From Oryzomonas sagensis (GTDB lineage: Bacteria > Desulfobacterota > Desulfuromonadia > Geobacterales > Pseudopelobacteraceae), in NCBI RefSeq assembly GCF_008802355.1, contig NZ_VZRA01000003.1, positions 114,196-178,195 on the forward strand: a stretch of DNA of 64,000 nt, in the 5' to 3' direction. A program made the position numbers and the translations under genes. The stretch's first letter is position 1; every line of letters starts with the position of its first letter. The notes beneath the pieces were generated by a model. The model saw only the letters and a program-made list of their open reading frames with translations, had not been told where the DNA came from and made no database searches. Below are positions 1-64,000 of the stretch, one piece after another.

Positions 1-136
1 TGAACCTGTTGAATTCCCTGTCTTTGAGTACTGCAGGAATACCGGGGGTATGGAAGGCCTCGTCGTGCGGGTTCATAAAAGCGTTCCAATACGGGGAGAG
101 GTCATAATCGACCGCCGGTGCACACTCATAGGCCAT
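1..136 (-). CDS. Probable CheR methyltransferase, N-terminal part (cut by window edge)
   Basis: An open frame starts at ATG 136, overlapping the last codons of the upstream response-regulator gene by 11 bases, and stays open for 45 codons to the window edge. An AGGG just before the ATG can serve as ribosome binding site. The end of the visible part (IPAVLKDREFNRF) resembles the start of CheR methyltransferases, which usually have an L-x-D-x-E-F-x-x-F pattern. The position after CheW and a response regulator in a chemosensory operon fits CheR, which would methylate the MCPs. The first 30 residues are not diagnostic, so the assignment is an inference. The overlap and continuous frame are seen directly. 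Confidence 0.45.
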   Translation of the reverse strand, partial: MAYECAPAVDYDLSPYWNAFMNPHDEAFHTPGIPAVLKDREFNRF

Positions 137-953
137 CCCTGTCAAGAAGAATAGTGTTCGTAAGAAGCTCCAGCTCGTGGGGGAGTTGGGCGGTCCATTG
201 TGCACAGTCGTCCAGATTGCCGCCGTCAAGGCTCGACTGAATGTGGCTGCACAGATGTGCGAGACGCTTGGCGCCGATGGTCTCGGCGGATACCATCAAT
301 CTGCGGATGTGCCTTTTGGCCGCCTCCGTATCACCGGCCCTGACAAGGTCGGCAAGATGATCGATCAAATGAGGGGCTTGGTCGATGAACATGTCAACAA
401 GCTCATCATAGAGGGGGCGGACCCCCCCCAGGTTCTCCAGCGCCTCTTCTTCGTCCAGGATGGGGAGCGTTCCGCAGGCTTCCAGTTCTGACCCTTCACC
501 GGGGGGAAGGACGCAAAACAGGCCGCACACCGCCCGCAACTCCCTGGCCGACATCGGCTTTGAAAGATACCCGTTCATGCCGACACTACGGCACTTGTCC
601 TGGATCGCCTTGAGGGAGTAGGCGGTCAGGGCGATGATCGGCACAGTGCCCCCGCCGACGGCTTGCTCCTCTTCGCGGATTTTGAGGGTGGCCACAAAAC
701 CGTCCATCTCCGGCATGAGGATATCCATCAGGATGAGGTCGTAACTTCCGCTTCTGGCCTCGTCCACGGCGTCGCGGCCGTTATCGACGCAGTGGACCTG
801 CACGTTGCCCTTTTCCAGCAGCTTGCGGATGCTGACTTGGTCCAAGGTGTTGTCTTCGGCCAGGAGGATGCGCGGTATTTTATCGTCCGCAAGCCCCGCC
901 TGGGGCGACGTGGGATAACTCCATACCTGGTATTTTATCGCTTCGTGCTGCAT
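126..953 (-). CDS. Response regulator: receiver plus degenerate HPt domain
   Basis: A cytoplasmic signalling protein of 275 residues. Residues 28-145 form a receiver with the acidic pair E33/D34, phospho-acceptor D77 (LILMD followed by ILMPEMDG) and conserved K132. The C-terminal part (about 170-265) has the helical pattern of an HPt domain. The usual H-x-L-K-G phosphotransfer motif is not there: lining up on the downstream IGA puts Arg where His is expected, within HIRRLMVSAETIGA. The only nearby His lies two residues away. It probably cannot pass phosphate on by the usual HPt route. It is the third gene of the MCP-cheW unit and overlaps the next gene. Confidence 0.85.
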   Translation of the reverse strand: MQHEAIKYQVWSYPTSPQAGLADDKIPRILLAEDNTLDQVSIRKLLEKGNVQVHCVDNGRDAVDEARSGSYDLILMDILMPEMDGFVATLKIREEEQAVGGGTVPIIALTAYSLKAIQDKCRSVGMNGYLSKPMSARELRAVCGLFCVLPPGEGSELEACGTLPILDEEEALENLGGVRPLYDELVDMFIDQAPHLIDHLADLVRAGDTEAAKRHIRRLMVSAETIGAKRLAHLCSHIQSSLDGGNLDDCAQWTAQLPHELELLTNTILLDRDGL

Positions 954-989
954 GGTCGTTGCTGCCCCGCCATACGTGGAATCGGGCTG

Positions 990-1475
990 TCACCCCACGT
1001 CCTGCTGCACCGTGTACAACTCTTCATCGGTAAATATTTTATCGCTGTCCAGGATCATGATGAATCTGTTGTCGTGTTTGCCCATGCCCTTGATGAAGTC
1101 GGTGTTGAGGTGGGTGCCGATGTGGGGCGCGGCCTCGATCTGCTCCGGCTCCATCTCGATCACCTCCTGAACCGAGTCGGCCAGAACACCCAGGATAAGG
1201 GTCTCGTCCTCCAATTCCACCTCCACCACGATGATACAGGTGTTGACCGTGCGCTCGGTGGCCGACATGCCGAATTTGAGCCGCAGGTCGATGACCGGGA
1301 CGACGCTGCCCCGCAGGTTGATGACCCCCCGCATGAAGTCCGGGGTCTGGGGCACCTTGGTGATGCCGGTGTACTCCAATATCTCCCTGACCTTGGCCAC
1401 GTCGAGGGCAAAGACCTCCTCGTCGAGCTTGAAGGTGAGATACTGGACCGTTTCGATGATGTCCGCTGCACTCAT
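990..1475 (-). CDS. cheW: Chemotaxis adaptor protein CheW
   Basis: A 161-residue single-domain CheW adaptor that links MCP signalling tips to CheA. It opens with VQYLTFKLDEEVFALDVAKV, typical of the first CheW beta strands. It contains the highly conserved segment MRGVINLRGSVVPVIDLR around residues 48-66, the MCP/CheA contact region. Length is normal for the family. It starts 9 bp after the MCP stop codon on the same strand, so the two are almost certainly co-transcribed, and it is followed after 36 bp by the receiver/HPt gene. Confidence 0.95.
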   Translation of the reverse strand: MSAADIIETVQYLTFKLDEEVFALDVAKVREILEYTGITKVPQTPDFMRGVINLRGSVVPVIDLRLKFGMSATERTVNTCIIVVEVELEDETLILGVLADSVQEVIEMEPEQIEAAPHIGTHLNTDFIKGMGKHDNRFIMILDSDKIFTDEELYTVQQDVG

Positions 1476-1484
1476 GGCGCCCCC

Positions 1485-3158
1485 CTAGAATTTCTCGAAT
1501 TCGTCGTCAAGACGATCCGGCCCCGGGGTTCCCAGGTCGAGACTGATCCCGCTGCCTTTGCGGACCGCCGGCGCGGAAACGTTCCGGGCGACGTGGGCGA
1601 TTTGGACGTTCTTGCGGGCCGGACGAGGGCTCTGCGAACCCCGGGACTGGCCTGCGTCGATGCGGAAGAAGCTGATGGAATCCTTCAACTGCTCGGCCTG
1701 ACCCGAAAGCTCTTCCGAGGTGGAGGCCATCTCCTCGCTGGCCGAGGCGTTCTGCTGGATGACGCTGTCCAGTTGCTGGATGGCCTTGTTGATCTGCTCG
1801 GCCCCAGTGTCCTGCTCCTTGCTGGAGGCGCTGATCTCCTGCACCAGTTCGGCGGTCTTCTGGATGTCCGGCAGCATCCTGTCCAGCATGTCGCCGGCGG
1901 CCTCGGCCACCTGGACGCTGCGGGTGGAGAGCTCGCTGATCTCGCCGGCCGCTGCCTGCGAGCGCTCGGCCAGTTTGCGCACCTCCGAGGCGACCACGGC
2001 AAACCCCTTGCCGTGCTCCCCGGCCCGGGCCGCCTCGATGGCGGCGTTCAAGGCCAGCAGGTTGGTCTGGCGGGCGATCTCCTCGATGATGGAAATCTTG
2101 GTGGCGATCTCCTTCATGGCCCCCACGGTCCCGGCCACGGCTTTGCCCCCCTCCTTGGCGTCGCTGGCGCTCTTGACCGCGATTTTCTCGGTCTGGCCCG
2201 AGTTGTCGGCGTTCTGCTTGATGCTGGAGGTCATCTCCTCCATGGAGGAGGAGATCTCCTCGGCGCTGGCCGCCTGCTCGGTGGCCCCCTGGGAGAGCTG
2301 CTGCGCCGTGGCGGAGAGTTCCTGGCTGCCGGAGGCCACATTGTCCGCCGCGGCGATCACGTCACCCACCACGTGTTTGAGTTTCTCGACCATGTTCCTG
2401 ATGGCTTCCATCAATTGGCCGGTCTCGTCCTTGCTCCTGACCTCCACCGCGACGGTCAGGTCCCCCGCGGCCAAGGCGTTGGCCACACCCACGGCTTCAG
2501 TGAGCGGACGCACGATGCCTCGCGTCAGGAATAAGGCCACGAAAACCGCAAACAGTATGGCCGCGCCGCCGATGACGAGTATCCACATACGGGCGGTCTC
2601 GTAGGTCTTGACCGCTTCCTCGTGACGTATCCGGGTGCGTTCCTTCTGGTGATCGCTAAAATCATGGAGAAAACCGATCCACTTTCTGGTCGCTGGACGG
2701 GCCTCTTTCATCATCAAAGATGACGCCTCCGTGTTTTTCCCGGCCAGGGTGAGTTCAAGCACCTTGCTGTTCAAGGTGCGCGCCGCGGCCTGGCCCTCCT
2801 TGATCTTGGCAAGCAATTCCAGGCCTTTCGGGTCCTCTTTCGTGGTCAGGCTTTCGATCTTTTTGAAACCCTCATTGTACTGGTCGCGCTGTTCCTGAAT
2901 ATTTTTTCCGTATTCCTGGCGTTTCTCGGCATTCTCGTCGATGATCGCATTGCGGAGGTTTACCGATACCTCGTAGACATTGTTCAACATATCGCTTGTC
3001 AACTCTGATCGCATATTGTTGACCTTGACGATGCGCTCCAGTTTCCCCTGGATCTGCCCCATATCGGAGATGCCGATCCAAACCAGCGCAAACATAAGCG
3101 CCAATATGATGCCAAATCCAAATGCGAGCCGTTTTCCAATTTTCATGTTGTTGAGCAT
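1485..3158 (-). CDS. Transmembrane methyl-accepting chemotaxis protein
   Basis: A 557-residue chemoreceptor. ATG 3158 is preferred because a strong GGAGG lies 7 bases upstream; a 13-codon longer frame has no such site. Order of parts: first membrane helix (about 8-30), a periplasmic four-helix-bundle sensor (about 31-190), a second membrane helix (about 192-215), a HAMP domain starting at GIVRPL, and a long cytoplasmic coiled coil with the canonical hairpin tip [20 protein letters not shown]. The last residues are EFEKF, which fits the aromatic-x-x-aromatic pentapeptide that tethers CheR or CheB on some receptors. The ligand is unknown. First gene of the MCP-cheW unit, with its own promoter-like sites upstream. 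Confidence 0.93.
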
Positions 3159-3185
3159 GCTGTCGCCTCCTTGATGATGTTTGTC

Positions 3186-3247
3186 ATTATACTGCAATCA
3201 AAAATACCACGGGGTGGGATGCCCGCTTAACACGGCGCATTATCGGC
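3186..3247 (-). promoter_or_regulatory. Candidate promoter region of the MCP operon (sigma-70 -10 and sigma-28-like -10)
   Basis: On the minus strand a perfect TATAAT lies at 3186-3191, about 28 bases before the MCP start, but with a poor -35 at 17 bp. Farther upstream, 3240-3247 reads GCCGATAA, identical to the -10 octamer of sigma-28 (FliA) promoters; a clear TAAA -35 at the usual distance is not seen. Both are motif matches only. The 140-bp gap between cheA and the MCP gene is the largest inside the block, which fits an internal promoter here. Confidence 0.35.
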
Positions 3248-3297
3248 AATTATTGAAACCACACGTTGCATAGCACCCCAAAAATTTTTTGTACTGT

Positions 3298-5421
3298 TCA
3301 CATTGGGATAGCGGAGGATACCCCGCCCTGTTCAAGGGTTTCGACCGACTGGAGCAAGAGCCCCATGTCGAGGATCAGGGCCACGGTGCCGTCTCCCAGG
3401 ATCGTGGCGCCTGAAATGCCTTTGATGTCGCGATACATCCGCCCCAGGGACTTGATAACCGTCTGGTGTTCGCCGATGACGCTGTCCACGACAAAGCCGA
3501 CCTTGGTGCCGTGGATGTTCGTGATGACGATCTGTTCGATGTCCGGACGGTTGGCGGAGATGCTGAATTGATCCCGGAGCGGGATATAGGGGACGATGGC
3601 GCCGCGCACGTTGGCCAGATGGCGGCCGTGGGCCTCCTCGATGTTGTCCCGGGTGAGTTCGACGCATTCCTCGACCGACGAGAGCGGCATGACGAAGTAG
3701 TCGGGGCCGATGCGCACCAGCAGGCTTTCGATGATGGCCAGGGTCAGGGGAATCTTGAGCGTGATGGTGCTGCCCGTCCCCTGCGCCGTGGTGATGTCGA
3801 TGCTGCCGCGAAGCCCTTCGATGGCCTTCTTGACTACATCCATGCCCACGCCGCGGCCCGAGACGTTGGTTACCTTGGCTGCGGTGGAGAAACCGGGGGC
3901 AAAGATCAGATTGTAGATCTCCTTGTCCGACAACTCGGCAGTGGCCGCAATAATCCCCCGCTCCACGGCCTTGGAGCGGATGGCCTCCTTGTCGAGTCCC
4001 GCCCCGTCGTCGCGGATGGTGATCAGGACACTATCCCCTGAGTGCATCGCCCCCAGGTGTACGGTCCCCTGGGCCGGTTTGCCGGCGGCCAGACGCACGT
4101 CGGGCATTTCGATGCCGTGGTCGATACTGTTGCGGATCAGGTGCACCAGGGGGTCGTTGAGCCGCTCGATGACGGTTTTGTCCAACTCCGTTTCCGCCCC
4201 TTCGGTCTCCATCTCGATTTCCTTGCCCAGTTCCTGGGAAAGGTCGCGCACCAGGCGCTTGAACTTGCTGAAGGTGGTGCCGATGGGCAGCATGCGGATG
4301 TTGAGGGCCGTATCGCGCAGGTCGTTGGTCAGGCGTTCCACCTCCTCGGCGATGGAGGCGAAATCGGTGTTGCCGTGAAGGGCCGCCGTCTGGCTGAGAT
4401 GGGCCTGAACCGTGACCAGTTCCCCCACCAGGTTGACCAGCAGGTCAAGCTTTTCGGCGGGCACGCGGATGCTGGAGGTCGATTCCTGTGTGGCCCGCTC
4501 CTGGCGCACGTTCTTGACGTGCTGCTGTTCCACCAGGGCAGACTGCACCTTGTCGGGCGTAATGGCCCCGACGGCAACCGCCAGCTCTCCAAAGCGTTTT
4601 TGGAGTCCGAGGATCTTCTGGATTTCCATCGGGCTCAGGTCGCCGCGCTCCACCAGGATATCGCCCAGTTTCTTATAGTCCAGGTCCGTATCGCCGGTGC
4701 CGCCGTCGTCGATCAAATCCACCTTCAATTCGCAATCGTCCTCTATGAAGATGAAGACATCCTTGATGGCGTCCATACCACGCGCGGTGGTCAGGATGAT
4801 ATCCCAGTAAATGTAGCAGAGTTCGGGGTTCATGTCGTTCAGCACAGGGACGCCCGCGGTGTGGGCCACCACATGGCAGGTCCCCAACTCGCGGAGTTCA
4901 TTGATCAAGCCCAGCGGTTTTGTGCCGGACAGGAAAATTTCCGGGCACGGTTTGAAGCGGATGCGCCAGGTCTTCAACGTCTCGGCCCCGGCGTCAGGAG
5001 CGGGCTGACTCTGGACTGGCGGTGGACTCGGTTCGTTCGGGGATGACGGAACGAGCTGTTTGAGTCCGGCAATAACCGCCTCGCCTTCGGCGCGGTCGGA
5101 CTCCTCCCCGGAAACGGATGCGTCCAGGAGGCTCTTGATGTGATCCCGGGCGCGCAGGGTCAGGTTCAGGAGCAGTTTCGAAACCGTCATCTTGCCGTTG
5201 CGTACCAGATCGAAGACCGTTTCCACCTCGTGGGTAAATTGGGCGACCTCGTCGAAGCCGAACATGGCGCCCGACCCCTTGATGGTGTGCATGGCGCGGA
5301 AGACCCTGCCGATCAACTCCTCGTCCGTGGGGTTCTCTTCCAGTTCGAGAAGCGACGTTTCCAGTTCCGCCAGTAGTTCGTTCGCCTCTTCCCGGTACGT
5401 GACAATATGCTGTTCGATCAT
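3298..5421 (-). CDS. cheA: Chemotaxis histidine kinase CheA with extra MshEN-like segment
   Basis: A 707-residue CheA. P1 has phosphorylatable H45 in FRAMHTIKGSGAMFGF. After a Pro-rich linker comes a domain (about 150-240) that is not a standard P2. Residues 251-274 and 276-299 are two tandem motifs starting KLGDILVERG and RFGELAVAVG, each ending in Gln. These resemble the 24-residue repeats of the GspE/MshE N-terminal domain, some of which bind cyclic di-GMP. P3 (LVNLVGELVTVQAHLSQ), P4 with N box (LIRNSIDHG), G1 (DDGAGLD) and G2 (GRGVGMDVV), and a CheW-like P5 follow, all intact. Adjacent cheY is the obvious phosphorylation target. Confidence 0.95.
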   Translation of the reverse strand: MIEQHIVTYREEANELLAELETSLLELEENPTDEELIGRVFRAMHTIKGSGAMFGFDEVAQFTHEVETVFDLVRNGKMTVSKLLLNLTLRARDHIKSLLDASVSGEESDRAEGEAVIAGLKQLVPSSPNEPSPPPVQSQPAPDAGAETLKTWRIRFKPCPEIFLSGTKPLGLINELRELGTCHVVAHTAGVPVLNDMNPELCYIYWDIILTTARGMDAIKDVFIFIEDDCELKVDLIDDGGTGDTDLDYKKLGDILVERGDLSPMEIQKILGLQKRFGELAVAVGAITPDKVQSALVEQQHVKNVRQERATQESTSSIRVPAEKLDLLVNLVGELVTVQAHLSQTAALHGNTDFASIAEEVERLTNDLRDTALNIRMLPIGTTFSKFKRLVRDLSQELGKEIEMETEGAETELDKTVIERLNDPLVHLIRNSIDHGIEMPDVRLAAGKPAQGTVHLGAMHSGDSVLITIRDDGAGLDKEAIRSKAVERGIIAATAELSDKEIYNLIFAPGFSTAAKVTNVSGRGVGMDVVKKAIEGLRGSIDITTAQGTGSTITLKIPLTLAIIESLLVRIGPDYFVMPLSSVEECVELTRDNIEEAHGRHLANVRGAIVPYIPLRDQFSISANRPDIEQIVITNIHGTKVGFVVDSVIGEHQTVIKSLGRMYRDIKGISGATILGDGTVALILDMGLLLQSVETLEQGGVSSAIPM

Positions 5422-5467
5422 GATAGTGGGCCTCGTGCGGCTAGGGTATGTGTCGAAGCGACAGCGA

Positions 5468-5833
5468 TCACCCGAGAACCTTCTTGATGACGGCTATAAG
5501 CTGCTCGGGTTTGAAAGGCTTCACGATCCAGCCGGTTGCGCCGGCGGCCTTGCCTTCCGATTTTTTGCCGTCCTGGGATTCGGTGGTCAGCATGATGATC
5601 GGGATGAACTTGTTGAGCGCCCCGGCCCGAACGCCCCTGATCAACCCCAGGCCGTCGACGTTCGGCATGTTCAGGTCGGTAATCAGCATATCTACCTTTT
5701 GGGAGGAAAGCTTGGCCAGGGCGTCTTTGCCGTCCACCGCCTCAAGAACGTCATACCCGTTTTGTTTGAGGGTGAAGCTGACCATCTGCCGGACACTGGC
5801 CGAATCGTCGGCCGTCATTATCAGTTTTGCCAT
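5468..5833 (-). CDS. cheY: CheY-type single-domain response regulator
   Basis: A 121-residue receiver. ATG 5833 is chosen because GGAGG lies 9 bases upstream (within the STAS gene end) and the product then starts MAKLIMTADDS, as CheY proteins do; a longer upstream frame is just a shadow of the STAS gene. Acidic pocket D9/D10, phospho-acceptor D53 (MLITD-LNMPNVDG) and the conserved Lys in the VKPF motif are present. Its first base is shared with the stop codon of the STAS gene (TAATG), which implies translational coupling. The stop is 46 bp before the cheA start, so CheA is its likely kinase. Confidence 0.93.
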   Translation of the reverse strand: MAKLIMTADDSASVRQMVSFTLKQNGYDVLEAVDGKDALAKLSSQKVDMLITDLNMPNVDGLGLIRGVRAGALNKFIPIIMLTTESQDGKKSEGKAAGATGWIVKPFKPEQLIAVIKKVLG

Positions 5834-6195
5834 TATTTCATACCTCCGAACCAAATGCAGGATGAGTTTCCGTTGTGACTGCACGGGCTGTTCTGGCATG
5901 CCCCGATCCCGTCCTTCAATTCCAGCAGGCACGCGGGGAGGTGCCCCGCAAAGGTGAATACCTTGCCGGCGGCTGCTGCCGTCTTGCATGCGGAGCAGAT
6001 CAACTGCAAGCCCGGTATGTCGATCTCTTGCACCTGTGTCACATCCAGGACGACCTGCTGCGCGCCGGCAAGGGCGTCCCTAAGGGTTTGGCAGAATTCG
6101 CCGCTCCGTTCGATGGTCAAGGCGCCATCGATGGCCAGTGTTCTGGCCGAAGCATCCGCCGTTCTTTTCGGGTCACATGCTTTTCGTTCCATCAT
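5833..6195 (-). CDS. STAS-domain protein lacking the phospho-serine
   Basis: A 120-residue cytoplasmic protein. Residues about 18-95 fit a STAS domain: LAIDGALTIERSGEF, then VVLDVTQVQEIDIPGLQLI. In anti-sigma-factor antagonists such as SpoIIAA the loop reads D-S-S-G with the second Ser phosphorylated. Here it is D-I-P-G, so the site is lost and phospho-control is unlikely. The C-terminus has two extra Cys (GACQNSPC) and a short tail. Between the soluble MCP-like gene and cheY, it is more likely a partner or scaffold in the chemosensory array than a sigma-factor regulator. Stop and cheY start share one base. Confidence 0.8.
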   Translation of the reverse strand: MMERKACDPKRTADASARTLAIDGALTIERSGEFCQTLRDALAGAQQVVLDVTQVQEIDIPGLQLICSACKTAAAAGKVFTFAGHLPACLLELKDGIGACQNSPCSHNGNSSCIWFGGMK

Positions 6196-6223
6196 GCCAT
6201 TCCCCCTCGCTCATGTGTCATGT

Positions 6224-8080
6224 CTAAAAAAGATCGACATTGTCGCCGAACTCCAAATCGGCGTCCGTGGATGACGGCGCTTCCGGTGCGGCGTCCTTCG
6301 GTGTCGCTATGGCACTAGCCATGCCGCGTTTGCGGGCAATCGACTCATGGATGCTGCGTTCGCTCTCCATGGTGTAGCGTTCTTCCATGTGGCGCAGGTT
6401 ATCCTTGAATTCCGTGCTGGCCGGTTCGAGTTCTCGGGCTTCCCTGACAATGACATCGAGGCGGGACATGACTTCGTCCGTCAGGCTCGCGACCCGCTCG
6501 TGGGCGTCCATGCTTCCCGTGGCCTCTTCTATCCTCTCCGTCAGGGTTTGAACCTTGCCGTTGAGGGCGGCCAGCAGGGAGACCAGTTCGCTGTTCATCG
6601 TGCCCAGGGAGGCGAGGATCTGTTCGGTTTCCTCTTCCATGGTGGCAACCTTCGCCCCAAGGTGCTCCCGCTCCTGGTTCGCCTCGCCGAAAAGGCGCTC
6701 CGTGACATGGTTGATTTGCAACAAGGCCTCCGAAACCGCCGAGGTCTGGGTCACGGCATCAACGGAAAGCCGCTTGATCGCCTCTGCGAGCACCCCCAGG
6801 GCGGCGCCCTCGCGGCCGGTGTGGGCCGCTTTGATCTGGGAGTTGAGGGCGATCAGGTCGATCTCCAGGCCGATGTCTTCAATATCCGTTACAAAGCCGG
6901 TTACCTCCTGCATCGTATCGGCAACCTTCTTCAGCGTGGCGGACATCTCCTGGTCGGCCAGGGTACATTTGGCCAGCACCGCGGTTACGGTGCCCATGTC
7001 GTCGCTGATGGCCCCCACGAACGAACCTCCGGTTGTTGAGTCGGCGATGCCGGTGGTGCTCAGGGTTTCCGAGGTCATTCGAGCCTGTTTCCCGGCCATG
7101 TCCCGAAGATTTTCGACGATGGAGCGAACCGCTCCGCAGAGCTCTGATGCCGCATGACGGAGTTGTGCGGATTGCAATTCGCACACGTCGCCGGTTTCCG
7201 TGATCAGTTTGTGGGGATCCCCGTTCGTATGAACGGCGGCGGAGAAGCCCTGCAACTTGGCGGCAAGGCATTCCAGGGCCTCCACGATGTGTTCGAACTG
7301 CTGACGGGTCATGTCGTGCATCTGCATGGAAGCAACCACTTCGCTGAGATTGCCGGAGACCTCGCCGGAGATGGATGAGATCATGGTGGCGAAGCTGGTA
7401 CAGCGGTCGTTGACGGAGACCAGTTCTTCCAGGGTGTGGGAGGCGCTCGCGAGGGTCGTGCTCAACTCCCTGTCCTGGTCGGCTTCGCTGGTGCGGACGG
7501 TGCGCAGGGTATCGCCGATCATGCCGGCCAGCATCTGCCGGTCGCCCTGGATGCTGGCCGATTTCTCGTGCACCATGTGGGAGAGCTTTTCCACGTCCAT
7601 GGCCAGGGTCTGGAACCCGAGCCCCAGTTCGCCCAGGCGGGAACTCTCGATCTTCGTCGAGGTGCTCAGCATCCGCAGGATCTTGTACATCTTCTGAAAC
7701 CCGTCCAGGGGCTCCGTCAAATGGTCGAGGAGTTCCAGGATACGTTCCAGCATGGTGCAGTTCTCATGGCTCTGGGAGCGGGTGCTGGAGAGATAGGCCT
7801 CCATATTTCCCATCATCTCGCGCAGACGCTCGACCACCGTCTGGGCCTGCGGGCCGGAGACGGCCTCGACCATCTGGTTGGCCATGGACGTGATCTCTTG
7901 GGAACGCTGATAAAAATCCTGCATTTGGGCACCGATCTGAAGAAACTCGTCCTCGGTGGTGCCTGCCAGCTTTTTGAGTGTATCGATTGAGGGGGTTATG
8001 ACGGAGCGCCACCCGGCAAGTGCCTTTTCGCTGTTCGCTCCGACCTGGGGTATGGTGATGTGCGGTGTTCCAGAGGCCAT
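6224..8080 (-). CDS. Soluble MCP-like coiled-coil signalling protein
   Basis: A 618-residue, helix-rich protein with no signal peptide or membrane span. Near residues 440-470 it has DLIALNSQIKAAHTGREGAA, a diverged form of the MCP hairpin tip (usually [16 protein letters not shown]). The distal hairpin that contacts CheA/CheW is therefore recognisable but altered. The rest is predicted coiled coil with many Ser/Thr/Glu. It ends LEFGDNVDLF after a Pro/Ala-rich linker, which looks like a short C-terminal docking motif. Position between a receiver and the STAS-cheY-cheA genes suggests a cytoplasmic receptor for the same array. Its input signal is not visible. Confidence 0.8.
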   Translation of the reverse strand: MASGTPHITIPQVGANSEKALAGWRSVITPSIDTLKKLAGTTEDEFLQIGAQMQDFYQRSQEITSMANQMVEAVSGPQAQTVVERLREMMGNMEAYLSSTRSQSHENCTMLERILELLDHLTEPLDGFQKMYKILRMLSTSTKIESSRLGELGLGFQTLAMDVEKLSHMVHEKSASIQGDRQMLAGMIGDTLRTVRTSEADQDRELSTTLASASHTLEELVSVNDRCTSFATMISSISGEVSGNLSEVVASMQMHDMTRQQFEHIVEALECLAAKLQGFSAAVHTNGDPHKLITETGDVCELQSAQLRHAASELCGAVRSIVENLRDMAGKQARMTSETLSTTGIADSTTGGSFVGAISDDMGTVTAVLAKCTLADQEMSATLKKVADTMQEVTGFVTDIEDIGLEIDLIALNSQIKAAHTGREGAALGVLAEAIKRLSVDAVTQTSAVSEALLQINHVTERLFGEANQEREHLGAKVATMEEETEQILASLGTMNSELVSLLAALNGKVQTLTERIEEATGSMDAHERVASLTDEVMSRLDVIVREARELEPASTEFKDNLRHMEERYTMESERSIHESIARKRGMASAIATPKDAAPEAPSSTDADLEFGDNVDLF

Positions 8081-8110
8081 GGAATGCGTCCTTTATGGGG
8101 GTGGAGGAAG

Positions 8111-8506
8111 TTACAGCAGACCGAGCACCCGTAATTCGTTCATCAGCTTCTGCCTGCCGATCGGTTTGACGAGATAGGCGGTCGCGCCTCCCTTGTAGAA
8201 TGCCTGAACGACCGTTTGGGGATCGTCCAGAGCGGTGGTCATGATTACCTTGGCCTCCAGTTGCGGGGGAACCTGGAGCGAGCGTTCCAACTCCCGGATA
8301 CGCCTCAGCGCCTCCTGGCCGTTGACCCCCGGCATCATGATATCCATGCAGATCAGGTCATAGGGGTGCTTGCCCTCGTGGGCCAGCCGAAAGGATGTCA
8401 CCGCCTCTTCCCCGTTGATGGCGATGTCGCAGTCGAAATGCTTCGACAGCATCTCTTTGAGAATTCGGCGCGAAATGAAGTCGTCTTCCACAATGAGGCA
8501 TTTCAC
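8111..8506 (-). CDS. Single-domain response regulator
   Basis: A 131-residue stand-alone receiver. It starts at GTG 8506 with AAGGAG in front; that site overlaps the stop of the kinase gene before it. E7, D8 and D9 form the acidic pocket, D55 is the phospho-acceptor (YDLICMD then IMMPGVNGQEAL), and K lies in AYLVKPIG. There is no output domain, so it works through protein contacts. The 12-bp spacing after the receiver-kinase gene points to that kinase as partner, although CheA is also possible. Confidence 0.9.
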   Translation of the reverse strand: MKCLIVEDDFISRRILKEMLSKHFDCDIAINGEEAVTSFRLAHEGKHPYDLICMDIMMPGVNGQEALRRIRELERSLQVPPQLEAKVIMTTALDDPQTVVQAFYKGGATAYLVKPIGRQKLMNELRVLGLL

Positions 8507-8518
8507 GAAGGGCTCCTT

Positions 8519-9733
8519 TTAGTGTAACGTCGTATCTGCCTTGACCTGGAAATGAAAGCTGCATCCGGCGCCTGGCCGGTTTTCAGCCCACAAACGGCCA
8601 TCCAGAAGGGTGGCGATGTGTCTCGCAATGCTCAGGCCGAGTCCTACGCCACCGAAGCGCCGTGTCAGCGAACTGTCCACCTGGACAAAGGGTTCGAAAA
8701 TCCGTTCCAGCATGTCGTCGGGGATGCCGCTGCCGCTGTCGCGCACGGTGAAGCATACGCAGGAATCTTCTGGGGACCCCGCGGCAACCTCCAGGCACAC
8801 CCCTCCGGCGTCGGTAAACTTGAGGGCGTTTTCCAACAGTATCCCCAAGAGCCGGTACAGTTGTTCGCCGTCGCAGGCGATTCTCCGGGGGATGTCCGGC
8901 GCGATCCAAACATCGAGGCTGAGTTTTTTTTCGGCGAATCGTTCGCGATGGTCCCGGGCCAACCGCTCCATAGTCGAGGGAAGGTCGAGAAATCCACGCC
9001 CGGTCGCCGCCGTATGGCTGAAGCCGTTTCTGAACGAAAGCACCCGATCTACGAGTTCCAGCATCTTTTCGGCCGACTGGCGGGCCATTTCGAGGTATTC
9101 TTTCTGAACGCCCGAAGTATCGGTGTCCGCGAGCAGATCAAGCGCCCCGATCACGCCGTTCATGGGGGTGCGCATTTCATGGGTGATGGTCGCCATGAAT
9201 TCGCTTTTTTCGTTGGCCGCCCCGAGCAGGGCCGTGCGCGTTTTTTCCAACTCCGTCAGGGCATTTTTCAACTCCCCGGTCCGGGCGACAACGGCTGCTT
9301 CGAGTTCGGCCCGGTAGTTCTTTTCCATGCGCAGCAACTTCGAGTAGTTGACGGCCTTGGCGACCACGTTCTGCAGGTAGAGCAGGTCGAAAGGCTTGGA
9401 GATGAAGTCGAATGCCCCGTTCTTGATGGCGTTGACGGCCACCTGGAACTGGGCGTATCCCGTCATGATGATGATGGGGGTATCAGGCAGACGCCGGTGA
9501 ATGTCCCCCAGAAAGGTAATGCCGTCCTCGTCCGGCATCATGACATCCGTGATGATCGTATCGAACTGGTCGTCTTGCAGCAGACGGCGCGCCCCGGTGG
9601 CATGTCCGGCGGTACTGATCCTGAACCCCGATTGTTCGAGGCCGAAGGTGATCAGGCGCAGAATATCCTCCTCGTCGTCCACGACGAGGATATGGGGAGG
9701 CCGACGGTCAAGCGGCCCTGCGGATGAAGTCAT
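8519..9733 (-). CDS. Receiver-histidine kinase (REC-HisKA-HATPase)
   Basis: A 404-residue soluble kinase with an N-terminal receiver (about 13-130: ILVVDDEED, TIITDVMMPDEDG, ISKPFD). A coiled-coil linker follows, then HisKA with the H box THEMRTPMNG, then a HATPase domain with N box (LLENALKF), G1 (DSGSGIP), F box (FEPFVQ) and G2 (GVGLGLSIA). There is no sensor or membrane segment, so input is probably by phosphorylation of its receiver. It is followed by a single receiver at 12 bp and preceded by the cytochrome P460 gene at 42 bp. Confidence 0.92.
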   Translation of the reverse strand: MTSSAGPLDRRPPHILVVDDEEDILRLITFGLEQSGFRISTAGHATGARRLLQDDQFDTIITDVMMPDEDGITFLGDIHRRLPDTPIIIMTGYAQFQVAVNAIKNGAFDFISKPFDLLYLQNVVAKAVNYSKLLRMEKNYRAELEAAVVARTGELKNALTELEKTRTALLGAANEKSEFMATITHEMRTPMNGVIGALDLLADTDTSGVQKEYLEMARQSAEKMLELVDRVLSFRNGFSHTAATGRGFLDLPSTMERLARDHRERFAEKKLSLDVWIAPDIPRRIACDGEQLYRLLGILLENALKFTDAGGVCLEVAAGSPEDSCVCFTVRDSGSGIPDDMLERIFEPFVQVDSSLTRRFGGVGLGLSIARHIATLLDGRLWAENRPGAGCSFHFQVKADTTLH

Positions 9734-9775
9734 GGCTGCCCGGTTAAGTGATCGTGATATGGATTCGCCACATGG

Positions 9776-10252
9776 CTACTTTTTGAAATCGTTGATGGTA
9801 GAGATGACGTAATCCTTCTTGGCCGCGTCTTTCTGATGGCAGCCGAAGCAGGTGCTCACGGGGTCGAGCCCGCTGGGGGCACCGTCGGCGCCATACCCGG
9901 CGAACAGCCACCCTCCGGTCGTTTTCATGCGTTTATCCTTGCGCATCAGGACAACCATGTTCTTGGAACCCTCGGCGGGCGAACCTGAGCCGTCCTTGAT
10001 GTTGAAGTGCTCGATGACGATGGAACTCCCCTCGGCAAAACGGTTGCCGGCCTTATAGCCATTCATGGCCTTTTTGTCGGCGTAGATGTAGTGAATCCCG
10101 TAAAAAAGCGAGCTTTTGTCGGTGACGACCTTGCGGCCGCTTTTTTGCCAGGAATGGTACGACTTGGGAAGGGAAGGGGAGGAGGAGCCGGCCCACAGGG
10201 CGGCCGGCAGGGAGATAAGGCACAACATAACAACTGCTACGATCCGGTTCAT
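9776..10252 (-). CDS. Periplasmic cytochrome P460-family protein
   Basis: A 158-residue exported heme protein. ATG 10252 is preferred over GTG 10261 because AGGAG lies 11 bases before the ATG but only 2 before the GTG. The product starts with a signal peptide (MNRIVAVVMLCLISLPAALW, cleaved near A-G). The single heme site is CFGCH near the C-terminus, followed by KDAAKKDYV as in the cytochrome P460 family. P460 cytochromes can oxidise hydroxylamine or bind nitric oxide; whether this one does so is unknown. It is the first gene of the chemosensory strand run, 42 bp before a receiver-kinase. Confidence 0.8.
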   Translation of the reverse strand: MNRIVAVVMLCLISLPAALWAGSSSPSLPKSYHSWQKSGRKVVTDKSSLFYGIHYIYADKKAMNGYKAGNRFAEGSSIVIEHFNIKDGSGSPAEGSKNMVVLMRKDKRMKTTGGWLFAGYGADGAPSGLDPVSTCFGCHQKDAAKKDYVISTINDFKK

Positions 10253-10467
10253 AAATATCACGACTCCTGAAGTAATATGAAAAATAACTTAACATAACTT
10301 GCCGGTATGTCCAAATGGTAAATACGTCTCAAACGGCTCGGTCAGATGGTCAAAGGCGCCCAGACGTAGCGCCAAGGCGAACCGCAACTCTGCATTGTCA
10401 TCCGTCACCAGGACGCTTGGTGCCGTTCTGGTCCACGCAACTCCGGTGTCATCGGCCTGCGCGACAC

Positions 10468-11610
10468 TTAGGGGAGCGAGATGACAAAGGCCCGCAGGTT
10501 CCGTCCTTGGTCGTAACGCACAATTCCGGCCCCGTTGCCTACCTTCCCGCGTCGTATGGAAAAGCCATCCTTTTGCTCGTGGGAGGTGATGCGGTAGTCG
10601 CCGGTTCCCGCAACTTCGGCCAGGGCCGATTTGAAAAACGCCTCGCTGATGGCACGTCGTTTGGACGCCAGCACCTGGAGGGCTTTGATGCGGCTGCCCG
10701 ACCTGAGAATGCGGAACTCGTAGTTCGTATCGGCATAGCGCTCCCAGTTCGGTTTCCGGCGGGAATAGGCGTTGTCCCGCCCTTTCGCCGGAATAAACGA
10801 CGGCAGTTTCATCGTCGCGGCCGGGGCCGCGGCCGTGCGCGAGGCCGATGGGGTCTTCGGGGCGATTGCAACGGGAGAGGGAGCCGGGGGGCGGGGGATG
10901 CTCTTTTTGGCCGGAAGGGCAGGGGGCACCGCCGGAGATTTGGCCGCCGGCCGTGACGGTGACTCTGGTGGCGAGGAGACGCTCCCCCCCTGATCGAGCC
11001 TGTTCGAGCTCAGCTGCCAGCCGCCGACGGCCAGGCATGCCGCCAGGGAGGCTGCGGCATACTTCAGCCACCTGCCGCGATGCCGGGAGTGGTAGTTGTG
11101 TTCAAACGCCTTCAAGAGCTCGGCCGGGATCTCCGCTTTTGCAGGGGCGGCGTCCGCCCCTGTTGGCTCCGCTTCTTCCCGGCCGGGGGGCGCCGTCGCC
11201 GCTTTATGCCGGTCCCGGGGGATGTAGATATCGTTCCAGCGGAGCTTGAAGGCCGGTTTGAGTACCACGCGAAGGATACTCTTGGCGAGCTGATCCACGG
11301 GCAGGCTCAGGTCGATGGCGTGTTTGAAGCATGGCCCGGCCGGCACGGCGCCGTCGTCCCCCGCGCGCAGCAGGACAAACAGGGACGTTCCCTCTCCCTG
11401 CTCCTCCCGGATGAGGTTGGCGATCTCTTCGGCCCCTGTCCCCGCTACCTGTTCCTGGATGCAGAGTACTGACGGTTGGTGGCCGTGGAGTTCCTCCCGG
11501 AGGCCTTCGATATGTGCTGTCACGCCGATTTCCAACTTGAGCGACGGCTGGAGCAGATCCTTTATCTGCACCACCTTTGGGTTGTCGGATATGAATAGCA
11601 AATCTGGCAT
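10468..11610 (-). CDS. Unknown membrane-anchored protein with receiver-like N-terminus
   Basis: A 380-residue protein I do not recognise. ATG 11610 has AGGG 5 bases upstream and begins MPDLLFISDNPKVVQ. The first 130 residues have alternating hydrophobic strands like a receiver fold but no acidic pocket or phospho-Asp motif. One membrane helix (LKYAAASLAACLAVGGWQL) lies near residues 180-200. It is followed by a long Pro/Ala/Ser-rich linker and a compact C-terminal domain (about 290-380) that should be periplasmic. It lies 59 bp after sucA on the same strand and may be co-transcribed; nothing else links it to 2-oxoglutarate metabolism. Confidence 0.65.
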   Translation of the reverse strand: MPDLLFISDNPKVVQIKDLLQPSLKLEIGVTAHIEGLREELHGHQPSVLCIQEQVAGTGAEEIANLIREEQGEGTSLFVLLRAGDDGAVPAGPCFKHAIDLSLPVDQLAKSILRVVLKPAFKLRWNDIYIPRDRHKAATAPPGREEAEPTGADAAPAKAEIPAELLKAFEHNYHSRHRGRWLKYAAASLAACLAVGGWQLSSNRLDQGGSVSSPPESPSRPAAKSPAVPPALPAKKSIPRPPAPSPVAIAPKTPSASRTAAAPAATMKLPSFIPAKGRDNAYSRRKPNWERYADTNYEFRILRSGSRIKALQVLASKRRAISEAFFKSALAEVAGTGDYRITSHEQKDGFSIRRGKVGNGAGIVRYDQGRNLRAFVISLP

Positions 11611-11669
11611 AAAATCCCTGGGCAATCGATCTTGTGGTGTTCGCGCCCGGCGGTGCGGGCGTGGGGTGG

Positions 11670-14363
11670 TCAGTCGGCGAATGCGGCGCTGATGACGGCC
11701 TTCTGCTCGTCGGCATGGATACGATGGGAGCCGACGGCGGGACAGCTGTCCTCCGGGCGCCCCACGTAGCGTATCGCCCCCGCTGCCTCGGTCAAATAGC
11801 GGCGCAGATAGGGCCATGCCCCCATATTCTCCGGCTCCTCCTGGACCCAGCTGAAGCGGACTCCCGGGGGGAGAGCCCCGACAATCTTCCCGAGCAGGTC
11901 CCCGCGCAACGGGTAGAGCTGTTCGATCCTGACGATGGCGGTATCGCTCCGGCCCAGGCGGTCGCGCTCTTCAACCAGTTCATAATAGATCTTGCCGCTA
12001 CAGGCAAGCACCCGGGTGACGTCGGCGGTGCCGGGGCTGTCCAGGATCACCTCCTGGAAGCCGCCATGCTGCAACTCGTCGAGGGAGGAAACGCAACTCG
12101 GGTGACGCAGCAGGCTCTTGGGCGTAAAGACGATCAGCGGTTTCCGGAAGGGCTGCTTGAGCTGGCGGCGCAGCAGGTGGAACATCTGGGCCGGCGTGGA
12201 GGGCGTGGCCACCACCATGTTCTCCCGGGCGCACAGTTGCAGATAGCGCTCGATGCGTGCGCTGGAGTGCTCGGCCCCCTGGCCTTCGTAGCCGTGGGGG
12301 AGCAGCATGACGAGTCCGCTGGCCCGGTTCCACTTGGTTTCCCCGCTGGCGATGAACTGGTCGATGATGACCTGGGCGCCATTGGCGAAATCCCCGAACT
12401 GGGCCTCCCAGATGACGAGGCCGTTGGGGGTTTCCAGGGAATAGCCGTACTCGAAGCCGAGCACGCCGAACTCCGACAGAAGGCTGTCCCAGGCCTGGAA
12501 GGTCGCTCCCCCGCGTGCCGTCGTCGCCAGCGGCGTATAAGAGGCGCCGGTGGTGGTGTCGTGCAGGACGCAGTGGCGGTGGTTGAAGGTCCCTCGCCTC
12601 GAATCCTGCCCCGAGAGGCGTACCGGCATACCCTCGTCAAGCAGTGTGGCGTACGCCAGCGTTTCGGCGTTGCCCCAGTCCAGTCCGGTCCCGCTCGTCA
12701 CCGCTTCAAAGCGTTTCTTGATCAAGGTCAGAATCTTGGCATGGGGGGTGAAACCGGGCGGCAGTTCCACCAGGCTTCGGGCGAGGGCCACGAGTTTTTC
12801 CCCCGGGACACCGGTTTCGCTGGCGGCGGCGGCATAATCGCGGGCGATATCGCTCCATTGTTGCTGGAAACCGATCTTTGTCGCCTGAGTCTCGGTTTGC
12901 AGGGCGTTGTCGAGGCGGGTCGCTATCCCCTGCTCGATGCCGGCCAGCTCCGTCGCATCCAATCCCGCTTCGGCCAGGGTATCGGCGTAAATCCGGTTGA
13001 CCGTGGGGCGGGCCGTAATCTTGCGGTACATGAGCGGCTGGGTGAAGGCCGGTTCGTCCCCTTCGTTATGGCCATGGCGGCGATAGCAGATCAGTTCGAG
13101 CACCACGTCGCGGCCAAAGGCCTGCCGGTATTCCAGGGCCAGGCGGGCGGCGTGCACGGCGGTCTCCGGGGCTTCGCCCTGCACGTGGAAGATGGGGCAG
13201 GCCAGCATCTTGGCCACATCCGTGGCATAGCGGGTCGAACGGGCATCCTTGGGGAGGGTGGTGAAGCCGATCTGGTTGTTGAGCACCACATGGATGGTGC
13301 CGCCGGTTCCATACCCCTCCAGTTGGGACATGTTGAGCACCTCCATGATGCTCCCCTGTCCCGCAAAGGCTGCGTCGCCATGGATCAACAGCGGCAGCAC
13401 CCGCTGAGCCCCCCCCTCGCCGTAGCGGGTCTGCCGGGCGCGGCATTTGCCCTCGACCACCGGGTTGACCGCCTCCAGGTGGCTCGGGTTGGAGGTGAGG
13501 GTCAGGTGCAGCTTGCCGCCGGGCAATTCGATGTCGGCCGAGTACCCCTTGTGGTATTTCACGTCCCCGTCGCCCAGGAAACCGAATTCCATGGTATCGC
13601 GGAATTCGGCGAAGATGTCCTCATAGGGCTTGCCGAAGATGTGGGCCAGCACGTTCAGTCTGCCGCGGTGCGCCATGCCCAGCACCAGGTCGCTGATGCC
13701 GGCCGCCGGGCACGCCTGCCTGACCGCATCCAGCACCGGGATCAGGACATCGCCCCCTTCCAGCGAAAAACGCTTCTGGCCGGGAAAGCGACGCTGGAGA
13801 AACGACTCGAACAGCGCCGCCTCGTGGAGCTTCTCCAGGATATGCAACCGTTCTCCCGGAGAGAGGTTCGGCCTGTTGCGGCGCGGCTCCATGCGGTCGA
13901 TCAGCCATTGCCGCTCGGCCGGTTCCTGGATGTGCATGAACTCGACGCCGATTTCCCGGCAGTAGCTCTCCCGCAGGGTCGCCACGATCTCCCGCAGGGT
14001 CGCGCTCTGCTTGATGAACCGCCGCGCGGTAAAGCGGGTGTCAAGGTCGTCGTCGCCCAGGCCGAACTCGGAAAGCAGCAGCAGGGGGTGTTCGAGCAGG
14101 CAGGGGGAGAGGGGATCGGTGCAGGCCAGCAGGTGGCCGATGTTGCGGTAACGGTAGATGAGCGACTGAACGCCGGACTGTTTCAGGGCGGCGGCCTCGT
14201 CCATCACCCCTGGCGTGGCTGGGGCGCCGTTTTCTCTGCCAAGCTCGAAACCGCTGAAAAAATGCTGCCACTCCTCCGCCACTGCCGTGTTGTCCCGCTG
14301 CCAGGTTTCATAGAGAGATTCAAGCCATGGACCGGAGAGATTGGAAATGAAGTTTTTTGCCAT
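11670..14363 (-). CDS. sucA: 2-oxoglutarate dehydrogenase E1 component
   Basis: The 897-residue E1 subunit decarboxylates 2-oxoglutarate with thiamine diphosphate and passes the succinyl group to E2 lipoate. The start MAKNFISNLSGPWLESLYETWQ matches the E1 N-terminal E2-binding segment. LVLGMAHRGRLNVLAHIFGK holds the catalytic His, and LIHGDAAFAGQGSIMEVLNM is the ThDP-binding GD motif. HGHNEGDEPAFTQP and the transketolase-like C-terminal half (PHGYEGQGAEHSSARIERY) are intact. Length is close to the E. coli enzyme. The E2 (sucB) and E3 genes that often follow are not in the window. Confidence 0.95.
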   Translation of the reverse strand: MAKNFISNLSGPWLESLYETWQRDNTAVAEEWQHFFSGFELGRENGAPATPGVMDEAAALKQSGVQSLIYRYRNIGHLLACTDPLSPCLLEHPLLLLSEFGLGDDDLDTRFTARRFIKQSATLREIVATLRESYCREIGVEFMHIQEPAERQWLIDRMEPRRNRPNLSPGERLHILEKLHEAALFESFLQRRFPGQKRFSLEGGDVLIPVLDAVRQACPAAGISDLVLGMAHRGRLNVLAHIFGKPYEDIFAEFRDTMEFGFLGDGDVKYHKGYSADIELPGGKLHLTLTSNPSHLEAVNPVVEGKCRARQTRYGEGGAQRVLPLLIHGDAAFAGQGSIMEVLNMSQLEGYGTGGTIHVVLNNQIGFTTLPKDARSTRYATDVAKMLACPIFHVQGEAPETAVHAARLALEYRQAFGRDVVLELICYRRHGHNEGDEPAFTQPLMYRKITARPTVNRIYADTLAEAGLDATELAGIEQGIATRLDNALQTETQATKIGFQQQWSDIARDYAAAASETGVPGEKLVALARSLVELPPGFTPHAKILTLIKKRFEAVTSGTGLDWGNAETLAYATLLDEGMPVRLSGQDSRRGTFNHRHCVLHDTTTGASYTPLATTARGGATFQAWDSLLSEFGVLGFEYGYSLETPNGLVIWEAQFGDFANGAQVIIDQFIASGETKWNRASGLVMLLPHGYEGQGAEHSSARIERYLQLCARENMVVATPSTPAQMFHLLRRQLKQPFRKPLIVFTPKSLLRHPSCVSSLDELQHGGFQEVILDSPGTADVTRVLACSGKIYYELVEERDRLGRSDTAIVRIEQLYPLRGDLLGKIVGALPPGVRFSWVQEEPENMGAWPYLRRYLTEAAGAIRYVGRPEDSCPAVGSHRIHADEQKAVISAAFAD

Positions 14364-14605
14364 GTCTGCCTCGTAAGATAAGAATGCGCTGTCGCTACGC
14401 GTAGGCTTTCGGGGTAGCCTACCACAAAATGTCCTCTGTTAAGAGCAGAAATTCGTTGCGGCGTTTGGTGGTTGTCCCACAAAATGAAACTCCGGCAGTG
14501 TTGCCCCATGGGTCCTCCTCGGGGGGAACCGCCTCTCTGGCGCCGTTGTGCAGGTAGAGCTCAAGCGATATGCACCGGCGCCAGATCAGGCACATGATTT
14601 TGGGC
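14364..14605. other. Intergenic region upstream of sucA and tRNA-His
   Basis: No gene is supported here. The only structure seen is a 7-bp inverted repeat (GTAGGCT / AGCCTAC at 14401-14422) that could fold in the sucA 5' untranslated region. Open frames across it run antisense to the tRNA and have no ribosome binding site. Confidence 0.5.
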
Positions 14606-14634
14606 TTGACGAGTTTCCTGTTTCGGGATATATA
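14606..14634 (+). promoter_or_regulatory. Promoter of tRNA-His
   Basis: TTGACG at 14606-14611, exactly 17 bp, then TATATA at 14629-14634. The tRNA begins 15 bases after the -10, as expected for a sigma-70 promoter. Confidence 0.75.
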
Positions 14635-14649
14635 AACAAACTCTTTTAT

Positions 14650-14726
14650 GGTGGCTATGGTGAAGCGGTTAACACATACGACTGTGACTCGTACATGCGT
14701 GGGTTCAAATCCCACTAGCCACCCCA
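14650..14726 (+). tRNA. tRNA-His (GTG)
   Basis: The cloverleaf can be drawn. The acceptor stem is GTGGCTA/TAGCCAC with an encoded extra G at -1 (14650) facing C73, the hallmark of tRNA-His. The anticodon stem TACGA/TCGTA encloses CTGTGAC with anticodon GTG. The T arm is GTGGG TTCAAAT CCCAC, and CCA is encoded at 14724-14726. Confidence 0.97.
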
Positions 14727-14736
14727 AAATAACACA

Positions 14737-14788
14737 TCCCACAAAGGCCTGAAAAGCAGAATATTTCGGCCTTTGTGGGATTTTTTTT
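14737..14788 (+). terminator. Intrinsic terminator after tRNA-His
   Basis: A perfect 13-bp stem (TCCCACAAAGGCC / GGCCTTTGTGGGA) with an 18-base loop, directly followed by eight T residues. Confidence 0.92.
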
Positions 14789-14934
14789 GTACAGCTACGC
14801 AAGCAGGTAAAAGATGAGTTTCAGTGAATTTATCCGACAGCGTTGTCTCGATATGAGCCTTGGTGTCTTACAAGATGGGTAATCATGTGTCTGCATTTTG
14901 CCGTCATTGATCTCACCTCCAGGAGTGAAACTGT

Positions 14935-16125
14935 ATGATGAAACGTTCAGCAATAGCCGCTTTTGCGATCCTCAGCCTCTGTAAGAGCGGGTATGCTCTC
15001 GAATTTCAGGCGGTAGGCGGCGCCCTCGGCGTCGGAGGGGCCGGGGTCGCTCGCAGTGACGGCGCCCTGTCTCCGTACTGGAATCCCGCCGGCCTTGCCT
15101 TTGCGAAGAAGAGCGTAAGCGTGTCTCTGACTGCCGGTGCCGGCCTTAAACCGGAAAAGAAACTGGCAGAGGATATCGACAATCTTTCAACAACGTACAA
15201 GGCCTGGAACAGCAACCAGTCAAACACAACCGCCATCAACAACCTTGCCAATGCCGTTGCCAATGTCTCCGCTTCCGACAACCTCCGGGTCACCGCCAAC
15301 ACCGCTCTCGGCGCCCAGGTCAAACAGTTCGGTTTTGGCGTCTTCGGAACATTTGAAGGGGGAGCGGTTCCGCACACCGTTCCCGTTGACACAACAAACC
15401 CTCCCGGCAGTATTACTACGTCGCTGAATAATGACTACGTAACGACACGCGGCATCGCGCTTATCGAAGCCCCCATATCGTACGGGTATCTCCTGGATGT
15501 GGGCAAGTTGGGCCACGTCGGCCTCGGCATCACCGGCAAATACCTGTATGGCGAGGTTACTTCGGAAAATCCGAAAATATTTGATAATGGTACGGTCCTC
15601 TCCTCGAAAGACCTGACAAAGGACCTGTCCAGAAACCGTAACGGTTCTTCCTCATGGGGGGTCGATCTCGGCGTGATGTGGAAACCGGAAGCTCTTCTGC
15701 CGCTTCCGGTTACCGTCGGCCTGATCGGTAAAAACCTCAACGCCCCCTCGTTTTCCGCAAAGAACGGCGACAAGTTCAACGTGGATCCGCAAATCCGTGC
15801 CGGGTTCGCTGCGGAGCTCGCGAGCTGGCTGGATGTGGTCGCCGATATCGACGTGATCAAAAATACCACGGTCGTCCGAGGGCTGAAAAGCCAGCTAGTG
15901 GGTGGCGGTGCGGAATTTCACCCCTTCCAGTCCCTCAAGCTCCGTGCCGGCGGGTACACCGATCTTTCCGAATCGGGTGGTGCCGTGACCGCCGGTCTCA
16001 GTGTCGGCGCCCCGATGATATACCTCGATATCGACGGCGCTTACGGCCTTGGCACCGTTAGATACGACAATCACTCGTATCCATCCGAGGCAAAGGTCCA
16101 GTGCAGTCTGAACCTTGCGTTTTAG
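14935..16125 (+). CDS. TraF-like outer-membrane beta-barrel protein
   Basis: A 396-residue secreted protein. AGGAG lies 9 bases before the first of two adjacent ATGs. A signal peptide ends at GYA-LEF (about residue 22). The mature start has ALGVGGAGVARSDGALSPYW followed by NPAGLA, the motif shared by FadL/OmpP1-type and TraF_2-type barrels. The remainder is rich in Gly, Ser and alternating hydrophobic strands, and the chain ends in Phe (SLNLAF), the outer-membrane assembly signal. No conjugation genes are nearby, so the TraF name reflects family only. Substrate unknown. It appears monocistronic between two terminators. Confidence 0.8.
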   Translation: MMKRSAIAAFAILSLCKSGYALEFQAVGGALGVGGAGVARSDGALSPYWNPAGLAFAKKSVSVSLTAGAGLKPEKKLAEDIDNLSTTYKAWNSNQSNTTAINNLANAVANVSASDNLRVTANTALGAQVKQFGFGVFGTFEGGAVPHTVPVDTTNPPGSITTSLNNDYVTTRGIALIEAPISYGYLLDVGKLGHVGLGITGKYLYGEVTSENPKIFDNGTVLSSKDLTKDLSRNRNGSSSWGVDLGVMWKPEALLPLPVTVGLIGKNLNAPSFSAKNGDKFNVDPQIRAGFAAELASWLDVVADIDVIKNTTVVRGLKSQLVGGGAEFHPFQSLKLRAGGYTDLSESGGAVTAGLSVGAPMIYLDIDGAYGLGTVRYDNHSYPSEAKVQCSLNLAF

Positions 16126-16144
16126 GCGCTCCCCGGTTCGAATC

Positions 16145-16202
16145 ACGGGACTCTCCCACTGGTGTGCGCGGGGGAGTCTCGCCTCGCTGAATAGAGTCCC
16201 GT
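16145..16202 (+). other. Two mutually exclusive hairpins in the 3' region
   Basis: ACGGGACTC at 16145-16153 pairs with GAGTCCCGT at 16194-16202. The overlapping segment 16149-16157 (GACTCTCCC) can instead pair, with one mismatch, with 16170-16178. Both use the same bases, so only one can form at a time. Seen directly; function unknown. Confidence 0.4.
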
Positions 16203-16209
16203 ATAGCAG

Positions 16210-16256
16210 CCCTCCACGGCGCACCGCAGTATGCGGACGCGTCATGGAGGGTTTTC
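16210..16256 (+). terminator. Intrinsic terminator after the TraF-like gene
   Basis: CCCTCCA (16210-16216) pairs with TGGAGGG (16245-16251), extended by CG pairs, followed by TTTTCTGTT. The stretch from here to 16603 holds no supported gene. Confidence 0.6.
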
Positions 16257-16603
16257 TGTTGCCTTCGCGCTCTTCTCGCCACTCATTGACCATCAAACAA
16301 TACCGCAGCTGGTAGCTGTGAGAAATAATTTATACAGCACCGAATCCGGTGAAATGTATAAAAACAAACAACTACGCACGGTTGTGTATTGTTGACCGCT
16401 TTAATCGGTATTTTGAAGCTATTCAGCGCCGGGCGATGCACAGGGCGGGGAATGGGTATTTTTATGTGCAATACCGGGGTGTTGAAGGTCGGGTGAACCG
16501 GGAGAGGTTCTTGGCATGTCAAATGCTACTCAATCAGGGGGACGTGTATGGACGCGTGCTTCGGGATCCGTTGCTGCTACTCCGTGGTAAAGGTAGGCAC
16601 GAC

Positions 16604-16846
16604 ATGAAATCTGACAAATACAGAACCATATTCCATTGGTTGATCCTGAACTCCATCATCACCATGTGCATCGGCCTCTACCTCTCGACCATCTGCCTCA
16701 TCCCCTCCTGTTCCCCCCAGCTGCGCAGCATGTTTTTCGATGCGAACATCGATATCATCGTGCCGTATATCATTGCGGCCTTGATCGCAATCCCGATGAT
16801 ATCGCTCCTGTTCTATTGGAAATGGTATGCGGGACGCAAACGGTGA
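16604..16846 (+). CDS. Small two-helix membrane protein, unknown
   Basis: An 80-residue frame starting MKSDKYRTIFHWLILNSIIT. Two hydrophobic segments (about 10-32 and 48-70) suggest a hairpin inner-membrane protein with a basic C-terminus (AGRKR). The frame stays open upstream to a GTG at 16349. That extension has no clear ribosome site and an odd composition, so the shorter form is preferred; AAGGTAGG lies about 8 bases before it. Family not recognised. It converges with the lipoprotein gene, with 8 bp between stops. Confidence 0.5.
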   Translation: MKSDKYRTIFHWLILNSIITMCIGLYLSTICLIPSCSPQLRSMFFDANIDIIVPYIIAALIAIPMISLLFYWKWYAGRKR

Positions 16847-16854
16847 CGCCCGCA

Positions 16855-17256
16855 TTACCGGAGAAGCGGGGCGGGGGAGGGTGATCGCAGCGGCGGCTTT
16901 TGCGGGAAAAGGGCGGCGGAGGTGGTGTTGGTAAAGGTATAGGACGATACTATCCCCTTCTCGTCGAACAGGATGCGCAAGGTCTCCTGTTCCATGATGT
17001 CGAGCATTCCCAGGTAGTGGATGTAATAGAGCCAGATTTCGCCCCCCGCGTGAAGCAGGTATTCCTTTTTGCCCGAGGCCATGGACATGCCGGGGGTCTT
17101 GTACCTCAGGTAGGGGGCGCCGTAGAGCTTCACCACCTCCTGCTTGGTCGTTTTCCCCGCGATGAGTTTCTGCTCGGCGTTTTGGGGTGTGATCCTGTAG
17201 ACGCAGCCGGCAAAAAGAATGGTGGCAACCGCCAGTATGGATGCGGCATGGCGCAT
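16855..17256 (-). CDS. Small lipoprotein, SmpA/BamE-like
   Basis: A 133-residue lipoprotein. GGAGG lies 4 bases before ATG 17256. The N-terminus MRHAASILAVATILFAGC is a type II signal peptide with lipobox LFAGC, so it is lipidated at Cys18. The segment KLIAGKTTKQEVVKLYGAP matches the start of the SmpA/OmlA/BamE fold. The tail is Pro/Ser-rich. It is probably an outer-membrane-facing lipoprotein. A role in barrel assembly is possible but not shown, because this fold is used by many unrelated lipoproteins. Confidence 0.75.
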   Translation of the reverse strand: MRHAASILAVATILFAGCVYRITPQNAEQKLIAGKTTKQEVVKLYGAPYLRYKTPGMSMASGKKEYLLHAGGEIWLYYIHYLGMLDIMEQETLRILFDEKGIVSSYTFTNTTSAALFPQKPPLRSPSPAPLLR

Positions 17257-17571
17257 GACGCCTCCTTGTTGTGAGTCTCCTAGTATAGCAGGGCAACGCC
17301 GACGTTCAAGGGGGAAGACGATGCGGATGGGCCGGATGCCCGCCTGCGGATGTCCGAAAGGAAAACGCTTCCCTGGGGATTCCGGCAAAGCCCTCATTCC
17401 TTCTCCGGCCGGAGTTTGGCCCTGTTCATGACTCCCGCATCCCATGCCGACGCCAGTTCTGCGGCTATTCCCGCCCCGTCCCGCGCACAACCGCTCTTGC
17501 ATCTCCGCCATCATCTGATAAAGTTCTTGGCACTACTATCGACACGTCGATACCGCCAAGGGGCTTCTTCC

Positions 17572-20145
17572 ATGCATGATCAATCGAGCTTACCGGCTAT
17601 GGGTGGTGAACCGGCCAGCGCCACGCGCATGCCACCCGAACCGAAAGACGAGCGGCATGAAAACCACCAAGTCTGGCAGGATTGGGAACAGACCTTCGAT
17701 GCCGTCCCCGACCTCATAACGATCATTGACGCCCACTACACCATCCGGCGCGTCAACCGGGCCATGGCGGACCGCTGCGGTCTCCGCCCGGAAGAACTGA
17801 TCGGGCGGAAGTGTCATGAGGTCATGCATGCATCGCCTGATTCGGCGGGGAGTTGTCCCCATGTCAGGATGATGCAGGATGGGTGCATGCATACGGAGCA
17901 GGTTGAAGAGAAGAGGCTGAACGGCATTTTCGAGGTGACGGTATCGCCGATCTATGATGCCGAGGGGGGCTTGACCTCCTGCGTTCACGTCGCGCGTGAC
18001 ATCACGGCTCGCAAAAGGACGGAAGCCTACCGCAGCATGGGACAGGACATACTGCGGGTGCTGAACGAAAAGGGGGACCAGAGCGAGGCCATCCAGAAGG
18101 TCATCGGCCTGGTGAAAGCAGCGACCGGGGTTGATGCCGTGGGCATTCGCCTGCAGGACGAAGACGACTTCCCCTACTTCTGCCAGGAAGGTTTCTCCCA
18201 GGAATTCCTGCACAAGGAAAATTCGCTTCTGACCAGAACGCGGGATGGGGGGATTTGCCGGGACGAGCGCGGCGATGTCTGTCTGGAATGCACCTGCGGG
18301 CTGGTAATCACCGGGAAGGGGGATGCCGCGAGCCCCAATTTTACCAAGGGTGGCAGTTGCTGGACCAACGACTCGTTTCCCCTTCTCCATGCGCCTGCCG
18401 CCGAAGACCCCCGGAGCAACCCGCGCAACGAGTGCATACACCAGGGGTTCGCATCGGTCGCCCTGATTCCCATTCGGGCCAAGGGGCGCATTGTCGGACT
18501 GTTGCAACTGAACGACCGGAGGACTGGGCGCTTTACCCTTGAGGCCATAGAAACGCTCGAGGGGGTCGCCGAAAACATCGGGGAGGCCCTGTTGCGCAAG
18601 CAGGCTGAGGAAAAGCTGATCGCCAGCGAGCGGTTCCTCCGGACGCTGAACGATCAACTCCCCGGCATGGTCAGCTACTGGACCGATGAGCTTCGTTGCC
18701 GTTTCGCCAATAAGGCGTATCTGGAGTGGTTCGGCAAGACCCCGGAACAGATGATGGGGATTAGCCTCCAGGAACTGATGGGGGAAGCGGAGTTTCGCAA
18801 GTACGAACCCCGCATTCAAAGCGCCCTGCGGGGAGAACCGCAGCGTTTCGAGAGGCCCCTGATAAAGCCGAACGGCGAGACGGGCTACACCTGGACCCAT
18901 TATGTCCCTGATCTGGTCGGGGGCAAGGCGCAGGGATTCTTTGTGCTGGTTGCCGACTTCACGGAGCTCAAACGGGCCGAGGAGGAGAAGGCCAACCTGG
19001 AGGCCCAACTCCAGCAGGCCCAGAAGATGGAGTCGGTGGGCCGGCTGGCCGGCGGCGTGGCCCACGACTTCAATAATTTGCTGACGGTCATTCTGGGGTA
19101 TGCCCAGATGGGGATCGCCGAGTTGGGGGCGGCGCACCCGTTGCAGACCAAGCTGGAGGAGATCCGCAAGGCCGCCCAGAAGTCCGCCGATCTCACGCAG
19201 CAGCTGTTGGCCTTTGCCCGCAAGCAGACCATTGCCCCCAAGGTGCTGAACCTGAATGGAGCTGTGGAGAACACCCTCAAGATGCTGCGGCGCCTCATCG
19301 GCGAGGATATCGATCTCGCATGGAAGCCGGCAGACAACCTGTGGCAGGTCAAGTTTGACCCGTCCCAGATCGACCAGATTCTGGCAAACCTGTGCGTCAA
19401 CGCCCGCGATGCCATCGCCGATGTGGGCAAGATCACCATCGAGACCGGAAACCGCATTTTCGACCAGGAGTATTGCGCCGCCCACATGGGGTTTCTTCCG
19501 GGTGAGTACGTGTTGCTTGCCGTGAGCGACGATGGCTGCGGCATGGACAAGGAAACCATGGCGCATGTCTTCGAACCGTTTTTCACGACCAAGGGGATCG
19601 GCCGGGGCACCGGCCTGGGCCTGGCGACGGTCTACGGCATCGTCAGGCAGAACAACGGTTTTATCACCAGCTACAGCGAGCTGGGCCAGGGGACGACCTT
19701 CAGGATCTACCTGCCCCGGTACGAGGGCGCGGGGGTGCCTGTCCCGGTTGAAGGCTCTGCACAACCGCTCTCCGGGGGGCAGGAGACCATCCTGCTGGTG
19801 GAGGACGATACGAGCATCCTGGTCATGACGAAGCTCCTGCTGGAAAAACTGGGATACGCCGTTCTGGCCGCTGGCGGCCCGGACGAGGCGATCCGGCTTG
19901 CCCGGGAGAGCACCGTCCCGATCCACCTCCTCATGACCGATGTGGTCATGCCCGGGATGAACGGACGGGAACTGTCCGGAAATCTGGCGCCGCTCTGCCC
20001 GGAGATAAAGTGCCTGTTCATGTCGGGATATACGGCGAATGTCATTGTCCATCGCGGTGTTCTGGACGAAGGGGTGCACTTTATCTCGAAGCCGTTTTCC
20101 CTGCCCGATTTGGCGGCCAAGGTGCGGGAGGTGCTGGACAGGTGA
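17572..20145 (+). CDS. Hybrid histidine kinase PAS-GAF-PAS-HisKA-HATPase-REC
   Basis: A soluble hybrid kinase of 857 residues if started at ATG 17572 (AAGGGG 9 bases upstream); an open frame extends to 17350 but is atypical. PAS about 35-155, with Cys pairs around HEVMHASPDSAGSCPHV. GAF-like about 175-345, containing a Cys-rich stretch (DERGDVCLECTCGLV) that could hold a metal or cofactor. PAS about 355-475. HisKA has GGVAHDFNNLLTVILGYAQ, and the HATPase has N, G1 (DDGCGMD) and G2 (GRGTGLGLATVYG) boxes. The C-terminal receiver has HLLMTD-VVMPGMNG. There are no membrane segments. The next gene is phosphofructokinase 63 bp downstream. Confidence 0.9.
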   Translation: MHDQSSLPAMGGEPASATRMPPEPKDERHENHQVWQDWEQTFDAVPDLITIIDAHYTIRRVNRAMADRCGLRPEELIGRKCHEVMHASPDSAGSCPHVRMMQDGCMHTEQVEEKRLNGIFEVTVSPIYDAEGGLTSCVHVARDITARKRTEAYRSMGQDILRVLNEKGDQSEAIQKVIGLVKAATGVDAVGIRLQDEDDFPYFCQEGFSQEFLHKENSLLTRTRDGGICRDERGDVCLECTCGLVITGKGDAASPNFTKGGSCWTNDSFPLLHAPAAEDPRSNPRNECIHQGFASVALIPIRAKGRIVGLLQLNDRRTGRFTLEAIETLEGVAENIGEALLRKQAEEKLIASERFLRTLNDQLPGMVSYWTDELRCRFANKAYLEWFGKTPEQMMGISLQELMGEAEFRKYEPRIQSALRGEPQRFERPLIKPNGETGYTWTHYVPDLVGGKAQGFFVLVADFTELKRAEEEKANLEAQLQQAQKMESVGRLAGGVAHDFNNLLTVILGYAQMGIAELGAAHPLQTKLEEIRKAAQKSADLTQQLLAFARKQTIAPKVLNLNGAVENTLKMLRRLIGEDIDLAWKPADNLWQVKFDPSQIDQILANLCVNARDAIADVGKITIETGNRIFDQEYCAAHMGFLPGEYVLLAVSDDGCGMDKETMAHVFEPFFTTKGIGRGTGLGLATVYGIVRQNNGFITSYSELGQGTTFRIYLPRYEGAGVPVPVEGSAQPLSGGQETILLVEDDTSILVMTKLLLEKLGYAVLAAGGPDEAIRLARESTVPIHLLMTDVVMPGMNGRELSGNLAPLCPEIKCLFMSGYTANVIVHRGVLDEGVHFISKPFSLPDLAAKVREVLDR

Positions 20146-20208
20146 GGCGCTAGAGGGGAAGCTGTAAAAGCGGAGATCGGGGATTCAGAGGGGAAAGGCC
20201 GGCAAACC

Positions 20209-21318
20209 ATGAGCAAAATGATTGGCATCTTGACTTCCGGTGGCGACAGCCCTGGGCTGAATGCGGCAATCCGAGGGGTCGGCAAGGCGCTCCTGGGACG
20301 GTACGGCATGAAGGTGATCGGGTTCCGCGACGGCTTTCGCGGCATGATGGAAAACCGGACGCAATTGCTGGATTCGGGCGCGCTCTCGGGCATTCTCACC
20401 TTGGGCGGCACCATCCTGGGCACGAGCCGCGACAAGCCCTACGCCATGCCCGTTGCCGGAAAACTGATGGATATGACCGGCGTCATTGTGGAAAACTATC
20501 GCAAGCACCATCTGGATGCGCTGGTCTGCCTGGGGGGCGGCGGTACGCAGAAGAACGCCTATCATCTGATGAAGCAGGGGCTGAATGTGATTACCCTGCC
20601 CAAGACCATCGACAACGACGTGGCCCTGACCGATGTCTCCTTTGGCTACGACACCGCACTCGGCATTGCCACGGAAGCGGTGGATCGTTTGCACAGTACC
20701 GCCCACAGCCACCATCGCATCCTCGTCTTGGAGTTGATGGGCAACAAGGCGGGCTGGCTGGCCTTGGGGGCCGGCATTGCCGGCGGGGCCGATGTCATTT
20801 TGATCCCGGAAATACCGTACGATGTGAAACAGGTCGCCGCGGCAATCATGCGCCGCAGTCACAGCGGGCAGGGGTTCAGCATCGTTGCCGTGGCCGAAGG
20901 CGCCGTTTCCCGGGAAGACGCCGCCAGGCTGGCCGAAGGCGGCAAGGGCAAGGACAAAAAGAAAAAGGAGCAAAAACAGCAGGCCCTGGAACGGATCGCC
21001 GACAGCAAGCCGGGCAACAGCCTGCAACTGGCCCGGCAGTTGGAAGAGCTCACCGGCCTGGAATCGCGCCTCACGATCCTGGGGTACTTGCAGCGCGGCG
21101 GGACGCCTTCGGCGGGGTATCGTCTGCTGGCTACACGCCTGGGGACGGCCTGCGCCGACCTCATCAACAAGGGCGAATTCGGCGTCATGGTGGCCGCGCG
21201 GGGCGACGGCGTCAAGGCGGTGCCGCTCAAGGACGTGGTGGGGAAGCGCAAGACCGTGCCGCTGGATCACGACTGGGTCAAGAGCGCCCGCAGCGTGCAT
21301 ACTTGTTTTGGGGATTGA
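20209..21318 (+). CDS. 6-phosphofructokinase family enzyme with GGGGT loop
   Basis: A 369-residue PFK-family glycolytic enzyme. The N-terminus [17 protein letters not shown] binds the phosphoryl donor, and PKTIDNDV holds the catalytic Asp. The family-defining loop that reads GGDGS in ATP enzymes and GGDDS in pyrophosphate enzymes is here [10 protein letters not shown], so the Mg-binding Asp103 equivalent is Gly. RGGTPS and the effector/sugar site EIPYD are present. A Lys-rich insertion ([13 protein letters not shown], about 245-258) is unusual. Donor specificity cannot be read from this sequence. Confidence 0.88.
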
Positions 21319-21492
21319 GTGGAGGGGAGGCAAAGCATAAAATATGGACTTCACGTATTTACTAGCGTGGTGTTAAGGGTAGCGGCAGAAAAGCTGAGAT
21401 GTTCCCAATCTTCCCAAGAATGTGGTAAGAATACTGAATGAAAAGATGATAAACATGAAACGAATATCTGACATCTTTGCTATTGACCAAAG

Positions 21493-21530
21493 GAAAAGGC
21501 TTTGCGGGAAAACCCGCAAAGCCTTTATTT
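21493..21530 (-). terminator. Terminator of tRNA-Leu
   Basis: A 14-bp perfect inverted repeat (AAAGGCTTTGCGGG / CCCGCAAAGCCTTT, 21495-21508 and 21513-21526) around a 4-base loop. It lies just downstream of tRNA-Leu on the minus strand, followed there by a T-rich run. Confidence 0.75.
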
Positions 21531-21535
21531 ATCGA

Positions 21536-21622
21536 TGGTGCCGGAGGCCGGGGTCGAACCGGCATGCCCTTGCGGGCGCTGGATTTTGAGTCCAGTGCGT
21601 CTACCAATTTCACCACTCCGGC
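21536..21622 (-). tRNA. tRNA-Leu (CAA)
   Basis: An 87-base class II tRNA with long variable arm (CGCCCGCAAGGGCAT). The acceptor is GCCGGAG/CTCCGGC, the anticodon stem CTGGA/TCCAG around CTCAAAA gives anticodon CAA, and CCA is encoded. Confidence 0.96.
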
Positions 21623-21741
21623 AGGTCTCGGCACTATACTGTAAGCTTTGTTGCGCGTCAAGAATAAATACCGGGATTCCACGGCTCAGAGGGGCGGGGC
21701 GCCACCCTCGAAAAAAATCCTGCAAAAAAATCAAAATAGTA

Positions 21742-21772
21742 TTGACAGTGACGGCGTCATCTGGTAGTTAAT
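21742..21772 (+). promoter_or_regulatory. Promoter of tRNA-Ala
   Basis: A perfect -35 TTGACA at 21742-21747. The -10 is TAGTTA (17 bp) or GTTAAT (19 bp). The tRNA starts 17-20 bases later. A TGACG-G-CGTCA palindrome lies in the spacer. Confidence 0.55.
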
Positions 21773-21788
21773 TACTTCCTTAGTCAAT

Positions 21789-21864
<76 letters not shown>

Positions 21865-21871
21865 GAAATTC

Positions 21872-21905
21872 AAGGGGTTAGGCGATACGCCTAGCCCCTT
21901 TTTCT
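21872..21905 (+). terminator. Intrinsic terminator after tRNA-Ala
   Basis: A 13-bp stem (AAGGGGTTAGGCG / CGCCTAGCCCCTT, one G-T pair) with ATA loop, followed by a T run. Confidence 0.88.
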
Positions 21906-21968
21906 GTTCCGATTTGACGCTTTTTGTCACCAGGTGACAAAAACGCCTCCATTCCACGAGGTCATGCC

Positions 21969-23111
21969 ATGTCCATATCCGCCGAACGCACCGATCTGGC
22001 CGGCTACGCCTGCACCAGCGCCCAGTCGCGCGGCCGGAAGCATGTCGAGGAATTTCGCGACGACCGCCCGGCTTTCGAGCGGGACCGGGACCGTATCATC
22101 CACTGCGCCGCCTTCCGGCGCCTGGAATACAAAACCCAGGTGTTCGTCAACCACGAGGGGGACTATTACCGCACCCGCCTGACCCATTCCCTGGAGGTGG
22201 CCCAGATCGGCCGCGCCATCGCGCGCCGTCTGCACCTGAACGAGGAATTGACCGAGGCGCTGGCCCTGGCCCACGACCTGGGACACACCCCCTTCGGGCA
22301 TACGGGGGAGGAGGTGCTGAACCGGCTCATGGCGGGGCATGGCGGCTTCGAGCATAACCTGCAATCCTTCCGCACGGTGGATGAGCTGGAGGAGCGTTAT
22401 CCCGAATTCAACGGCCTGAACCTGACCTGGGAACTGCGTGAGGGGATCATCAAGCATTCCAGCCCCTACGATGCCCCGTCGGAGATCATGGCCGGGTTCA
22501 TGCCCGGCATCGTTCCCTCCCTGGAAGCCCAGATCATCAACTATGCCGACGAGATCGCCTACAATAACCACGATATCGACGACGGCCTCAAGTCCGGGTA
22601 CATCACCCTGGAGATGCTGGAACATGTGGATATCTGGCGTCAAGCCAGCGACGGGATACGCCGGAAATACCCGGCCATCGACACCAAACGCCTGATGTAC
22701 CAGACCATCAGCGCCCTGATCGGCCTGTTGATCGTCGATATCTGTGCCACCGTCGTTGCCAACCTGGAGCGGTACGCCATCGTATCGCTGGACGATCTGC
22801 GGCGGGCCAACCGTTCCCTGGTGCATTTCAGCGACGGCATCACGGTGCAGAATATGGAGCTGAAGCGGTTCCTGTTCGAGCACCTCTACCGCCATTACAA
22901 GGTCGATAAGATGCGGGTCAAGTCGGAGATCTTCATCACCCGGCTGTTCGAGACCTATATCCGTTTTCCGAACCTGCTGCCCCCCAAATACCGGGCGCGG
23001 TTCGACCGTTTCGGTCTGGAACGGGTGGTCTGCGATTATATCGCCGGCATGACCGACCGGTTTGCGCTGGATGAATACAAGCGGCTCTTCGAGCCGTACG
23101 AGCGGGGCTAA
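21969..23111 (+). CDS. dgt: dGTPase-like HD phosphohydrolase
   Basis: A 380-residue member of the deoxyguanosinetriphosphate triphosphohydrolase family, which splits dNTP to nucleoside and triphosphate. ATG 21969 starts MSISAERTDLAGYACTSAQS, typical of the short dGTPase-like group. HD signature residues are in RTRLTHSLEVAQIGR and ALAHDLGHTPFGHTGE, and FEHNLQSFR and INYADEIAYNNHDIDDG supply further metal and substrate ligands. Only 3 bp separate it from yfbR, so the two are co-translated. Substrate range (dGTP only or any dNTP) cannot be told. Confidence 0.9.
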   Translation: MSISAERTDLAGYACTSAQSRGRKHVEEFRDDRPAFERDRDRIIHCAAFRRLEYKTQVFVNHEGDYYRTRLTHSLEVAQIGRAIARRLHLNEELTEALALAHDLGHTPFGHTGEEVLNRLMAGHGGFEHNLQSFRTVDELEERYPEFNGLNLTWELREGIIKHSSPYDAPSEIMAGFMPGIVPSLEAQIINYADEIAYNNHDIDDGLKSGYITLEMLEHVDIWRQASDGIRRKYPAIDTKRLMYQTISALIGLLIVDICATVVANLERYAIVSLDDLRRANRSLVHFSDGITVQNMELKRFLFEHLYRHYKVDKMRVKSEIFITRLFETYIRFPNLLPPKYRARFDRFGLERVVCDYIAGMTDRFALDEYKRLFEPYERG

Positions 23112-23114
23112 GGG

Positions 23115-23723
23115 ATGCAGCGGACAGAGAAACAGGACGGCACCTACGATTTTTTCGCCTTTTTGGCGCGCATGCGCTATATCAGCCGCTGGGGCCTGAT
23201 GCGCAATACCGTGCCGGAAAACATCCAGGAGCACAGCCTGGATGTGGCGGTGATCGCCCACGCCCTGGCCATGATCCGCAAGACCTATTTCAAGGGCGAC
23301 CTGGACCCTGCACGGGCCGCGCTCTTCGGTATCTTTCACGATGCCAGCGAGATCTTCACCGGCGACATGCCCACGCCGGTCAAGCACTTCAACCCCAATT
23401 TCAAGCGCTCCTTCCACCAGTTGGAGGACCGGGCGCGCCGCAAGCTCCTGGCCATGCTGCCTCCCGAACTGGCCAAGGAATACGAGCCGCTTTTCTTTTT
23501 CGAGGGGGATGAGGAGTACCGTGCCCTGGTCAAGGCTGCCGACAAGATCGCCGCCCTGGCCAAGTGCATCGAAGAGGATAAATCCGGCAACCTCGAATTC
23601 CGGCGGGCCGGGGCCGAACACCTGGAGGCGCTCTCCAAGAGCCCGCTGCCCGAGGTGCGCTACTTTCTGGAAAAATTCCTGCCCGGCTACCGGCTGTCCC
23701 TGGACGAGTTGCGTCTGGGGTAA
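23115..23723 (+). CDS. yfbR: 5'-deoxynucleotidase YfbR-like HD hydrolase
   Basis: A 202-residue HD-domain protein. RMRYISRWGLMRNTVPENIQ with EHSLDVAVIAHA, then GIFHDASEIFTGDMPTPVKH, match YfbR, which dephosphorylates deoxynucleoside monophosphates. KAADKIAALAKCIEE supplies the last metal ligand. Length is normal. It starts 3 bp after dgt. Both enzymes lower deoxynucleotide pools by different routes (triphosphate and monophosphate), so the pair probably acts in nucleotide salvage or homeostasis. Confidence 0.9.
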   Translation: MQRTEKQDGTYDFFAFLARMRYISRWGLMRNTVPENIQEHSLDVAVIAHALAMIRKTYFKGDLDPARAALFGIFHDASEIFTGDMPTPVKHFNPNFKRSFHQLEDRARRKLLAMLPPELAKEYEPLFFFEGDEEYRALVKAADKIAALAKCIEEDKSGNLEFRRAGAEHLEALSKSPLPEVRYFLEKFLPGYRLSLDELRLG

Positions 23724-23748
23724 GTGCCGCCGGGAGTGTTGCGGCAAC

Positions 23749-23788
23749 AAAAAAACGCGTCCGGTATGTCTGCCGGGCGCGTTTTTTT
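23749..23788. terminator. Bidirectional terminator between convergent genes
   Basis: A 10-bp GC-rich stem (ACGCGTCCGG / CCGGGCGCGT) flanked by an A run before and seven T after, so it can stop transcripts from yfbR and from the opposite strand. Confidence 0.88.
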
Positions 23789-23820
23789 GTGTATGAGGGG
23801 ATCAAGGTACTTGAGCCGGG

Positions 23821-24267
23821 TCAGCGGTCGGCCGACCCCTTGATGGTTGCCGTCAAGCCTTGAAGCAGGGCCTTCCGCGAGGCGGCATCCAGGATGGCAT
23901 GCGGATGGGCGAGGCGGTACTGGAGCGGCGGCATATCCCCGGACTCCAGCTCTTTGGCCACCCTCTCGGGCTTCTCGCCCTTGCCCGCGCCCCCCTGCCA
24001 GGCGGAGAAATTCAGTTCCTGCCTGGCTTCGGCCACATCGTGGTAGACCAGCCAGGAGATCGGTGCAATCCGTGAATACCAGGGCCAGACGGTTTCGTTG
24101 CTGTGGCAGTCGAAGCAGGCCTGTTTTGCGAGGTCGTGCGTGGCTGGGCTGTCCCAGGCCGGTTCACGGACTAACAGCGGGTTTGTATGATCCTTCCCGT
24201 AAGGTACCAGTTGTGCGGCCGCGGCAAGGACGATGATGATGACCAATGACTTCCTGACGATGCTCAT
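23821..24267 (-). CDS. Heme-binding domain protein (single CxxCH)
   Basis: A 148-residue exported or membrane-anchored heme protein. ATG 24267 has AGGAG 7 bases upstream. The N-terminus RKSLVIIIVLAAAAQLVPYG is a signal or anchor helix. ACFDCHSNETVWPWYSRIAP is the characteristic segment of the Haem_bd family: one c-type heme site followed by a conserved W-P-W-Y. LNFSAW and GDMPPLQYRLAHP match the rest of that domain. It probably takes part in periplasmic electron transfer. The partner is not evident from neighbours. Confidence 0.82.
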   Translation of the reverse strand: MSIVRKSLVIIIVLAAAAQLVPYGKDHTNPLLVREPAWDSPATHDLAKQACFDCHSNETVWPWYSRIAPISWLVYHDVAEARQELNFSAWQGGAGKGEKPERVAKELESGDMPPLQYRLAHPHAILDAASRKALLQGLTATIKGSADR

Positions 24268-24319
24268 GGGTATGCTCCTTTGTGGAATAGGGTCGTCTGA
24301 TTGCTGCGTCGGCCCGGAA

Positions 24320-25327
24320 TTACGCGATAAGGTACGGGGTGACTGCCGCCTCGTTCAGGTCGTTCGCAACGGTGATGATCTCTTCGGCGCCGTTGCAGCG
24401 GACTTTGACCCGGCAGGCGGCGGTCTGCTCGGCCTTGGTGTAGCGCAAAAGGATGCGCGCCGCCAGCCCGATGCCGGCGGGGTCCTGATCGCCGATGATG
24501 ACCCCTGCGGGCGTATTGCCGTCCATCCAGGTAATGGCCGTCTCGCCCGTCTGCATAACGTTTTCCAGGAGATTGTTATCCGCCTCGTTGCGTCCGATGA
24601 TGACCTTGGTGCGCGCTCCGATGCGGAAGTGGCGGCCGATCTTGAGCAGACGGCAATCCCGCAGGTTGAGCTCGTCGCTGTGGTCGAAGATATCCCGGAC
24701 CTTGGGAACGAAGGAAAGCTCGGTCAACAGGCAACCGCCGGCGGGGCAGGGGTAGTTCCTCACGTCCATCTCGTCGGCGAGCTGAATCTGATCCTTGCGG
24801 GAGCGTCCCCTGATGGCGAGGAGTTTTTCCCGGTCGATCCACCCCTCACGCTCGGGGAGGGTCGGAGGGAGGAAATGGGCCGACAACGGACGCAGCAGCA
24901 GGTCTTCCAGGCCGCTTTCCCGCTCGATCACCCGCATGGCATCGCGGCGCTGGCTCATGGGCCGCTGTCCGAGCACCTCTCCGGTGAAAACGAAGTCGGC
25001 GCCGCTCTCGGCCATGTATTCCTTGGCCTTGCGCAGCAGGTAGATGCGGCAATCGATGCAGGGGTTGATCCCCTTGCCGTAGCCGTGGCGCGGATTGCGG
25101 ACCACCTCCAGGTAGTCGAGCCCCTTGTTCATGACCTTGATGGGGATCTGGAACTCCTCGGCCACCCGGACCGCCTCGGACTTGCAGCCGGCGTTCTTTC
25201 CGGTGCAGGTACAGAAGGGGGAGGTAAAGTTGAGGGCCTCCACGTCAATGCCCAGGTCGAGCATCAACTTGACGGCAAGGGTGGAATCGAGCCCGCCAGA
25301 GAGGAGGGCCAGTGCTTTGCGTTTCAT
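24320..25327 (-). CDS. PP-loop ATP pyrophosphatase, tRNA-thiolation type
   Basis: A 335-residue enzyme. ATG 25327 (AGGAG 6 bases upstream) starts MKRKALALLSGGLDSTLAVK, placing the ATP-binding PP-loop SGGLDS at the N-terminus as in MnmA/ThiI. A CxC and Cys near residues 39-47 (FCTCTGKNAGC) and GINPCIDC supply the cysteines expected for sulfur transfer, and CPAGGC follows. The C-terminal half carries an NFACT-R/DUF814-like RNA-binding region. It probably activates and thiolates a tRNA base; the nucleotide modified is unknown. It is not a canonical MnmA. Confidence 0.75.
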   Translation of the reverse strand: MKRKALALLSGGLDSTLAVKLMLDLGIDVEALNFTSPFCTCTGKNAGCKSEAVRVAEEFQIPIKVMNKGLDYLEVVRNPRHGYGKGINPCIDCRIYLLRKAKEYMAESGADFVFTGEVLGQRPMSQRRDAMRVIERESGLEDLLLRPLSAHFLPPTLPEREGWIDREKLLAIRGRSRKDQIQLADEMDVRNYPCPAGGCLLTELSFVPKVRDIFDHSDELNLRDCRLLKIGRHFRIGARTKVIIGRNEADNNLLENVMQTGETAITWMDGNTPAGVIIGDQDPAGIGLAARILLRYTKAEQTAACRVKVRCNGAEEIITVANDLNEAAVTPYLIA

Positions 25328-25875
25328 CTTGAACTCCTGGGGCTCCATGATACGGCCTATCGTGAACGGAAGGTGTCGCATCACAGGACCAATGGTATTT
25401 TTCAGGTGATTCCGGGCGATAATTTGCGGCAGCCCATTACGTTCCTACCAAACTGCAGCGTAATCCGCTGCTTCTGCAGAGTCGCATTTCCGGGAATACA
25501 GGTTGAAATTTTACAATCTGACAAAATAACAATTATGTTCTCACAAGTCTAGGCAATAAAATTCCCGCATTTTGCGGCTAGTCATGCACTACGTTGGAAA
25601 CCGCGCCAATGCCACGTAATTACACCGATTATCGGGCGCAGATTTTATGATAATGATGGTGAAGGCCGTGCGTCGCGTGATCGATTGCGTGCCGGTGTTC
25701 TTGCAGTATAGTTAAAACAGGCCGTACGTGCCGGGCAGAATGTCCGCGGCCACGCAGATGGCTTGGCGATCATCACGGCGGGGCTGCAGCACGAGCGAGA
25801 TATCGGCCCTCGGCGTTGCCCCCCCGGCCGGAGCAACTTCATGCGGCAATGGCACCGGGCGCACAGGAGGAGACC
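25328..25875. other. Intergenic region, no supported gene
   Basis: A 548-bp gap between divergent genes. The middle (about 25480-25640) is AT-rich, as expected for promoters, but no single -35/-10 pair stands out. A minus-strand frame ending at 25712 gives about 35 protein-like residues with no start codon or ribosome site, possibly a gene remnant. Confidence 0.4.
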
Positions 25876-26886
25876 ATGAAGGAAGCGCTGTTTTATGAAC
25901 GGGAAGAAGACAGCCGGGTGCGCTGCGGCCTTTGCCGCTTCCGATGCCTGATCGCCGATGGGGCGCGGGGCATCTGCGGGGTCCGGGAGAACCGGGGGGG
26001 GACCCTGTACAGCCTGGTCTACGGTAAACTCTGTGCCGAGCATGTTGATCCAATCGAAAAAAAACCGCTCTTCCATGTCATGCCGGGAAGCAGGTCGTAT
26101 TCCATTGCAACGGTGGGGTGCAACTTCCGCTGCCGCCACTGCCAGAACTACTCCATTTCCCAGGTGGGACGGGATGAACCGATCACGGGCGTGGAGCAGA
26201 CCCCGCAGGAGATCGTTCAGAGGGCCAGGAAGAACGACTGTCGTTCTATCTCCTACACCTATACCGAGCCGACCATCTTCTTCGAGTTCGCCTACGATAC
26301 CGCCCGCCTCGCCAAGGAGGCGGGGCTGCGCAATATTTTCGTCACCAACGGCTATATCAGCAAAGAGGCGCTGGCGATGATCACGCCATACCTGGATGCC
26401 GTCAACATCGACCTGAAGGGCTTCTCCGAAAGTTTTTACCGCGACGTTGTCCATGCCCGTCTCTCCGAAGTCCTCGACTCGATCATCCAACATCGCAACC
26501 AGGGGATCTGGATTGAACTCACCACCCTGATTATCCCGGGGCTCAACGACTCTGACGCCGAGTTGCAGGGCATAACGGCGTTCATCGTTGACAACCTTGG
26601 GGTCGACACCCCGTGGCATGTGACCCAGTTCTACCCCACCTACCAGTTGACCGACCGCCCGCGAACGCCCGTGGATACCTTGCGAAAGGCGCGGGAGATC
26701 GGCCGCGCCGCCGGGCTGCGCTATGTTTACGAAGGCAACGTGCCCGGCGAAGGCGGTGAGAACACCCGGTGCCCCTCCTGTGCAACACTGCTGATCGAGC
26801 GTTACGGTTTTTCCATAGGCACCAACAGGATTCGCAATGGAGCCTGTCCCGATTGCGGTGCCGCCATCGCCGGCATCGGCATCTGA
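25876..26886 (+). CDS. amrS: AmmeMemoRadiSam system radical SAM enzyme
   Basis: A 336-residue radical SAM enzyme starting MKEALFYERE after AGGAGGAG. The N-terminus has four Cys (C17, C20, C24, C34) in a zinc-like CxxCxxxC plus CGV pattern. The cluster site C82-C86-C89 lies in ATVGCNFRCRHCQNYSIS, the AmrS hallmark. YTYTEPTIFFEF and NIDLKGF match the family barrel. A C-terminal zinc ribbon (RCPSCATLL ... ACPDCGAAI) is added. The partners that name the system (MEMO and AMMECR1 proteins) are not in this window. The chemical product is not established. Confidence 0.9.
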   Translation: MKEALFYEREEDSRVRCGLCRFRCLIADGARGICGVRENRGGTLYSLVYGKLCAEHVDPIEKKPLFHVMPGSRSYSIATVGCNFRCRHCQNYSISQVGRDEPITGVEQTPQEIVQRARKNDCRSISYTYTEPTIFFEFAYDTARLAKEAGLRNIFVTNGYISKEALAMITPYLDAVNIDLKGFSESFYRDVVHARLSEVLDSIIQHRNQGIWIELTTLIIPGLNDSDAELQGITAFIVDNLGVDTPWHVTQFYPTYQLTDRPRTPVDTLRKAREIGRAAGLRYVYEGNVPGEGGENTRCPSCATLLIERYGFSIGTNRIRNGACPDCGAAIAGIGI

Positions 26887-27134
26887 TGCGCATGGTGGAG
26901 CGCGCCGCAGATCGGGCACCTGGCTGGAGGTGGCGGCCGCTCGCGCCGCGCCGGTTGAAAACAAAGCCGCATGTCCGGCATTCGGCTGGTGTGGCCTGCA
27001 GCGTCGCCCCGCTCACGATCCGCCGAAGAAACGTGATAACGTTCAGCGCCGCCTTGACATTGCAATGGCGAGAGATACCTTTAACCATATCCGGACAGAA
27101 AATGGCAGGGACGTCAATCAGGGAGGTGGTCTAA

Positions 27135-27320
27135 ATGACAGTTGGGGCAGATGAAAAAGAGGAGAAAAAAATCGAGGGGCTGACAAGGGAAGCCGAAATC
27201 CTGATAGAGGAGGAAGCCGCTAAGAAGGATCTCAAAGAGAAGCGGGGGATCATAAAGCAGACGTATTATGATTGCTCAAAAAAACTGAAACACATCGTCC
27301 CAAAGGGAAAACGCATATAG
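27135..27320 (+). CDS. Small highly charged protein, unknown
   Basis: A 61-residue frame with GGAGG 9 bases before ATG 27135. Very rich in Glu and Lys with heptad-like spacing, so it is probably one long helix, ending in a basic tail (KLKHIVPKGKRI). Family not recognised. The good ribosome site and codon-like composition favour a real gene over chance. Confidence 0.5.
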   Translation: MTVGADEKEEKKIEGLTREAEILIEEEAAKKDLKEKRGIIKQTYYDCSKKLKHIVPKGKRI

Positions 27321-27384
27321 CCGGACGATACTGTTACCGTAACGTCAGTACGCCGTCGTTTGCCGACAGCGACGATCCGTAGCC

Positions 27385-28758
27385 CTACATGCTGAGGCGT
27401 TTCATCTTTTCGACCAGGGTTGTCCGGTTGATGCCGAGCAGTGCGGCAGCCTTTGCCTTCACCCCCTTGGCCATGGCCATGGCTTGCGAGATCAATGATT
27501 TTTCGATGGCGGTCAGGGAATCGACCATGTTGATCCCCTGTTCGGTCAGTTCGAGGTACGGTCCGCCCGATGCCAGCCTCTGGCCGCTGATCCCTGGCGG
27601 GAGGTCTTCATAGCGGATAACGTCCCCCTCCGTCAGGGCCACCAGCCGTTCCACCATGTTTTCCAATTCCCGCACGTTGCCCGGCCAGGCATACTCTTCC
27701 AACGCCTCCAGGGCGTGCTTGTTGATGGTCATGGGGGTGCGCGACATCACGCGGCAGCATTTCACCAGGAAATGTTCCACCAGCGCCATGATGTCGGACT
27801 GGCGTTCCCGCAGGGGAGGGAGGTGCAGGGGAATGACATTGAGCCGGTAGAAGAGGTCTTCGCGGAACTTGTTCTGGCGGACCTGCTGCTCCAGGTCCAG
27901 GTTGGTGGCCGAGATGATCCGCACGTCCAGCTTGACCGGTTTGTTTGAACCGACCCGTTCCAGTTCCTGCTCCTGGATGACGCGCAGCAGCTTGGTTTGC
28001 AGGTGCTGGGGCATGGTCCCGATCTCGTCCAGGAAGATGGTCCCGTGATTGGCCGCCTCGAATTTGCCGGCCTTGTCCTTGATGGCGCCGGTGAAGGCGC
28101 CGCGCACATGACCGAACAGTTCGCTCTCCAGCAGGGCCTCCGGTATGGCGCTGCAGTTGACGGCAATGAACGGTTTATCCCGGCGGTTGCCGTTGTAGTG
28201 GAGGGCCCGGGCCACCAACTCCTTGCCGGTGCCCGATTCTCCGCTGATCAATACGGTCGAGTCGGTCTTGACGATGCGGGTCATCCGTTCGAAGACCAGG
28301 GTCATGGCCGGGGAACTGCCGATGATGTTGCTGAACTCGAAACGCTTCTGGAGTTGCTTGCGCAGGTAGATGTTTTCGGAGAGGAGTTGCTGCTTCTCCA
28401 GGGCTTTGCCGATGACCAGTTTCAGCTCGTCGAAATTGACCGGTTTGGTTATGTAGTCGCAGGCTCCTTCCTTCATGGCCCGCACCGCGGTTTCGGCGGA
28501 GGCATGGCCGGTGATGACGATGACCTCGGTGGAAGGGGAGAGGGTGCGGGCGCTCTGCAGGATGTCGAACCCGCTTTTGTCCGGCAGGAACAGGTCGGAG
28601 ACGATCAGTTTGAACGGCTCCTGGGCCATGAGTTCGAGGGCCGCCTCGCCGGTGGCTGCCGAGGCGACGCTGTACCCGATCGACTTCAGGAGCAGTTCCA
28701 GGGCCTCGCGCCCGGAGTCGTCGTCGTCGATCAGGAGGATGCGGGTGTCGTGTGTCAT
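27385..28758 (-). CDS. NtrC-type sigma-54 response regulator
   Basis: 457 residues from ATG 28758. The receiver has phospho-Asp D55 ([15 protein letters not shown]). The AAA+ domain has Walker A GESGTGKE, sigma-54 contact loop GAFTGA, Walker B TIFLDEIG and the arginine-finger region [11 protein letters not shown] Fis-type helix-turn-helix lies at the C-terminus ([20 protein letters not shown]). It activates sigma-54 promoters when phosphorylated. The cognate kinase is not adjacent; a dispersed repeat lies directly upstream. Confidence 0.94.
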
Positions 28759-28802
28759 CGTAGCAACCTCAACTAAACCTTTTAACAGGCTATTGAACCC
28801 CC

Positions 28803-28987
28803 TGGGTTGTTCAAAAATAGTCAGATCGTCGCACCCGTAGAAAGCCCTGCGGAGGCGTAGCAGCGCTACGCCGCACAATTTCACTCGTGAAATTGGACCG
28901 CGAAGGCGCCCGAAGGGTGAGGCCAAAGGCCTCAGTCACAAAAGGGCTTTCGAGGACGAAGGCCTGATGGCAGTTTTTCAACAACCT
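28803..28987. repeat. Dispersed inverted-repeat element, copy 1
   Basis: About 185 bp. It shares its left end (GGTTGTTCAAAAATAGTCAG onward), the internal palindrome GGCGTAGC-AGC-GCTACGCC and the right end (GTTTTTCAAC) with the element at 44922-45043. The two ends are imperfect inverted repeats of each other, about 30 bp. This copy has extra internal palindromes (AATTTCAC-TC-GTGAAATT and GAGGCC-AAA-GGCCTC). It ends 1 bp before the ychF stop. It looks like a non-coding REP/MITE-type element. Confidence 0.85.
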
Positions 28988-28988
28988 T

Positions 28989-30083
28989 TCAAACGTTGAA
29001 GCGGAAATGCATCACATCGCCGTCCTTCACCACGTACTCCTTGCCTTCCAGGCGCATGAGCCCCTTTTCCTTGGCCCCGGCTTCGCCGTTGCACGAGATG
29101 TAGTCGGCATAGGCGATCACCTCGGCCCGGATAAACCCCTTTTCAAAGTCGGAATGGATCACACCGGCAGCCTGGGGAGCCTTGGTGCCGTTGACGATGG
29201 TCCAGGCCCGCACTTCCTTGACGCCGGCGGTGAAATAGGTGATCAGCCCCAGCAGTTCGTAGCCGCTGCGGATCAGGCGGTCCAGACCCGCTTCCGCCAG
29301 CCCCATGTCGTGGAGGAAAGCCTGTTTTTCCTCTCCCTCCAATTCCGATATCTCGGCTTCGAGCTTGCCGCAGATCACCACCGCCCCGGCGCCTTCCGCC
29401 CCGGCGATCTCACGTACCTGAGCCACAAAGGGGTGCTCGCCGCCCAGGTCGTCCTCGGCCACATTGGCCACGTACAGGACCGGTTTGTCGGTCAAGAGGT
29501 GCAGGTCCCGCAGCCAGAGCCGCTCGTCCTCGTTTTCCGCCACGCCGTGGAGTTTCTTGACCTGTTCCAGAAGCCCTTTGACCCGTTGGTAGAAGGCGAC
29601 CTCGTCCTTGGCCTTCTTGTCCCCGCTACGCGCCATCTTGTCGGCCCGCAGGATCTTCTTGTCCACCGTGTCCAGATCGGCCAGGGCCAGTTCGGTGTTG
29701 ATCACTTCGATGTCGTCGGCCGGCGAGACGCGGCCGCTGACATGCACCACATTATCGTCGTCAAAACAGCGCACCACATGGACGATGGCGTCCACGCTGC
29801 GGATGTGGCCCAGAAACTGGTTGCCGAGCCCCTCTCCCGAACTGGCCCCCTTGACCAGGCCGGCGATGTCCACGAACTCGATGGTGGTGGGCTGGATCTT
29901 CTGCGGTTTGACAATGGCCGAGAGCTGATCCATGCGCGGGTCGGGCACCTGTACGATCCCCACGTTCGGGTCGATGGTGCAGAAGGGGTAGTTGGCCGAT
30001 TCGGCGCCGGCCGAGGTCAGTGCGTTGAAGATGGTGGACTTGCCCACGTTGGGCAGCCCGACGATACCGCAGTTAAAACCCAT
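28989..30083 (-). CDS. ychF: Ribosome-associated GTPase/ATPase YchF
   Basis: The 364-residue YchF (OLA1) protein. The G1 motif is [15 protein letters not shown], followed by [20 protein letters not shown] and [20 protein letters not shown]. The NxxE specificity motif typical of YchF (ANVAEDD) replaces NKxD and favours ATP. A C-terminal TGS domain ends HFRFNV. Length is standard. Last gene of the prs-rplY-pth-ychF run, 54 bp after pth. Confidence 0.97.
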
Positions 30084-30137
30084 GATTTCACCTTTTACCG
30101 TTATTCTTCAAACATCAAATCAAAATTCGGATTCCGC

Positions 30138-30716
30138 TTATTCCAGGAAATTGCGGTTGTTGAACATGCTCATGGCCTTGGGCAGGCCCTCGTCCAGCAT
30201 CATCTCCAGCATGTCCCGGCCGCCGTCCAGTATTTTGGGAAGGGTCTCCATCTGGTCCGGGGGGATGTTCCCCAGGACATAGTTGCTCGTATCCCCGTGG
30301 ACCGGTTTGCCGATGCCGATGCGCAGCCTGATGAAATCCCCCTTGCCGAGTTGTTCCATGATGGAGCGCAGGCCGTTGTGCCCGCCATGCCCGCCCCCCT
30401 GCTTGAAGCGTGCCGTTCCGAACGGCAGGTCGAGCTCGTCATGGATCACGACCAGGTTCGACAGGGGGAGTTTGTAAAACTGGAGCGCCTGCATGACCGA
30501 CTTGCCGGAGAGGTTCATGAAGGTCTGCGGCTTGAGCAGGATCAGACGGACGTCGCCGCGGCTCCATTCGCCCGCCAGCCCGGAAAAGGACTTGCGGGTT
30601 ATGGAGAGGTTTTCCCGGTGGGCCAGGCGATCCAAAAAAAGGAAACCCGCATTGTGGCGGGTCCATTGGTACGTGGGGCCGGGATTACCCAGCCCCGCTA
30701 TGAGTAAAGTCTTCAT
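30138..30716 (-). CDS. pth: Peptidyl-tRNA hydrolase
   Basis: The 192-residue Pth frees tRNA from stalled peptidyl-tRNA. N11 (GLGNPGP) and catalytic H21 (TRHNAGF) are present, as is HDELDLPFG with the catalytic Asp. GGGHGGHNGLRSI is the conserved substrate-binding segment. Length is normal. It lies 18 bp after rplY, so it is translated from the same message. Confidence 0.97.
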   Translation of the reverse strand: MKTLLIAGLGNPGPTYQWTRHNAGFLFLDRLAHRENLSITRKSFSGLAGEWSRGDVRLILLKPQTFMNLSGKSVMQALQFYKLPLSNLVVIHDELDLPFGTARFKQGGGHGGHNGLRSIMEQLGKGDFIRLRIGIGKPVHGDTSNYVLGNIPPDQMETLPKILDGGRDMLEMMLDEGLPKAMSMFNNRNFLE

Positions 30717-30734
30717 GGAATAAAACTGATCCGG

Positions 30735-31361
30735 TTACGCGGCAGGTTCGGCGGGGGCTGCGGCAGCCGCTGCTGCTGCGGCATCTTCTTCCGCTTCTTC
30801 CTTGGTTCTGCCGAGGACGCTGACCACGGGGGTCTTGGGGTTTTCGAGCAGTTTGACCCCATCCGGGAGAGGAATCTCGCCGATATGGATCGAGTGGTTG
30901 AGTTGCAGGTTGGTGATGTCGATCTCGATGTTGTCGGGGATATTGCCCGGCAGACATTCCACGTGCAGTTCGTGATGGGCCAGGTCCAGCAGGCCACCTT
31001 CCTTGACGCCTGCGGCGGTGCCCTTCAGGATGACCGGGACCGTAACGCGCAGTTTTTCGTTCATGTTGATGCGGTGGAGGTCGACGTGGCGATAGGTGCC
31101 TCTGAGCGCGTCACGCTGCATATCGGCAATGATGGCCATGCTCTGGTCCAGGCTGCCGCCTCCCACCAGGGTGATCAGGTTGTTCTGGCCGCCTTCGCCT
31201 GCAAGGGCATCCTGAAGATCACGATATTTGATGCTTACCGCAACAGGATCCATTCCCTTGCCGTACACGACGCCGGGGACCATATCGGCATTTCTCAACT
31301 GGCGGCTGACGCCCTTGCCGGTCTTCGATCTCAGTTCGATGTTCATCAGTTTCTGTTGCAT
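30735..31361 (-). CDS. rplY: 50S ribosomal protein L25 / CTC form
   Basis: The 208-residue general stress form of L25. GGAGG lies 6 bases before ATG 31361. The N-terminal L25 domain (about 5-95, [20 protein letters not shown]) binds 5S rRNA. The C-terminal TL5 beta domain follows, and the protein ends in a Glu- and Ala-rich tail. Between prs and pth, as in many bacteria. Confidence 0.96.
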
Positions 31362-31423
31362 ACTGTTCCTCCACGTGTAGTGATGGGGCTGACCCCACCC
31401 TGTACAATTATAAAAATATGTTC

Positions 31424-32368
31424 CTAAACAAAAAGCGAGCTGACGGATTCGTCCTCATGGATGCGGCGGATGGCCTCCGCCAGAAGCCCCGACACGGACA
31501 GCATCGTAATCTTCGATGTCATGTTTTCCTTGTCTCCCAGCGGGAGGGTGTCGGTCAACACGACCTCGGAGATCTCCGAATTGTTGATACGTTCGATGGC
31601 CGGACCGGAGAGCACGCCATGGGTGGCGCAGGCGTAGACGGCAGTGGCGCCGTTCTCCTTGAGCGCCTTGGCCGCCTGGGTCAGTGTTCCGGCGGTGTCG
31701 ATCATGTCGTCCAGAATGATGGCGATCTTGCCGCGCACATCGCCGATCAGGTGCATGACCTCGGCAACGTTGGGGCCGGTGCGGCGTTTATCGATCACCG
31801 CCAGTGAGCATTCCAGCCGTTTGGCAAAAGCCCGGGCGCGTTCGGTGCCGCCCGCATCCGGGGTTACCATCACGATCGGCTGGCCGTCGAAGCGGCCCTT
31901 CAGGTGGTTGAGGATGACGGGCGCCGCATAGAGATTGTCCACCGGGATATCGAAGAACCCCTGAATCTGGCCGGCGTGCAGGTCTACCGTTACCACCCGG
32001 TCGATACCGGCCGTGGTGATCAGGTCGGCCACCAGTTTGGCGGTGATCGGGGTGCGGGGCGCGGCCTTGCGATCCTGGCGGGCGTATCCGTAATAGGGAA
32101 CCACTGCGGTGATGGTCGCGGCGGAGGCCCGTTTGAGGGCGTCGGTCATGACCAGCAGTTCCATCAGGTTGTCGTTGGTCGGGGCGCAGGTGGACTGGAT
32201 GACATAGACATCACGGCCACGGACGTTTTCGTTGATTTCAACCATAACCTCGCCGTCCGAAAACCTGCGGACACGGGCCGCCCCCAACGGCATCTTGAGG
32301 GCCTCGCAAATTTTCAGGGCAAGGGTTGGGTTGGAATTGCCGGAAAAGATTTTGATCTTGTCGAGCAT
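31424..32368 (-). CDS. prs: Ribose-phosphate pyrophosphokinase
   Basis: The 314-residue PRPP synthase makes PRPP from ribose 5-phosphate and ATP for purine, pyrimidine, His and Trp synthesis. Motifs: [48 protein letters not shown] (metal binding) and the PRPP loop region [12 protein letters not shown]. Full length. First gene of the run toward ychF, with a promoter-like pair about 90 bp upstream. Confidence 0.97.
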
Positions 32369-32452
32369 AATTGTTTGTCTGCCTCTCAGCCGAAAGGGAC
32401 CATGCCGGGCTTTACGCGCGGAAATCCCTGAATTTCCAAAAAGGAAATGAAA

Positions 32453-32481
32453 GATATACTAAAACGACCGCCAAAATGCAA
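32453..32481 (-). promoter_or_regulatory. Candidate promoter of prs operon
   Basis: On the minus strand TTGCAT (32476-32481), 17 bp, TATATC (32453-32458). A moderate match to sigma-70, giving a leader of about 78 bases. Confidence 0.4.
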
Positions 32482-32575
32482 CCTCTTTCGATCATGGGAC
32501 GCTTATTCCCTGCCGGAGGCCTCCAAACCGGCTCGAACGTGCGTTTGTCCGGCTGTGGTGCGGAGGGGCATGGCA

Positions 32576-34423
32576 TCAACTCCGCAGCACGATCCCCTCG
32601 GCCTGGGCAAACAGAAGAAAATGCGTTGCCTCGTCGGCCTCAAGCTGCACATCGGCTGCGATGCGCCCGGCCGGGTCCGTGCCGTTCAATCGCTCCAGAA
32701 GACGGAAATAGGGTTCGGCCAGAGACTCGGTGCAGACCCCGTCGCGGCCCGGATAGATGACGGCAAAGGAGCCGGCCGGGACCAGGGTGTCGGCCAGGCG
32801 GCGGATGTCCGGCACGCCGGCATCCAGTATCTCCAGGATTTCGTAGTGAAATTCCACCAGACGGACCGACCCTGCCAGCCGCAGCGGTAGGTGCAGGAGG
32901 CGCCCCTTGTCCCTGTTTCGTCCCGGCGGTCGTTCCGGCGGGGCCAGGAGTGCGGCGGCATAGTGGTAGTGGTAATCCACCAGGTCGAGAACCATCGGCA
33001 GAAGCCGTTTCAGGCCCGGTTTGCCGAATGCGCTGCCCAGAAAGCCCCGTTGGAGTTGCCAGACCGCCTGGTCGTCCAGATCGCTTTCGCTGATCTGGGC
33101 GTCTTGCACGGTCAGCAGCCATTGGGAAAACAGGTCCAGAAAATCGCTGGGGGATGTCTTGAGGGCTTTGACGGCCTCATTGAACCAGGCCACGGCCTTG
33201 CCCCGGGTGTAGAAGATGTCGCAGGCCGTTGCCAGGCGCTGCGCCACGGTCATGTCGTCGGCCGAGATCGTGGGGGAGGAGAGCAGGGTGTAGGGCGGCT
33301 GGGGCAGATGGTTGAGGCCGATGGCGGCGCTCCGTTCGGCAAGGGGGGTGCCGGGCAGCACCGCCAGGGGGAAGATGTCCAGGTGGTTGGGGTAGAGCGC
33401 CAGGGCAAAGTCCAGGCTGCGGCGGAAACCCGCCAGGGTGTCGCCGGGCAGGCCGTAGATAAGGTCGAAGCCGAAGGTGGCGCCGCTTTCGTTGAGCAGG
33501 TTGGTCCGCGCGGCAAAGTCGTCGGGCCGAAAGGAACGCCCAACCCCCCGCAGGACATGGCTGTCGGCGCTTTGCAGGCCGATCTGCAGCGAGCAGGTGA
33601 TTTGGGAGAAGAGAGTGGCCAGTTCCCGGTCGATGAACTCGCTGCGGACTTCGAAGTGGAAGTGGATGCCGGGCGCGATTCTTTTGATCAGTTTCAGGAT
33701 GGCCTTGGCCCTTTTCAAGTCCTGGTTGAACGTGGAGTCGAGCACAAAGACCTGGGCTACCCCGCCCTTGGCAAAATGGCGCAGTTCGGATTCGATCCGC
33801 TCCAGGGAAAAGCGCCGTACGCCGTGCTGGCCCCGGGAGTCGAAACAAAAATCGCAGGTAAAGCCGCAGCCACGGGAAAGCTGCCACAGGATGCCCGGAT
33901 AACGGCCGTAATCCAGAAGCCCCCCCAGGTAGGGGGAGGGGATGGCGTCCAGATCGGCCAAGGGGGCGGCGGGGGCAAAGGGCGTCGCCGCCCCTGGCAG
34001 CAGTATGCCGGGGATGCCCTCCAGGGGGGCGTTGCCGGCCAGTCGCGTGCAGAGGGCCGCAAAAGGTTTTTCCCCTTCACCCACGATGACCAGGTCCAGG
34101 GAGGACCCGTCGAGCACGCCGTGCGGGTCGGCGGTCACCTCCGGCCCGCCGGCGAAGAGCAGTACCCGGGGCATGCGGCGGCGCACCTCGGCCGCGATTG
34201 CCAGGCAGGCGGCGCGGTTCCACACATACAGGGAAAAACCGATGGCTGCAGGCTGCCGTTCCGCCAGGTTGCGGGCACATTCGAGGGTGTCGTCGCCGAC
34301 AAAAAAATCCTCCAAATGTATGTCTACGCCTGTGTCAGCCGCACAGCCTTTCAAAAAGGCGTTGGCAAGGGGAATCGCCTGGGGGGAAGGGGCGGGATGA
34401 AGTGAGACAAGGGTGATGCGCAC
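32576..34423 (-). CDS. B12-binding-domain radical SAM protein
   Basis: About 615 residues. GTG 34423 is preferred (AAAGGAT 8 bases upstream, product begins VRITLVSLHPAP); a TTG 18 bases earlier is possible. An N-terminal Rossmann region (about 1-140, ending FAGGPEVTADPHGV and LVIVGEGEKPFAAL) is of the cobalamin-binding type, though the D-x-H-x-x-G ligand motif is not obvious. The radical SAM cluster is in SRGCGFTCDFCFDSRG. LQIGLQSADSHVLRGVGR and FDLIYGLPGDT are typical of the Elp3-like barrel, followed by a long DUF4080-type C-terminus. Substrate unknown. It sits in the interval that separates prs from tRNA-Gln/ispE. Confidence 0.82.
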   Translation of the reverse strand: MRITLVSLHPAPSPQAIPLANAFLKGCAADTGVDIHLEDFFVGDDTLECARNLAERQPAAIGFSLYVWNRAACLAIAAEVRRRMPRVLLFAGGPEVTADPHGVLDGSSLDLVIVGEGEKPFAALCTRLAGNAPLEGIPGILLPGAATPFAPAAPLADLDAIPSPYLGGLLDYGRYPGILWQLSRGCGFTCDFCFDSRGQHGVRRFSLERIESELRHFAKGGVAQVFVLDSTFNQDLKRAKAILKLIKRIAPGIHFHFEVRSEFIDRELATLFSQITCSLQIGLQSADSHVLRGVGRSFRPDDFAARTNLLNESGATFGFDLIYGLPGDTLAGFRRSLDFALALYPNHLDIFPLAVLPGTPLAERSAAIGLNHLPQPPYTLLSSPTISADDMTVAQRLATACDIFYTRGKAVAWFNEAVKALKTSPSDFLDLFSQWLLTVQDAQISESDLDDQAVWQLQRGFLGSAFGKPGLKRLLPMVLDLVDYHYHYAAALLAPPERPPGRNRDKGRLLHLPLRLAGSVRLVEFHYEILEILDAGVPDIRRLADTLVPAGSFAVIYPGRDGVCTESLAEPYFRLLERLNGTDPAGRIAADVQLEADEATHFLLFAQAEGIVLRS

Positions 34424-34488
34424 GGGTGCGGATCCTTTCAAGAAGCGTCCGGTAAGGGGACGCCCCGGCGGTTTGCGGTCGGTACAAT

Positions 34489-34519
34489 GAAAAAGGGCTA
34501 GCTTGGTAAGCTAACCCTC
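34489..34519 (-). terminator. Orphan minus-strand terminator-like hairpin
   Basis: An 11-bp stem with one mismatch (AGGGCTAGCTT / AAGCTAACCCT) and 3-base loop. On the minus strand it is followed by five T. No minus-strand gene precedes it; the 360 bp toward the HU start show no coding sequence. It may end a small RNA or act in the leader of the radical SAM gene. Confidence 0.45.
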
Positions 34520-34881
34520 TTGGTAGCGATCCTTCTTTATTTTTCAAAAGAATTACTACAATTCCTGGCCAAAGTCAATAGCAAAATCAATATGTTCGCT
34601 CGATACGGCCATGGCGCTCCGGGGATGTGTGCCTGGTGTTTACACTACCTGCATCCTTGTATACCGGCAAATTATATGCGTAGGTCGTCGCCAAGCCGCA
34701 TTTTTATTGGCAATTTGCAAAGGGTTTGTGGTATGTGTATGAAAAATAGCAAGAAGTAGCAGGCAAACCCGAGAGTGGTCGTCGCAAAAATCTAGTTTGA
34801 TCTACAAGAAGCAATGCTCTGATTCATGTACAGATGCCTTCGTAATGGAGGCTAATTCATAGAGCTCGAAAGGAGAGCACA

Positions 34882-35211
34882 ATGACCAAGGCAGAGCTGG
34901 CAGTAAAGATCGCAGAGGCGGCAGGAATCACCAAGACGCAGGCTGAAAAGGCCCTCAAGGGGTTCATCGATGCTACAACCGCAGCACTCAGGAGTGGCGA
35001 AAAAGTCACCTTGATCGGCTTCGGTACCTTCAGTGCGGTCACGCGAAAAGCTCGTACCGGACGGAACCCCCAGACCGGCAAGGCTCTCAAGATTCCGGCC
35101 AAGACCGTTGGCAAGTTCTCCGCAGGCAAACCTTTGAAAGACCTTAAGGCAGCTGCGCCGAAGAAAGCCGCTCCCAAAAAGGCGGCTCCTAAAAAGGCAA
35201 AAAAGAAATAG
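34882..35211 (+). CDS. hup: HU-family DNA-binding protein with H1-like tail
   Basis: 109 residues; AGGAG 6 bases before the ATG. Residues 1-90 are a full HU fold (MTKAELAVKIAEAAGITKTQ, then LIGFGTFSAVTRKARTGRNP with the beta-arm that bends DNA). The last 20 residues are repeats of AAPKK ending KKAKKK, like eukaryotic histone H1 tails, and should add sequence-independent DNA binding. Monocistronic with its own terminator. Confidence 0.96.
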   Translation: MTKAELAVKIAEAAGITKTQAEKALKGFIDATTAALRSGEKVTLIGFGTFSAVTRKARTGRNPQTGKALKIPAKTVGKFSAGKPLKDLKAAAPKKAAPKKAAPKKAKKK

Positions 35212-35266
35212 CTCTGTACCAGTGGGTGGCTTTTTTAAACCCAGCATGGCCGGGGCGCTACACGAG

Positions 35267-35303
35267 CAAAGGCCGTTTTCGCACAGAAAACGGCCTTTGT
35301 TTC
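35267..35303 (+). terminator. Terminator of the HU gene
   Basis: A 14-bp perfect stem (CAAAGGCCGTTTTC / GAAAACGGCCTTTG) with 5-base loop, followed by TTTC. Confidence 0.8.
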
Positions 35304-35355
35304 AGTTCTCCGCAAAAATCTCTTCCCCATGACCGCAGGCGAGGGACGCAAGCCT

Positions 35356-35715
35356 ATGGACGACAAGCAAACCCCTGACGCAGCCGGATTCGGTCCCGGC
35401 CTTGCCGTGATTCGCAAACGACGCAGGTATTTTTTCGGAACCGTCGCCATCTACATACCGGCCATGTGGATCATCCATTCGATTTCGCCGACCTACCGCA
35501 CGATGGGCACCTCCATCGGGATATGGGTCGTTATTCTCATTATTACCATGTTCTGGTCGGCGGTGTGCGTCTGCCCCCGCTGCGGAAATCTTTTCCATGT
35601 CAACGGTATGACCCTGCTTTATTTGCGCAAATGCCTCCATTGCCAGCTCCACATAAACGCCGACAAAAAGCCACGGACGCCTGAAAATACCGCGACGGCA
35701 CCACCCCACCCATAA
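35356..35715 (+). CDS. Small membrane protein with two Cys pairs
   Basis: About 119 residues from ATG 35356 (GAGGG upstream; ATG 35329 in the same frame is possible). After a basic segment (IRKRRRYFF) come two hydrophobic spans (about residues 28-45 and 55-75). CPRCGNLFHVNG and then CLHCQLH could bind one zinc as a rubredoxin-like ribbon. Family and role not recognised. The C-terminus is Pro/Thr-rich. Confidence 0.6.
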   Translation: MDDKQTPDAAGFGPGLAVIRKRRRYFFGTVAIYIPAMWIIHSISPTYRTMGTSIGIWVVILIITMFWSAVCVCPRCGNLFHVNGMTLLYLRKCLHCQLHINADKKPRTPENTATAPPHP

Positions 35716-35855
35716 CCTATTCCTTCACATTTGCAATCAGCCTCGCCCCGATAGCAGAGGCCGCACAGAGGCTTTATCCCGGCAGTTGCGGGCGGTCTTA
35801 GGGCCTCCCGTGCCGTTGTCGGCGTTATGCGCTGGGGTGGGGGACCCGCGCAACC

Positions 35856-35893
35856 AAAAGGCACCTCCATCGATTGATGAAGATGCCCCTTTG
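35856..35893 (-). terminator. Terminator of the small Cys protein gene
   Basis: A long hairpin with a few mismatches (AAAAGGCACCTCCATC / GATGAAGATGCCCCTT) and short loop; on the minus strand it ends in a T run. It lies 48 bp after the small gene's stop. Confidence 0.65.
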
Positions 35894-35940
35894 CTTTGAT
35901 TCTTTGCCTCTCTGCTCCGGGGCGGATGATCCCCGGAGAT

Positions 35941-36096
35941 TCAGTGATCCGGCTCGAACGGCACCGGCTCGCAGACGCTGGCGCTGCTGTGGGTTTTCGC
36001 CCCGCATCTGGAACAATAGAATGCGGGTTCGCTGCTCAATTTGGCGCGCTCTCGGCTATCGGTAACCGCGCAGATCTTTGCACTTTTGCTTGCCAT
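35941..36096 (-). CDS. Small zinc-motif protein, unknown
   Basis: 51 residues from ATG 36096, with GGGGGAT 6 bases upstream. The sequence MASKSAKICAVTDSRERAKL leads into FYCSRCGAKTHSSASVCEPV, a CxxC ... C pattern that can bind zinc. An in-frame ATG at 36129 has no ribosome site. The start signal, the Cys pattern and a downstream terminator support a real gene. Function unknown. Confidence 0.68.
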   Translation of the reverse strand: MASKSAKICAVTDSRERAKLSSEPAFYCSRCGAKTHSSASVCEPVPFEPDH

Positions 36097-36210
36097 GACC
36101 TGATCCCCCTTTCGGGATGTGTCATCCATCGTACTACCTTATTATCATCATAAGCCTTTTTCGAAAAATGGGCAAAAAAAGTGGTGGGCGGTTCGGGAAT
36201 GAACGATAGT

Positions 36211-36246
36211 AAAAAGGGTTTGCCGGATGTTCTGCAAACCCTTTTA
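36211..36246 (-). terminator. Terminator of tRNA-Gln / ispE transcript
   Basis: A 12-bp perfect stem (AAAAGGGTTTGC / GCAAACCCTTTT) with 10-base loop just after tRNA-Gln on the minus strand, followed by a T run. Confidence 0.82.
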
Positions 36247-36254
36247 CGTAAGAA

Positions 36255-36329
36255 TGGCTGGGGCGGCAGGGATCGAACCTGCGAATGCCGGAATCAAAAT
36301 CCGGTGCCTTACCGCTTGGCGACGCCCCA
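36255..36329 (-). tRNA. tRNA-Gln (TTG)
   Basis: A 75-base tRNA. The acceptor is TGGGGCG/CGCCCCA with G73, the anticodon stem CCGGA/TCCGG around TTTTGAT gives anticodon TTG, and CCA is encoded. It lies 26 bp downstream of ispE. Confidence 0.96.
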
Positions 36330-36355
36330 ATAAGCGAAAGAGGAAGAAATCGTAT

Positions 36356-37204
36356 CTAGATTGTTTCGGCAACGGCGGCGAACCAGCCGGTGCCGGCGGT
36401 CAGAACGGCGCGGGCCTGCTCGGCGCTTTCCCGGTCCCGGAAGAGACCGAAGACGGTGGGGCCGCTGCCGGACATCATGGCGCCTGCCGCACCCTCGCGA
36501 AGCATGATTTCCTTGATCTCGGCAATTACGGGAAAAGCGGGGATGGTTACCGATTCCAGGTCGTTGGAAAAGATCGAACAGATATCCTCAATACTCCGAA
36601 AAAGCTCGGGGAGTTTAGCCAGACCGTCCCGGTTTGTCAACTGTAAACTTCGATAAACCCAGGCCGTGGAAACATGCACACCGGGGTTGACCAGCAGCAC
36701 CCAGACGGGCGGCATGGCCGGCATGGGGGCGAGCTGTTCGCCGACGCCCTCCGCCAGGGCCGGTTTTTGAAAGACGAAGAAGGGCACATCGGCCCCCAGG
36801 GTAAGGCCGATCTCCATGAGGCGCTGTTCCGGGAGCTGAAGGGCCAACAGCTCATTCATGCCCATCAGCACCGTGGCGGCATCGCTGCTCCCCCCGCCCA
36901 GCCCGGCCGCAACGGGGATGTTCTTGGCGATGTCGATGACCGCCCCCAGCCCCTGGTCCGCCAGGTCGAGCAAGGCTTTGGCTGCCTTCCAGGCGATGTT
37001 TCCCGGCCCGTCGGGCACGCCGTTTTTGCTGCAGGTAACGGTGACGCCGGGGGTCTCGGTCAGGGTAATGGTAATGATATCGCACAGGTTGACCCGCTGC
37101 ATGACCATGCGCAGATCGTGATAGCCGTCGGGGCGGCGCCGGATCACGTCCAGGCGGTAGTTGACCTTGGCAGGGGCTTGTAACGTCAGGCTCTTCACAC
37201 ACAC
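36356..37204 (-). CDS. ispE: 4-diphosphocytidyl-2-C-methyl-D-erythritol kinase
   Basis: The 282-residue GHMP kinase of the MEP isoprenoid pathway. [20 protein letters not shown] is the N-terminal substrate site with the catalytic Lys, [20 protein letters not shown] is the ATP-binding glycine-rich loop, and [15 protein letters not shown] is motif 3. It starts at GTG 37204 or the in-frame GTG 37198; GGAG lies just before. Located upstream of tRNA-Gln on the same strand. Confidence 0.95.
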
Positions 37205-37414
37205 TCCATGGTTGCGGGGACACCCCGCAGTGATGTGGGTTGAAATCGGGAATATTTACTTAACGCAAGAGCCCCGTAAAGGCAAGCCCAAAGTGTCCTC
37301 GGACATGGGGGCGGAAACGCATCGGCGAGGTTATCCGGTGCCGCGCATCGTCCCGGTTGCCTGCAACAGGGGAGATCGGGCCGGCGGTTTTTCGTTTGAC
37401 GATAAAAAGCGGGC

Positions 37415-37444
37415 TTGCGCGGCGAGGTTTCACCATACTATACT
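37415..37444 (+). promoter_or_regulatory. Candidate promoter of aguA-aguB
   Basis: TTGCGC (37415-37420), 18 bp, TATACT (37439-37444). The transcript would carry a small CCCCTG/CAGGGG hairpin before the ribosome site GGAG. Confidence 0.42.
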
Positions 37445-37496
37445 GGTCATCGCCCCTGACGACAGGGGTGAGATTCGTTCAAAAGGAGATGTGACC

Positions 37497-38522
37497 GTGA
37501 ATCCGAGATTTCCCGCCGAATGGGAGGCGCAGGACGGCGTCCTGCTGGCCTGGCCCCACGAGGGCACCGATTGGTCCCCTATGCTGGACGATGTCCAGCC
37601 GGCCTTTGTCGAGATTATCCGCCGGATCGCCCGGTTTGAGCGGGTGCTGTTGACCGCGCCCAGCGCCGCCTCGGCCCGGGAGTGCCTGGCCGCCGCCGGC
37701 GTCGACCTGGGCAGGGTCGTTGTCTGCGAGGTGCCCAGCAATGATACCTGGGCCCGGGACTTTGGCCCCCTGACGGTAATCTTCAACGATCGGCCGGTGC
37801 TGCTGGACTTCGGCTTCAACGGCTGGGGGCTCAAGTTCGCCGCCAACCATGATAATTTGATCTCCAAACGGCTCAAGGAACTGGGGGCGTTGGTCCCCAA
37901 CCTCAAGACCGTCGGCCTGGTTCTGGAAGGGGGCAGCGTCGAGAGCGACGGGCTCGGCACCATCCTGACCACCGCCGAATGCCTGCTATCGCCCAATCGC
38001 AACCCGCAACTGGACAAGGGGGAGATCGAACTGGCCCTGGCCTCCCTTCTGGGGGCCGGCCGGGTGCTGTGGCTCAATCACGGTTTCCTGGCCGGGGACG
38101 ACACCGATTCCCATATCGACACACTGGCGCGCATCTGCCCGGATAATATCATCGTCTATACGGCCTGCGACGATCCCCGGGACGAACACTATCAGGAGTT
38201 GAAACTGATGGAGGAGGAACTCCGGGCCTTCCGGGCTCCGGATGGCTCGCCCTACCGCCTGCTCCCGCTTCCCTGGCCCAAGGCCCGCTTCGATGACCAG
38301 GCCCACCGCCTGCCGGCCACCTACGCCAATTTTCTGGTGATCAACGGCGCCGTGCTGGTCCCCACCTACCGGGACCCGGAAAAGGACGAACCGGCCATGG
38401 CGTGCATCGGTCAGGCCTTTCCCGGCCGGGAGATCATCGGCATCGACTGCCTGCCGCTCCTGGAACAGCACGGCTCCCTGCACTGCGTGACCATGCAGTT
38501 GCCCCAGGGGGTTCTGCCATGA
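37497..38522 (+). CDS. aguA: Agmatine deiminase
   Basis: 341 residues from GTG 37497, with GGAG 8 bases upstream. It hydrolyses agmatine to N-carbamoylputrescine. The start NPRFPAEWEAQDGVLLAWPH, the loop VPSNDTWARDFGPL, LEGGSVESDG and the catalytic Cys near the end (GSLHCVTMQLP) are all hallmarks of the agmatine deiminase group within the peptidylarginine-deiminase fold. Its last bases overlap the aguB start (ATGA), so the two are coupled and together turn agmatine into putrescine. Confidence 0.93.
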   Translation: MNPRFPAEWEAQDGVLLAWPHEGTDWSPMLDDVQPAFVEIIRRIARFERVLLTAPSAASARECLAAAGVDLGRVVVCEVPSNDTWARDFGPLTVIFNDRPVLLDFGFNGWGLKFAANHDNLISKRLKELGALVPNLKTVGLVLEGGSVESDGLGTILTTAECLLSPNRNPQLDKGEIELALASLLGAGRVLWLNHGFLAGDDTDSHIDTLARICPDNIIVYTACDDPRDEHYQELKLMEEELRAFRAPDGSPYRLLPLPWPKARFDDQAHRLPATYANFLVINGAVLVPTYRDPEKDEPAMACIGQAFPGREIIGIDCLPLLEQHGSLHCVTMQLPQGVLP

Positions 38523-39406
38523 CGCGACTCATCAGGACGGCATTGATTCAGCAGCGTTGCGGCAACGATAAAGGCGCAAACCTGGAGAGGAGTTGCGCCA
38601 TGATCAGGCGCGCCGCGGCCGATGGGGCTGCGCTGGTGGTCCTGCAGGAATTGCATGCCGGCCCGTACTTCTGCCAGGTGGAGGACCCCGCCCTGTTCGA
38701 CATGGCCGAGCCGATCCCGGGTGCCGCCAGCCGCGCCATTGCCGGTCTGGCCGGCGAGTTGGGGGTGGTCGTTGTGGCCTCGCTCTTCGAGCGCCGTGCC
38801 CCCGGCCTGTACCACAACACCGCTGTGGTCTTCGAAAAGGATGGCTCAACAGCCGGCGTCTACCGCAAGATGCACATCCCCGACGACCCGGGCTTTTACG
38901 AGAAATTCTATTTTACGCCCGGCGATCTGGGGTTCAATCCGATCAAGACCTCGGTCGGCACCCTCGGGGTCCTGGTCTGCTGGGACCAGTGGTATCCCGA
39001 GGCGGCCCGCATGATGGCCCTGGCCGGGGCCGATCTCCTCATCTATCCCACCGCCATCGGTTGGGACCCGGCCGACGGCACGGCTGAGCAGGAGCGCCAG
39101 CGGGACGCCTGGATCACCGTCCAGCGCGGCCATGCCGTGGCCAATGGCCTGCCGCTTCTGGCCGTCAACCGGGTCGGGTTCGAGCCGTCCCCCCTCCATC
39201 CCGAAACCGGAATCCGGTTCTGGGGAAGCAGTTTTGCGGCCGGGCCCCAAGGGGAACTGCTGGCGGAGGCCTCGCGGGAGGATGAAGAAATCCTGCTGGT
39301 GGACCTGGATCTGGCGCGGAGCGAAACCGTGCGGCGCATCTGGCCGTTCCTGCGCGACCGGCGTATCGACGCCTACGGGGACCTGGTGAAGCGTTTCCGG
39401 GATTGA
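38519..39406 (+). CDS. aguB: N-carbamoylputrescine amidase
   Basis: A 295-residue nitrilase-family amidase that completes putrescine synthesis. Catalytic Glu is in VVLQELHAGPYFCQ, Lys in YRKMHIPDDPGFYEKFYF, and Cys in LVCWDQWYPEAARM. The P-D-D-P-G-F-Y-E-K-F-Y-F segment is specific to AguB-type enzymes. Its ATG overlaps the aguA stop by 4 bases. Confidence 0.93.
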   Translation: MTRLIRTALIQQRCGNDKGANLERSCAMIRRAAADGAALVVLQELHAGPYFCQVEDPALFDMAEPIPGAASRAIAGLAGELGVVVVASLFERRAPGLYHNTAVVFEKDGSTAGVYRKMHIPDDPGFYEKFYFTPGDLGFNPIKTSVGTLGVLVCWDQWYPEAARMMALAGADLLIYPTAIGWDPADGTAEQERQRDAWITVQRGHAVANGLPLLAVNRVGFEPSPLHPETGIRFWGSSFAAGPQGELLAEASREDEEILLVDLDLARSETVRRIWPFLRDRRIDAYGDLVKRFRD

Positions 39407-39435
39407 TGCGGCAGATCCAAATTTAAGATCAACAT

Positions 39436-39552
39436 CTGCCACAGAGACACAGAGGTACACAGAGAAAAACGCAGTATCTATTTGGGGAAAACAACACCTG
39501 AATCGTTGTTTATTTGTTTTGCTCCCGCTTTTCTCCGTGTCTCTGTGGCAGA
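39436..39552. repeat. Inverted-repeat element with CTGCCACAGAGACAC ends
   Basis: The left end CTGCCACAGAGACACAGAGG and the right end CTCCGTGTCTCTGTGGCAG are inverted copies of each other (about 30 bp, imperfect) around 60 bp of AT-rich sequence with no frame. It has the architecture of a small non-coding mobile-type repeat. Only one copy is in the window. Confidence 0.65.
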
Positions 39553-39582
39553 CGTTTTCAGGGTGGTTAGTTGTGCCGAGCC

Positions 39583-39636
39583 AAACGGCAGAGGCCCCCA
39601 CAAGGTTGAAAAATCCTGTGGGGGCCTCTGCCGTTT
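39583..39636. terminator. Strong hairpin between convergent genes
   Basis: A perfect 20-bp inverted repeat with a 14-base loop; the arms are 39583-39602 and 39617-39636, both rich in G/C and ending in TTT on each strand. It lies between aguB and the aminotransferase gene, which converge. U-tracts are only three long, so termination is likely but not certain. Confidence 0.65.
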
Positions 39637-39673
39637 CATGTTCGGTTGTTGCGGGTACGGTCGGTAAAGCGAC

Positions 39674-40867
39674 TTATCCTTTGAGCCCGGTTTCCTGGGC
39701 CAATGCGCGCCAGGCCGGCAGGCTCCGCTCGATCATGCCCATGTCCACGCAGTAGGCGATCCTGAAAAAGCCGGGCGCCCCGAATCCGCTTCCGGGCACC
39801 AGGAGGATGCGGTGTTTCTGGGCCAGTTTGATGAATGCCACGTCGTCGGCCAGGGGGGAGGCGGGGAAGAGATAAAAGGCGCCGTCCGGCTTGACCACCT
39901 TGAACCCCATGGCGGTCAGTTCCCGCAACAGAAGATCGCGTTTCGCCCGATACGGTTCGATATCCACCGTCTCGTCCTGCAGGTTGGCCACCAGGCGCTG
40001 CATGAGGGCCGGGGCATTGACGAACCCCAGAACCCGGTTGCAGTAGATGGCGCCTCCCATGAACTGCATGGCGGTGGGCATGCGCGGGTTGATGGCCAGG
40101 TACCCGATCCGCTCGCCCGGCAGGGCCAGGTCTTTGCTGTGGGAGGTAACGATGACGGCATTTTCTACCAGCGGGAAGATGTTGGGGACGTGCTTGCCGT
40201 CATAGGTAATGCGGGCGTAGGGCTCATCGGAGATGACGTAAATATGGCGGCTGGTCTTCTGCTGCGTCCTCTCCAGGAGATCGCCGAGTTTACGCAGGCT
40301 TTCCGCAGGATAGATCACCCCGGTAGGGTTGTTGGGAGAGCAGACGATGATGGCGCGCGTCTTCGGTGTGAGCGCCCGCTCGATGGCGTCCACGTCGAGC
40401 TGGAAGGTGTCGCGGTCGGTCCAGACCGGCACCGGGACGCCGCCGTGGTTGTCGATGTACGATACGTATTCCACAAAATAGGGGGCCAGGACGATAACCT
40501 CGTCCCCCGGATTGAGGATGGTCTTGAGCACCACGTTGAGTGCCCCTCCCGCCCCGCAGGTCATGACCACGTGTTCGAAGGTGACCGGCAGTCCGGAATC
40601 CTTGGCCAGTTTGGCCGCCACGGCGGCCCGGGTTTCGGTGTAGCCCGCATTGTTCATATAGCTGTGCATGCCGGGCAGGGGATGTTGGGCCAAGGACAGA
40701 AGCTCGCGGTAGAAGGCTTCGGGTGGTTCCACATTTGGGTTCCCCAGGGTGAAGTCATAGACGTTGTCGGCACCGAATTCCCGGCGCAGAATTTCCCCCT
40801 CCTCGAACATCTTGCGAATCCAGGATGAGCGTGAGATGAATCCGGCAATTTTGGTAGCGATGGCCAT
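39674..40867 (-). CDS. Class I pyridoxal-phosphate aminotransferase
   Basis: A 397-residue fold-type I aminotransferase of the AspC-like group. Substrate-side motif YDFTLGNPNVEPP, cofactor motifs MTCGAGGALNVVL, SPNNPTGVIYP and SDEPYARITYDG, and the PLP-binding Lys in TSHSKDLALPGERIGYLA. The C-terminus has PDGAFYLFPASP and the substrate-binding Arg in FFRIAYCVD. The exact amino acid is not predictable from the sequence; aspartate or an aromatic or alanine substrate are all plausible. Confidence 0.9.
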   Translation of the reverse strand: MAIATKIAGFISRSSWIRKMFEEGEILRREFGADNVYDFTLGNPNVEPPEAFYRELLSLAQHPLPGMHSYMNNAGYTETRAAVAAKLAKDSGLPVTFEHVVMTCGAGGALNVVLKTILNPGDEVIVLAPYFVEYVSYIDNHGGVPVPVWTDRDTFQLDVDAIERALTPKTRAIIVCSPNNPTGVIYPAESLRKLGDLLERTQQKTSRHIYVISDEPYARITYDGKHVPNIFPLVENAVIVTSHSKDLALPGERIGYLAINPRMPTAMQFMGGAIYCNRVLGFVNAPALMQRLVANLQDETVDIEPYRAKRDLLLRELTAMGFKVVKPDGAFYLFPASPLADDVAFIKLAQKHRILLVPGSGFGAPGFFRIAYCVDMGMIERSLPAWRALAQETGLKG

Positions 40868-40940
40868 GGCTGTTCCTCCCTGGTACCTTTTCTGATAGGA
40901 TAACTCTTTCTGTATTACTACAACCGTTCCGGAGAACTCA

Positions 40941-41819
40941 ATGGAAATTCCATCCTACCCCGACTCGCGCCCTCTCGATCTTGTCGATAAACCTTTGCTG
41001 GATGAGCGTTTTTCCGTTTTGCAACCGCGTATCTCCGAAATGACCTTTGCCGGCCTGTACCTGTTTCGTGCCGCCCACGACTACCGGTTGACCATGGTGG
41101 GGGACTCGTTGGTGGTCCTGGGGCGCGGGTATTCGGGGGAGCGTTACTGTATGCCGCCCCTGGGGGGGACCGTGGAAACGGCGCTGGACAGGGTGTGGGG
41201 CGACGGGCTGGAACTCTACGGTGCCGATGAGGCGTTTGCGGAACGCTGTCTGAAGCGGGGAGGGGTGACCGCGGTGGAAGACCGGGACTCTTTCGACTAT
41301 CTCTACCTGCGGGAGGAGCTTGCCACTCTGCCGGGCAACCGTTTTCACAAGAAAAAGAACCGTATCAGCTATTTTGCCGCCCGCCACGAGTACCGGGTGG
41401 AACTCTTCTCGGAACCGTACCGGACGGGGTGCTGTAAGCTGCTGGAGGTGTGGAGGGGGATGGCTGCCGGGGAGGAGCCGTCCCTCGGGCTGGAGGTCGA
41501 GGCCACCGCCGAGGCGGTGGAAAAAGCGGAACTTTTGGGGCTGGAAGGGGTCGTGGTGACGGTTGCCGGGGAGGTCAAGGCCTTCAGCCTGGGGGAGCGG
41601 CTCAACGTCGAGACCACGGTGTGCCATTTCGAAAAGACCGACCCTTTCATGGAAGGGCTCTCCCAACTCATTAACCGCGAGTACAGCCGTGTTTTGTTCA
41701 ATGACTGCAAATTTGTGAACCGGGAACAGGACCTGGGGGATGGAGGCTTGCGCAACGCCAAACTTTCCTACCATCCGGCCGAGTTGCTCAAAAAGTTCCG
41801 CATTCGCCGGGCGCCATAA
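40941..41819 (+). CDS. DUF2156-family protein
   Basis: A 292-residue soluble protein of the DUF2156 family, related to the catalytic domain of phosphatidylglycerol lysyltransferase and to GNAT folds. EMTFAGLYLFRAAHDYRLTM near the start, EELATLPGNRFHKKKNRISY and the end NREQDLGDGGLRNAKLSYHP are the family-defining stretches. There is no membrane domain, so it is not a full lysyltransferase. Substrate unknown. Monocistronic. Confidence 0.85.
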   Translation: MEIPSYPDSRPLDLVDKPLLDERFSVLQPRISEMTFAGLYLFRAAHDYRLTMVGDSLVVLGRGYSGERYCMPPLGGTVETALDRVWGDGLELYGADEAFAERCLKRGGVTAVEDRDSFDYLYLREELATLPGNRFHKKKNRISYFAARHEYRVELFSEPYRTGCCKLLEVWRGMAAGEEPSLGLEVEATAEAVEKAELLGLEGVVVTVAGEVKAFSLGERLNVETTVCHFEKTDPFMEGLSQLINREYSRVLFNDCKFVNREQDLGDGGLRNAKLSYHPAELLKKFRIRRAP

Positions 41820-41887
41820 CCACAAGCTATTTATAGCAATCATTGATTGTCACGGATCTTTCGCATAAACGGAGAAAGGCTACCACC

Positions 41888-41918
41888 CCCGACCCCTCCT
41901 AAACTAGGAGGGGTCGGG
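41888..41918. repeat. Perfect 14-bp hairpin in the rpsF upstream region
   Basis: CCCGACCCCTCCTA / TAGGAGGGGTCGGG around AAC. Flanking bases CTATTTAT (41825-41832) and ATAAATAG (41925-41932) are also inverted, so the whole 110-bp stretch has a repeat-element look. No T run follows on the plus strand. Confidence 0.6.
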
Positions 41919-41933
41919 AAAACGATAAATAGT

Positions 41934-41962
41934 TTGCAATCGCTGGAAAAATATTGTACATA
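41934..41962 (+). promoter_or_regulatory. Candidate promoter of rpsF operon
   Basis: TTGCAA (41934-41939), 17 bp, TACATA (41957-41962). A moderate sigma-70 match, about 80 bases before the rpsF ribosome site. Confidence 0.4.
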
Positions 41963-42049
41963 ACCAGTTCTTTTAAAGACGGCATCCGTGCCGTATCTCC
42001 TTGCTCCGGGCAGGACCGGGGCTCGAAAACCGTGAGGAGGAAACATCAC

Positions 42050-42436
42050 ATGAGGAAGTATGAAACGATTTTCATCCTCCAGCCGGAACTTGGCGAAGAC
42101 GAGATCAAAAGCATCGGCGCCAAGGTTCAGGAAGTCATCTCGTCGTACAATGGCGAGTGCTTCAGGCTGGACGACTGGGGTGTCAGGAAACTGGCATACC
42201 CCATCAGGAAGTTTGCCCGGGGGCGCTACTACTATCTGCGCTTTGATGGTGGGGCGGAGCTGATCGCCGAGTTGGAACGGCGCCTCAGACTTAACGAAAA
42301 GGTGCTCCGGTACCAGAGCGTCAACATTACCGGAGAGCCCGAGAAGGCTGTTGAGAAAAAAGCTCCCGTAGTCGAAGCGGAAGCGGTCGAGGCTGTTGAA
42401 GAAGCAGTCCCTGCCGTTGAAGCGGCAAACGAATAA
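42050..42436 (+). CDS. rpsF: 30S ribosomal protein S6
   Basis: 128 residues from ATG 42050 behind GAGGAGG. MRKYETIFILQPELGEDEIK and WGVRKLAYPIRKFARGRYYY are standard bS6, which binds 16S rRNA as a pair with S18. The C-terminal third (from about 100) is an Ala/Val/Glu-rich acidic tail. First gene of rpsF-rpsR-DUF2232-rplI. Confidence 0.97.
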   Translation: MRKYETIFILQPELGEDEIKSIGAKVQEVISSYNGECFRLDDWGVRKLAYPIRKFARGRYYYLRFDGGAELIAELERRLRLNEKVLRYQSVNITGEPEKAVEKKAPVVEAEAVEAVEEAVPAVEAANE

Positions 42437-42457
42437 TTTCCTGGAGGATATACTATC

Positions 42458-42778
42458 ATGAGCGACGAAAGACCCAGCACCCCGTATCAACGTCCGGCAG
42501 GCGGTCCCGGCCAGCGTCCCGCAGGCGGCCCCGGCGGCCCCCGCAAGCGCCGTCCGTTCCAGCGCAGGAAGGTATGCCGTTTTTGCGCCGAAAAGAACCT
42601 GACCATTGATTACAAAGAACCCCGTACCCTGCGCTACTTCATCTCGGAGCGCGGCAAGATCGTTCCCCGCCGCATCTCCGGCAACTGTGCGAAACACCAG
42701 CGGGAAATCACCGAGGCCATCAAGCGCGCCCGCAACCTGGCGCTCTTGCCGATCGCCGCGAACCACTCGCTGTCCTAG
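42458..42778 (+). CDS. rpsR: 30S ribosomal protein S18
   Basis: 106 residues, GGAGG upstream. The core from [20 protein letters not shown] to the basic C-terminus is bS18. It keeps CxxC plus a later Cys (GNCAKHQ), the zinc-ribbon (C+) form. A 30-residue N-terminal extension of Gly/Pro/Arg repeats ([15 protein letters not shown]) is longer than in E. coli. 21 bp after rpsF. Confidence 0.97.
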
Positions 42779-42785
42779 GGTCTGA

Positions 42786-43745
42786 ATGAACCCGAACACA
42801 CCGGCCGATTCCATTAAGGCACGGCTTACCGCAGTTCTCGTGGGCACCGCAGGCACGTTCGCGTTGTTTGCGGTGTCCTTTGTACTACCGCCGCTCGGTT
42901 TCTTTACGGGGCTTCTGGCCCCCTTCCCGGTGGTGTATTATCGTCTGCGTCAGGGGCGCGGCACAGCGGCCGTCATCTTCACGTTGGCCGGTATCGCGTT
43001 GACGGCGGTATATAGTCCGAATGTGGGCGCTATCTATCTGTTGCAATGCGGGGTTATCGCCCTGCTGATGCCGGAGTTGCTGCTGCGGGGGTATGGCGCG
43101 GCCCGGACTATCGCCTGGACCACGGGCGTTAGCGCGGCCCTTGTGGCCGTGGTCGCCGTCATTCTGACGCTGGTCGGCAACCAGGATCTGCAGCAAGCCC
43201 TTTCCGGCGAGATTTCCACCAGCATCTCCCGGGCGCTCGCCCTGTATGAAAAGAGCGGCGTCAAAGGCGACGAGTTGTCCATGGTCAAAAAGTCCATGGA
43301 CATGGCTGCCGCGCTGTTGATCAGGATTTACCCGTCATTGGTGACCATCCTGCTCGGGATTATGGCGGGATGCAATCTGGCGCTCATACGCAGGCCGGCA
43401 TTCCTGATGGGATACCGCTTTCCCCTGGGCGATTTCAAGGATCTCCGGCTGCCGGAACCCTTGGTCTGGATCCTGATCGCAGCCGGATTCGCCATGCTGG
43501 CGCCCAGCCGGTTCGTCACGATCCCGGCTCTCAACGTACTGGTCGTAACGACGACGCTTTATTTTTTGCAGGGGTTGGCGGTTATTCTGACCATCACCGC
43601 CCGCCAGGCTTTTTACAGCATCATACGCGTGTTTCTCTGGGTGATGCTGCTGGTGCAACCGTATCTCGCGGCCATCGTTGCCGCCATCGGCATATTTGAT
43701 CTGTGGGGAGACTTCCGCACCCCCAAAAAACAGGAAAACCTGTAA
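42786..43745 (+). CDS. DUF2232 multi-pass membrane protein
   Basis: A 319-residue integral membrane protein with about eight hydrophobic spans, including FALFAVSFVLPPLGFFTGLL near the start. Matches the DUF2232 (YybS-like) family, which often sits between rpsR and rplI. Some relatives resemble the membrane subunits of ECF transporters. Role unknown. 7 bp after rpsR and 25 bp before rplI. Confidence 0.87.
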   Translation: MNPNTPADSIKARLTAVLVGTAGTFALFAVSFVLPPLGFFTGLLAPFPVVYYRLRQGRGTAAVIFTLAGIALTAVYSPNVGAIYLLQCGVIALLMPELLLRGYGAARTIAWTTGVSAALVAVVAVILTLVGNQDLQQALSGEISTSISRALALYEKSGVKGDELSMVKKSMDMAAALLIRIYPSLVTILLGIMAGCNLALIRRPAFLMGYRFPLGDFKDLRLPEPLVWILIAAGFAMLAPSRFVTIPALNVLVVTTTLYFLQGLAVILTITARQAFYSIIRVFLWVMLLVQPYLAAIVAAIGIFDLWGDFRTPKKQENL

Positions 43746-43770
43746 TAGTCAGGCTCGAAAGGAGAGAAGT

Positions 43771-44214
43771 ATGAAGGTCATTCTGAAGGAAAACATCGAA
43801 ACCCTCGGCCACATCGGCGACATCGTCAAGGTTGCTCCCGGCTATGCCCGCAATTATCTGGTCCCCAAAGGGTTTGCCATCGAGGCGACCGAGAAGAACG
43901 CCAAGGCGCTTGAACACGCCAAACGCCAGTTGACCTACAAGAAGAACAAGACCCTGGAGGCCGCCCGCAGCCTGGCCGCCAAACTGGAAGGGCTTGCCAT
44001 CGAGTTGATCCACCAGGCCGGCGAAGAAGGGAAACTCTTCGGTTCCGTCACCAATATGGAGATCGCCGCGTTCCTCACCGAAAAGGGCTTTGACATCGAC
44101 CGCAAGAAGATCGTTCTTGCCGAACCGATCAAGCAGGTGGGCGAGACGAGCGTTCCGGTCAAGATTCACCCCGAAGTTGTCGCAACCCTCAAGGTGACCA
44201 TCAAGGCCGCCTGA
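43771..44214 (+). CDS. rplI: 50S ribosomal protein L9
   Basis: 147 residues from ATG 43771 (AAAGGAGAG upstream). MKVILKENIETLGHIGDIVK and PGYARNYLVPKGFAIEAT are the L9 N-domain. A long connecting helix follows, then the C-domain KLFGSVTNMEIAAFL. Full length. Last gene of its operon. Confidence 0.98.
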   Translation: MKVILKENIETLGHIGDIVKVAPGYARNYLVPKGFAIEATEKNAKALEHAKRQLTYKKNKTLEAARSLAAKLEGLAIELIHQAGEEGKLFGSVTNMEIAAFLTEKGFDIDRKKIVLAEPIKQVGETSVPVKIHPEVVATLKVTIKAA

Positions 44215-44237
44215 TAGCCGCATCTCATAGCTGAACC

Positions 44238-44275
44238 AAAAGAGCCTGCCGGATTTTCTCCGGCAGGCTCTTTTT
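44238..44275 (+). terminator. Terminator of rpsF-rplI operon
   Basis: A 15-bp stem (AAAGAGCCTGCCGGA / TCCGGCAGGCTCTTT) with a five-base loop and a T run. Confidence 0.93.
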
Positions 44276-44318
44276 ACATTATGGCGTAGCATCGACACCT
44301 GCCACGATGAGATGTTCC

Positions 44319-44891
44319 TCACCGCCGGCTTATCTTCAGGAAGTTCTCCAGCAGGTTCATCCCCCCCTCGGTGAGGATCGACTCGGGATGGAACTGGACA
44401 CCCCAGATGGGCAGGGTCTTGTGGCGCATCCCCATGATCTCCCCGTTCTCAACCCATGCCGTGACCTCCAGGCAATCCGGCAGGCTGCTCCGCTCCACCA
44501 CCAGGGAGTGGTAGCGGGTGGCCTGGAACGGGTTCGGAAGTCCGGCAAAAAGTTCCCGGTCATCGTGGATGATCGGCGAGGTCTTGCCGTGCATCAGGGA
44601 AACGCTCCTGACGACTTTTCCCCCGAATGCCTCCCCGATGGCCTGATGGCCGAGGCAGACCCCCAGGATCGGAACCCTGCCGGCGAAATGCTTGATCGCC
44701 TGCACCGATATGCCCGCCTCGCCGGGGGAACAGGGGCCGGGGGAGATCACCAGCCGCTCCGGCTGCAGGGCCTCGATCTCTTCCACGGTGATCTTGTCGT
44801 TGCGGTAGACGCGCACGTCTTCGCCCAACTGGCCCAAGTATTGGACGATATTGAAGGTGAAGGAATCGTAGTTATCGATCATTACCAGCAT
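44319..44891 (-). CDS. trpG: Anthranilate synthase glutamine amidotransferase subunit
   Basis: A 190-residue class I glutaminase (TrpG/PabA group). Nucleophile Cys in [18 protein letters not shown], oxyanion loop [13 protein letters not shown], and the His/Glu pair in [15 protein letters not shown]. It supplies ammonia to TrpE. It follows trpE on the same strand, but a 122-bp repeat element fills the gap between them. It may also serve aminodeoxychorismate synthase. Confidence 0.93.
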
Positions 44892-44921
44892 AGTATATCT
44901 TATCCCTTTTGATTTATTCTC

Positions 44922-45043
44922 AGGTTGTTCAAAAATAGTCAGATCGTCGCCACCCGCAGAAAGTTCCGCGGAGGCGTAGCAGCGCTACGCCGCACAAGGT
45001 GGCTTTCGAGGATGGCGGCGAGATGGCTGTTTTTCAACAGCCT
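44922..45043. repeat. Dispersed inverted-repeat element, copy 2 (between trpE and trpG)
   Basis: 122 bp starting AGGTTGTTCAAAAATAGTCA and ending GCTGTTTTTCAACAGCCT, about 30-bp imperfect terminal inverted repeats, with the internal palindrome GGCGTAGC-AGC-GCTACGCC. It shares these blocks with 28803-28987 but lacks about 60 internal bases found there. It lies 6 bp from the trpE stop and 30 bp from the trpG start. Confidence 0.85.
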
Positions 45044-45049
45044 GCCATG

Positions 45050-46525
45050 TTATTCGAGCCCTTTCTCGGCAATCTCCAACGCCCGCCGCGCGGCCATGGC
45101 CTTGTTGACGGTCTCCTGCCACTCGGCAGCCGGGTCGGAATCGGCAACAACGCCGCCCCCGGCCTGGATGTGCACCATGCCGTCCTTGATGACCAGGGTG
45201 CGGATGGTGATGGCCAGGTCCATGTTGCCGGAAAAGGAAAAGTAGCCCACAGCGCCGCCATAGATCTCGCGGCGCACCGGCTCCAGTTCGTCGATGATCT
45301 CCATGGCCCTGATCTTGGGCGCGCCGGAGAGGGTGCCGGCCGGAAACGTGGCCCGCACGACGTCGAAGGCGTCGTGGTCGCTCCCCAGCCGCCCCTGCAC
45401 GTTGGACACGATATGCATCACGTGGGAGTAGCGTTCGATGACCATCAGTTCCGATACCGTAACCGATCCCGTGGTGCAGACGCGCCCCAGATCGTTTCGC
45501 CCCAGGTCCACCAGCATGACGTGTTCGGCCCGTTCCTTGGGGTCGGCCAGCAACTCCTCGGCCAGTCGGGCATCCTCCTGGGGCGTGGCGCCCCGGGGGC
45601 GGGTGCCGGCGATGGGGCGGAGCTCGACCCGGTCCCCCTCCTTGCGCACCATGACCTCGGGCGAGGCCCCGGCGATGACCGTGCCGTCCAGTTTCAGGAA
45701 GAACATGTAGGGGGAGGGGTTCAGGGTGCGCAGCACGCGGTAGACGTCGAACGGATCGGCCGAGAGTGGCCCGCTGAAACGCTGGGAGGGGACCACCTGG
45801 ATGATGTCCCCGGCCCGGACGTACTCCTTGGCCTTTTCCACGGCAGCCTCATATGCCTCGCGGGTGACGTTGGAGTGCAGTTCGACCGGTCCGCCGGAGG
45901 GGATGGTCGCGGCCGGCGGCACCGGGGCGCGCAGTCTGCGGATGATGGCTTCTATCTTCTCCGTCGCCTGCCGATAAGCCTCTTCCGGGGTAATGGCGCC
46001 GTCCAGGTGGGCATTGGAGACCACTTTGATCTTCTGGGCCATGGTATCGAAGATGACGATGGTGTCGGTCACCAGGAAATAGGCTTCGTAGGCGTCAAGT
46101 GCAGCCGGTTTCTCCGTGGGCAGGTGCTCGAAGTGGCGCACCATGTCGTACCCCAGGTAGCCGACGGCGCCGCCGAAGAAACGGGGCAGGCCCTCGACCT
46201 CCACCGGCGTGAATCGGGCCAGGAGGGTGCGGATGGAGCCGAGCGGATCATCGGTGGTTACCGTGGTCGTGACGTCGTTCTCGATGATCTCGACGGTGTG
46301 CCCCTTGGAGCGGATGACACATGAGGGGCTGGAGCCGAGAAAGGAGTAGCGCCCCCACTTTTCGCCACCCTCGATACTCTCGAGCAAAAAGGAGAAACGC
46401 CCGTCGTCGAGTTTTTTAAAGGCGGTGACCGGCGTATCCATGTCGGCCATGATTTCCCGGTAGACCGGGATCAGGTTGCCGCTCCTGGACAGGGTGCGAA
46501 AGGTGTCAATGGGGGGAAAAAACAT
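45050..46525 (-). CDS. trpE: Anthranilate synthase component I
   Basis: A 491-residue chorismate-using enzyme for tryptophan synthesis. The LLES motif that binds feedback tryptophan is in FSFLLESIEGGEKWGRYSFL. The catalytic domain has IVPSQRFSGP, ELRPIAGTRPRG, LVDLGRNDLGRVC and GTLSGAPKIRAMEIIDELEP. Full length. No Trp-rich leader peptide is seen upstream. It is followed by a repeat element and then trpG. Confidence 0.95.
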   Translation of the reverse strand: MFFPPIDTFRTLSRSGNLIPVYREIMADMDTPVTAFKKLDDGRFSFLLESIEGGEKWGRYSFLGSSPSCVIRSKGHTVEIIENDVTTTVTTDDPLGSIRTLLARFTPVEVEGLPRFFGGAVGYLGYDMVRHFEHLPTEKPAALDAYEAYFLVTDTIVIFDTMAQKIKVVSNAHLDGAITPEEAYRQATEKIEAIIRRLRAPVPPAATIPSGGPVELHSNVTREAYEAAVEKAKEYVRAGDIIQVVPSQRFSGPLSADPFDVYRVLRTLNPSPYMFFLKLDGTVIAGASPEVMVRKEGDRVELRPIAGTRPRGATPQEDARLAEELLADPKERAEHVMLVDLGRNDLGRVCTTGSVTVSELMVIERYSHVMHIVSNVQGRLGSDHDAFDVVRATFPAGTLSGAPKIRAMEIIDELEPVRREIYGGAVGYFSFSGNMDLAITIRTLVIKDGMVHIQAGGGVVADSDPAAEWQETVNKAMAARRALEIAEKGLE

Positions 46526-46561
46526 GTGCGTGGCTCCGAAAATCTGTCAGGATGATTGGAA

Positions 46562-46591
46562 AAGCTAGCACAGACCGCCCGGGGGAGTCAA
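46562..46591 (-). promoter_or_regulatory. Candidate promoter of trpE
   Basis: On the minus strand TTGACT (46586-46591), 18 bp, TAGCTT (46562-46567), about 36 bases before the trpE start. Confidence 0.42.
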
Positions 46592-46695
46592 GTTCAGCGG
46601 GGTGGCCCGGTCGTCAGGTTTGATATTTATAAACTCTTCCCTTCATGGATATTCATTGTTATACTGCTCCGAAAATTACCGCAAAGGGCCTGGAT

Positions 46696-47640
46696 ATGAA
46701 ACAGACTAACATACTGCTGGAGAGCGATACCAACGAGCTTGAAATCGTCGAGTTCAGGATCGACGAGATGGATGACCACAATAATCTCGTGCCCTGCCAC
46801 TACGGCGTCAATGTGGCCAAGGTCCGGGAGATCATCCGGCTGCCCCAGATGTCCCGGGTCGTCAATGCCAAGCCGGGCGTGGAGGGGATGATCAAGCTGC
46901 GGGACAAGGTCATTACCGTTATCAACCTCGCCAAGGTGCTCGGCAAGGATACGGGAGACCTGGTGGCGGACCGGGTGGTGGTCCTCGAGTTCAACAACCT
47001 GATGGTCGGGGTGCTGGTCCACTCCGTTTCCCGCATCTACCGGATCTCGTGGAAAAACGTCGAGCCGCCGTCCCACTCGGTGCATAGCGAGCAGGTCACC
47101 GGCCTGGTGAAGATGGATGATCGCATCATCCTGGTGCTGGACTTCGAGAAGATCGTGGGCGAGCTCTGCTCGGAGAGCGCCTTGAGGCCGCTTGCAGAGG
47201 GCGCCCTGCTGTCAGCCGAAGGTGGCGTCGTGGACCGCTCCCACAAAACGATACTGGTCGCCGATGACTCCCTGTTCATTCGCAATACCCTGTGCCAGAC
47301 CCTGCGTTCGGCCGGCTATGCCGTTACCGAAGCGGAAAACGGCGCCGAGGCATGGGGCATCATTCAGGATAAAATCACCCACTGCACCCAGGACGGCAGC
47401 GACTTCAGGTCCCACATCAGCATGATGATCACCGACGTGGAGATGCCGCAGATGGACGGCCTGCACCTGACCTCGCTCGTGCGCAAGGAAGAGACGCTGA
47501 AGAGTTTGCCGGTTGTGATCTTCTCCTCCCTTGCCTCCGAGGATAACAAGCGCAAGTGGATCGGGCTGGGGGCCAACCATATCCTGACCAAGCCCGATCT
47601 GCCCAACCTTGTCAGGGTGGCGGACGAACTGACCCAGTAG
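46696..47640 (+). CDS. cheV: CheV-type protein (CheW domain plus receiver)
   Basis: 314 residues from ATG 46696; the 17 codons upstream in frame lack a ribosome site. Residues about 15-160 form a CheW domain (GVNVAKVREIIRLPQMSRVV, GMIKLRDKVITVINLAKVLG). Residues about 185-310 form a receiver (ILVADDSLFIRN, SMMITDVEMPQMDG, LTKPD). CheV proteins couple receptors to CheA and adapt by receiver phosphorylation. It is far from the main che block, so it may serve either that array or another elsewhere. Confidence 0.93.
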   Translation: MKQTNILLESDTNELEIVEFRIDEMDDHNNLVPCHYGVNVAKVREIIRLPQMSRVVNAKPGVEGMIKLRDKVITVINLAKVLGKDTGDLVADRVVVLEFNNLMVGVLVHSVSRIYRISWKNVEPPSHSVHSEQVTGLVKMDDRIILVLDFEKIVGELCSESALRPLAEGALLSAEGGVVDRSHKTILVADDSLFIRNTLCQTLRSAGYAVTEAENGAEAWGIIQDKITHCTQDGSDFRSHISMMITDVEMPQMDGLHLTSLVRKEETLKSLPVVIFSSLASEDNKRKWIGLGANHILTKPDLPNLVRVADELTQ

Positions 47641-47874
47641 CCGTCCTGCCGGCCGAGCCCTGTGCCCACGAGGCTCATCTCTCGTTTTCATCACCTTGTG
47701 CCTCTCGCGGGCCGTTCGGTTTCCCCGTTTCGAGCCGGGCGGCCGGCGGGGCCTCCCCATTCGCCGCTCTCCGGGCTGAAGCGTCAAGCTCGGAGAGGAC
47801 GCCACTCTTTTGTAACAAACTCTTTTTCCCCAGCGCCGGCAGATTGACCTGCTTTTTTTGTTGCCGCAAGTTTT

Positions 47875-47891
47875 TGGGCAATAATTTTGCA
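47875..47891 (+). promoter_or_regulatory. Candidate sigma-54 promoter
   Basis: The segment TGGGCAATAATTTTGCA has GG and GC spaced 12 apart (-24/-12), with the TTGCA core matching the sigma-54 consensus. It lies about 27 bases before ATG 47918 of a sigma-54-dependent activator, suggesting autoregulation. Confidence 0.42.
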
Positions 47892-47917
47892 TTATTCCGC
47901 AGCAGGAGGGACGACCC

Positions 47918-49354
47918 ATGACCGATACGCAAAAACCACAAAAAAACGGCAAGGTGCCCCTTGTCCTGTTTGTCGATGACAATGCGGATTTTCTGGAAGA
48001 GATTCGGTTTGTGCTTCTCTCCAACTCGATCTGCGAGATGGTGACGCTCACCGACAGCAGCCAGGTGCTGGCGGAATTGGACAAGGGAATCTACTCGGCA
48101 ATTTTCCTGGACTGGATCATGCCGGGCGTCTCGGGTGCCGACCTTTTGCCGGTCATTGCCCAGAAATATCCGACCATCCCGGTCATCATCATGACCGGGG
48201 TAAACGATATCGATACGGTGGTAAGCTGCATGAAACAGGGGGCCATGGACTACATCACCAAACCCCTCGATTCATCGCGGCTCATATCCAGCATCAACAA
48301 CGCATTCAAGATCCTCGAGCTTTCGAACCAGAACCAGCAGCTCCAGAACTATCTCCTGGGCGATCCCCTTGCCCAGCCGGATATCTTCAAGGACATCCTG
48401 ACCGGCAGCGACAAGATGCTGTCCATTTTCAAGCTGGTGGAGACCATCGCCCCCTCCCGCTACCCGGTGCTCATCACCGGCGAAACCGGGGTCGGCAAGG
48501 AGCTGATTGCCCGCGCCATTCACAAGGCCAGCGGCCTGCAGGGCAGTTTTACCCCCCTGAATGTGGCCGGGCTCGATGCCCATATGTTCGAGGATACGCT
48601 CTTCGGCCACAAGAAAGGTGCGTTCACCGGCGCGAACGAACTTCGCCAGGGATTGATCGCCAAGGCGCAGGGCGGGACCCTGTTTCTCGACGAGATCGGC
48701 GATCTGGCGCCCGAATCCCAGATCAAGCTGCTGCGGCTCCTGCAGGAAAACGAGTATTACCGCATGGGCTCGGATGTCCTCCTGAAAAGCGACGCGCGGA
48801 TCATCGTGGCCTCCAACCGGGACTTCAAAAAACTGGTCGCCGAGGGTACGTTCAGGGAGGATCTCTATCACCGGATCTGTTACCACAAACTGCACATACC
48901 CCCCTTGCGGGAGCGGCGCGAGGATATCATGCCCTTAGTTAACCATTATATCAATATGGCGGCAAAGGCCATGGGTAAAAGGGCGCCCAGGATTGCCGCG
49001 GAGTTGCGCTGGCTGCTGGAAGAGTATGAGTATCCCGGCAATGTCAGGGAGCTCATCAACAAGGTCGGCAGCGCGGTGGTCGTCAACAAGACCGGTCTGC
49101 TGGTGCAGAGCGACTTCCCGGATCTGGCGGTCAGGTCCAGAACCATGATCGACGCCGGAGCCAAGGTTGCCAACAGCCAGTTCAGCCTGCATGTGGTCTT
49201 CCCCACATTTCCCTCCATGGGGCAAATCGAGAAGTTGATGTTCGAAGAGGCTCTGAAGGTTACAGGGGGCAAAAAGGGGCCGGCCGCCGACCTTCTCGGC
49301 GTGTGCCGTCAGACGGTGCAGAAAAAGCTGAGCGAATTGGAAAAGATGAACTGA
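47918..49354 (+). CDS. NtrC-type sigma-54 response regulator
   Basis: 478 residues, GAGG 9 bases before the ATG. The receiver has phospho-Asp D65 ([13 protein letters not shown]) and Lys in ITKPLD. The AAA+ core has [24 protein letters not shown] and REDLYHRIC. The C-terminal Fis helix-turn-helix is [20 protein letters not shown]. It converges with the kinase gene at 49364, only 9 bp away, which may encode its partner. Confidence 0.94.
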
Positions 49355-49363
49355 AGAGTGGGC

Positions 49364-50989
49364 CTAGGCCTCTGGAGCGGGTGGGGCATCGGGGCCGGGA
49401 GTGCCGGCGTCGCCGGCAGCGGGTATGCTGATCGTGGCGGTCGTGCCCTTGTCCGGTTCCGATTCGACGACCAAGCGCCCGCGATGTTCGGTCACGATGA
49501 AGTTCGAGATATACAGGCCAAGGCCGCTGCCGCCGCTTTCCATGCGGGTGGAGAAAAACGGCTCCATGAGGCGGCTCATGATATCCGGTCGGATGCCCTT
49601 CCCGTCATCCCTTACGACGAGGGAAACCTCCCCATGCTGGCGGTCATAGCCCGAGACGATCGTTATGAGCCCGTTCCGTGATTCCGGAATGGCCTGTATG
49701 CTGTTCAGGATCAGATTGATAACCACCTGCTCCAGTTGGTAACGGTTGCCGGCCACCGCGGGCAGTTCCGGGTACGGTTCGGTCTGGATGACGATATTGC
49801 CGTGGCGCCCATGGGCGCGGATGATGGTAAGTGCGTCAACGACCACCTGATTGAGGTCCACCCGGCCCTTTGCGTCGCTATGACCGCCGATGTTGTAAAC
49901 CCTCATATCCTGCACGACCTTTTCGATGCGCTCGGAACAGCGTGCGATGACCTCCGTGGCCTTGGTGACTTCACCCCGCACCAGGCTGAATACCGCCCCT
50001 CCCAGTACGAAATCCCCTTCCTCCTCGGCAACTCGCTCCAGTATGGGGAGCGCGCTCTTCCAGGTCTTGGCCACCTGCTGCCCCGCAAGCTTGATGGCGC
50101 CGTTGGGCGTGTTGATCTCGTGGGCCATGCTGGAGGCCAAGAGCCCCAGGGAGGTCATGCGGTTGGTCTGGATCAGCTTGGCCATGATCTGCTGTTTTTC
50201 CTTCTGGACTTCGAGGCGCATGGCGTCGACCAGCTGTTGTTGCAGGCGGCGGTTTTCCTCTTCCCGCTCTTGCAGCGAGGCGGCCAGCAGGCTGATGGCA
50301 CCGGCGGCCCGGCCCGGTTCATCGTTGCTGACGGGAGCGATCCTGACCGCGTAGTTCCCCGACTGCATGGACTCCAGACCGCGCATGAGGGCATTGAAGG
50401 AGCGGGTCACCTGGCGGAGCGCGAGATAGCAGAGGGACGAGACCGAGAGCCAGAAAAGAAAGGCCGTAGCGCATGCCATCATGATCAGGCGCTGGGTCCG
50501 CGCCTTGAGCTCGGTCGTGTCCAAATCCAGGCGGACGCTGCCGATCAAGGCGCCCACCGGTTCTTTGCTGCCGATAATGGCGGATTCCGGGGAGGCTCCC
50601 AGGGGGGTGCTGCGTACCTCCACGGTCCTGCTCAGCAACTCGCTGGGACTGCGTGAAATCGGTTTGCGCACCTCGGCCAGGACCCTGCCGTCATTGGTGC
50701 GGACCGTCAGGCTGTGGAAATCGGGGGTACGGGCGGTGTCCTGGGCAATCTGCATGAGCATGGTGCGGTTTTCGGCGAACAGGGGCAGGCGGACGGTATC
50801 GGCCAGGTGCGCCGCTATCAGTTGGCACCTGTTGCCGGCATAGATGCTTTGCTCGCGGATTTCGGTGACGATGTAGGCGGAGCCGAACAGGACGGCCATG
50901 AGGGCGGTCAGCAGGGTAAATATGAGGAAAAGCTTGAATTGGAAGCTGGCGCGGAAGTTTATGAATTGGGTGCGGGGCGACACGGTCAT
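49364..50989 (-). CDS. Membrane histidine kinase
   Basis: 541 residues from ATG 50989. First membrane helix about 18-42 (LFLIFTLLTALMAVLFGSAY), a periplasmic sensor of about 140 residues, a second helix about 188-208, then a HAMP-like region. The DHp is SMAHEINTPNGAIKLAGQQV with the phospho-His, and the HATPase has N box (NLILNSIQAIP), G1 (DDGKGI) and G2 (GGSGLGLYIS). It ends in a Pro/Ala-rich tail. Its ATG overlaps the stop of the binding-protein gene by 4 bases, so the substrate-binding protein may feed the sensor domain. Confidence 0.9.
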   Translation of the reverse strand: MTVSPRTQFINFRASFQFKLFLIFTLLTALMAVLFGSAYIVTEIREQSIYAGNRCQLIAAHLADTVRLPLFAENRTMLMQIAQDTARTPDFHSLTVRTNDGRVLAEVRKPISRSPSELLSRTVEVRSTPLGASPESAIIGSKEPVGALIGSVRLDLDTTELKARTQRLIMMACATAFLFWLSVSSLCYLALRQVTRSFNALMRGLESMQSGNYAVRIAPVSNDEPGRAAGAISLLAASLQEREEENRRLQQQLVDAMRLEVQKEKQQIMAKLIQTNRMTSLGLLASSMAHEINTPNGAIKLAGQQVAKTWKSALPILERVAEEEGDFVLGGAVFSLVRGEVTKATEVIARCSERIEKVVQDMRVYNIGGHSDAKGRVDLNQVVVDALTIIRAHGRHGNIVIQTEPYPELPAVAGNRYQLEQVVINLILNSIQAIPESRNGLITIVSGYDRQHGEVSLVVRDDGKGIRPDIMSRLMEPFFSTRMESGGSGLGLYISNFIVTEHRGRLVVESEPDKGTTATISIPAAGDAGTPGPDAPPAPEA

Positions 50990-51864
50990 TCTCTTGGGTG
51001 CAGAGCAGCGCGCTCGGCTGCTATGCCCAAGTGTTTCATGACGCTCGGATTGGTTCTGAGCTGGATTCTGCGCGGATAGGCGAGGGGAATGTCCGACGCC
51101 TCGGTCCCCTTGAGGATAGCCGAACCCATATCGCTCGCCTGCCTGCCCAGTTCGGCGCGGTCGATCTCCAGGACCGCCGCCGCCCCCAGGCCCAGATAGG
51201 CGTTGGCAAAGGACACCACCGGTACGTTGTGCTCCTGGGAAAAGCGGAAATAGGCCTCCACCGTTTCCCGGGCGACGGCCGTGGCGTCGGGGAGCATCCA
51301 CAGCGCATCGACTTTGCCGGCCAGGGTCGCAAGTTGGGTCAGGGTGTCCCGCGGGGTCGAAACCTCGCGCGTCACCAGCTCTATCCCCAGCCGCTGGGCC
51401 GCCTGGCGGGCCAGTTGCACGTACCAGCCGCTCTTGGCGGGATGGTAGATCAGCCCCACGCGGCGTTTTTTCATCCCCTGAAACAGGGAAAGGTAGCGTT
51501 CCGGCGGTGCGAACATGCCGATGCCGGTCAGGTTGGAGCGGGTGGCGTGACGGCTATGGATGCCGAGGGAGATCAGGGCGATGACCGGGGTCTGCCGCAG
51601 CTTGCGGGCCGCTTCCAGGGCCCGGTCTCCCAGGGCCAGGACCAGGGCGGGCCGATCTTCGCGGACGATGCGGGTAACGTCCACATCGGCGTAGTCGGCG
51701 AGCACGACCACCCGCTCCGAAAATCTGCGGTTGGCGCGGAACCCGGCAAGGGCCTCTTCGAAGGCCGGGTCGCGGCGGCTCTGGAGTACCAGCACGTCGT
51801 AGGCATCGGCCGCAAGGGGGAGCAGCAGGGCAAGGGAGACTATGAGGGCGGTCAGTATCCTCAA
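50986..51864 (-). CDS. ABC-type substrate-binding protein (ABC_sub_bind family)
   Basis: A 292-residue periplasmic protein. TTG 51864 overlaps the receptor stop (TTGA). Signal peptide about 1-21, cleaved after DA (PLAADA-YDVLVLQS). The two-lobed fold of the ABC_sub_bind family is suggested by PALVLALGDRALEAAR, LTGIGMFAPPERYLSLFQGM and VPVVSFANAYLGLGAAAVLE. No permease or ATPase follows; instead a kinase does. It therefore probably presents a ligand to the kinase, or works with the TonB receptor. Ligand unknown. Confidence 0.82.
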   Translation of the reverse strand: MRILTALIVSLALLLPLAADAYDVLVLQSRRDPAFEEALAGFRANRRFSERVVVLADYADVDVTRIVREDRPALVLALGDRALEAARKLRQTPVIALISLGIHSRHATRSNLTGIGMFAPPERYLSLFQGMKKRRVGLIYHPAKSGWYVQLARQAAQRLGIELVTREVSTPRDTLTQLATLAGKVDALWMLPDATAVARETVEAYFRFSQEHNVPVVSFANAYLGLGAAAVLEIDRAELGRQASDMGSAILKGTEASDIPLAYPRRIQLRTNPSVMKHLGIAAERAALHPRE

Positions 51865-53690
51865 AAGCGCACCCTCATGCCACCCTCGAACCAGCGGCCC
51901 GTGTTGGGTATTAGATATGTTTCATACTGTGAGGCATTGAAGAGATTATGCCCGGAAAAGAATAACTCCAGGGAGCTTTGCTCACGTTTGAAAAGCACTG
52001 CTCCTAGGTGCAGGTCCCACGTCAGGCCGCCGTAGCTGCCGTTTTCGTCTGGCCGGGAATTCCAGAATACATGGCGGCCGGTCAGTACGCCCCGGTAGGT
52101 ATTGTCGTTGTAGCGCAGGGCCACCTGTACGGTGTGGCGGGCGAAATCGTTAACCTCGCTGCCGTCCTTGGTGCGGGTCGTGTCGGTGAAGGTGTAGCCG
52201 GCTCCGAGCGAGGCGTTCCAGATTGGGGTGGTGCGGGCTTCCAGTTCCGCTCCCAGGGCGATGCGCTGTTCAACCGTATCGCCCCAGGTCTGGTTGCGGA
52301 ACAGGGTGCCTTTTACCCAGACGTACGGTATGGCACTGCTCTCCGCCCCGACCTGGGTGGTCCAGATCTTCACCGAGGGGTAGTCGGTAAGGCCCAGCAC
52401 GGGGAGGCCGTAGCCGCGGGCCGTGTAGGCCCGCAGCAGTGTCGTATCGGTCAGTTGCCAGGTGGCCCCCAGGGCTGGGCTGAACTGGTCGCCGGCGGTC
52501 TGGGTGTGGTCGAAGCGCACGCCGGGGGTCAGGCTGACGGAGCCGAGGGTGAGGGTGTCGTTGAGGAACACGCCCCAGCGTTCCACCTTTCTACTGAATG
52601 GGCTGACGGTGCTGCCGTCGGAGGAGTTGACGTATGTTTCCAGGTGGTTATAATCGCTGCCGGCCACCAGCAGATTGTCATCCCCCCGCCAGACTAGCTT
52701 GGCGCTGGCGCCACTTACCAGCTCTTTGTTGATTGCAGTCGGCAGGCTCGGTATCCAAGGGGCACCGTTACTGATATTAAAATAGGAATTGTCAACCCTG
52801 TTAAAGGAATGGTGCCCGCTCACCTCCAACTCCAACCGGTCCCCCATGGGGTAGCGCAGTCCGAGGGTCCCCATCTGGAAGCGCTTGTCCGGTTGTTCCT
52901 TCAGGTCATAGGCAGCGGCGTACAGGTCTCCCATGTCGGCGCGGGTGTAGAAATAGGTAGCCCAGATCTGGCCATGGTTCGGGAGATCGTAGGTCAACTT
53001 GGCGTAGGCGCGGTTGGAATTGATCTGGGTGTTGGGGAGCAGGCCGTCGGAGCCCAGATAGCTGCCGGACAAGTAGTAGCCGAGCCTGTCCTTGGTGCCG
53101 CTCAGTTCCAGACTGGTATCGGCCGTAGTTTGCTCGCCGATGGAGGCGGTGGCCGCGCCGGCGATGGTGCGGCCCCGCTCGGGCGATTTGGTGATGACGT
53201 TGATCACCCCGCCCAATGCCTGGCCCCAGGCCGAGGAGGCGGCCCCCTTGACGATTTCGATACGCTCGATGATATGGGCCGGGATCAGGGAGGTGTCGGA
53301 GAAACCACTCCCCAGGTTGGTTATGGATACCCCGTCCACGAATACCTGGGTGTGGATGAAGTCGATGCTTTGGATAAAAGTGTAGGCAGAAACCCCTGGT
53401 CCGCCGTTGTGCTGGACCTGGATGCCGGGGATGGTGTCCAGCACGTCGGCCAGGGTGTGGGCGTTGAGCGCCTCTATCTCGGCGGTGGTGACCACGGTGA
53501 CGTTCTCCGCGGTCTGGGAGAGCGGCTTGGGGGCGCGGGAGGCGGTGGATGCCTCCTCCTGCCAGGCGCTGAAGAGCCCCAGGGTCTCGTCCGCCTCTTC
53601 CCCCCATGCCAGGCAGGGGAGGGTGCCGAGAGCCAGGCAAATGGCCACCCAAAAGATGCTGATGGTATGTTGAGGTTTGGAGAGTGACAT
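51861..53690 (-). CDS. TonB-dependent outer-membrane receptor
   Basis: 609 residues if started at ATG 53690, which begins directly with a signal peptide (MSLSKPQHTISIFWVAICLA). An in-frame ATG 53780 has a better ribosome site (GGAG) but would add 30 residues before the signal. The plug has ENVTVVTTAEIEALNAHTLA, DVLDTIPGIQV and ERIEIVKGAASSAWGQALGG followed by VINVITK. The barrel follows and ends in Phe (GGMRVRF). Ligand not predictable; FetA/BtuB-like receptors take siderophores, cobalamin or other chelates. First gene of the overlapping receptor / binding protein / kinase operon and divergent from the geopeptide gene. Confidence 0.88.
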   Translation of the reverse strand: MSLSKPQHTISIFWVAICLALGTLPCLAWGEEADETLGLFSAWQEEASTASRAPKPLSQTAENVTVVTTAEIEALNAHTLADVLDTIPGIQVQHNGGPGVSAYTFIQSIDFIHTQVFVDGVSITNLGSGFSDTSLIPAHIIERIEIVKGAASSAWGQALGGVINVITKSPERGRTIAGAATASIGEQTTADTSLELSGTKDRLGYYLSGSYLGSDGLLPNTQINSNRAYAKLTYDLPNHGQIWATYFYTRADMGDLYAAAYDLKEQPDKRFQMGTLGLRYPMGDRLELEVSGHHSFNRVDNSYFNISNGAPWIPSLPTAINKELVSGASAKLVWRGDDNLLVAGSDYNHLETYVNSSDGSTVSPFSRKVERWGVFLNDTLTLGSVSLTPGVRFDHTQTAGDQFSPALGATWQLTDTTLLRAYTARGYGLPVLGLTDYPSVKIWTTQVGAESSAIPYVWVKGTLFRNQTWGDTVEQRIALGAELEARTTPIWNASLGAGYTFTDTTRTKDGSEVNDFARHTVQVALRYNDNTYRGVLTGRHVFWNSRPDENGSYGGLTWDLHLGAVLFKREQSSLELFFSGHNLFNASQYETYLIPNTGRWFEGGMRVRF

Positions 53691-53948
53691 GATAGGATTC
53701 CGTGCGCGGGATACTATCAGAAACAAAGACTGCATGTCCAGCACGTTGGAAACCCTTTGTGTACTTGGATATTTGTTCATGGATTGCTCCTTGCCTGTTT
53801 GTGGAAAAGGAACGGGTATGTGAAAGGGATTCTTGACCGCACCAGTGTCCGTTTCTTCCCTGATTCTTGATGGCATGGCGGCTGGAATAGGTGCAAAAAA
53901 CCAGCCGGGTGGCGTTGCAACACACTAAAATGAAAGGAGGTGAGGTAT

Positions 53949-54050
53949 ATGCGTGAAGTTCAGGAGGAGTTGGTGGTGCTGGAGGAAGGGCATGTCGCGG
54001 GTGTCGTCGCCGCATGTTGTGCATCGGGCAATATGGCAAAGATCAACTAA
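53949..54050 (+). CDS. Geopeptide-type RiPP precursor
   Basis: A 33-residue peptide with AAAGGAGGTG 7 bases before its ATG, one of the best ribosome sites in the window. Residues 1-14 (MREVQEELVVLEEG) are acidic and act as a plausible leader. The rest (HVAGVVAACCASGNMAKIN) has a vicinal pair C23-C24, then SGNM and a short basic end. It is separated from a SPASM-type radical SAM gene by 63 bp with a terminator. This layout and the C-C-x-x-G-N-M core are what is described for geopeptides of Geobacter. The modification is unknown. Confidence 0.88.
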   Translation: MREVQEELVVLEEGHVAGVVAACCASGNMAKIN

Positions 54051-54063
54051 GTAGATGTTTCAT

Positions 54064-54096
54064 GGCGGGGAGGGGCGACCCTCCCCGCCCTTTTTC
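54064..54096 (+). terminator. Intercistronic terminator between precursor and maturase
   Basis: An 11-bp GC-rich stem (GGCGGGGAGGG / CCCTCCCCGCC), 4-base loop, five T. Leaky termination here would give much more precursor than enzyme, a common RiPP arrangement. Confidence 0.92.
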
Positions 54097-54113
54097 AGGG
54101 AAAGAGCCGATTC

Positions 54114-55409
54114 ATGGAACTGACGCACTATCTGAAAACCTACCCCTGTCCCGACAAGCCGGGCCGAGTCCTGGCCGTGGCCACGCGACGCTGCGCGGTG
54201 CTGGAATTGTCCGAAAACCTGCTGGAAAAGGCCCGCACGGGTGAACTGGCAGAGCGGGAACGGGACACCCTGGTGCGCCTGGGGGTACTGGTGCCGGACC
54301 GGGCAGGGGAACGGGAGGAGATGCGGCAGACCTTTACGGCCATCAACAGTGCCGGCCGCCACGTTGCCGCCCTGGTGACCCTGACCCTGGAATGCAACCT
54401 GGCCTGCGGCTACTGTTTCGAAGACCCCTTCCGGGGGCGGTTCGTGATGAGCGCCCCCATAGCCGACCTGCTGGTGGGGCGCCTCGGGGAGCAGATGGCG
54501 GCGGGGCGGGACGTGACCGTGGACTTCTACGGGGGCGAGGCCCTGATGGCCCTGCCGCTCCTGAAGCGCATCGCCGGCCGCCTCGTCGAATCGGCCCGGG
54601 AAGCGGGCGTCGTCTTCCGGTTCAATATCATCACCAACGCCACTCTGCTGACCCGCCAGGTCGTGCAGGAACTCCTCTCCCTGGGGCTGGCCGCCGTCAG
54701 GGTGACTCTGGACGGTCCCCGGGATATCCACGACCGGCAGCGCCCCTTTGTCTCCGGCAAGGGGAGCTTTGACACCATCGTGGCCAATATCAAGGCGATC
54801 CATGACCTGGTGCCGGTGGACCTGGGAGGCAACTACACCCGCGACAATTTCAGGCGCTTCCCGGAGATGCTGGATTATCTCCTGGAGCAGGGGATCGCCC
54901 CGGAGAAGTTGAAGGCGGTGGGGTTTTCGCCGGTCATCCCCAAGGCGGACGGCAGCGTTTCCGGGGATTTGGGGTCCGCGTGCGCCTCCACCGGCGAACC
55001 ATGGATGATCGAGGCCAGCCTGTTCCTGCGGCACGAAGTCATCACGCGAGGGTTTCCGGTCCCCAAGCTCAAAGCGGCCGCCTGCATGATCGAGTTCGAG
55101 CACGATCTGGTGGTGGCCTACGACGGCTCGCTCTACAAGTGCCCCGCCTTCATGGGGCGCGAGGAGTTGCGGATCGGTTCCCTGGCCGAGGGGATCGGCG
55201 CTTATGCCGCGTCCCACAACCTGGATGTGTGGAAAAACGACGAATGCCTGGAGTGCGCCTATCTGCCGATCTGTTTCGGCGGCTGCCGTTTCCTGAGCCT
55301 GCTGCGCACCGGCGCCATTGACGGCGTCGATTGCCGTCGCGTCTACCTGGATGCCGCCCTGGAGCAACTCGTGCGCCAGGATCTGGCCATGGGCAGGCCG
55401 ACGGCATAG
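54114..55409 (+). CDS. Geopeptide radical SAM maturase (SPASM type)
   Basis: 431 residues. Residues 1-80 look like a small winged-helix precursor-binding region (RCAVLELSENLLEKARTGEL). The radical SAM cluster is C94-C98-C101 in LTLECNLACGYCFEDPFRGR. DVTVDFYGGEALMALPLL and NIITNATLLT are SAM-binding strands. The C-terminal SPASM region has Cys at ACMIEFEHDL, KCPAFMG and NDECLECAYLPICFGGCRFL, then DCRR, enough for two auxiliary iron-sulfur clusters. It probably modifies the upstream peptide, possibly at the Cys pair. No dedicated protease or exporter follows. Confidence 0.9.
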   Translation: MELTHYLKTYPCPDKPGRVLAVATRRCAVLELSENLLEKARTGELAERERDTLVRLGVLVPDRAGEREEMRQTFTAINSAGRHVAALVTLTLECNLACGYCFEDPFRGRFVMSAPIADLLVGRLGEQMAAGRDVTVDFYGGEALMALPLLKRIAGRLVESAREAGVVFRFNIITNATLLTRQVVQELLSLGLAAVRVTLDGPRDIHDRQRPFVSGKGSFDTIVANIKAIHDLVPVDLGGNYTRDNFRRFPEMLDYLLEQGIAPEKLKAVGFSPVIPKADGSVSGDLGSACASTGEPWMIEASLFLRHEVITRGFPVPKLKAAACMIEFEHDLVVAYDGSLYKCPAFMGREELRIGSLAEGIGAYAASHNLDVWKNDECLECAYLPICFGGCRFLSLLRTGAIDGVDCRRVYLDAALEQLVRQDLAMGRPTA

Positions 55410-55414
55410 CGGCG

Positions 55415-55431
55415 TGTTAATTTTGTTAACA
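55415..55431. promoter_or_regulatory. TGTTAA-N5-TTAACA palindrome 1
   Basis: Perfect dyad TGTTAA-TTTTG-TTAACA just after the maturase stop. First of three identical half-site pairs in the 326-bp gap before the amylase gene. Confidence 0.7.
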
Positions 55432-55479
55432 TTTGTCGCGTGGTTGTAACGCTTTGAAATAAATATTATTTTTATTGAG

Positions 55480-55496
55480 TGTTAAAAAAATTAACA
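55480..55496. promoter_or_regulatory. TGTTAA-N5-TTAACA palindrome 2
   Basis: TGTTAA-AAAAA-TTAACA, 65 bp after copy 1. Same half-sites and spacer length; the immediate upstream base G and the A5 spacer are shared with copy 3. Confidence 0.7.
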
Positions 55497-55556
55497 CTTT
55501 GCGCCAATCGGTAAATTTTAGTTAATTCGATGGGTTACTACGCTGTTTTGAGATAG

Positions 55557-55573
55557 TGTTAAAAAAATTAACA
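55557..55573. promoter_or_regulatory. TGTTAA-N5-TTAACA palindrome 3
   Basis: TGTTAA-AAAAA-TTAACA, 77 bp after copy 2 and about 160 bp before the amylase start. The surrounding DNA is strongly AT-rich against a GC-rich genome. Confidence 0.7.
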
Positions 55574-55735
55574 GTCCCCCGGCCCCCCCGATCTCCCCGA
55601 ATAACGCCATGAGTTGCCGTTTGAAAACTGGTTGAAAAAGTGTGATTTCCTCCGTGCCTTTGTGGCCTCGCCGCCGTGTTGTGGTAGTATTTCAGAACAA
55701 GCCCAAGGACTATCGCAGATACGGGGAGGGACATC

Positions 55736-57085
55736 ATGGGTGTTCTGATGCAGGCGTTTTACTGGGATTGCCCCCGGGAGGAGGCTCAGGAATATACGTG
55801 GTGGAAGTTCCTCGCCGCCAAGCTCGGCGGGCTTGAACAGGCCGGCTTTACCGCTCTCTGGCTCCCGCCTGCCGGCAAGGCCGCCAACATCGGCGGCATG
55901 TCCATGGGGTATGATGTCTACGACTATTACGACCTGGGAAGATACCCGCAAAAGGCGCTGCGCAAGGTCAACGGCGTTGACGAGGTAAGAACCTGGTTCG
56001 GTTCGGAAGAGGAGTTGCGCGCCCTGATCAGGGCCGCGCACGGCTGCAACCTGAAGGTCTATGCCGACCTGGTTCTCAACCACAACAACGGCGCCGACCA
56101 GCAGGAATTCAACCCGATCCTGCAAAATTACCGCTGGACGAAATTCACCCCCCAAAGCAATCGCTTCACCCGCGACTGGACCTGCTTCAATCCCTCTCCC
56201 TACACCGAGAACGACCCCGCCGCCTTTGGCGGGATGCCGGACCTGTGCCACATCAATCCCCGTGTCTCCACCGGTATCCTCAACCACGCCAAGTGGATGA
56301 TCGAAGAGATCGGTTTTGACGGCTTCCGCTACGATTTTGTCAAGGGGTTCGGCGCCTGGATCGTGCGGGCGATTCACGACCGCCAGTACAGCCGCGGAGG
56401 GCAGCCGGTGTCTCTCTTCGGGGTGGGGGAGTGTTGGGCCGGAGACGATTTCATCGACAGTTGGCTCGATTCGGTCAACAACTGGGCCGTACACCGGGTT
56501 GGAGCCTTTGATTTCCCGCTGCGCTACCGGTTGAAGGATCTGTGCGATACCTACGGCTTCAGTCTGCGGACCCTGGCGGACGGCGGCGTGCTGATACGGG
56601 ACCGCCCCCACGAGGCGGTGAGCTTTGTGGATAACCATGATTTCAGCGGCAACGACTGCGTGGTGAACGACAAGATGCTGGCCTACGCCTATATCCTCAC
56701 CCACGAGGGATACCCGTGCGTCTTCTGGAAAGACTATTTCAACTACGGTCTGGCCCGACCCGGCGAGCCGGACGGGATCGAACGGCTGGTCAAGGTGCAC
56801 GAGAGCCATGCCGGGGGCGGCACGGTCATCCGCTACGTGGACGACCTGCTGTACGTCATGGAACGCGCCGGCATTGCCAGTCAGCCGGGGCTGCTCTTTG
56901 TCCTGAACAATTCCGGGGGCTCCCTCGGCAGGCGGGTGCAGTCCGGTTTCGGAAACACGACGCTGAAACCCCTGGCCTGGGGCGGCCAGGGTGCCATCCC
57001 CCAGCCGCCCGCGACCGCCACCGACAGTGGAGGATGGTGTCTGGTCGAGGCGCCGCCGCGGGGCTATGTGGTGTACGGGGTGTGA
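55736..57085 (+). CDS. Alpha-amylase family (GH13) enzyme
   Basis: 449 residues; GGGGAGGGAC before the ATG. No signal peptide, so it is cytoplasmic. The four GH13 regions are intact: I YADLVLNHNNGAD; II GFDGFRYDFVKGF with the nucleophile Asp; III SLFGVGECWAGDD with the acid/base Glu; IV VSFVDNHDFSGND with the transition-state Asp. It probably cleaves internal glycogen or maltodextrin. The C-terminal beta domain is short. No glycogen genes are next to it. Confidence 0.92.
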   Translation: MGVLMQAFYWDCPREEAQEYTWWKFLAAKLGGLEQAGFTALWLPPAGKAANIGGMSMGYDVYDYYDLGRYPQKALRKVNGVDEVRTWFGSEEELRALIRAAHGCNLKVYADLVLNHNNGADQQEFNPILQNYRWTKFTPQSNRFTRDWTCFNPSPYTENDPAAFGGMPDLCHINPRVSTGILNHAKWMIEEIGFDGFRYDFVKGFGAWIVRAIHDRQYSRGGQPVSLFGVGECWAGDDFIDSWLDSVNNWAVHRVGAFDFPLRYRLKDLCDTYGFSLRTLADGGVLIRDRPHEAVSFVDNHDFSGNDCVVNDKMLAYAYILTHEGYPCVFWKDYFNYGLARPGEPDGIERLVKVHESHAGGGTVIRYVDDLLYVMERAGIASQPGLLFVLNNSGGSLGRRVQSGFGNTTLKPLAWGGQGAIPQPPATATDSGGWCLVEAPPRGYVVYGV

Positions 57086-57148
57086 GGCGGCGGGGATGTC
57101 CTGGCGGGCCCTTGGGAAACCGTTGTCGGCAAAGCTGAAAATTTACCC

Positions 57149-57177
57149 TTGACAAATTCTCCGCGGCTGTGATTTAG
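57149..57177 (+). promoter_or_regulatory. Promoter of the DAHP synthase leader
   Basis: A perfect -35 TTGACA at 57149-57154. The -10 falls around 57171-57177 (GATTTAG), a weak match. Initiation would be near 57183, only a few bases before the leader-peptide ATG 57186, with no room for a ribosome site. Confidence 0.55.
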
Positions 57178-57185
57178 TACCAACC

Positions 57186-57272
57186 ATGAATTCGAATCGT
57201 TTCTTTAGCGCCTTTTACTTTTTCTTTTGGTACGGCTTTTATTTCAGGCCGTCTGCCCGGGCAAAGGTGTAA
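57186..57272 (+). CDS. Aromatic leader peptide (attenuation of DAHP synthase)
   Basis: A 28-residue frame: [20 protein letters not shown] then RPSARAKV. It holds 8 Phe, 3 Tyr and 1 Trp, 12 of them within 15 residues. Such enrichment is expected for a ribosome-stalling leader like those of pheA and pheST in enterobacteria. It lies directly before an intrinsic terminator and the first gene of aromatic synthesis. Bases 57251-57260, which code for its last residues, can pair with the 5' arm of that terminator. It has no Shine-Dalgarno sequence. Confidence 0.85.
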
Positions 57273-57302
57273 GCGCAAGGAAGCGAAACCATTACACACC
57301 AC

Positions 57303-57336
57303 AAGCCGGGTGGACAGACAGTCCCCCGGCTTTTTT
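57303..57336 (+). terminator. Attenuator terminator before DAHP synthase
   Basis: The stem is AAGCCGGG (57303-57310) with CCCGGCTT (57325-57332), extended by GGAC/GTCC around AGACA, followed by a T6 run. It lies 30 bases after the leader-peptide stop and 73 before the structural gene. Confidence 0.9.
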
Positions 57337-57409
57337 GTTTGCCGCAGCAGATGCGGACAGGGCCGGGGGGAAACCTTCGGCCCTTTTGCTTGTGGGAAAG
57401 GAACTGGGG

Positions 57410-58429
57410 ATGATCATCGTAATGAAGGCTGGCGCGGCAAAGAAGGACATGGACGAGGTGTTGAAGCGCATCAAGGAATTGGGCTACATGCCCCATGTGA
57501 TCCACGGCTCGACCCGGGATGTCATCGGGGCGGTGGGGGACGAGCGGGGCAAGATGGTGTTGCACTCCCTTGAGTCGCTGCACGGCGTTGAAAACGTGGT
57601 GCCGATCCTGCAACCGTACAAGTTGGCCTCCAAGGAGATCAAAAAGGAGTCGAGTGTCGTGCGCATCAACGATGAGGTGTCTATCGGCGGGGAACGGGTG
57701 ATCATGATGGCCGGTCCCTGTTCCGTTGAAAACGAACGGCAGATCGTTGAAACGGCCGAGGCGGTGAAAAAGGCGGGGGCCTCCATTTTGCGGGGCGGAG
57801 CATTCAAGCCGCGCACGTCGCCCTATTCGTTCCAGGGGTTGGAGGAGGAGGGGCTCAAGCTGTTGGCCAAGGCCCGGGAGGTGACCGGCCTGCCGTTCGT
57901 AACCGAGGTGATCAATCCCGAAACCGCCGAACTGGTGGCGGAATACTCCGACATCCTCCAGATCGGCGCCCGCAACGCGCAGAATTTCGCGCTCCTGAAA
58001 AAGGTGGGCCAACTCGGCAGGCCGGTTTTGCTGAAACGGGGCATGTCCATGACGATCCAGGAGTTTCTCATGAGCGCCGAGTATGTCATGAGCGAGGGGA
58101 ACCAGTCGGTGATCCTCTGTGAACGCGGCATCCGCACCTTCGAGACCGCCACCCGCAACACCCTCGACCTTTCAGCCGTGCCGGTGCTCAAGGAAAAGAC
58201 CCATTTACCGGTGGTGGTGGATCCTTCCCACGGCACCGGCAATCATCACTATGTCGCCCCCATGTGCTATGCCGCTGTGGCGTGCGGAGCCGACGGCCTG
58301 ATTGTCGAGGTCCATCCCGATCCGGAGCATGCCTCCAGCGACGGGCCGCAATCGTTGAAACCGGCAAAATTCCAGGCGATGATGGACAAGCTGCGCTTGT
58401 TCGCCGAGGCGGCGGGAAGAACTCTGTAG
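57410..58429 (+). CDS. aroF: 3-deoxy-7-phosphoheptulonate (DAHP) synthase
   Basis: 339 residues from ATG 57410 (GGAAAGGA upstream). First step of the shikimate pathway: PEP plus erythrose 4-phosphate to DAHP. Residues 1-70 are a ferredoxin/ACT-like N-terminal domain ([20 protein letters not shown]), as in the Thermotoga-type enzyme, usually the site of Tyr/Phe feedback. The barrel has [53 protein letters not shown] and [18 protein letters not shown] (metal and PEP sites). It is preceded by an aromatic leader peptide and terminator. Confidence 0.96.
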
Positions 58430-58436
58430 AGGTAGA

Positions 58437-58478
58437 GGTGGCGTCCTGTGCGGCACGCGAACCGCACAGGACGCCACC
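58437..58478. terminator. Perfect 17-bp hairpin between convergent genes
   Basis: The arms 58437-58453 and 58462-58478 are fully complementary with an 8-base loop. It lies 8 bp after the DAHP synthase stop and 10 bp before the converging gene's stop. No T run on either strand, so it may be a processing or blocking hairpin, not a standard terminator. Confidence 0.55.
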
Positions 58479-58487
58479 ATGGCGTGG

Positions 58488-60200
58488 CTAGTGCGTTAAC
58501 GTAGTGTAGGTACGCAGAAGCGGGATAATGTCTTCCGGCAGCAGGGGGTGACACATGAAAAATCCCTGCAACTCATCGCATTTGCTGTTGTGAAGGAAGG
58601 AATACTGCTTCTCCTGTTCGACCCCTTCGGCCACCACGTTGAGCCTGAGTGAGTGGGCCATGAAGATGATCGCCTCGGCGATGGCCGCATTATCCCCGCC
58701 GGGGGTGATATCGCGCACAAAGGTGCCGTCGATCTTGACCCGGTCGATGGGGAAGTGCTTGAGGTATGAGAGGGAGGAATAGCCGGTGCCAAAGTCATCG
58801 ACGGCCAGGGAAACTCCCAGTTTCTTCAGTTTTTTCAGAATGGGGATGCTTTTCTCTCCCTGTTCAATGATGGTGCTTTCGTTCACCTCCAATTCAAGGC
58901 AGCCGGGCGGGAGGTCCGATTCCTCCAGGGCCGATGCGACAATGTCGAGGAAGCTGTCGTGTCTTAACTGGCTGGCCGAGACGTTGACGGAGATGCGCAA
59001 GCCGTCGGAACCGCCGTTATTATGCCATTGCCGGGCCTGCCGGCACGCCGTCCGCAGGACCCACTCGCCGATGGCGACGATCATGCCGGTCTCTTCGGCA
59101 ATGTTGATGAATTGAGGCGGGAGCATGTCCCCATGCTGGGGATGGTGCCAACGGATCAGCGCCTCGAACCCGATGATCGTCCGGCTCGCGATGTCGAACA
59201 GCGGCTGGTATACCAGGAAAAATTCGTTCCGTACCATGGCCTGGCGCAGGTTCGACTCGATCACCTGCCGCGCGAGCGCCAGCCGGTTCATCTCTTCGGA
59301 GAAAAATTGGTAGTTGTTGCGCCCCTTTTCCTTGGCCTGATACATGGAAATGTCGGCGTTTTTCAGCAGTTCGTCGACCGTTGCGCCATTTTCCGGGTAC
59401 AGTGCGATACCGATGCTGGCGCTGGTGTGGATGGTATGGTTCTCGAATTGAACCGGTTTTCTGAGGGCTTCGAGAATCTTGTCCGCCACCTTTGGTACGT
59501 CGTCTCCCCCGGAAAGGAGGGAGAGGATGATGACGAACTCGTCGCCGCCGATGCGGGCCACGGTGTCGGAACTGCGCAGGCATCCCTGGATGCGGTCGGC
59601 GCTGATCTTCAACAGACGGTCGCCGTAGGCGTGCCCCAAGGTGTCGTTGACGTATTTGAACTGGTCAAGGTCGAGGTACAGGAGCGCCAGGCTCTTTTGG
59701 TCCCGTTCAGCCATGACGATGGCCTGCTTGAGGCGGTCGCTGAACAGTATTCGGTTGGGGAGCCCGGTCAGGGTATCGTAGTAGGCCAGCTTCTTGATCT
59801 CCGCCTCGGCCCGTTTGCGTTCGATGGTGTAACGGATGGCTCGGCTCAGCAGATTAATGTCGAACTGTCCCTTGAGCAGATAGTCCTGGGCGCCGTGCCG
59901 CATGGCGGTGAGGGCCAGGGCGTCGTCGGACATGCCGGTCAGAACGATGATCGGAATGTCGGGGGCCTGGGTGTGCATGCGGTGCAGCGTCTCCAGCCCG
60001 ATGCTGTCGGGGAGCGAAAGGTCGAGGAGGATAACGTCGAAATGTTTCTCCGAAACGAGTTGTATCGAGGAGGCGATGCAGTTGGCATCGTGGACCAGAA
60101 AAAGCACATCGGAGAGTTCCGAGAAACACTCTCGCAGCAGCCGGACGTCGGCGGGATTGTCTTCGATCAACAGGACTCTGATTATTTCGGCGTAGGGCAT
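58488..60200 (-). CDS. Response regulator with GGDEF and EAL domains
   Basis: 570 residues. The receiver (about 7-125) has phospho-Asp in [20 protein letters not shown] (about 135-300) has an intact RIGGDEF active site. EAL (about 315-565) has [33 protein letters not shown] and ELQGFF, so catalytic residues for both making and degrading cyclic di-GMP look complete. Net activity cannot be read from the sequence. It is the last gene of a four-gene signalling run, 10 bp after a lone receiver. Confidence 0.94.
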
Positions 60201-60210
60201 GGCAGCGCAC

Positions 60211-60654
60211 TCACATTCCGGGAAGCTTCACAATGGAGAACCAGAACTCCTCGATGGATGTCACCACCTTGGTAAACTGTTCCAGGTCAACCGGTTTAGT
60301 GATGTAGCAGTTGGCGTGCAGGGCGTAGCTTTTGAGTATGTCCTGTTCGGCGCTGGAGGTTGTCAGGACCACTACCGGGATATGCTTCAGGTTATCGTCG
60401 CTCTTGATCCGCTCCAGTACCTCGCGTCCGTCCAGCCGGGGAAGGTTGAGGTCGAGCAGGATGATATCGGGGCGGGCTGCGGCACCATATTCCCCCCGGC
60501 GATACAGGAAGTCAAGGGCTTGGACACCGTCGTTGACGACGCTGATATTGTTACAGAGTTTTGCGTCTTTTAACACTTCCATTGTCAGTCTGACATCGGC
60601 GGGATTATCTTCAACTAACAGGATTTCCGCCGGTTTGAGGTAAGGTGGCGTCAT
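60211..60654 (-). CDS. Single-domain response regulator (Rcp1-like)
   Basis: 147 residues from ATG 60654 (GGAGG 9 bases upstream). [40 protein letters not shown] and [12 protein letters not shown] are typical of the small receivers that pair with phytochrome-like kinases. The two upstream kinases have just such HisKA domains (HDLQEPLR), so one or both probably phosphorylate it. Confidence 0.92.
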
Positions 60655-60702
60655 GGTGTGGGCCTCCAACTGCGTCAAATGACGTAAAATGCTCGTCCTG
60701 CT

Positions 60703-62541
60703 TTATCTGGTCGGCAGGCTGAAAAAGAAGGTGGAGCCTTTATCCGGCTCCGATTCAAGCCAAATCTTTCCCCCGTGCAATTCCACAATTCGTTTACAAA
60801 TTGCAAGACCAATGCCGGTGCCGGGATATTCGTCCCGATTGTGCAGCTTTTTGAAGAGTAGAAATATTTTTCCCTGGTATTCCGGGGCGATGCCGAAGCC
60901 GTTATCCTGCACCGAAATGATATGTCGATCTTCCGCGTTGCGGCAATCAATGGAGATCACAGGTGTTTCACGGGAGAATTTCAGTGCATTCTCCAGAAGG
61001 TTTCTCAGCAGCATGACCAGAAGCTGCCTGTCGCCAATGAGCTCCGGGAAAGGGGCATGGGTGACGACGGCACCGCGCCGGGCGATCGTCTCCTGTAGAC
61101 CGGCCAGGGCGCTCGTTACGATCTCCGTACCGTCCAGAGGGACGCACCCGACCGGCTGCCGGCCGAGATTGAGGTAGGTCAGCAAGTCGTTGAACAGGTG
61201 CTTGAGGTGGGATACGTTAGCGACGATGATGGCTATGAATTCATCGGCCTCCCGGTCAAGTTTTCCCCTGTAGCGTTTTTCCAGGAGTTGCACGAACCCG
61301 CCAATGACCCGCAGAGGCTCCTGAAGGTCATGGTAGGCCAGCATGTTGAACTCCTTCAACTCGGCGTTGCTCTTTTCCAGCTCCTGCGCCTTGCGGGCCA
61401 ACTCCTGCGCCGCCCGGCGGCTCTGGCTGATGTTCAGAATGAGCAGGGTTATGATCATGCCCAGGCTGGCCATGACAAAAATTGTCGTCCAGACCAGTCT
61501 GGTGTACCTCTCGTAGAATGACACGGGCTTGTTGACAAGGGTGCAGCCGTAGGGAAGCCGGGACATGGGGATATGGAAACGGGTGAGTTGGGTGTAGTCG
61601 AACATCACCCGTCCCGTTTGGCCGGTGTAGACCGGCAGCGTGGCGATGTCCCGTCCATTGAGCACCTTCAGGGCCATTTCTGCGGCTTGCGCCCCATGCA
61701 GTCGCCCACCCAACAGGCTCCCGCCGACGATGCCGTGGCCGATGCGCTCTTCATGGCCGCCGTACACCGGCACGGGAGATCGTTCCCCCAGAAGCTGCGC
61801 TATCTTGGTGTGGTCGAATACCCGCCCGTCCCGATCCCGACTGTAGGAGAGCGCCAGCACGAGGCTGCCCGTTGAAAGTGACGATAATTGTCGCAGCATG
61901 CCGTCGGTTGTCAGGTCGCCCATATAGCGGATCGCAACCGGACTCTTGAACCCCTTCAGATCCTCCTCCGCCTGCCTGCGGGTCGCCAGCCCGGTGGAGG
62001 TGTAATCATGGATAACGAAAATCTGCCGCGTTGCGGGGTGCACCTTGAGCATCAACTCCACGGTGCCCCTGACATCAAGCCGTTCGGCAACGCCGGTCAC
62101 GTTGCGCTGCCCCTTGATCATCGCCGGTTCAAAGCCGTTGATCCCGCAGAAGACGATCGGGGTGCCGGGGAATATGGCGTCGCGGTATTTCAGGGCAAAG
62201 TCGAGGGCCGGATTATCCACGGCGATGATCAGGGGGATCGTCACGTTCCGGTATTTCTGGATAAACAGGTCCCTGATCTTGCCGAAATGTTCCATCTTCG
62301 GGAAATACTTGCAGTCCAGGTACTCCACGGTCGGTTCTATCTCCGGCCGCGCCCGGTGCAGGGTCTCGACGATGCCGATAAGTTCGTTGTCCGACCAGGT
62401 GTAGTAGGGGTGATAGGAGTTGAGGATCAGGATGCGCGTCTTTTGTCCCCCGGCATCGGCAGCGGCGTGGGCCGGACCGGCTATCGCCAGCGTCAGTACC
62501 ACGAACAGGACGGCAAGGTGTGCCGTGTGCAGAAGCCTCAT
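60703..62541 (-). CDS. Histidine kinase with periplasmic ABC_sub_bind-like sensor
   Basis: 612 residues from ATG 62541, which overlaps the previous stop by 4 bases. Signal peptide (ending AHA-AAD). A large periplasmic part (about 30-340) resembles substrate-binding proteins (ILILNSYHPYYTWSDNELIG, FCGINGFEPAMIKGQRNVTG, VPVYGGHEERIGHGIVGGSL). One membrane helix (about 350-372), HisKA with YHDLQEPLRVIGGFVQLLEK, HATPase with NLLENALKFS, DNGFGI and GTGIGLAIC. The ligand may be an organic solute; its identity is unknown. Confidence 0.9.
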   Translation of the reverse strand: MRLLHTAHLAVLFVVLTLAIAGPAHAAADAGGQKTRILILNSYHPYYTWSDNELIGIVETLHRARPEIEPTVEYLDCKYFPKMEHFGKIRDLFIQKYRNVTIPLIIAVDNPALDFALKYRDAIFPGTPIVFCGINGFEPAMIKGQRNVTGVAERLDVRGTVELMLKVHPATRQIFVIHDYTSTGLATRRQAEEDLKGFKSPVAIRYMGDLTTDGMLRQLSSLSTGSLVLALSYSRDRDGRVFDHTKIAQLLGERSPVPVYGGHEERIGHGIVGGSLLGGRLHGAQAAEMALKVLNGRDIATLPVYTGQTGRVMFDYTQLTRFHIPMSRLPYGCTLVNKPVSFYERYTRLVWTTIFVMASLGMIITLLILNISQSRRAAQELARKAQELEKSNAELKEFNMLAYHDLQEPLRVIGGFVQLLEKRYRGKLDREADEFIAIIVANVSHLKHLFNDLLTYLNLGRQPVGCVPLDGTEIVTSALAGLQETIARRGAVVTHAPFPELIGDRQLLVMLLRNLLENALKFSRETPVISIDCRNAEDRHIISVQDNGFGIAPEYQGKIFLLFKKLHNRDEYPGTGIGLAICKRIVELHGGKIWLESEPDKGSTFFFSLPTR

Positions 62542-64000
62542 GCCGCATCCCCCATTTCGGAAAGGTCCTTTTTGATGGTGAACGAGAAGCAACTGCCCCG
62601 GCCCGGTTCTGACGTCACCCCAATACGGCCGCCGTGGCGTTCTATGATTTTTTTGCAGACGGCCAGCCCGATGCCGGTGCCGGAGTAGGCGTCCCTCCCA
62701 TGCAGCCGCTGGAAGATCTCGAAGATTCGCTCGAAAAATTGGCCATCGATGCCGATGCCGTTGTCCGTGACGCAAAATTCCCATTCCGTGGGGCTCTCGG
62801 CGCAGGCAACATGGATACGGGGTGGCTCGTCGCCCCGGAATTTGATGGCGTTGCCGAGCAGGTTCTGGAACAGTTGCATGATCTGGGTTTCATCACCCGT
62901 TATGGCCGGGAGCGGGTCATGGGTGATTTCTGCGCCGCTTTCCTCGATACCTCTCTTCAGGTTCATCGTTGCGGCCCTAAGCGCGTCCTCGGCGGCAAAA
63001 ACAACGAACGGGGCGCCCTGGGATTCGACGCGGGAATACTCCAAAAGGTCGTTGATGAGCCTTTGCATGCGCTGGGTTCCGTCGGTTATGAAGGCGATGA
63101 ATTCCCCCGCGTCCTTGTCCAGCTTGCCTTGGTAGCGCCGGGCCAGAAGCTGTATGAAGCTGGTGATGGTGCGCAAGGGCTCCTGCAGGTCGTGGGAGGC
63201 GATGTAGGCAAAATGCTGGAGTTGATGGTTTGACTCCGCCAGTTTGTTCGTCAACTCCTTCTGGGCGATCTCGACCTGCTTGCGTCCGGTGATGTCCTTG
63301 ACGAGCTCGATGCCGCCGATGATGTCGCCGGTCGAATTCCTGAGCGGCGAAGCCGTCACCAGCAGACACGTATCCCGGGCGTTTATCGTCAGGTTGCGTT
63401 CCACCGTATGCACTTGGCCGTCCTCGAACGTCTGCCTGACGGGGCAGTTGTCGCACACCCGGTGTCGCTGCTCGTAGGCCTCATAGCAGAAACGCCCGGA
63501 CTGGTCGTCCATCCACCCTCTGCTGGTGCCGTTCTGATAGAGGATGCGATACTCCCGATCCTGGATGCTGATGCCGTCGCCGATGCTGGCAAGGATGGCA
63601 TCGGTCTTGGCCCGCTCGTCGAGGGCCTGCCTGGTTGCCGCCTGGAGTTCCCGGACGAATGTGGCACGTTCCTCCTCGCGCGACGCCAGGGTCTTTGCCA
63701 TGTCGTCGAAGGCCTGGGCAATCAGGCCGAACTCACCTTGGGAGTAGGGGATGCCGACCTGTACGTCCTGTCCGCCCTCAGCCAGCAGCAAAGATGAGCG
63801 TACCAAGCGCCCGGCCCGGTTGATGATGACGCGGTTGGCATAGGCAAACACCGCCACGGCCGCAAGAGCGACGGCGAACGTCAGAAACAGCAGGTTGCGG
63901 ATGAGGATGCGGTTGGCGTCGGTGAGGATCGCTTCCTCGGGCACTTCCAGCCTGATGTGAAGATAGGGGGTCGGATCGCCGGCCAGTTGCAGGGAACGGT
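62538..64000 (-). CDS. Membrane histidine kinase (N-terminus outside window)
   Basis: At least 487 residues; the frame is still open at the window edge. The visible order is the end of a periplasmic domain, a membrane helix (LLFLTFAVALAAVAVFAYAN), HAMP, a PAS domain with two Cys in HRVCDNCPVRQTFEDG, HisKA (SHDLQEPLRTITSFIQLLAR) and HATPase (NLLGNAIKF, DNGIGIDG, GTGIGLAVC). It overlaps the next kinase gene by ATGA, so both are made together. The Cys pair in PAS could bind a metal or sense redox state. Confidence 0.9.
   Translation of the reverse strand, partial: RSLQLAGDPTPYLHIRLEVPEEAILTDANRILIRNLLFLTFAVALAAVAVFAYANRVIINRAGRLVRSSLLLAEGGQDVQVGIPYSQGEFGLIAQAFDDMAKTLASREEERATFVRELQAATRQALDERAKTDAILASIGDGISIQDREYRILYQNGTSRGWMDDQSGRFCYEAYEQRHRVCDNCPVRQTFEDGQVHTVERNLTINARDTCLLVTASPLRNSTGDIIGGIELVKDITGRKQVEIAQKELTNKLAESNHQLQHFAYIASHDLQEPLRTITSFIQLLARRYQGKLDKDAGEFIAFITDGTQRMQRLINDLLEYSRVESQGAPFVVFAAEDALRAATMNLKRGIEESGAEITHDPLPAITGDETQIMQLFQNLLGNAIKFRGDEPPRIHVACAESPTEWEFCVTDNGIGIDGQFFERIFEIFQRLHGRDAYSGTGIGLAVCKKIIERHGGRIGVTSEPGRGSCFSFTIKKDLSEMGDAA

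Follow-up and report, generated by a model that had tools for sequence, protein, structure and literature searches.

In Oryzomonas sagensis, aromatic amino acid synthesis would be controlled at its first enzyme, in our reading and with a probability a little under 90%, by a ribosome-mediated transcription attenuator responding to the charging of Phe-, Tyr- and Trp-tRNA. Its elements lie in a window of 64,000 nt (the whole stretch of DNA that was analysed), where a 28-codon reading frame with 8 Phe, 3 Tyr and 1 Trp codons, just as counted in the original prediction, is followed by mutually exclusive antiterminator and intrinsic terminator structures, conserved with covariation, and by the gene for a type-Ibeta DAHP synthase. 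A Phe/Tyr attenuation module in front of DAHP synthase had been predicted; the kind of element and its target were right, but the description has to be widened: the leader has a Trp codon as well, which suits it to Phe, Tyr and Trp alike, and a second hairpin lies downstream. That hairpin (57359-57384) and a 1:2 hairpin (57232-57238/57246-57252) are additions to the elements then described. The features, in window coordinates, are as follows.

57149-57154, + strand: -35 element TTGACA (from the TTGAC[AT] spacing in class leaders)
57172-57178, + strand: -10-like ATTTAGT
57186-57272, + strand: leader peptide ORF, 28 codons, ATG 57186, TAA 57272, probably leaderless (sequence, conservation)
57232-57252, + strand: hairpin 1:2 (57232-57238 with 57246-57252), protector of segment 2 (folding, class pairing)
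57251-57260, + strand: segment 2, GUCUGCCCGG, antiterminator strand (folding, pairing across leaders)
57266-57270, + strand: 5' arm of the inner stem, GGUGU, extending into the leader stop codon (pairs with 57296-57300)
57296-57300, + strand: 3' arm of the inner stem, ACACC (folding, own-versus-swapped fit)
57303-57338, + strand: terminator 1 (T1), the 3:4 hairpin 57303-57332 with its U-tract (folding, covariation)
57306-57315, + strand: segment 3, CCGGGUGGAC, partner of segment 2 or 4 (folding, covariation)
57321-57332, + strand: segment 4, GUCCCCCGGCUU, partner of segment 3 or 5 (duplex energies, prefix folding)
57359-57384, + strand: T2 (5:6), second terminator-like hairpin, longer form 57353-57389 (folding)
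57359-57370, + strand: segment 5, 5' arm of T2
57374-57384, + strand: segment 6, 3' arm of T2
57397-57403, + strand: ribosome-binding site AAAGGAA of the DAHP synthase gene (sequence)
57410-58429, + strand: type-Ibeta DAHP synthase (aroF/aroG-2 type), ferredoxin-like plus catalytic domain (NCBIfam PRK08673/TIGR01361, Pfam PF18152 and PF00793, Thermotoga DAHPS structure 1rzm)

The leader reading frame and the start of the transcript

Among the 342 ORFs of 15-60 codons counted from the first ATG on both strands of the window, the leader ORF has the highest aromatic fraction (0.43, the next being 0.31): a short frame rich in end-product codons, placed 5' of a biosynthetic gene. A consensus scan returned no promoter at the leader, though TTGACA is plain by eye. 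TTGAC[AT] occurs 29-32 nt 5' of an in-frame ATG in 72 of the 97 class leaders, these 72 being the members of the order and the remaining 25 belonging to other families of the class, and a Shine-Dalgarno-like string lies ahead of that ATG in just 3 of the 72. For the other 25 leaders, such a string precedes some in-frame start in 20 of the 24 that could be scored, a looser count that uses a different start-codon set from the 72. The spacing from promoter to ATG and the rarity of Shine-Dalgarno-like strings make a leaderless start probable in the order, where the leader ORF would begin at or a few nucleotides from the transcript start. A precedent is trpL of Sinorhizobium meliloti, the Trp attenuator of trpE(G), whose leader ORF lies at the extreme 5' end of the mRNA (accessible text of PMC7298713); for the leader described here, the leaderless start is predicted from promoter spacing.

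The gene behind the leader and its paralogue

The DAHP synthase encoded 3' of the leader is 100% identical to that of O. japonica Red96. These genomes carry a second DAHP synthase, 54% identical to the one behind the leader, and no such leader was found within 600 nt upstream of this paralogue in 12 of 12 cases; an unrelated GTG-started short ORF at -518 passed the aromatic filter upstream of one of them. Identity to the Thermotoga DAHPS was tried as a guide to the Geobacter counterpart and dropped, the values for the two own genes (50.9% and 52.0%) giving no discrimination.

Alternative pairings of the leader RNA

The strong terminator expected after the leader frame is present as the 57303-57332 hairpin with its U-tract, and a competing pairing exists as had been proposed. 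Its bulged form reaching 57315-57319 is not preferred, however: folding favours a continuous 10-bp helix (57251-57260/57306-57315) that includes two G-U pairs and is complemented by the inner stem. The proposal that a stalled ribosome leaves the antiterminator strand free, while one at the stop codon covers it, agrees with the codon geometry: given the usual footprint of a ribosome, one holding codon 15-18 in its A site exposes 57251-57260, and at the stop codon the same ten nucleotides are covered.

In the nascent prefix 57241-57326, its 5' part held back as by a stalled ribosome, the probability of 2:3 is 0.81. Once segment 4 is complete (RNA to 57342) the equilibrium fold is T1 in every masking state, and once segment 6 has been transcribed (RNA to 57395) it is T1 plus T2 in every masking state. 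Folding with and without segment 2 blocked, the check first suggested, cannot tell the states apart at equilibrium: RNA containing the whole terminator folds into T1 even without its 5' part. We accordingly rejected equilibrium folding with blocked segments as a test of state; it does not separate the states, and the antiterminator is seen in nascent prefixes only. As the full-length equilibrium folds are alike in every state, the switch must be kinetic. Kinetic control is usual for attenuators.

We propose that RNA polymerase would start at or beside the leader AUG with a ribosome following. With aromatic tRNAs charged, the ribosome would reach the stop codon and cover segment 2, so that 3:4 would form terminator 1, 5:6 would form T2 and transcription would stop. 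When an aromatic tRNA is short, the ribosome would stall at codons ~10-18 and cover segment 1; 2:3 would then pair, the freed segment 4 would pair with segment 5, and polymerase would read through into the gene. Sequence comparison establishes the ORF, the pairings 1:2, 2:3 (with its inner stem) and 3:4, their conservation and the target gene; the stalling, the termination, the leaderless start and the response to starvation are what we infer. In the enterobacterial pheA, pheST and trp attenuators the ribosome stalls at Phe or Trp codons and the same 1:2/2:3/3:4 logic applies; the leader described here differs in mixing Phe, Tyr and Trp codons and in having DAHP synthase as its target.

Conservation and covariation in the class

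The DAHP synthase orthologue is full length in 37 of 39 related genomes, fragmented in G007 and not found in G016. Conservation of the leader frame and its pairing in relatives, on which the original prediction had been made to depend, is borne out, with the leader in 37 of the 38 orthologue upstream regions and the pairings kept. At L008 (G018), an orthologous DAHP synthase (88% identical) lies without a leader behind a response-regulator-like reading frame. R1, a covariance model built from the 37 leaders, matches 238 of 277 class genomes at E <= 0.1 (E-values for this model and for the broader R2 are rough, from a shortened calibration), mostly with one copy per genome; 170 of 187 good-quality class genomes and 77 of 82 genera are matched. 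The 39 class genomes of the 277 without an R1 match include some incomplete ones, and searches over more than 40 genomes used stricter filters, by which weak matches are lost. When 98 loci were searched again, 97 matched, and DAHP synthase lies 3' of the leader in all 97 (identity 68-100% among the matches listed).

Across these class leaders (97, of which 95 are distinct), 3:4 is paired in 84.4% of cells and the four core pairs of hairpin 1:2 are formed in 97.9% of cells (95 distinct leaders), with a joint covariation score for 1:2 and 3:4 of 0.193, where slid partners reach no more than 0.089. The 2:3 helix is paired in 98.6% of cells, chiefly through invariant pairs and G-U changes, and shows little covariation by itself because it hardly varies. 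Taken together with the inner stem, its count of both-sided changes is reached by 245 of 500 shuffles and its covariation score by none of 500. The inner stem occurs as GGUGU/ACACC, GGUUUG/CAAACC, GGUCUG/CAGACC and GGUUCG/CGAACC, and a leader's own arms fit at 4.75 of 6 against 4.44 for swapped arms (sd 0.057). By these alignments, the covarying pairs are those that leader-peptide attenuation requires.

An RNA core found beyond the class

Judged by sequence comparison, the family is larger and older than the reading of a single genome could show. In the sampled phylum, which from the organism names we take to be Desulfobacterota, R1 matches 64 of 297 genomes at E <= 0.1 and the broader R2 matches 168 of the 297 at E <= 0.01, often in several places per genome. 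We characterized by tblastn the gene downstream of 60 R2 places, chosen among the best-scoring matches listed and mostly omitting loci already fetched (L334 repeats L132): DAHP synthase Ibeta in 24, ADTH synthase in 15, a periplasmic binding protein in 7, DAHP synthase Ialpha in 2, phenylacetate-CoA ligase in 1, an aminotransferase (25% identity) in 1 and a gene outside the seed families in 10. Of these 10, 4 are shikimate kinase, 2 (L381 and L386) are by eye apparent shikimate kinase/chorismate synthase operons, and 4 received no family assignment, one of them stopping at a contig end. ADTH synthase catalyses the first step of an alternative entry into the shikimate pathway; the leader now stands 5' of its gene, so it would have stayed in place while the enzyme was exchanged.

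The core GUCUGCCC precedes two DAHP synthase families, ADTH synthase, shikimate kinase, PaaK and binding-protein genes. Among the 49 R2 places where a GUCUGCC-like core could be placed (11 of the 60 were unplaceable by script), it lies in frame 0, 1 or 2 in 20, 14 and 15 cases, and since it is read in all three frames (RPSAR, VCP, GLP) it is conserved as RNA and not as peptide. Across phyla (45 sequences, alignment A4), 3:4 has a covariation score of 0.409 against at most 0.231 with slid partners, and 58 both-sided changes against 20 in shuffles; 2:3 is 95.8% paired with hardly any variation, its observed values being attained in 30-49 of 500 shuffles. In a named collection of 80 loci, R1 matches 39 at E <= 2e-5, all within L198-L236. 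Reading the 41 loci outside that range by eye gave a leader in 7 of 9 Methylomirabilota/Rokubacteria loci and in L265, and none was recognised in the other 31, L266 having merely 112 nt of upstream DNA; the Rokubacteria leaders came from inspection of the DNA 5' of the genes, and R1 scores none of these loci below E 0.1.

The chances are about even that all these leaders represent one ancient module, a general aromatic attenuator of Desulfobacterota and Methylomirabilota built on the near-invariant core and on a six-segment relay with two serial terminators, in which the frame, the peptide specificity (Phe, Tyr, Trp, perhaps Ala) and the enzyme have changed, including from DAHP to ADTH synthase. 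The regulator seems to outlive its enzyme, and a regulator-guided search for isofunctional enzymes thereby becomes testable.

The second hairpin and competing explanations

Segment 4 is complementary to segment 5 as well as to segment 3, and this ability of the 5' arm of T2 to pair with the freed 3' arm of T1 suggests a his-like relay of six segments with two terminators. The Salmonella his attenuator likewise has a leader peptide with control codons, six segments, readthrough through B:C plus D:E and an E:F terminator (accessible text of PMC4046918); the leaders described here differ in that 3:4 itself has a U-tract in most of those examined, which gives two terminators in series, and in their aromatic codons and a core sequence kept widely in the phylum. 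The 4:5 pairing and a role of T2 have some support, weaker than that for the pairings upstream. In RNA reaching 57372 with the 5' part held to 57240, as in the stalled state, the minimum-energy fold is 2:3 plus 4:5 (p ~0.97). In the same prefix 4:5 is also favoured when the ribosome is absent (p 0.93) or sits at the stop codon (p 0.92), and it belongs to the minimum-energy fold under all masking states except one, so that at equilibrium it does not single out the stalled state.

A leader's own 4:5 duplex is stronger than one between swapped partners, in comparisons uncorrected for relatedness: -18.7 vs -17.0 (sd 0.21) in 97 class leaders, -18.4 vs -14.5 (sd 0.57) in 28 distant leaders and -19.5 vs -17.3 (sd 0.42) in the 41 of 60 phylum leaders whose T2 is -12 or better; for the 22 distant leaders with T2 <= -12 the values are -20.6 vs -16.6 (sd 0.62). 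In the distant set T1 was placed from aligned segments, and the T2 of L250 is still misplaced.

A plain four-segment attenuator of the trp/phe type, in which control needs no more than 1:2, 2:3 and 3:4 and T2 acts as a leaky second terminator or stabilises the mRNA 5' end, is a serious contender, if somewhat short of even odds. The lack of stalled-state specificity of 4:5 at equilibrium speaks for it, as do the poor U-tract of T2, which has 3 U in the 8 nt behind its long form in this genome and is likewise poor in many class members, and the unlike T1 and T2 stems with poor 4:5 pairing in some class families (L168 -8.0, L172 -5.2, L174 -5.7). Several class members and 6 of 28 distant leaders have a weak T2 or none, and 5:6 is not the sole terminator in this genome, where 3:4 has a good U-tract. 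The phylum gaps can be read the same way: 41 of 59 have a hairpin of -12 or better, and so do 45 of 118 intragenic windows; at -17 or better the counts are 26 of 59 and 17 of 118. Against the four-segment explanation, T2 in the class lies far above chance, the T1-to-gene gap containing a hairpin of <= -17 kcal/mol in 88 of 97 leaders and 34 of 194 equal-size windows inside genes. Moreover, T1 has no U-tract in L377, L378 and L390, where that of T2 is clear, nor in six Rokubacteria leaders, where by eye the T2 tract is clear in L250, L254, L257 and L258 and weak in L255 and L276; in these leaders T2 is the sole possible terminator, and its control via 2:3 needs 4:5. If the six-segment relay is true, attenuators can be extended by a second terminator while ribosome control persists, and its wiring, like the leaderless start, would be a new variant.

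Two further explanations, both of which we consider very improbable, depart from tRNA sensing or from attenuation. Nascent TnaC senses a free amino acid in the exit tunnel, and the peptide FWYGFYF might likewise arrest the ribosome by binding a free aromatic amino acid there, tRNA charging not being sensed. The region around FW[YFCS]G is indeed strongly kept inside the class, but the W and G codons conserved there fall within the 1:2 helix or next to it, so that RNA pairing can explain them, and leaders of other classes have the residues scrambled (FYFYYFF, GYYYYGYL, FFAFFSFFGFF) with the RNA core unchanged. Alternatively, CsrA or a similar protein could control translation by binding GGA in the T2 loop or at the ribosome-binding site, the ORF being secondary. 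In the part of PMC11934962 available, mRNA of GSU3142 (aroG-2, a candidate orthologue) is 3.6-fold up in a G. sulfurreducens csrA mutant; the T2 loop, however, varies in sequence and length, GGA is not always present, and the covariation matches attenuator logic. CsrA control could be an added layer on the attenuator. The mRNA of G. sulfurreducens aroG-2 (GSU3142) is also up in a gsu1771 mutant (accessible text of PMC10599522). We tried and dropped T2 as a genome-wide repeat, with 21/18 pattern matches against 17/16 in the control.

In one genus (g22), loci L154, L184, L160, L179 and L148 keep the ORF and the core and retain the second hairpin, and their T1 is weakened, with a poor or absent U-tract and a reduced stem.

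Relation to described elements

At gathering score, Rfam release 15 finds only tRNAs in the window; between 57100 and 57450 at E <= 10 it gives 8 chance-level matches, with no leader family, T-box or amino acid riboswitch, and it has no matching family in 10 related loci. In 2009, conserved stretches of 192 and 272 nt 5' of aroG-2, the Thermotoga-type DAHP synthase gene, in two Geobacter species (Gmet_R0069/GSUR082) were listed as a 'predicted short RNA element', in a section that names no leader peptide, attenuator, structure or mechanism (available part of PMC2700814); matched by description, they are very probably the same element. The uORFC-13-1 motif of Acholeplasma, likened here by description, combines a terminator with a short ORF containing Phe codon(s) 5' of the aroF DAHP synthase gene, with 24 examples from one genus and environmental sequences (accessible text of PMC8632094). 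Within open-access articles other than preprints, among them the available parts of PMC11109978 and PMC2965389, no attenuator before DAHP synthase was found for Geobacter, Desulfobacterota or Methylomirabilota. The attenuator would broadly explain the switching of aromatic synthesis in bacteria of the Geobacter-like and sulfate-reducing kinds, and its covariance models offer a means of annotating leaders overlooked until now.

Related leaders at other genes

Among secondary matches whose anatomy was read by eye (the L309-L322 group), L309, L314, L318 and L322 have Phe-rich leaders with a related core 5' of phenylacetate-CoA ligase genes, named by family in L309 and by likeness in the other three; their sequences suggest that Phe supply may control arylacetate assimilation at these loci. 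L317 and L321 have leaders with a YYYY run (GYYYYGYLRRSAL) 5' of binding-protein-like genes, which are candidate Tyr-regulated transporters.

The genome studied here has a second attenuator-like leader outside the window (L324, G000:C1:1202921-1202990; R2 E 0.0018), consisting of an Ala-rich ORF (MFTTMITAIAAARAISAAASDAAGVSSAR), a UCUGCCC/GGGCAGA core and a terminator, followed by a PLP aminotransferase; TTGACG lies 32 nt 5' of its first ATG. The L324 DNA is matched in 13 of 20 genomes, in some over only 30-45 nt, and the Ala-rich ORF is present in 10 of 10 loci read. Inside the window, a geopeptide radical SAM maturase (TIGR04280, 54114-55409) lies just 5' of an alpha-amylase-like gene (55736-57085).
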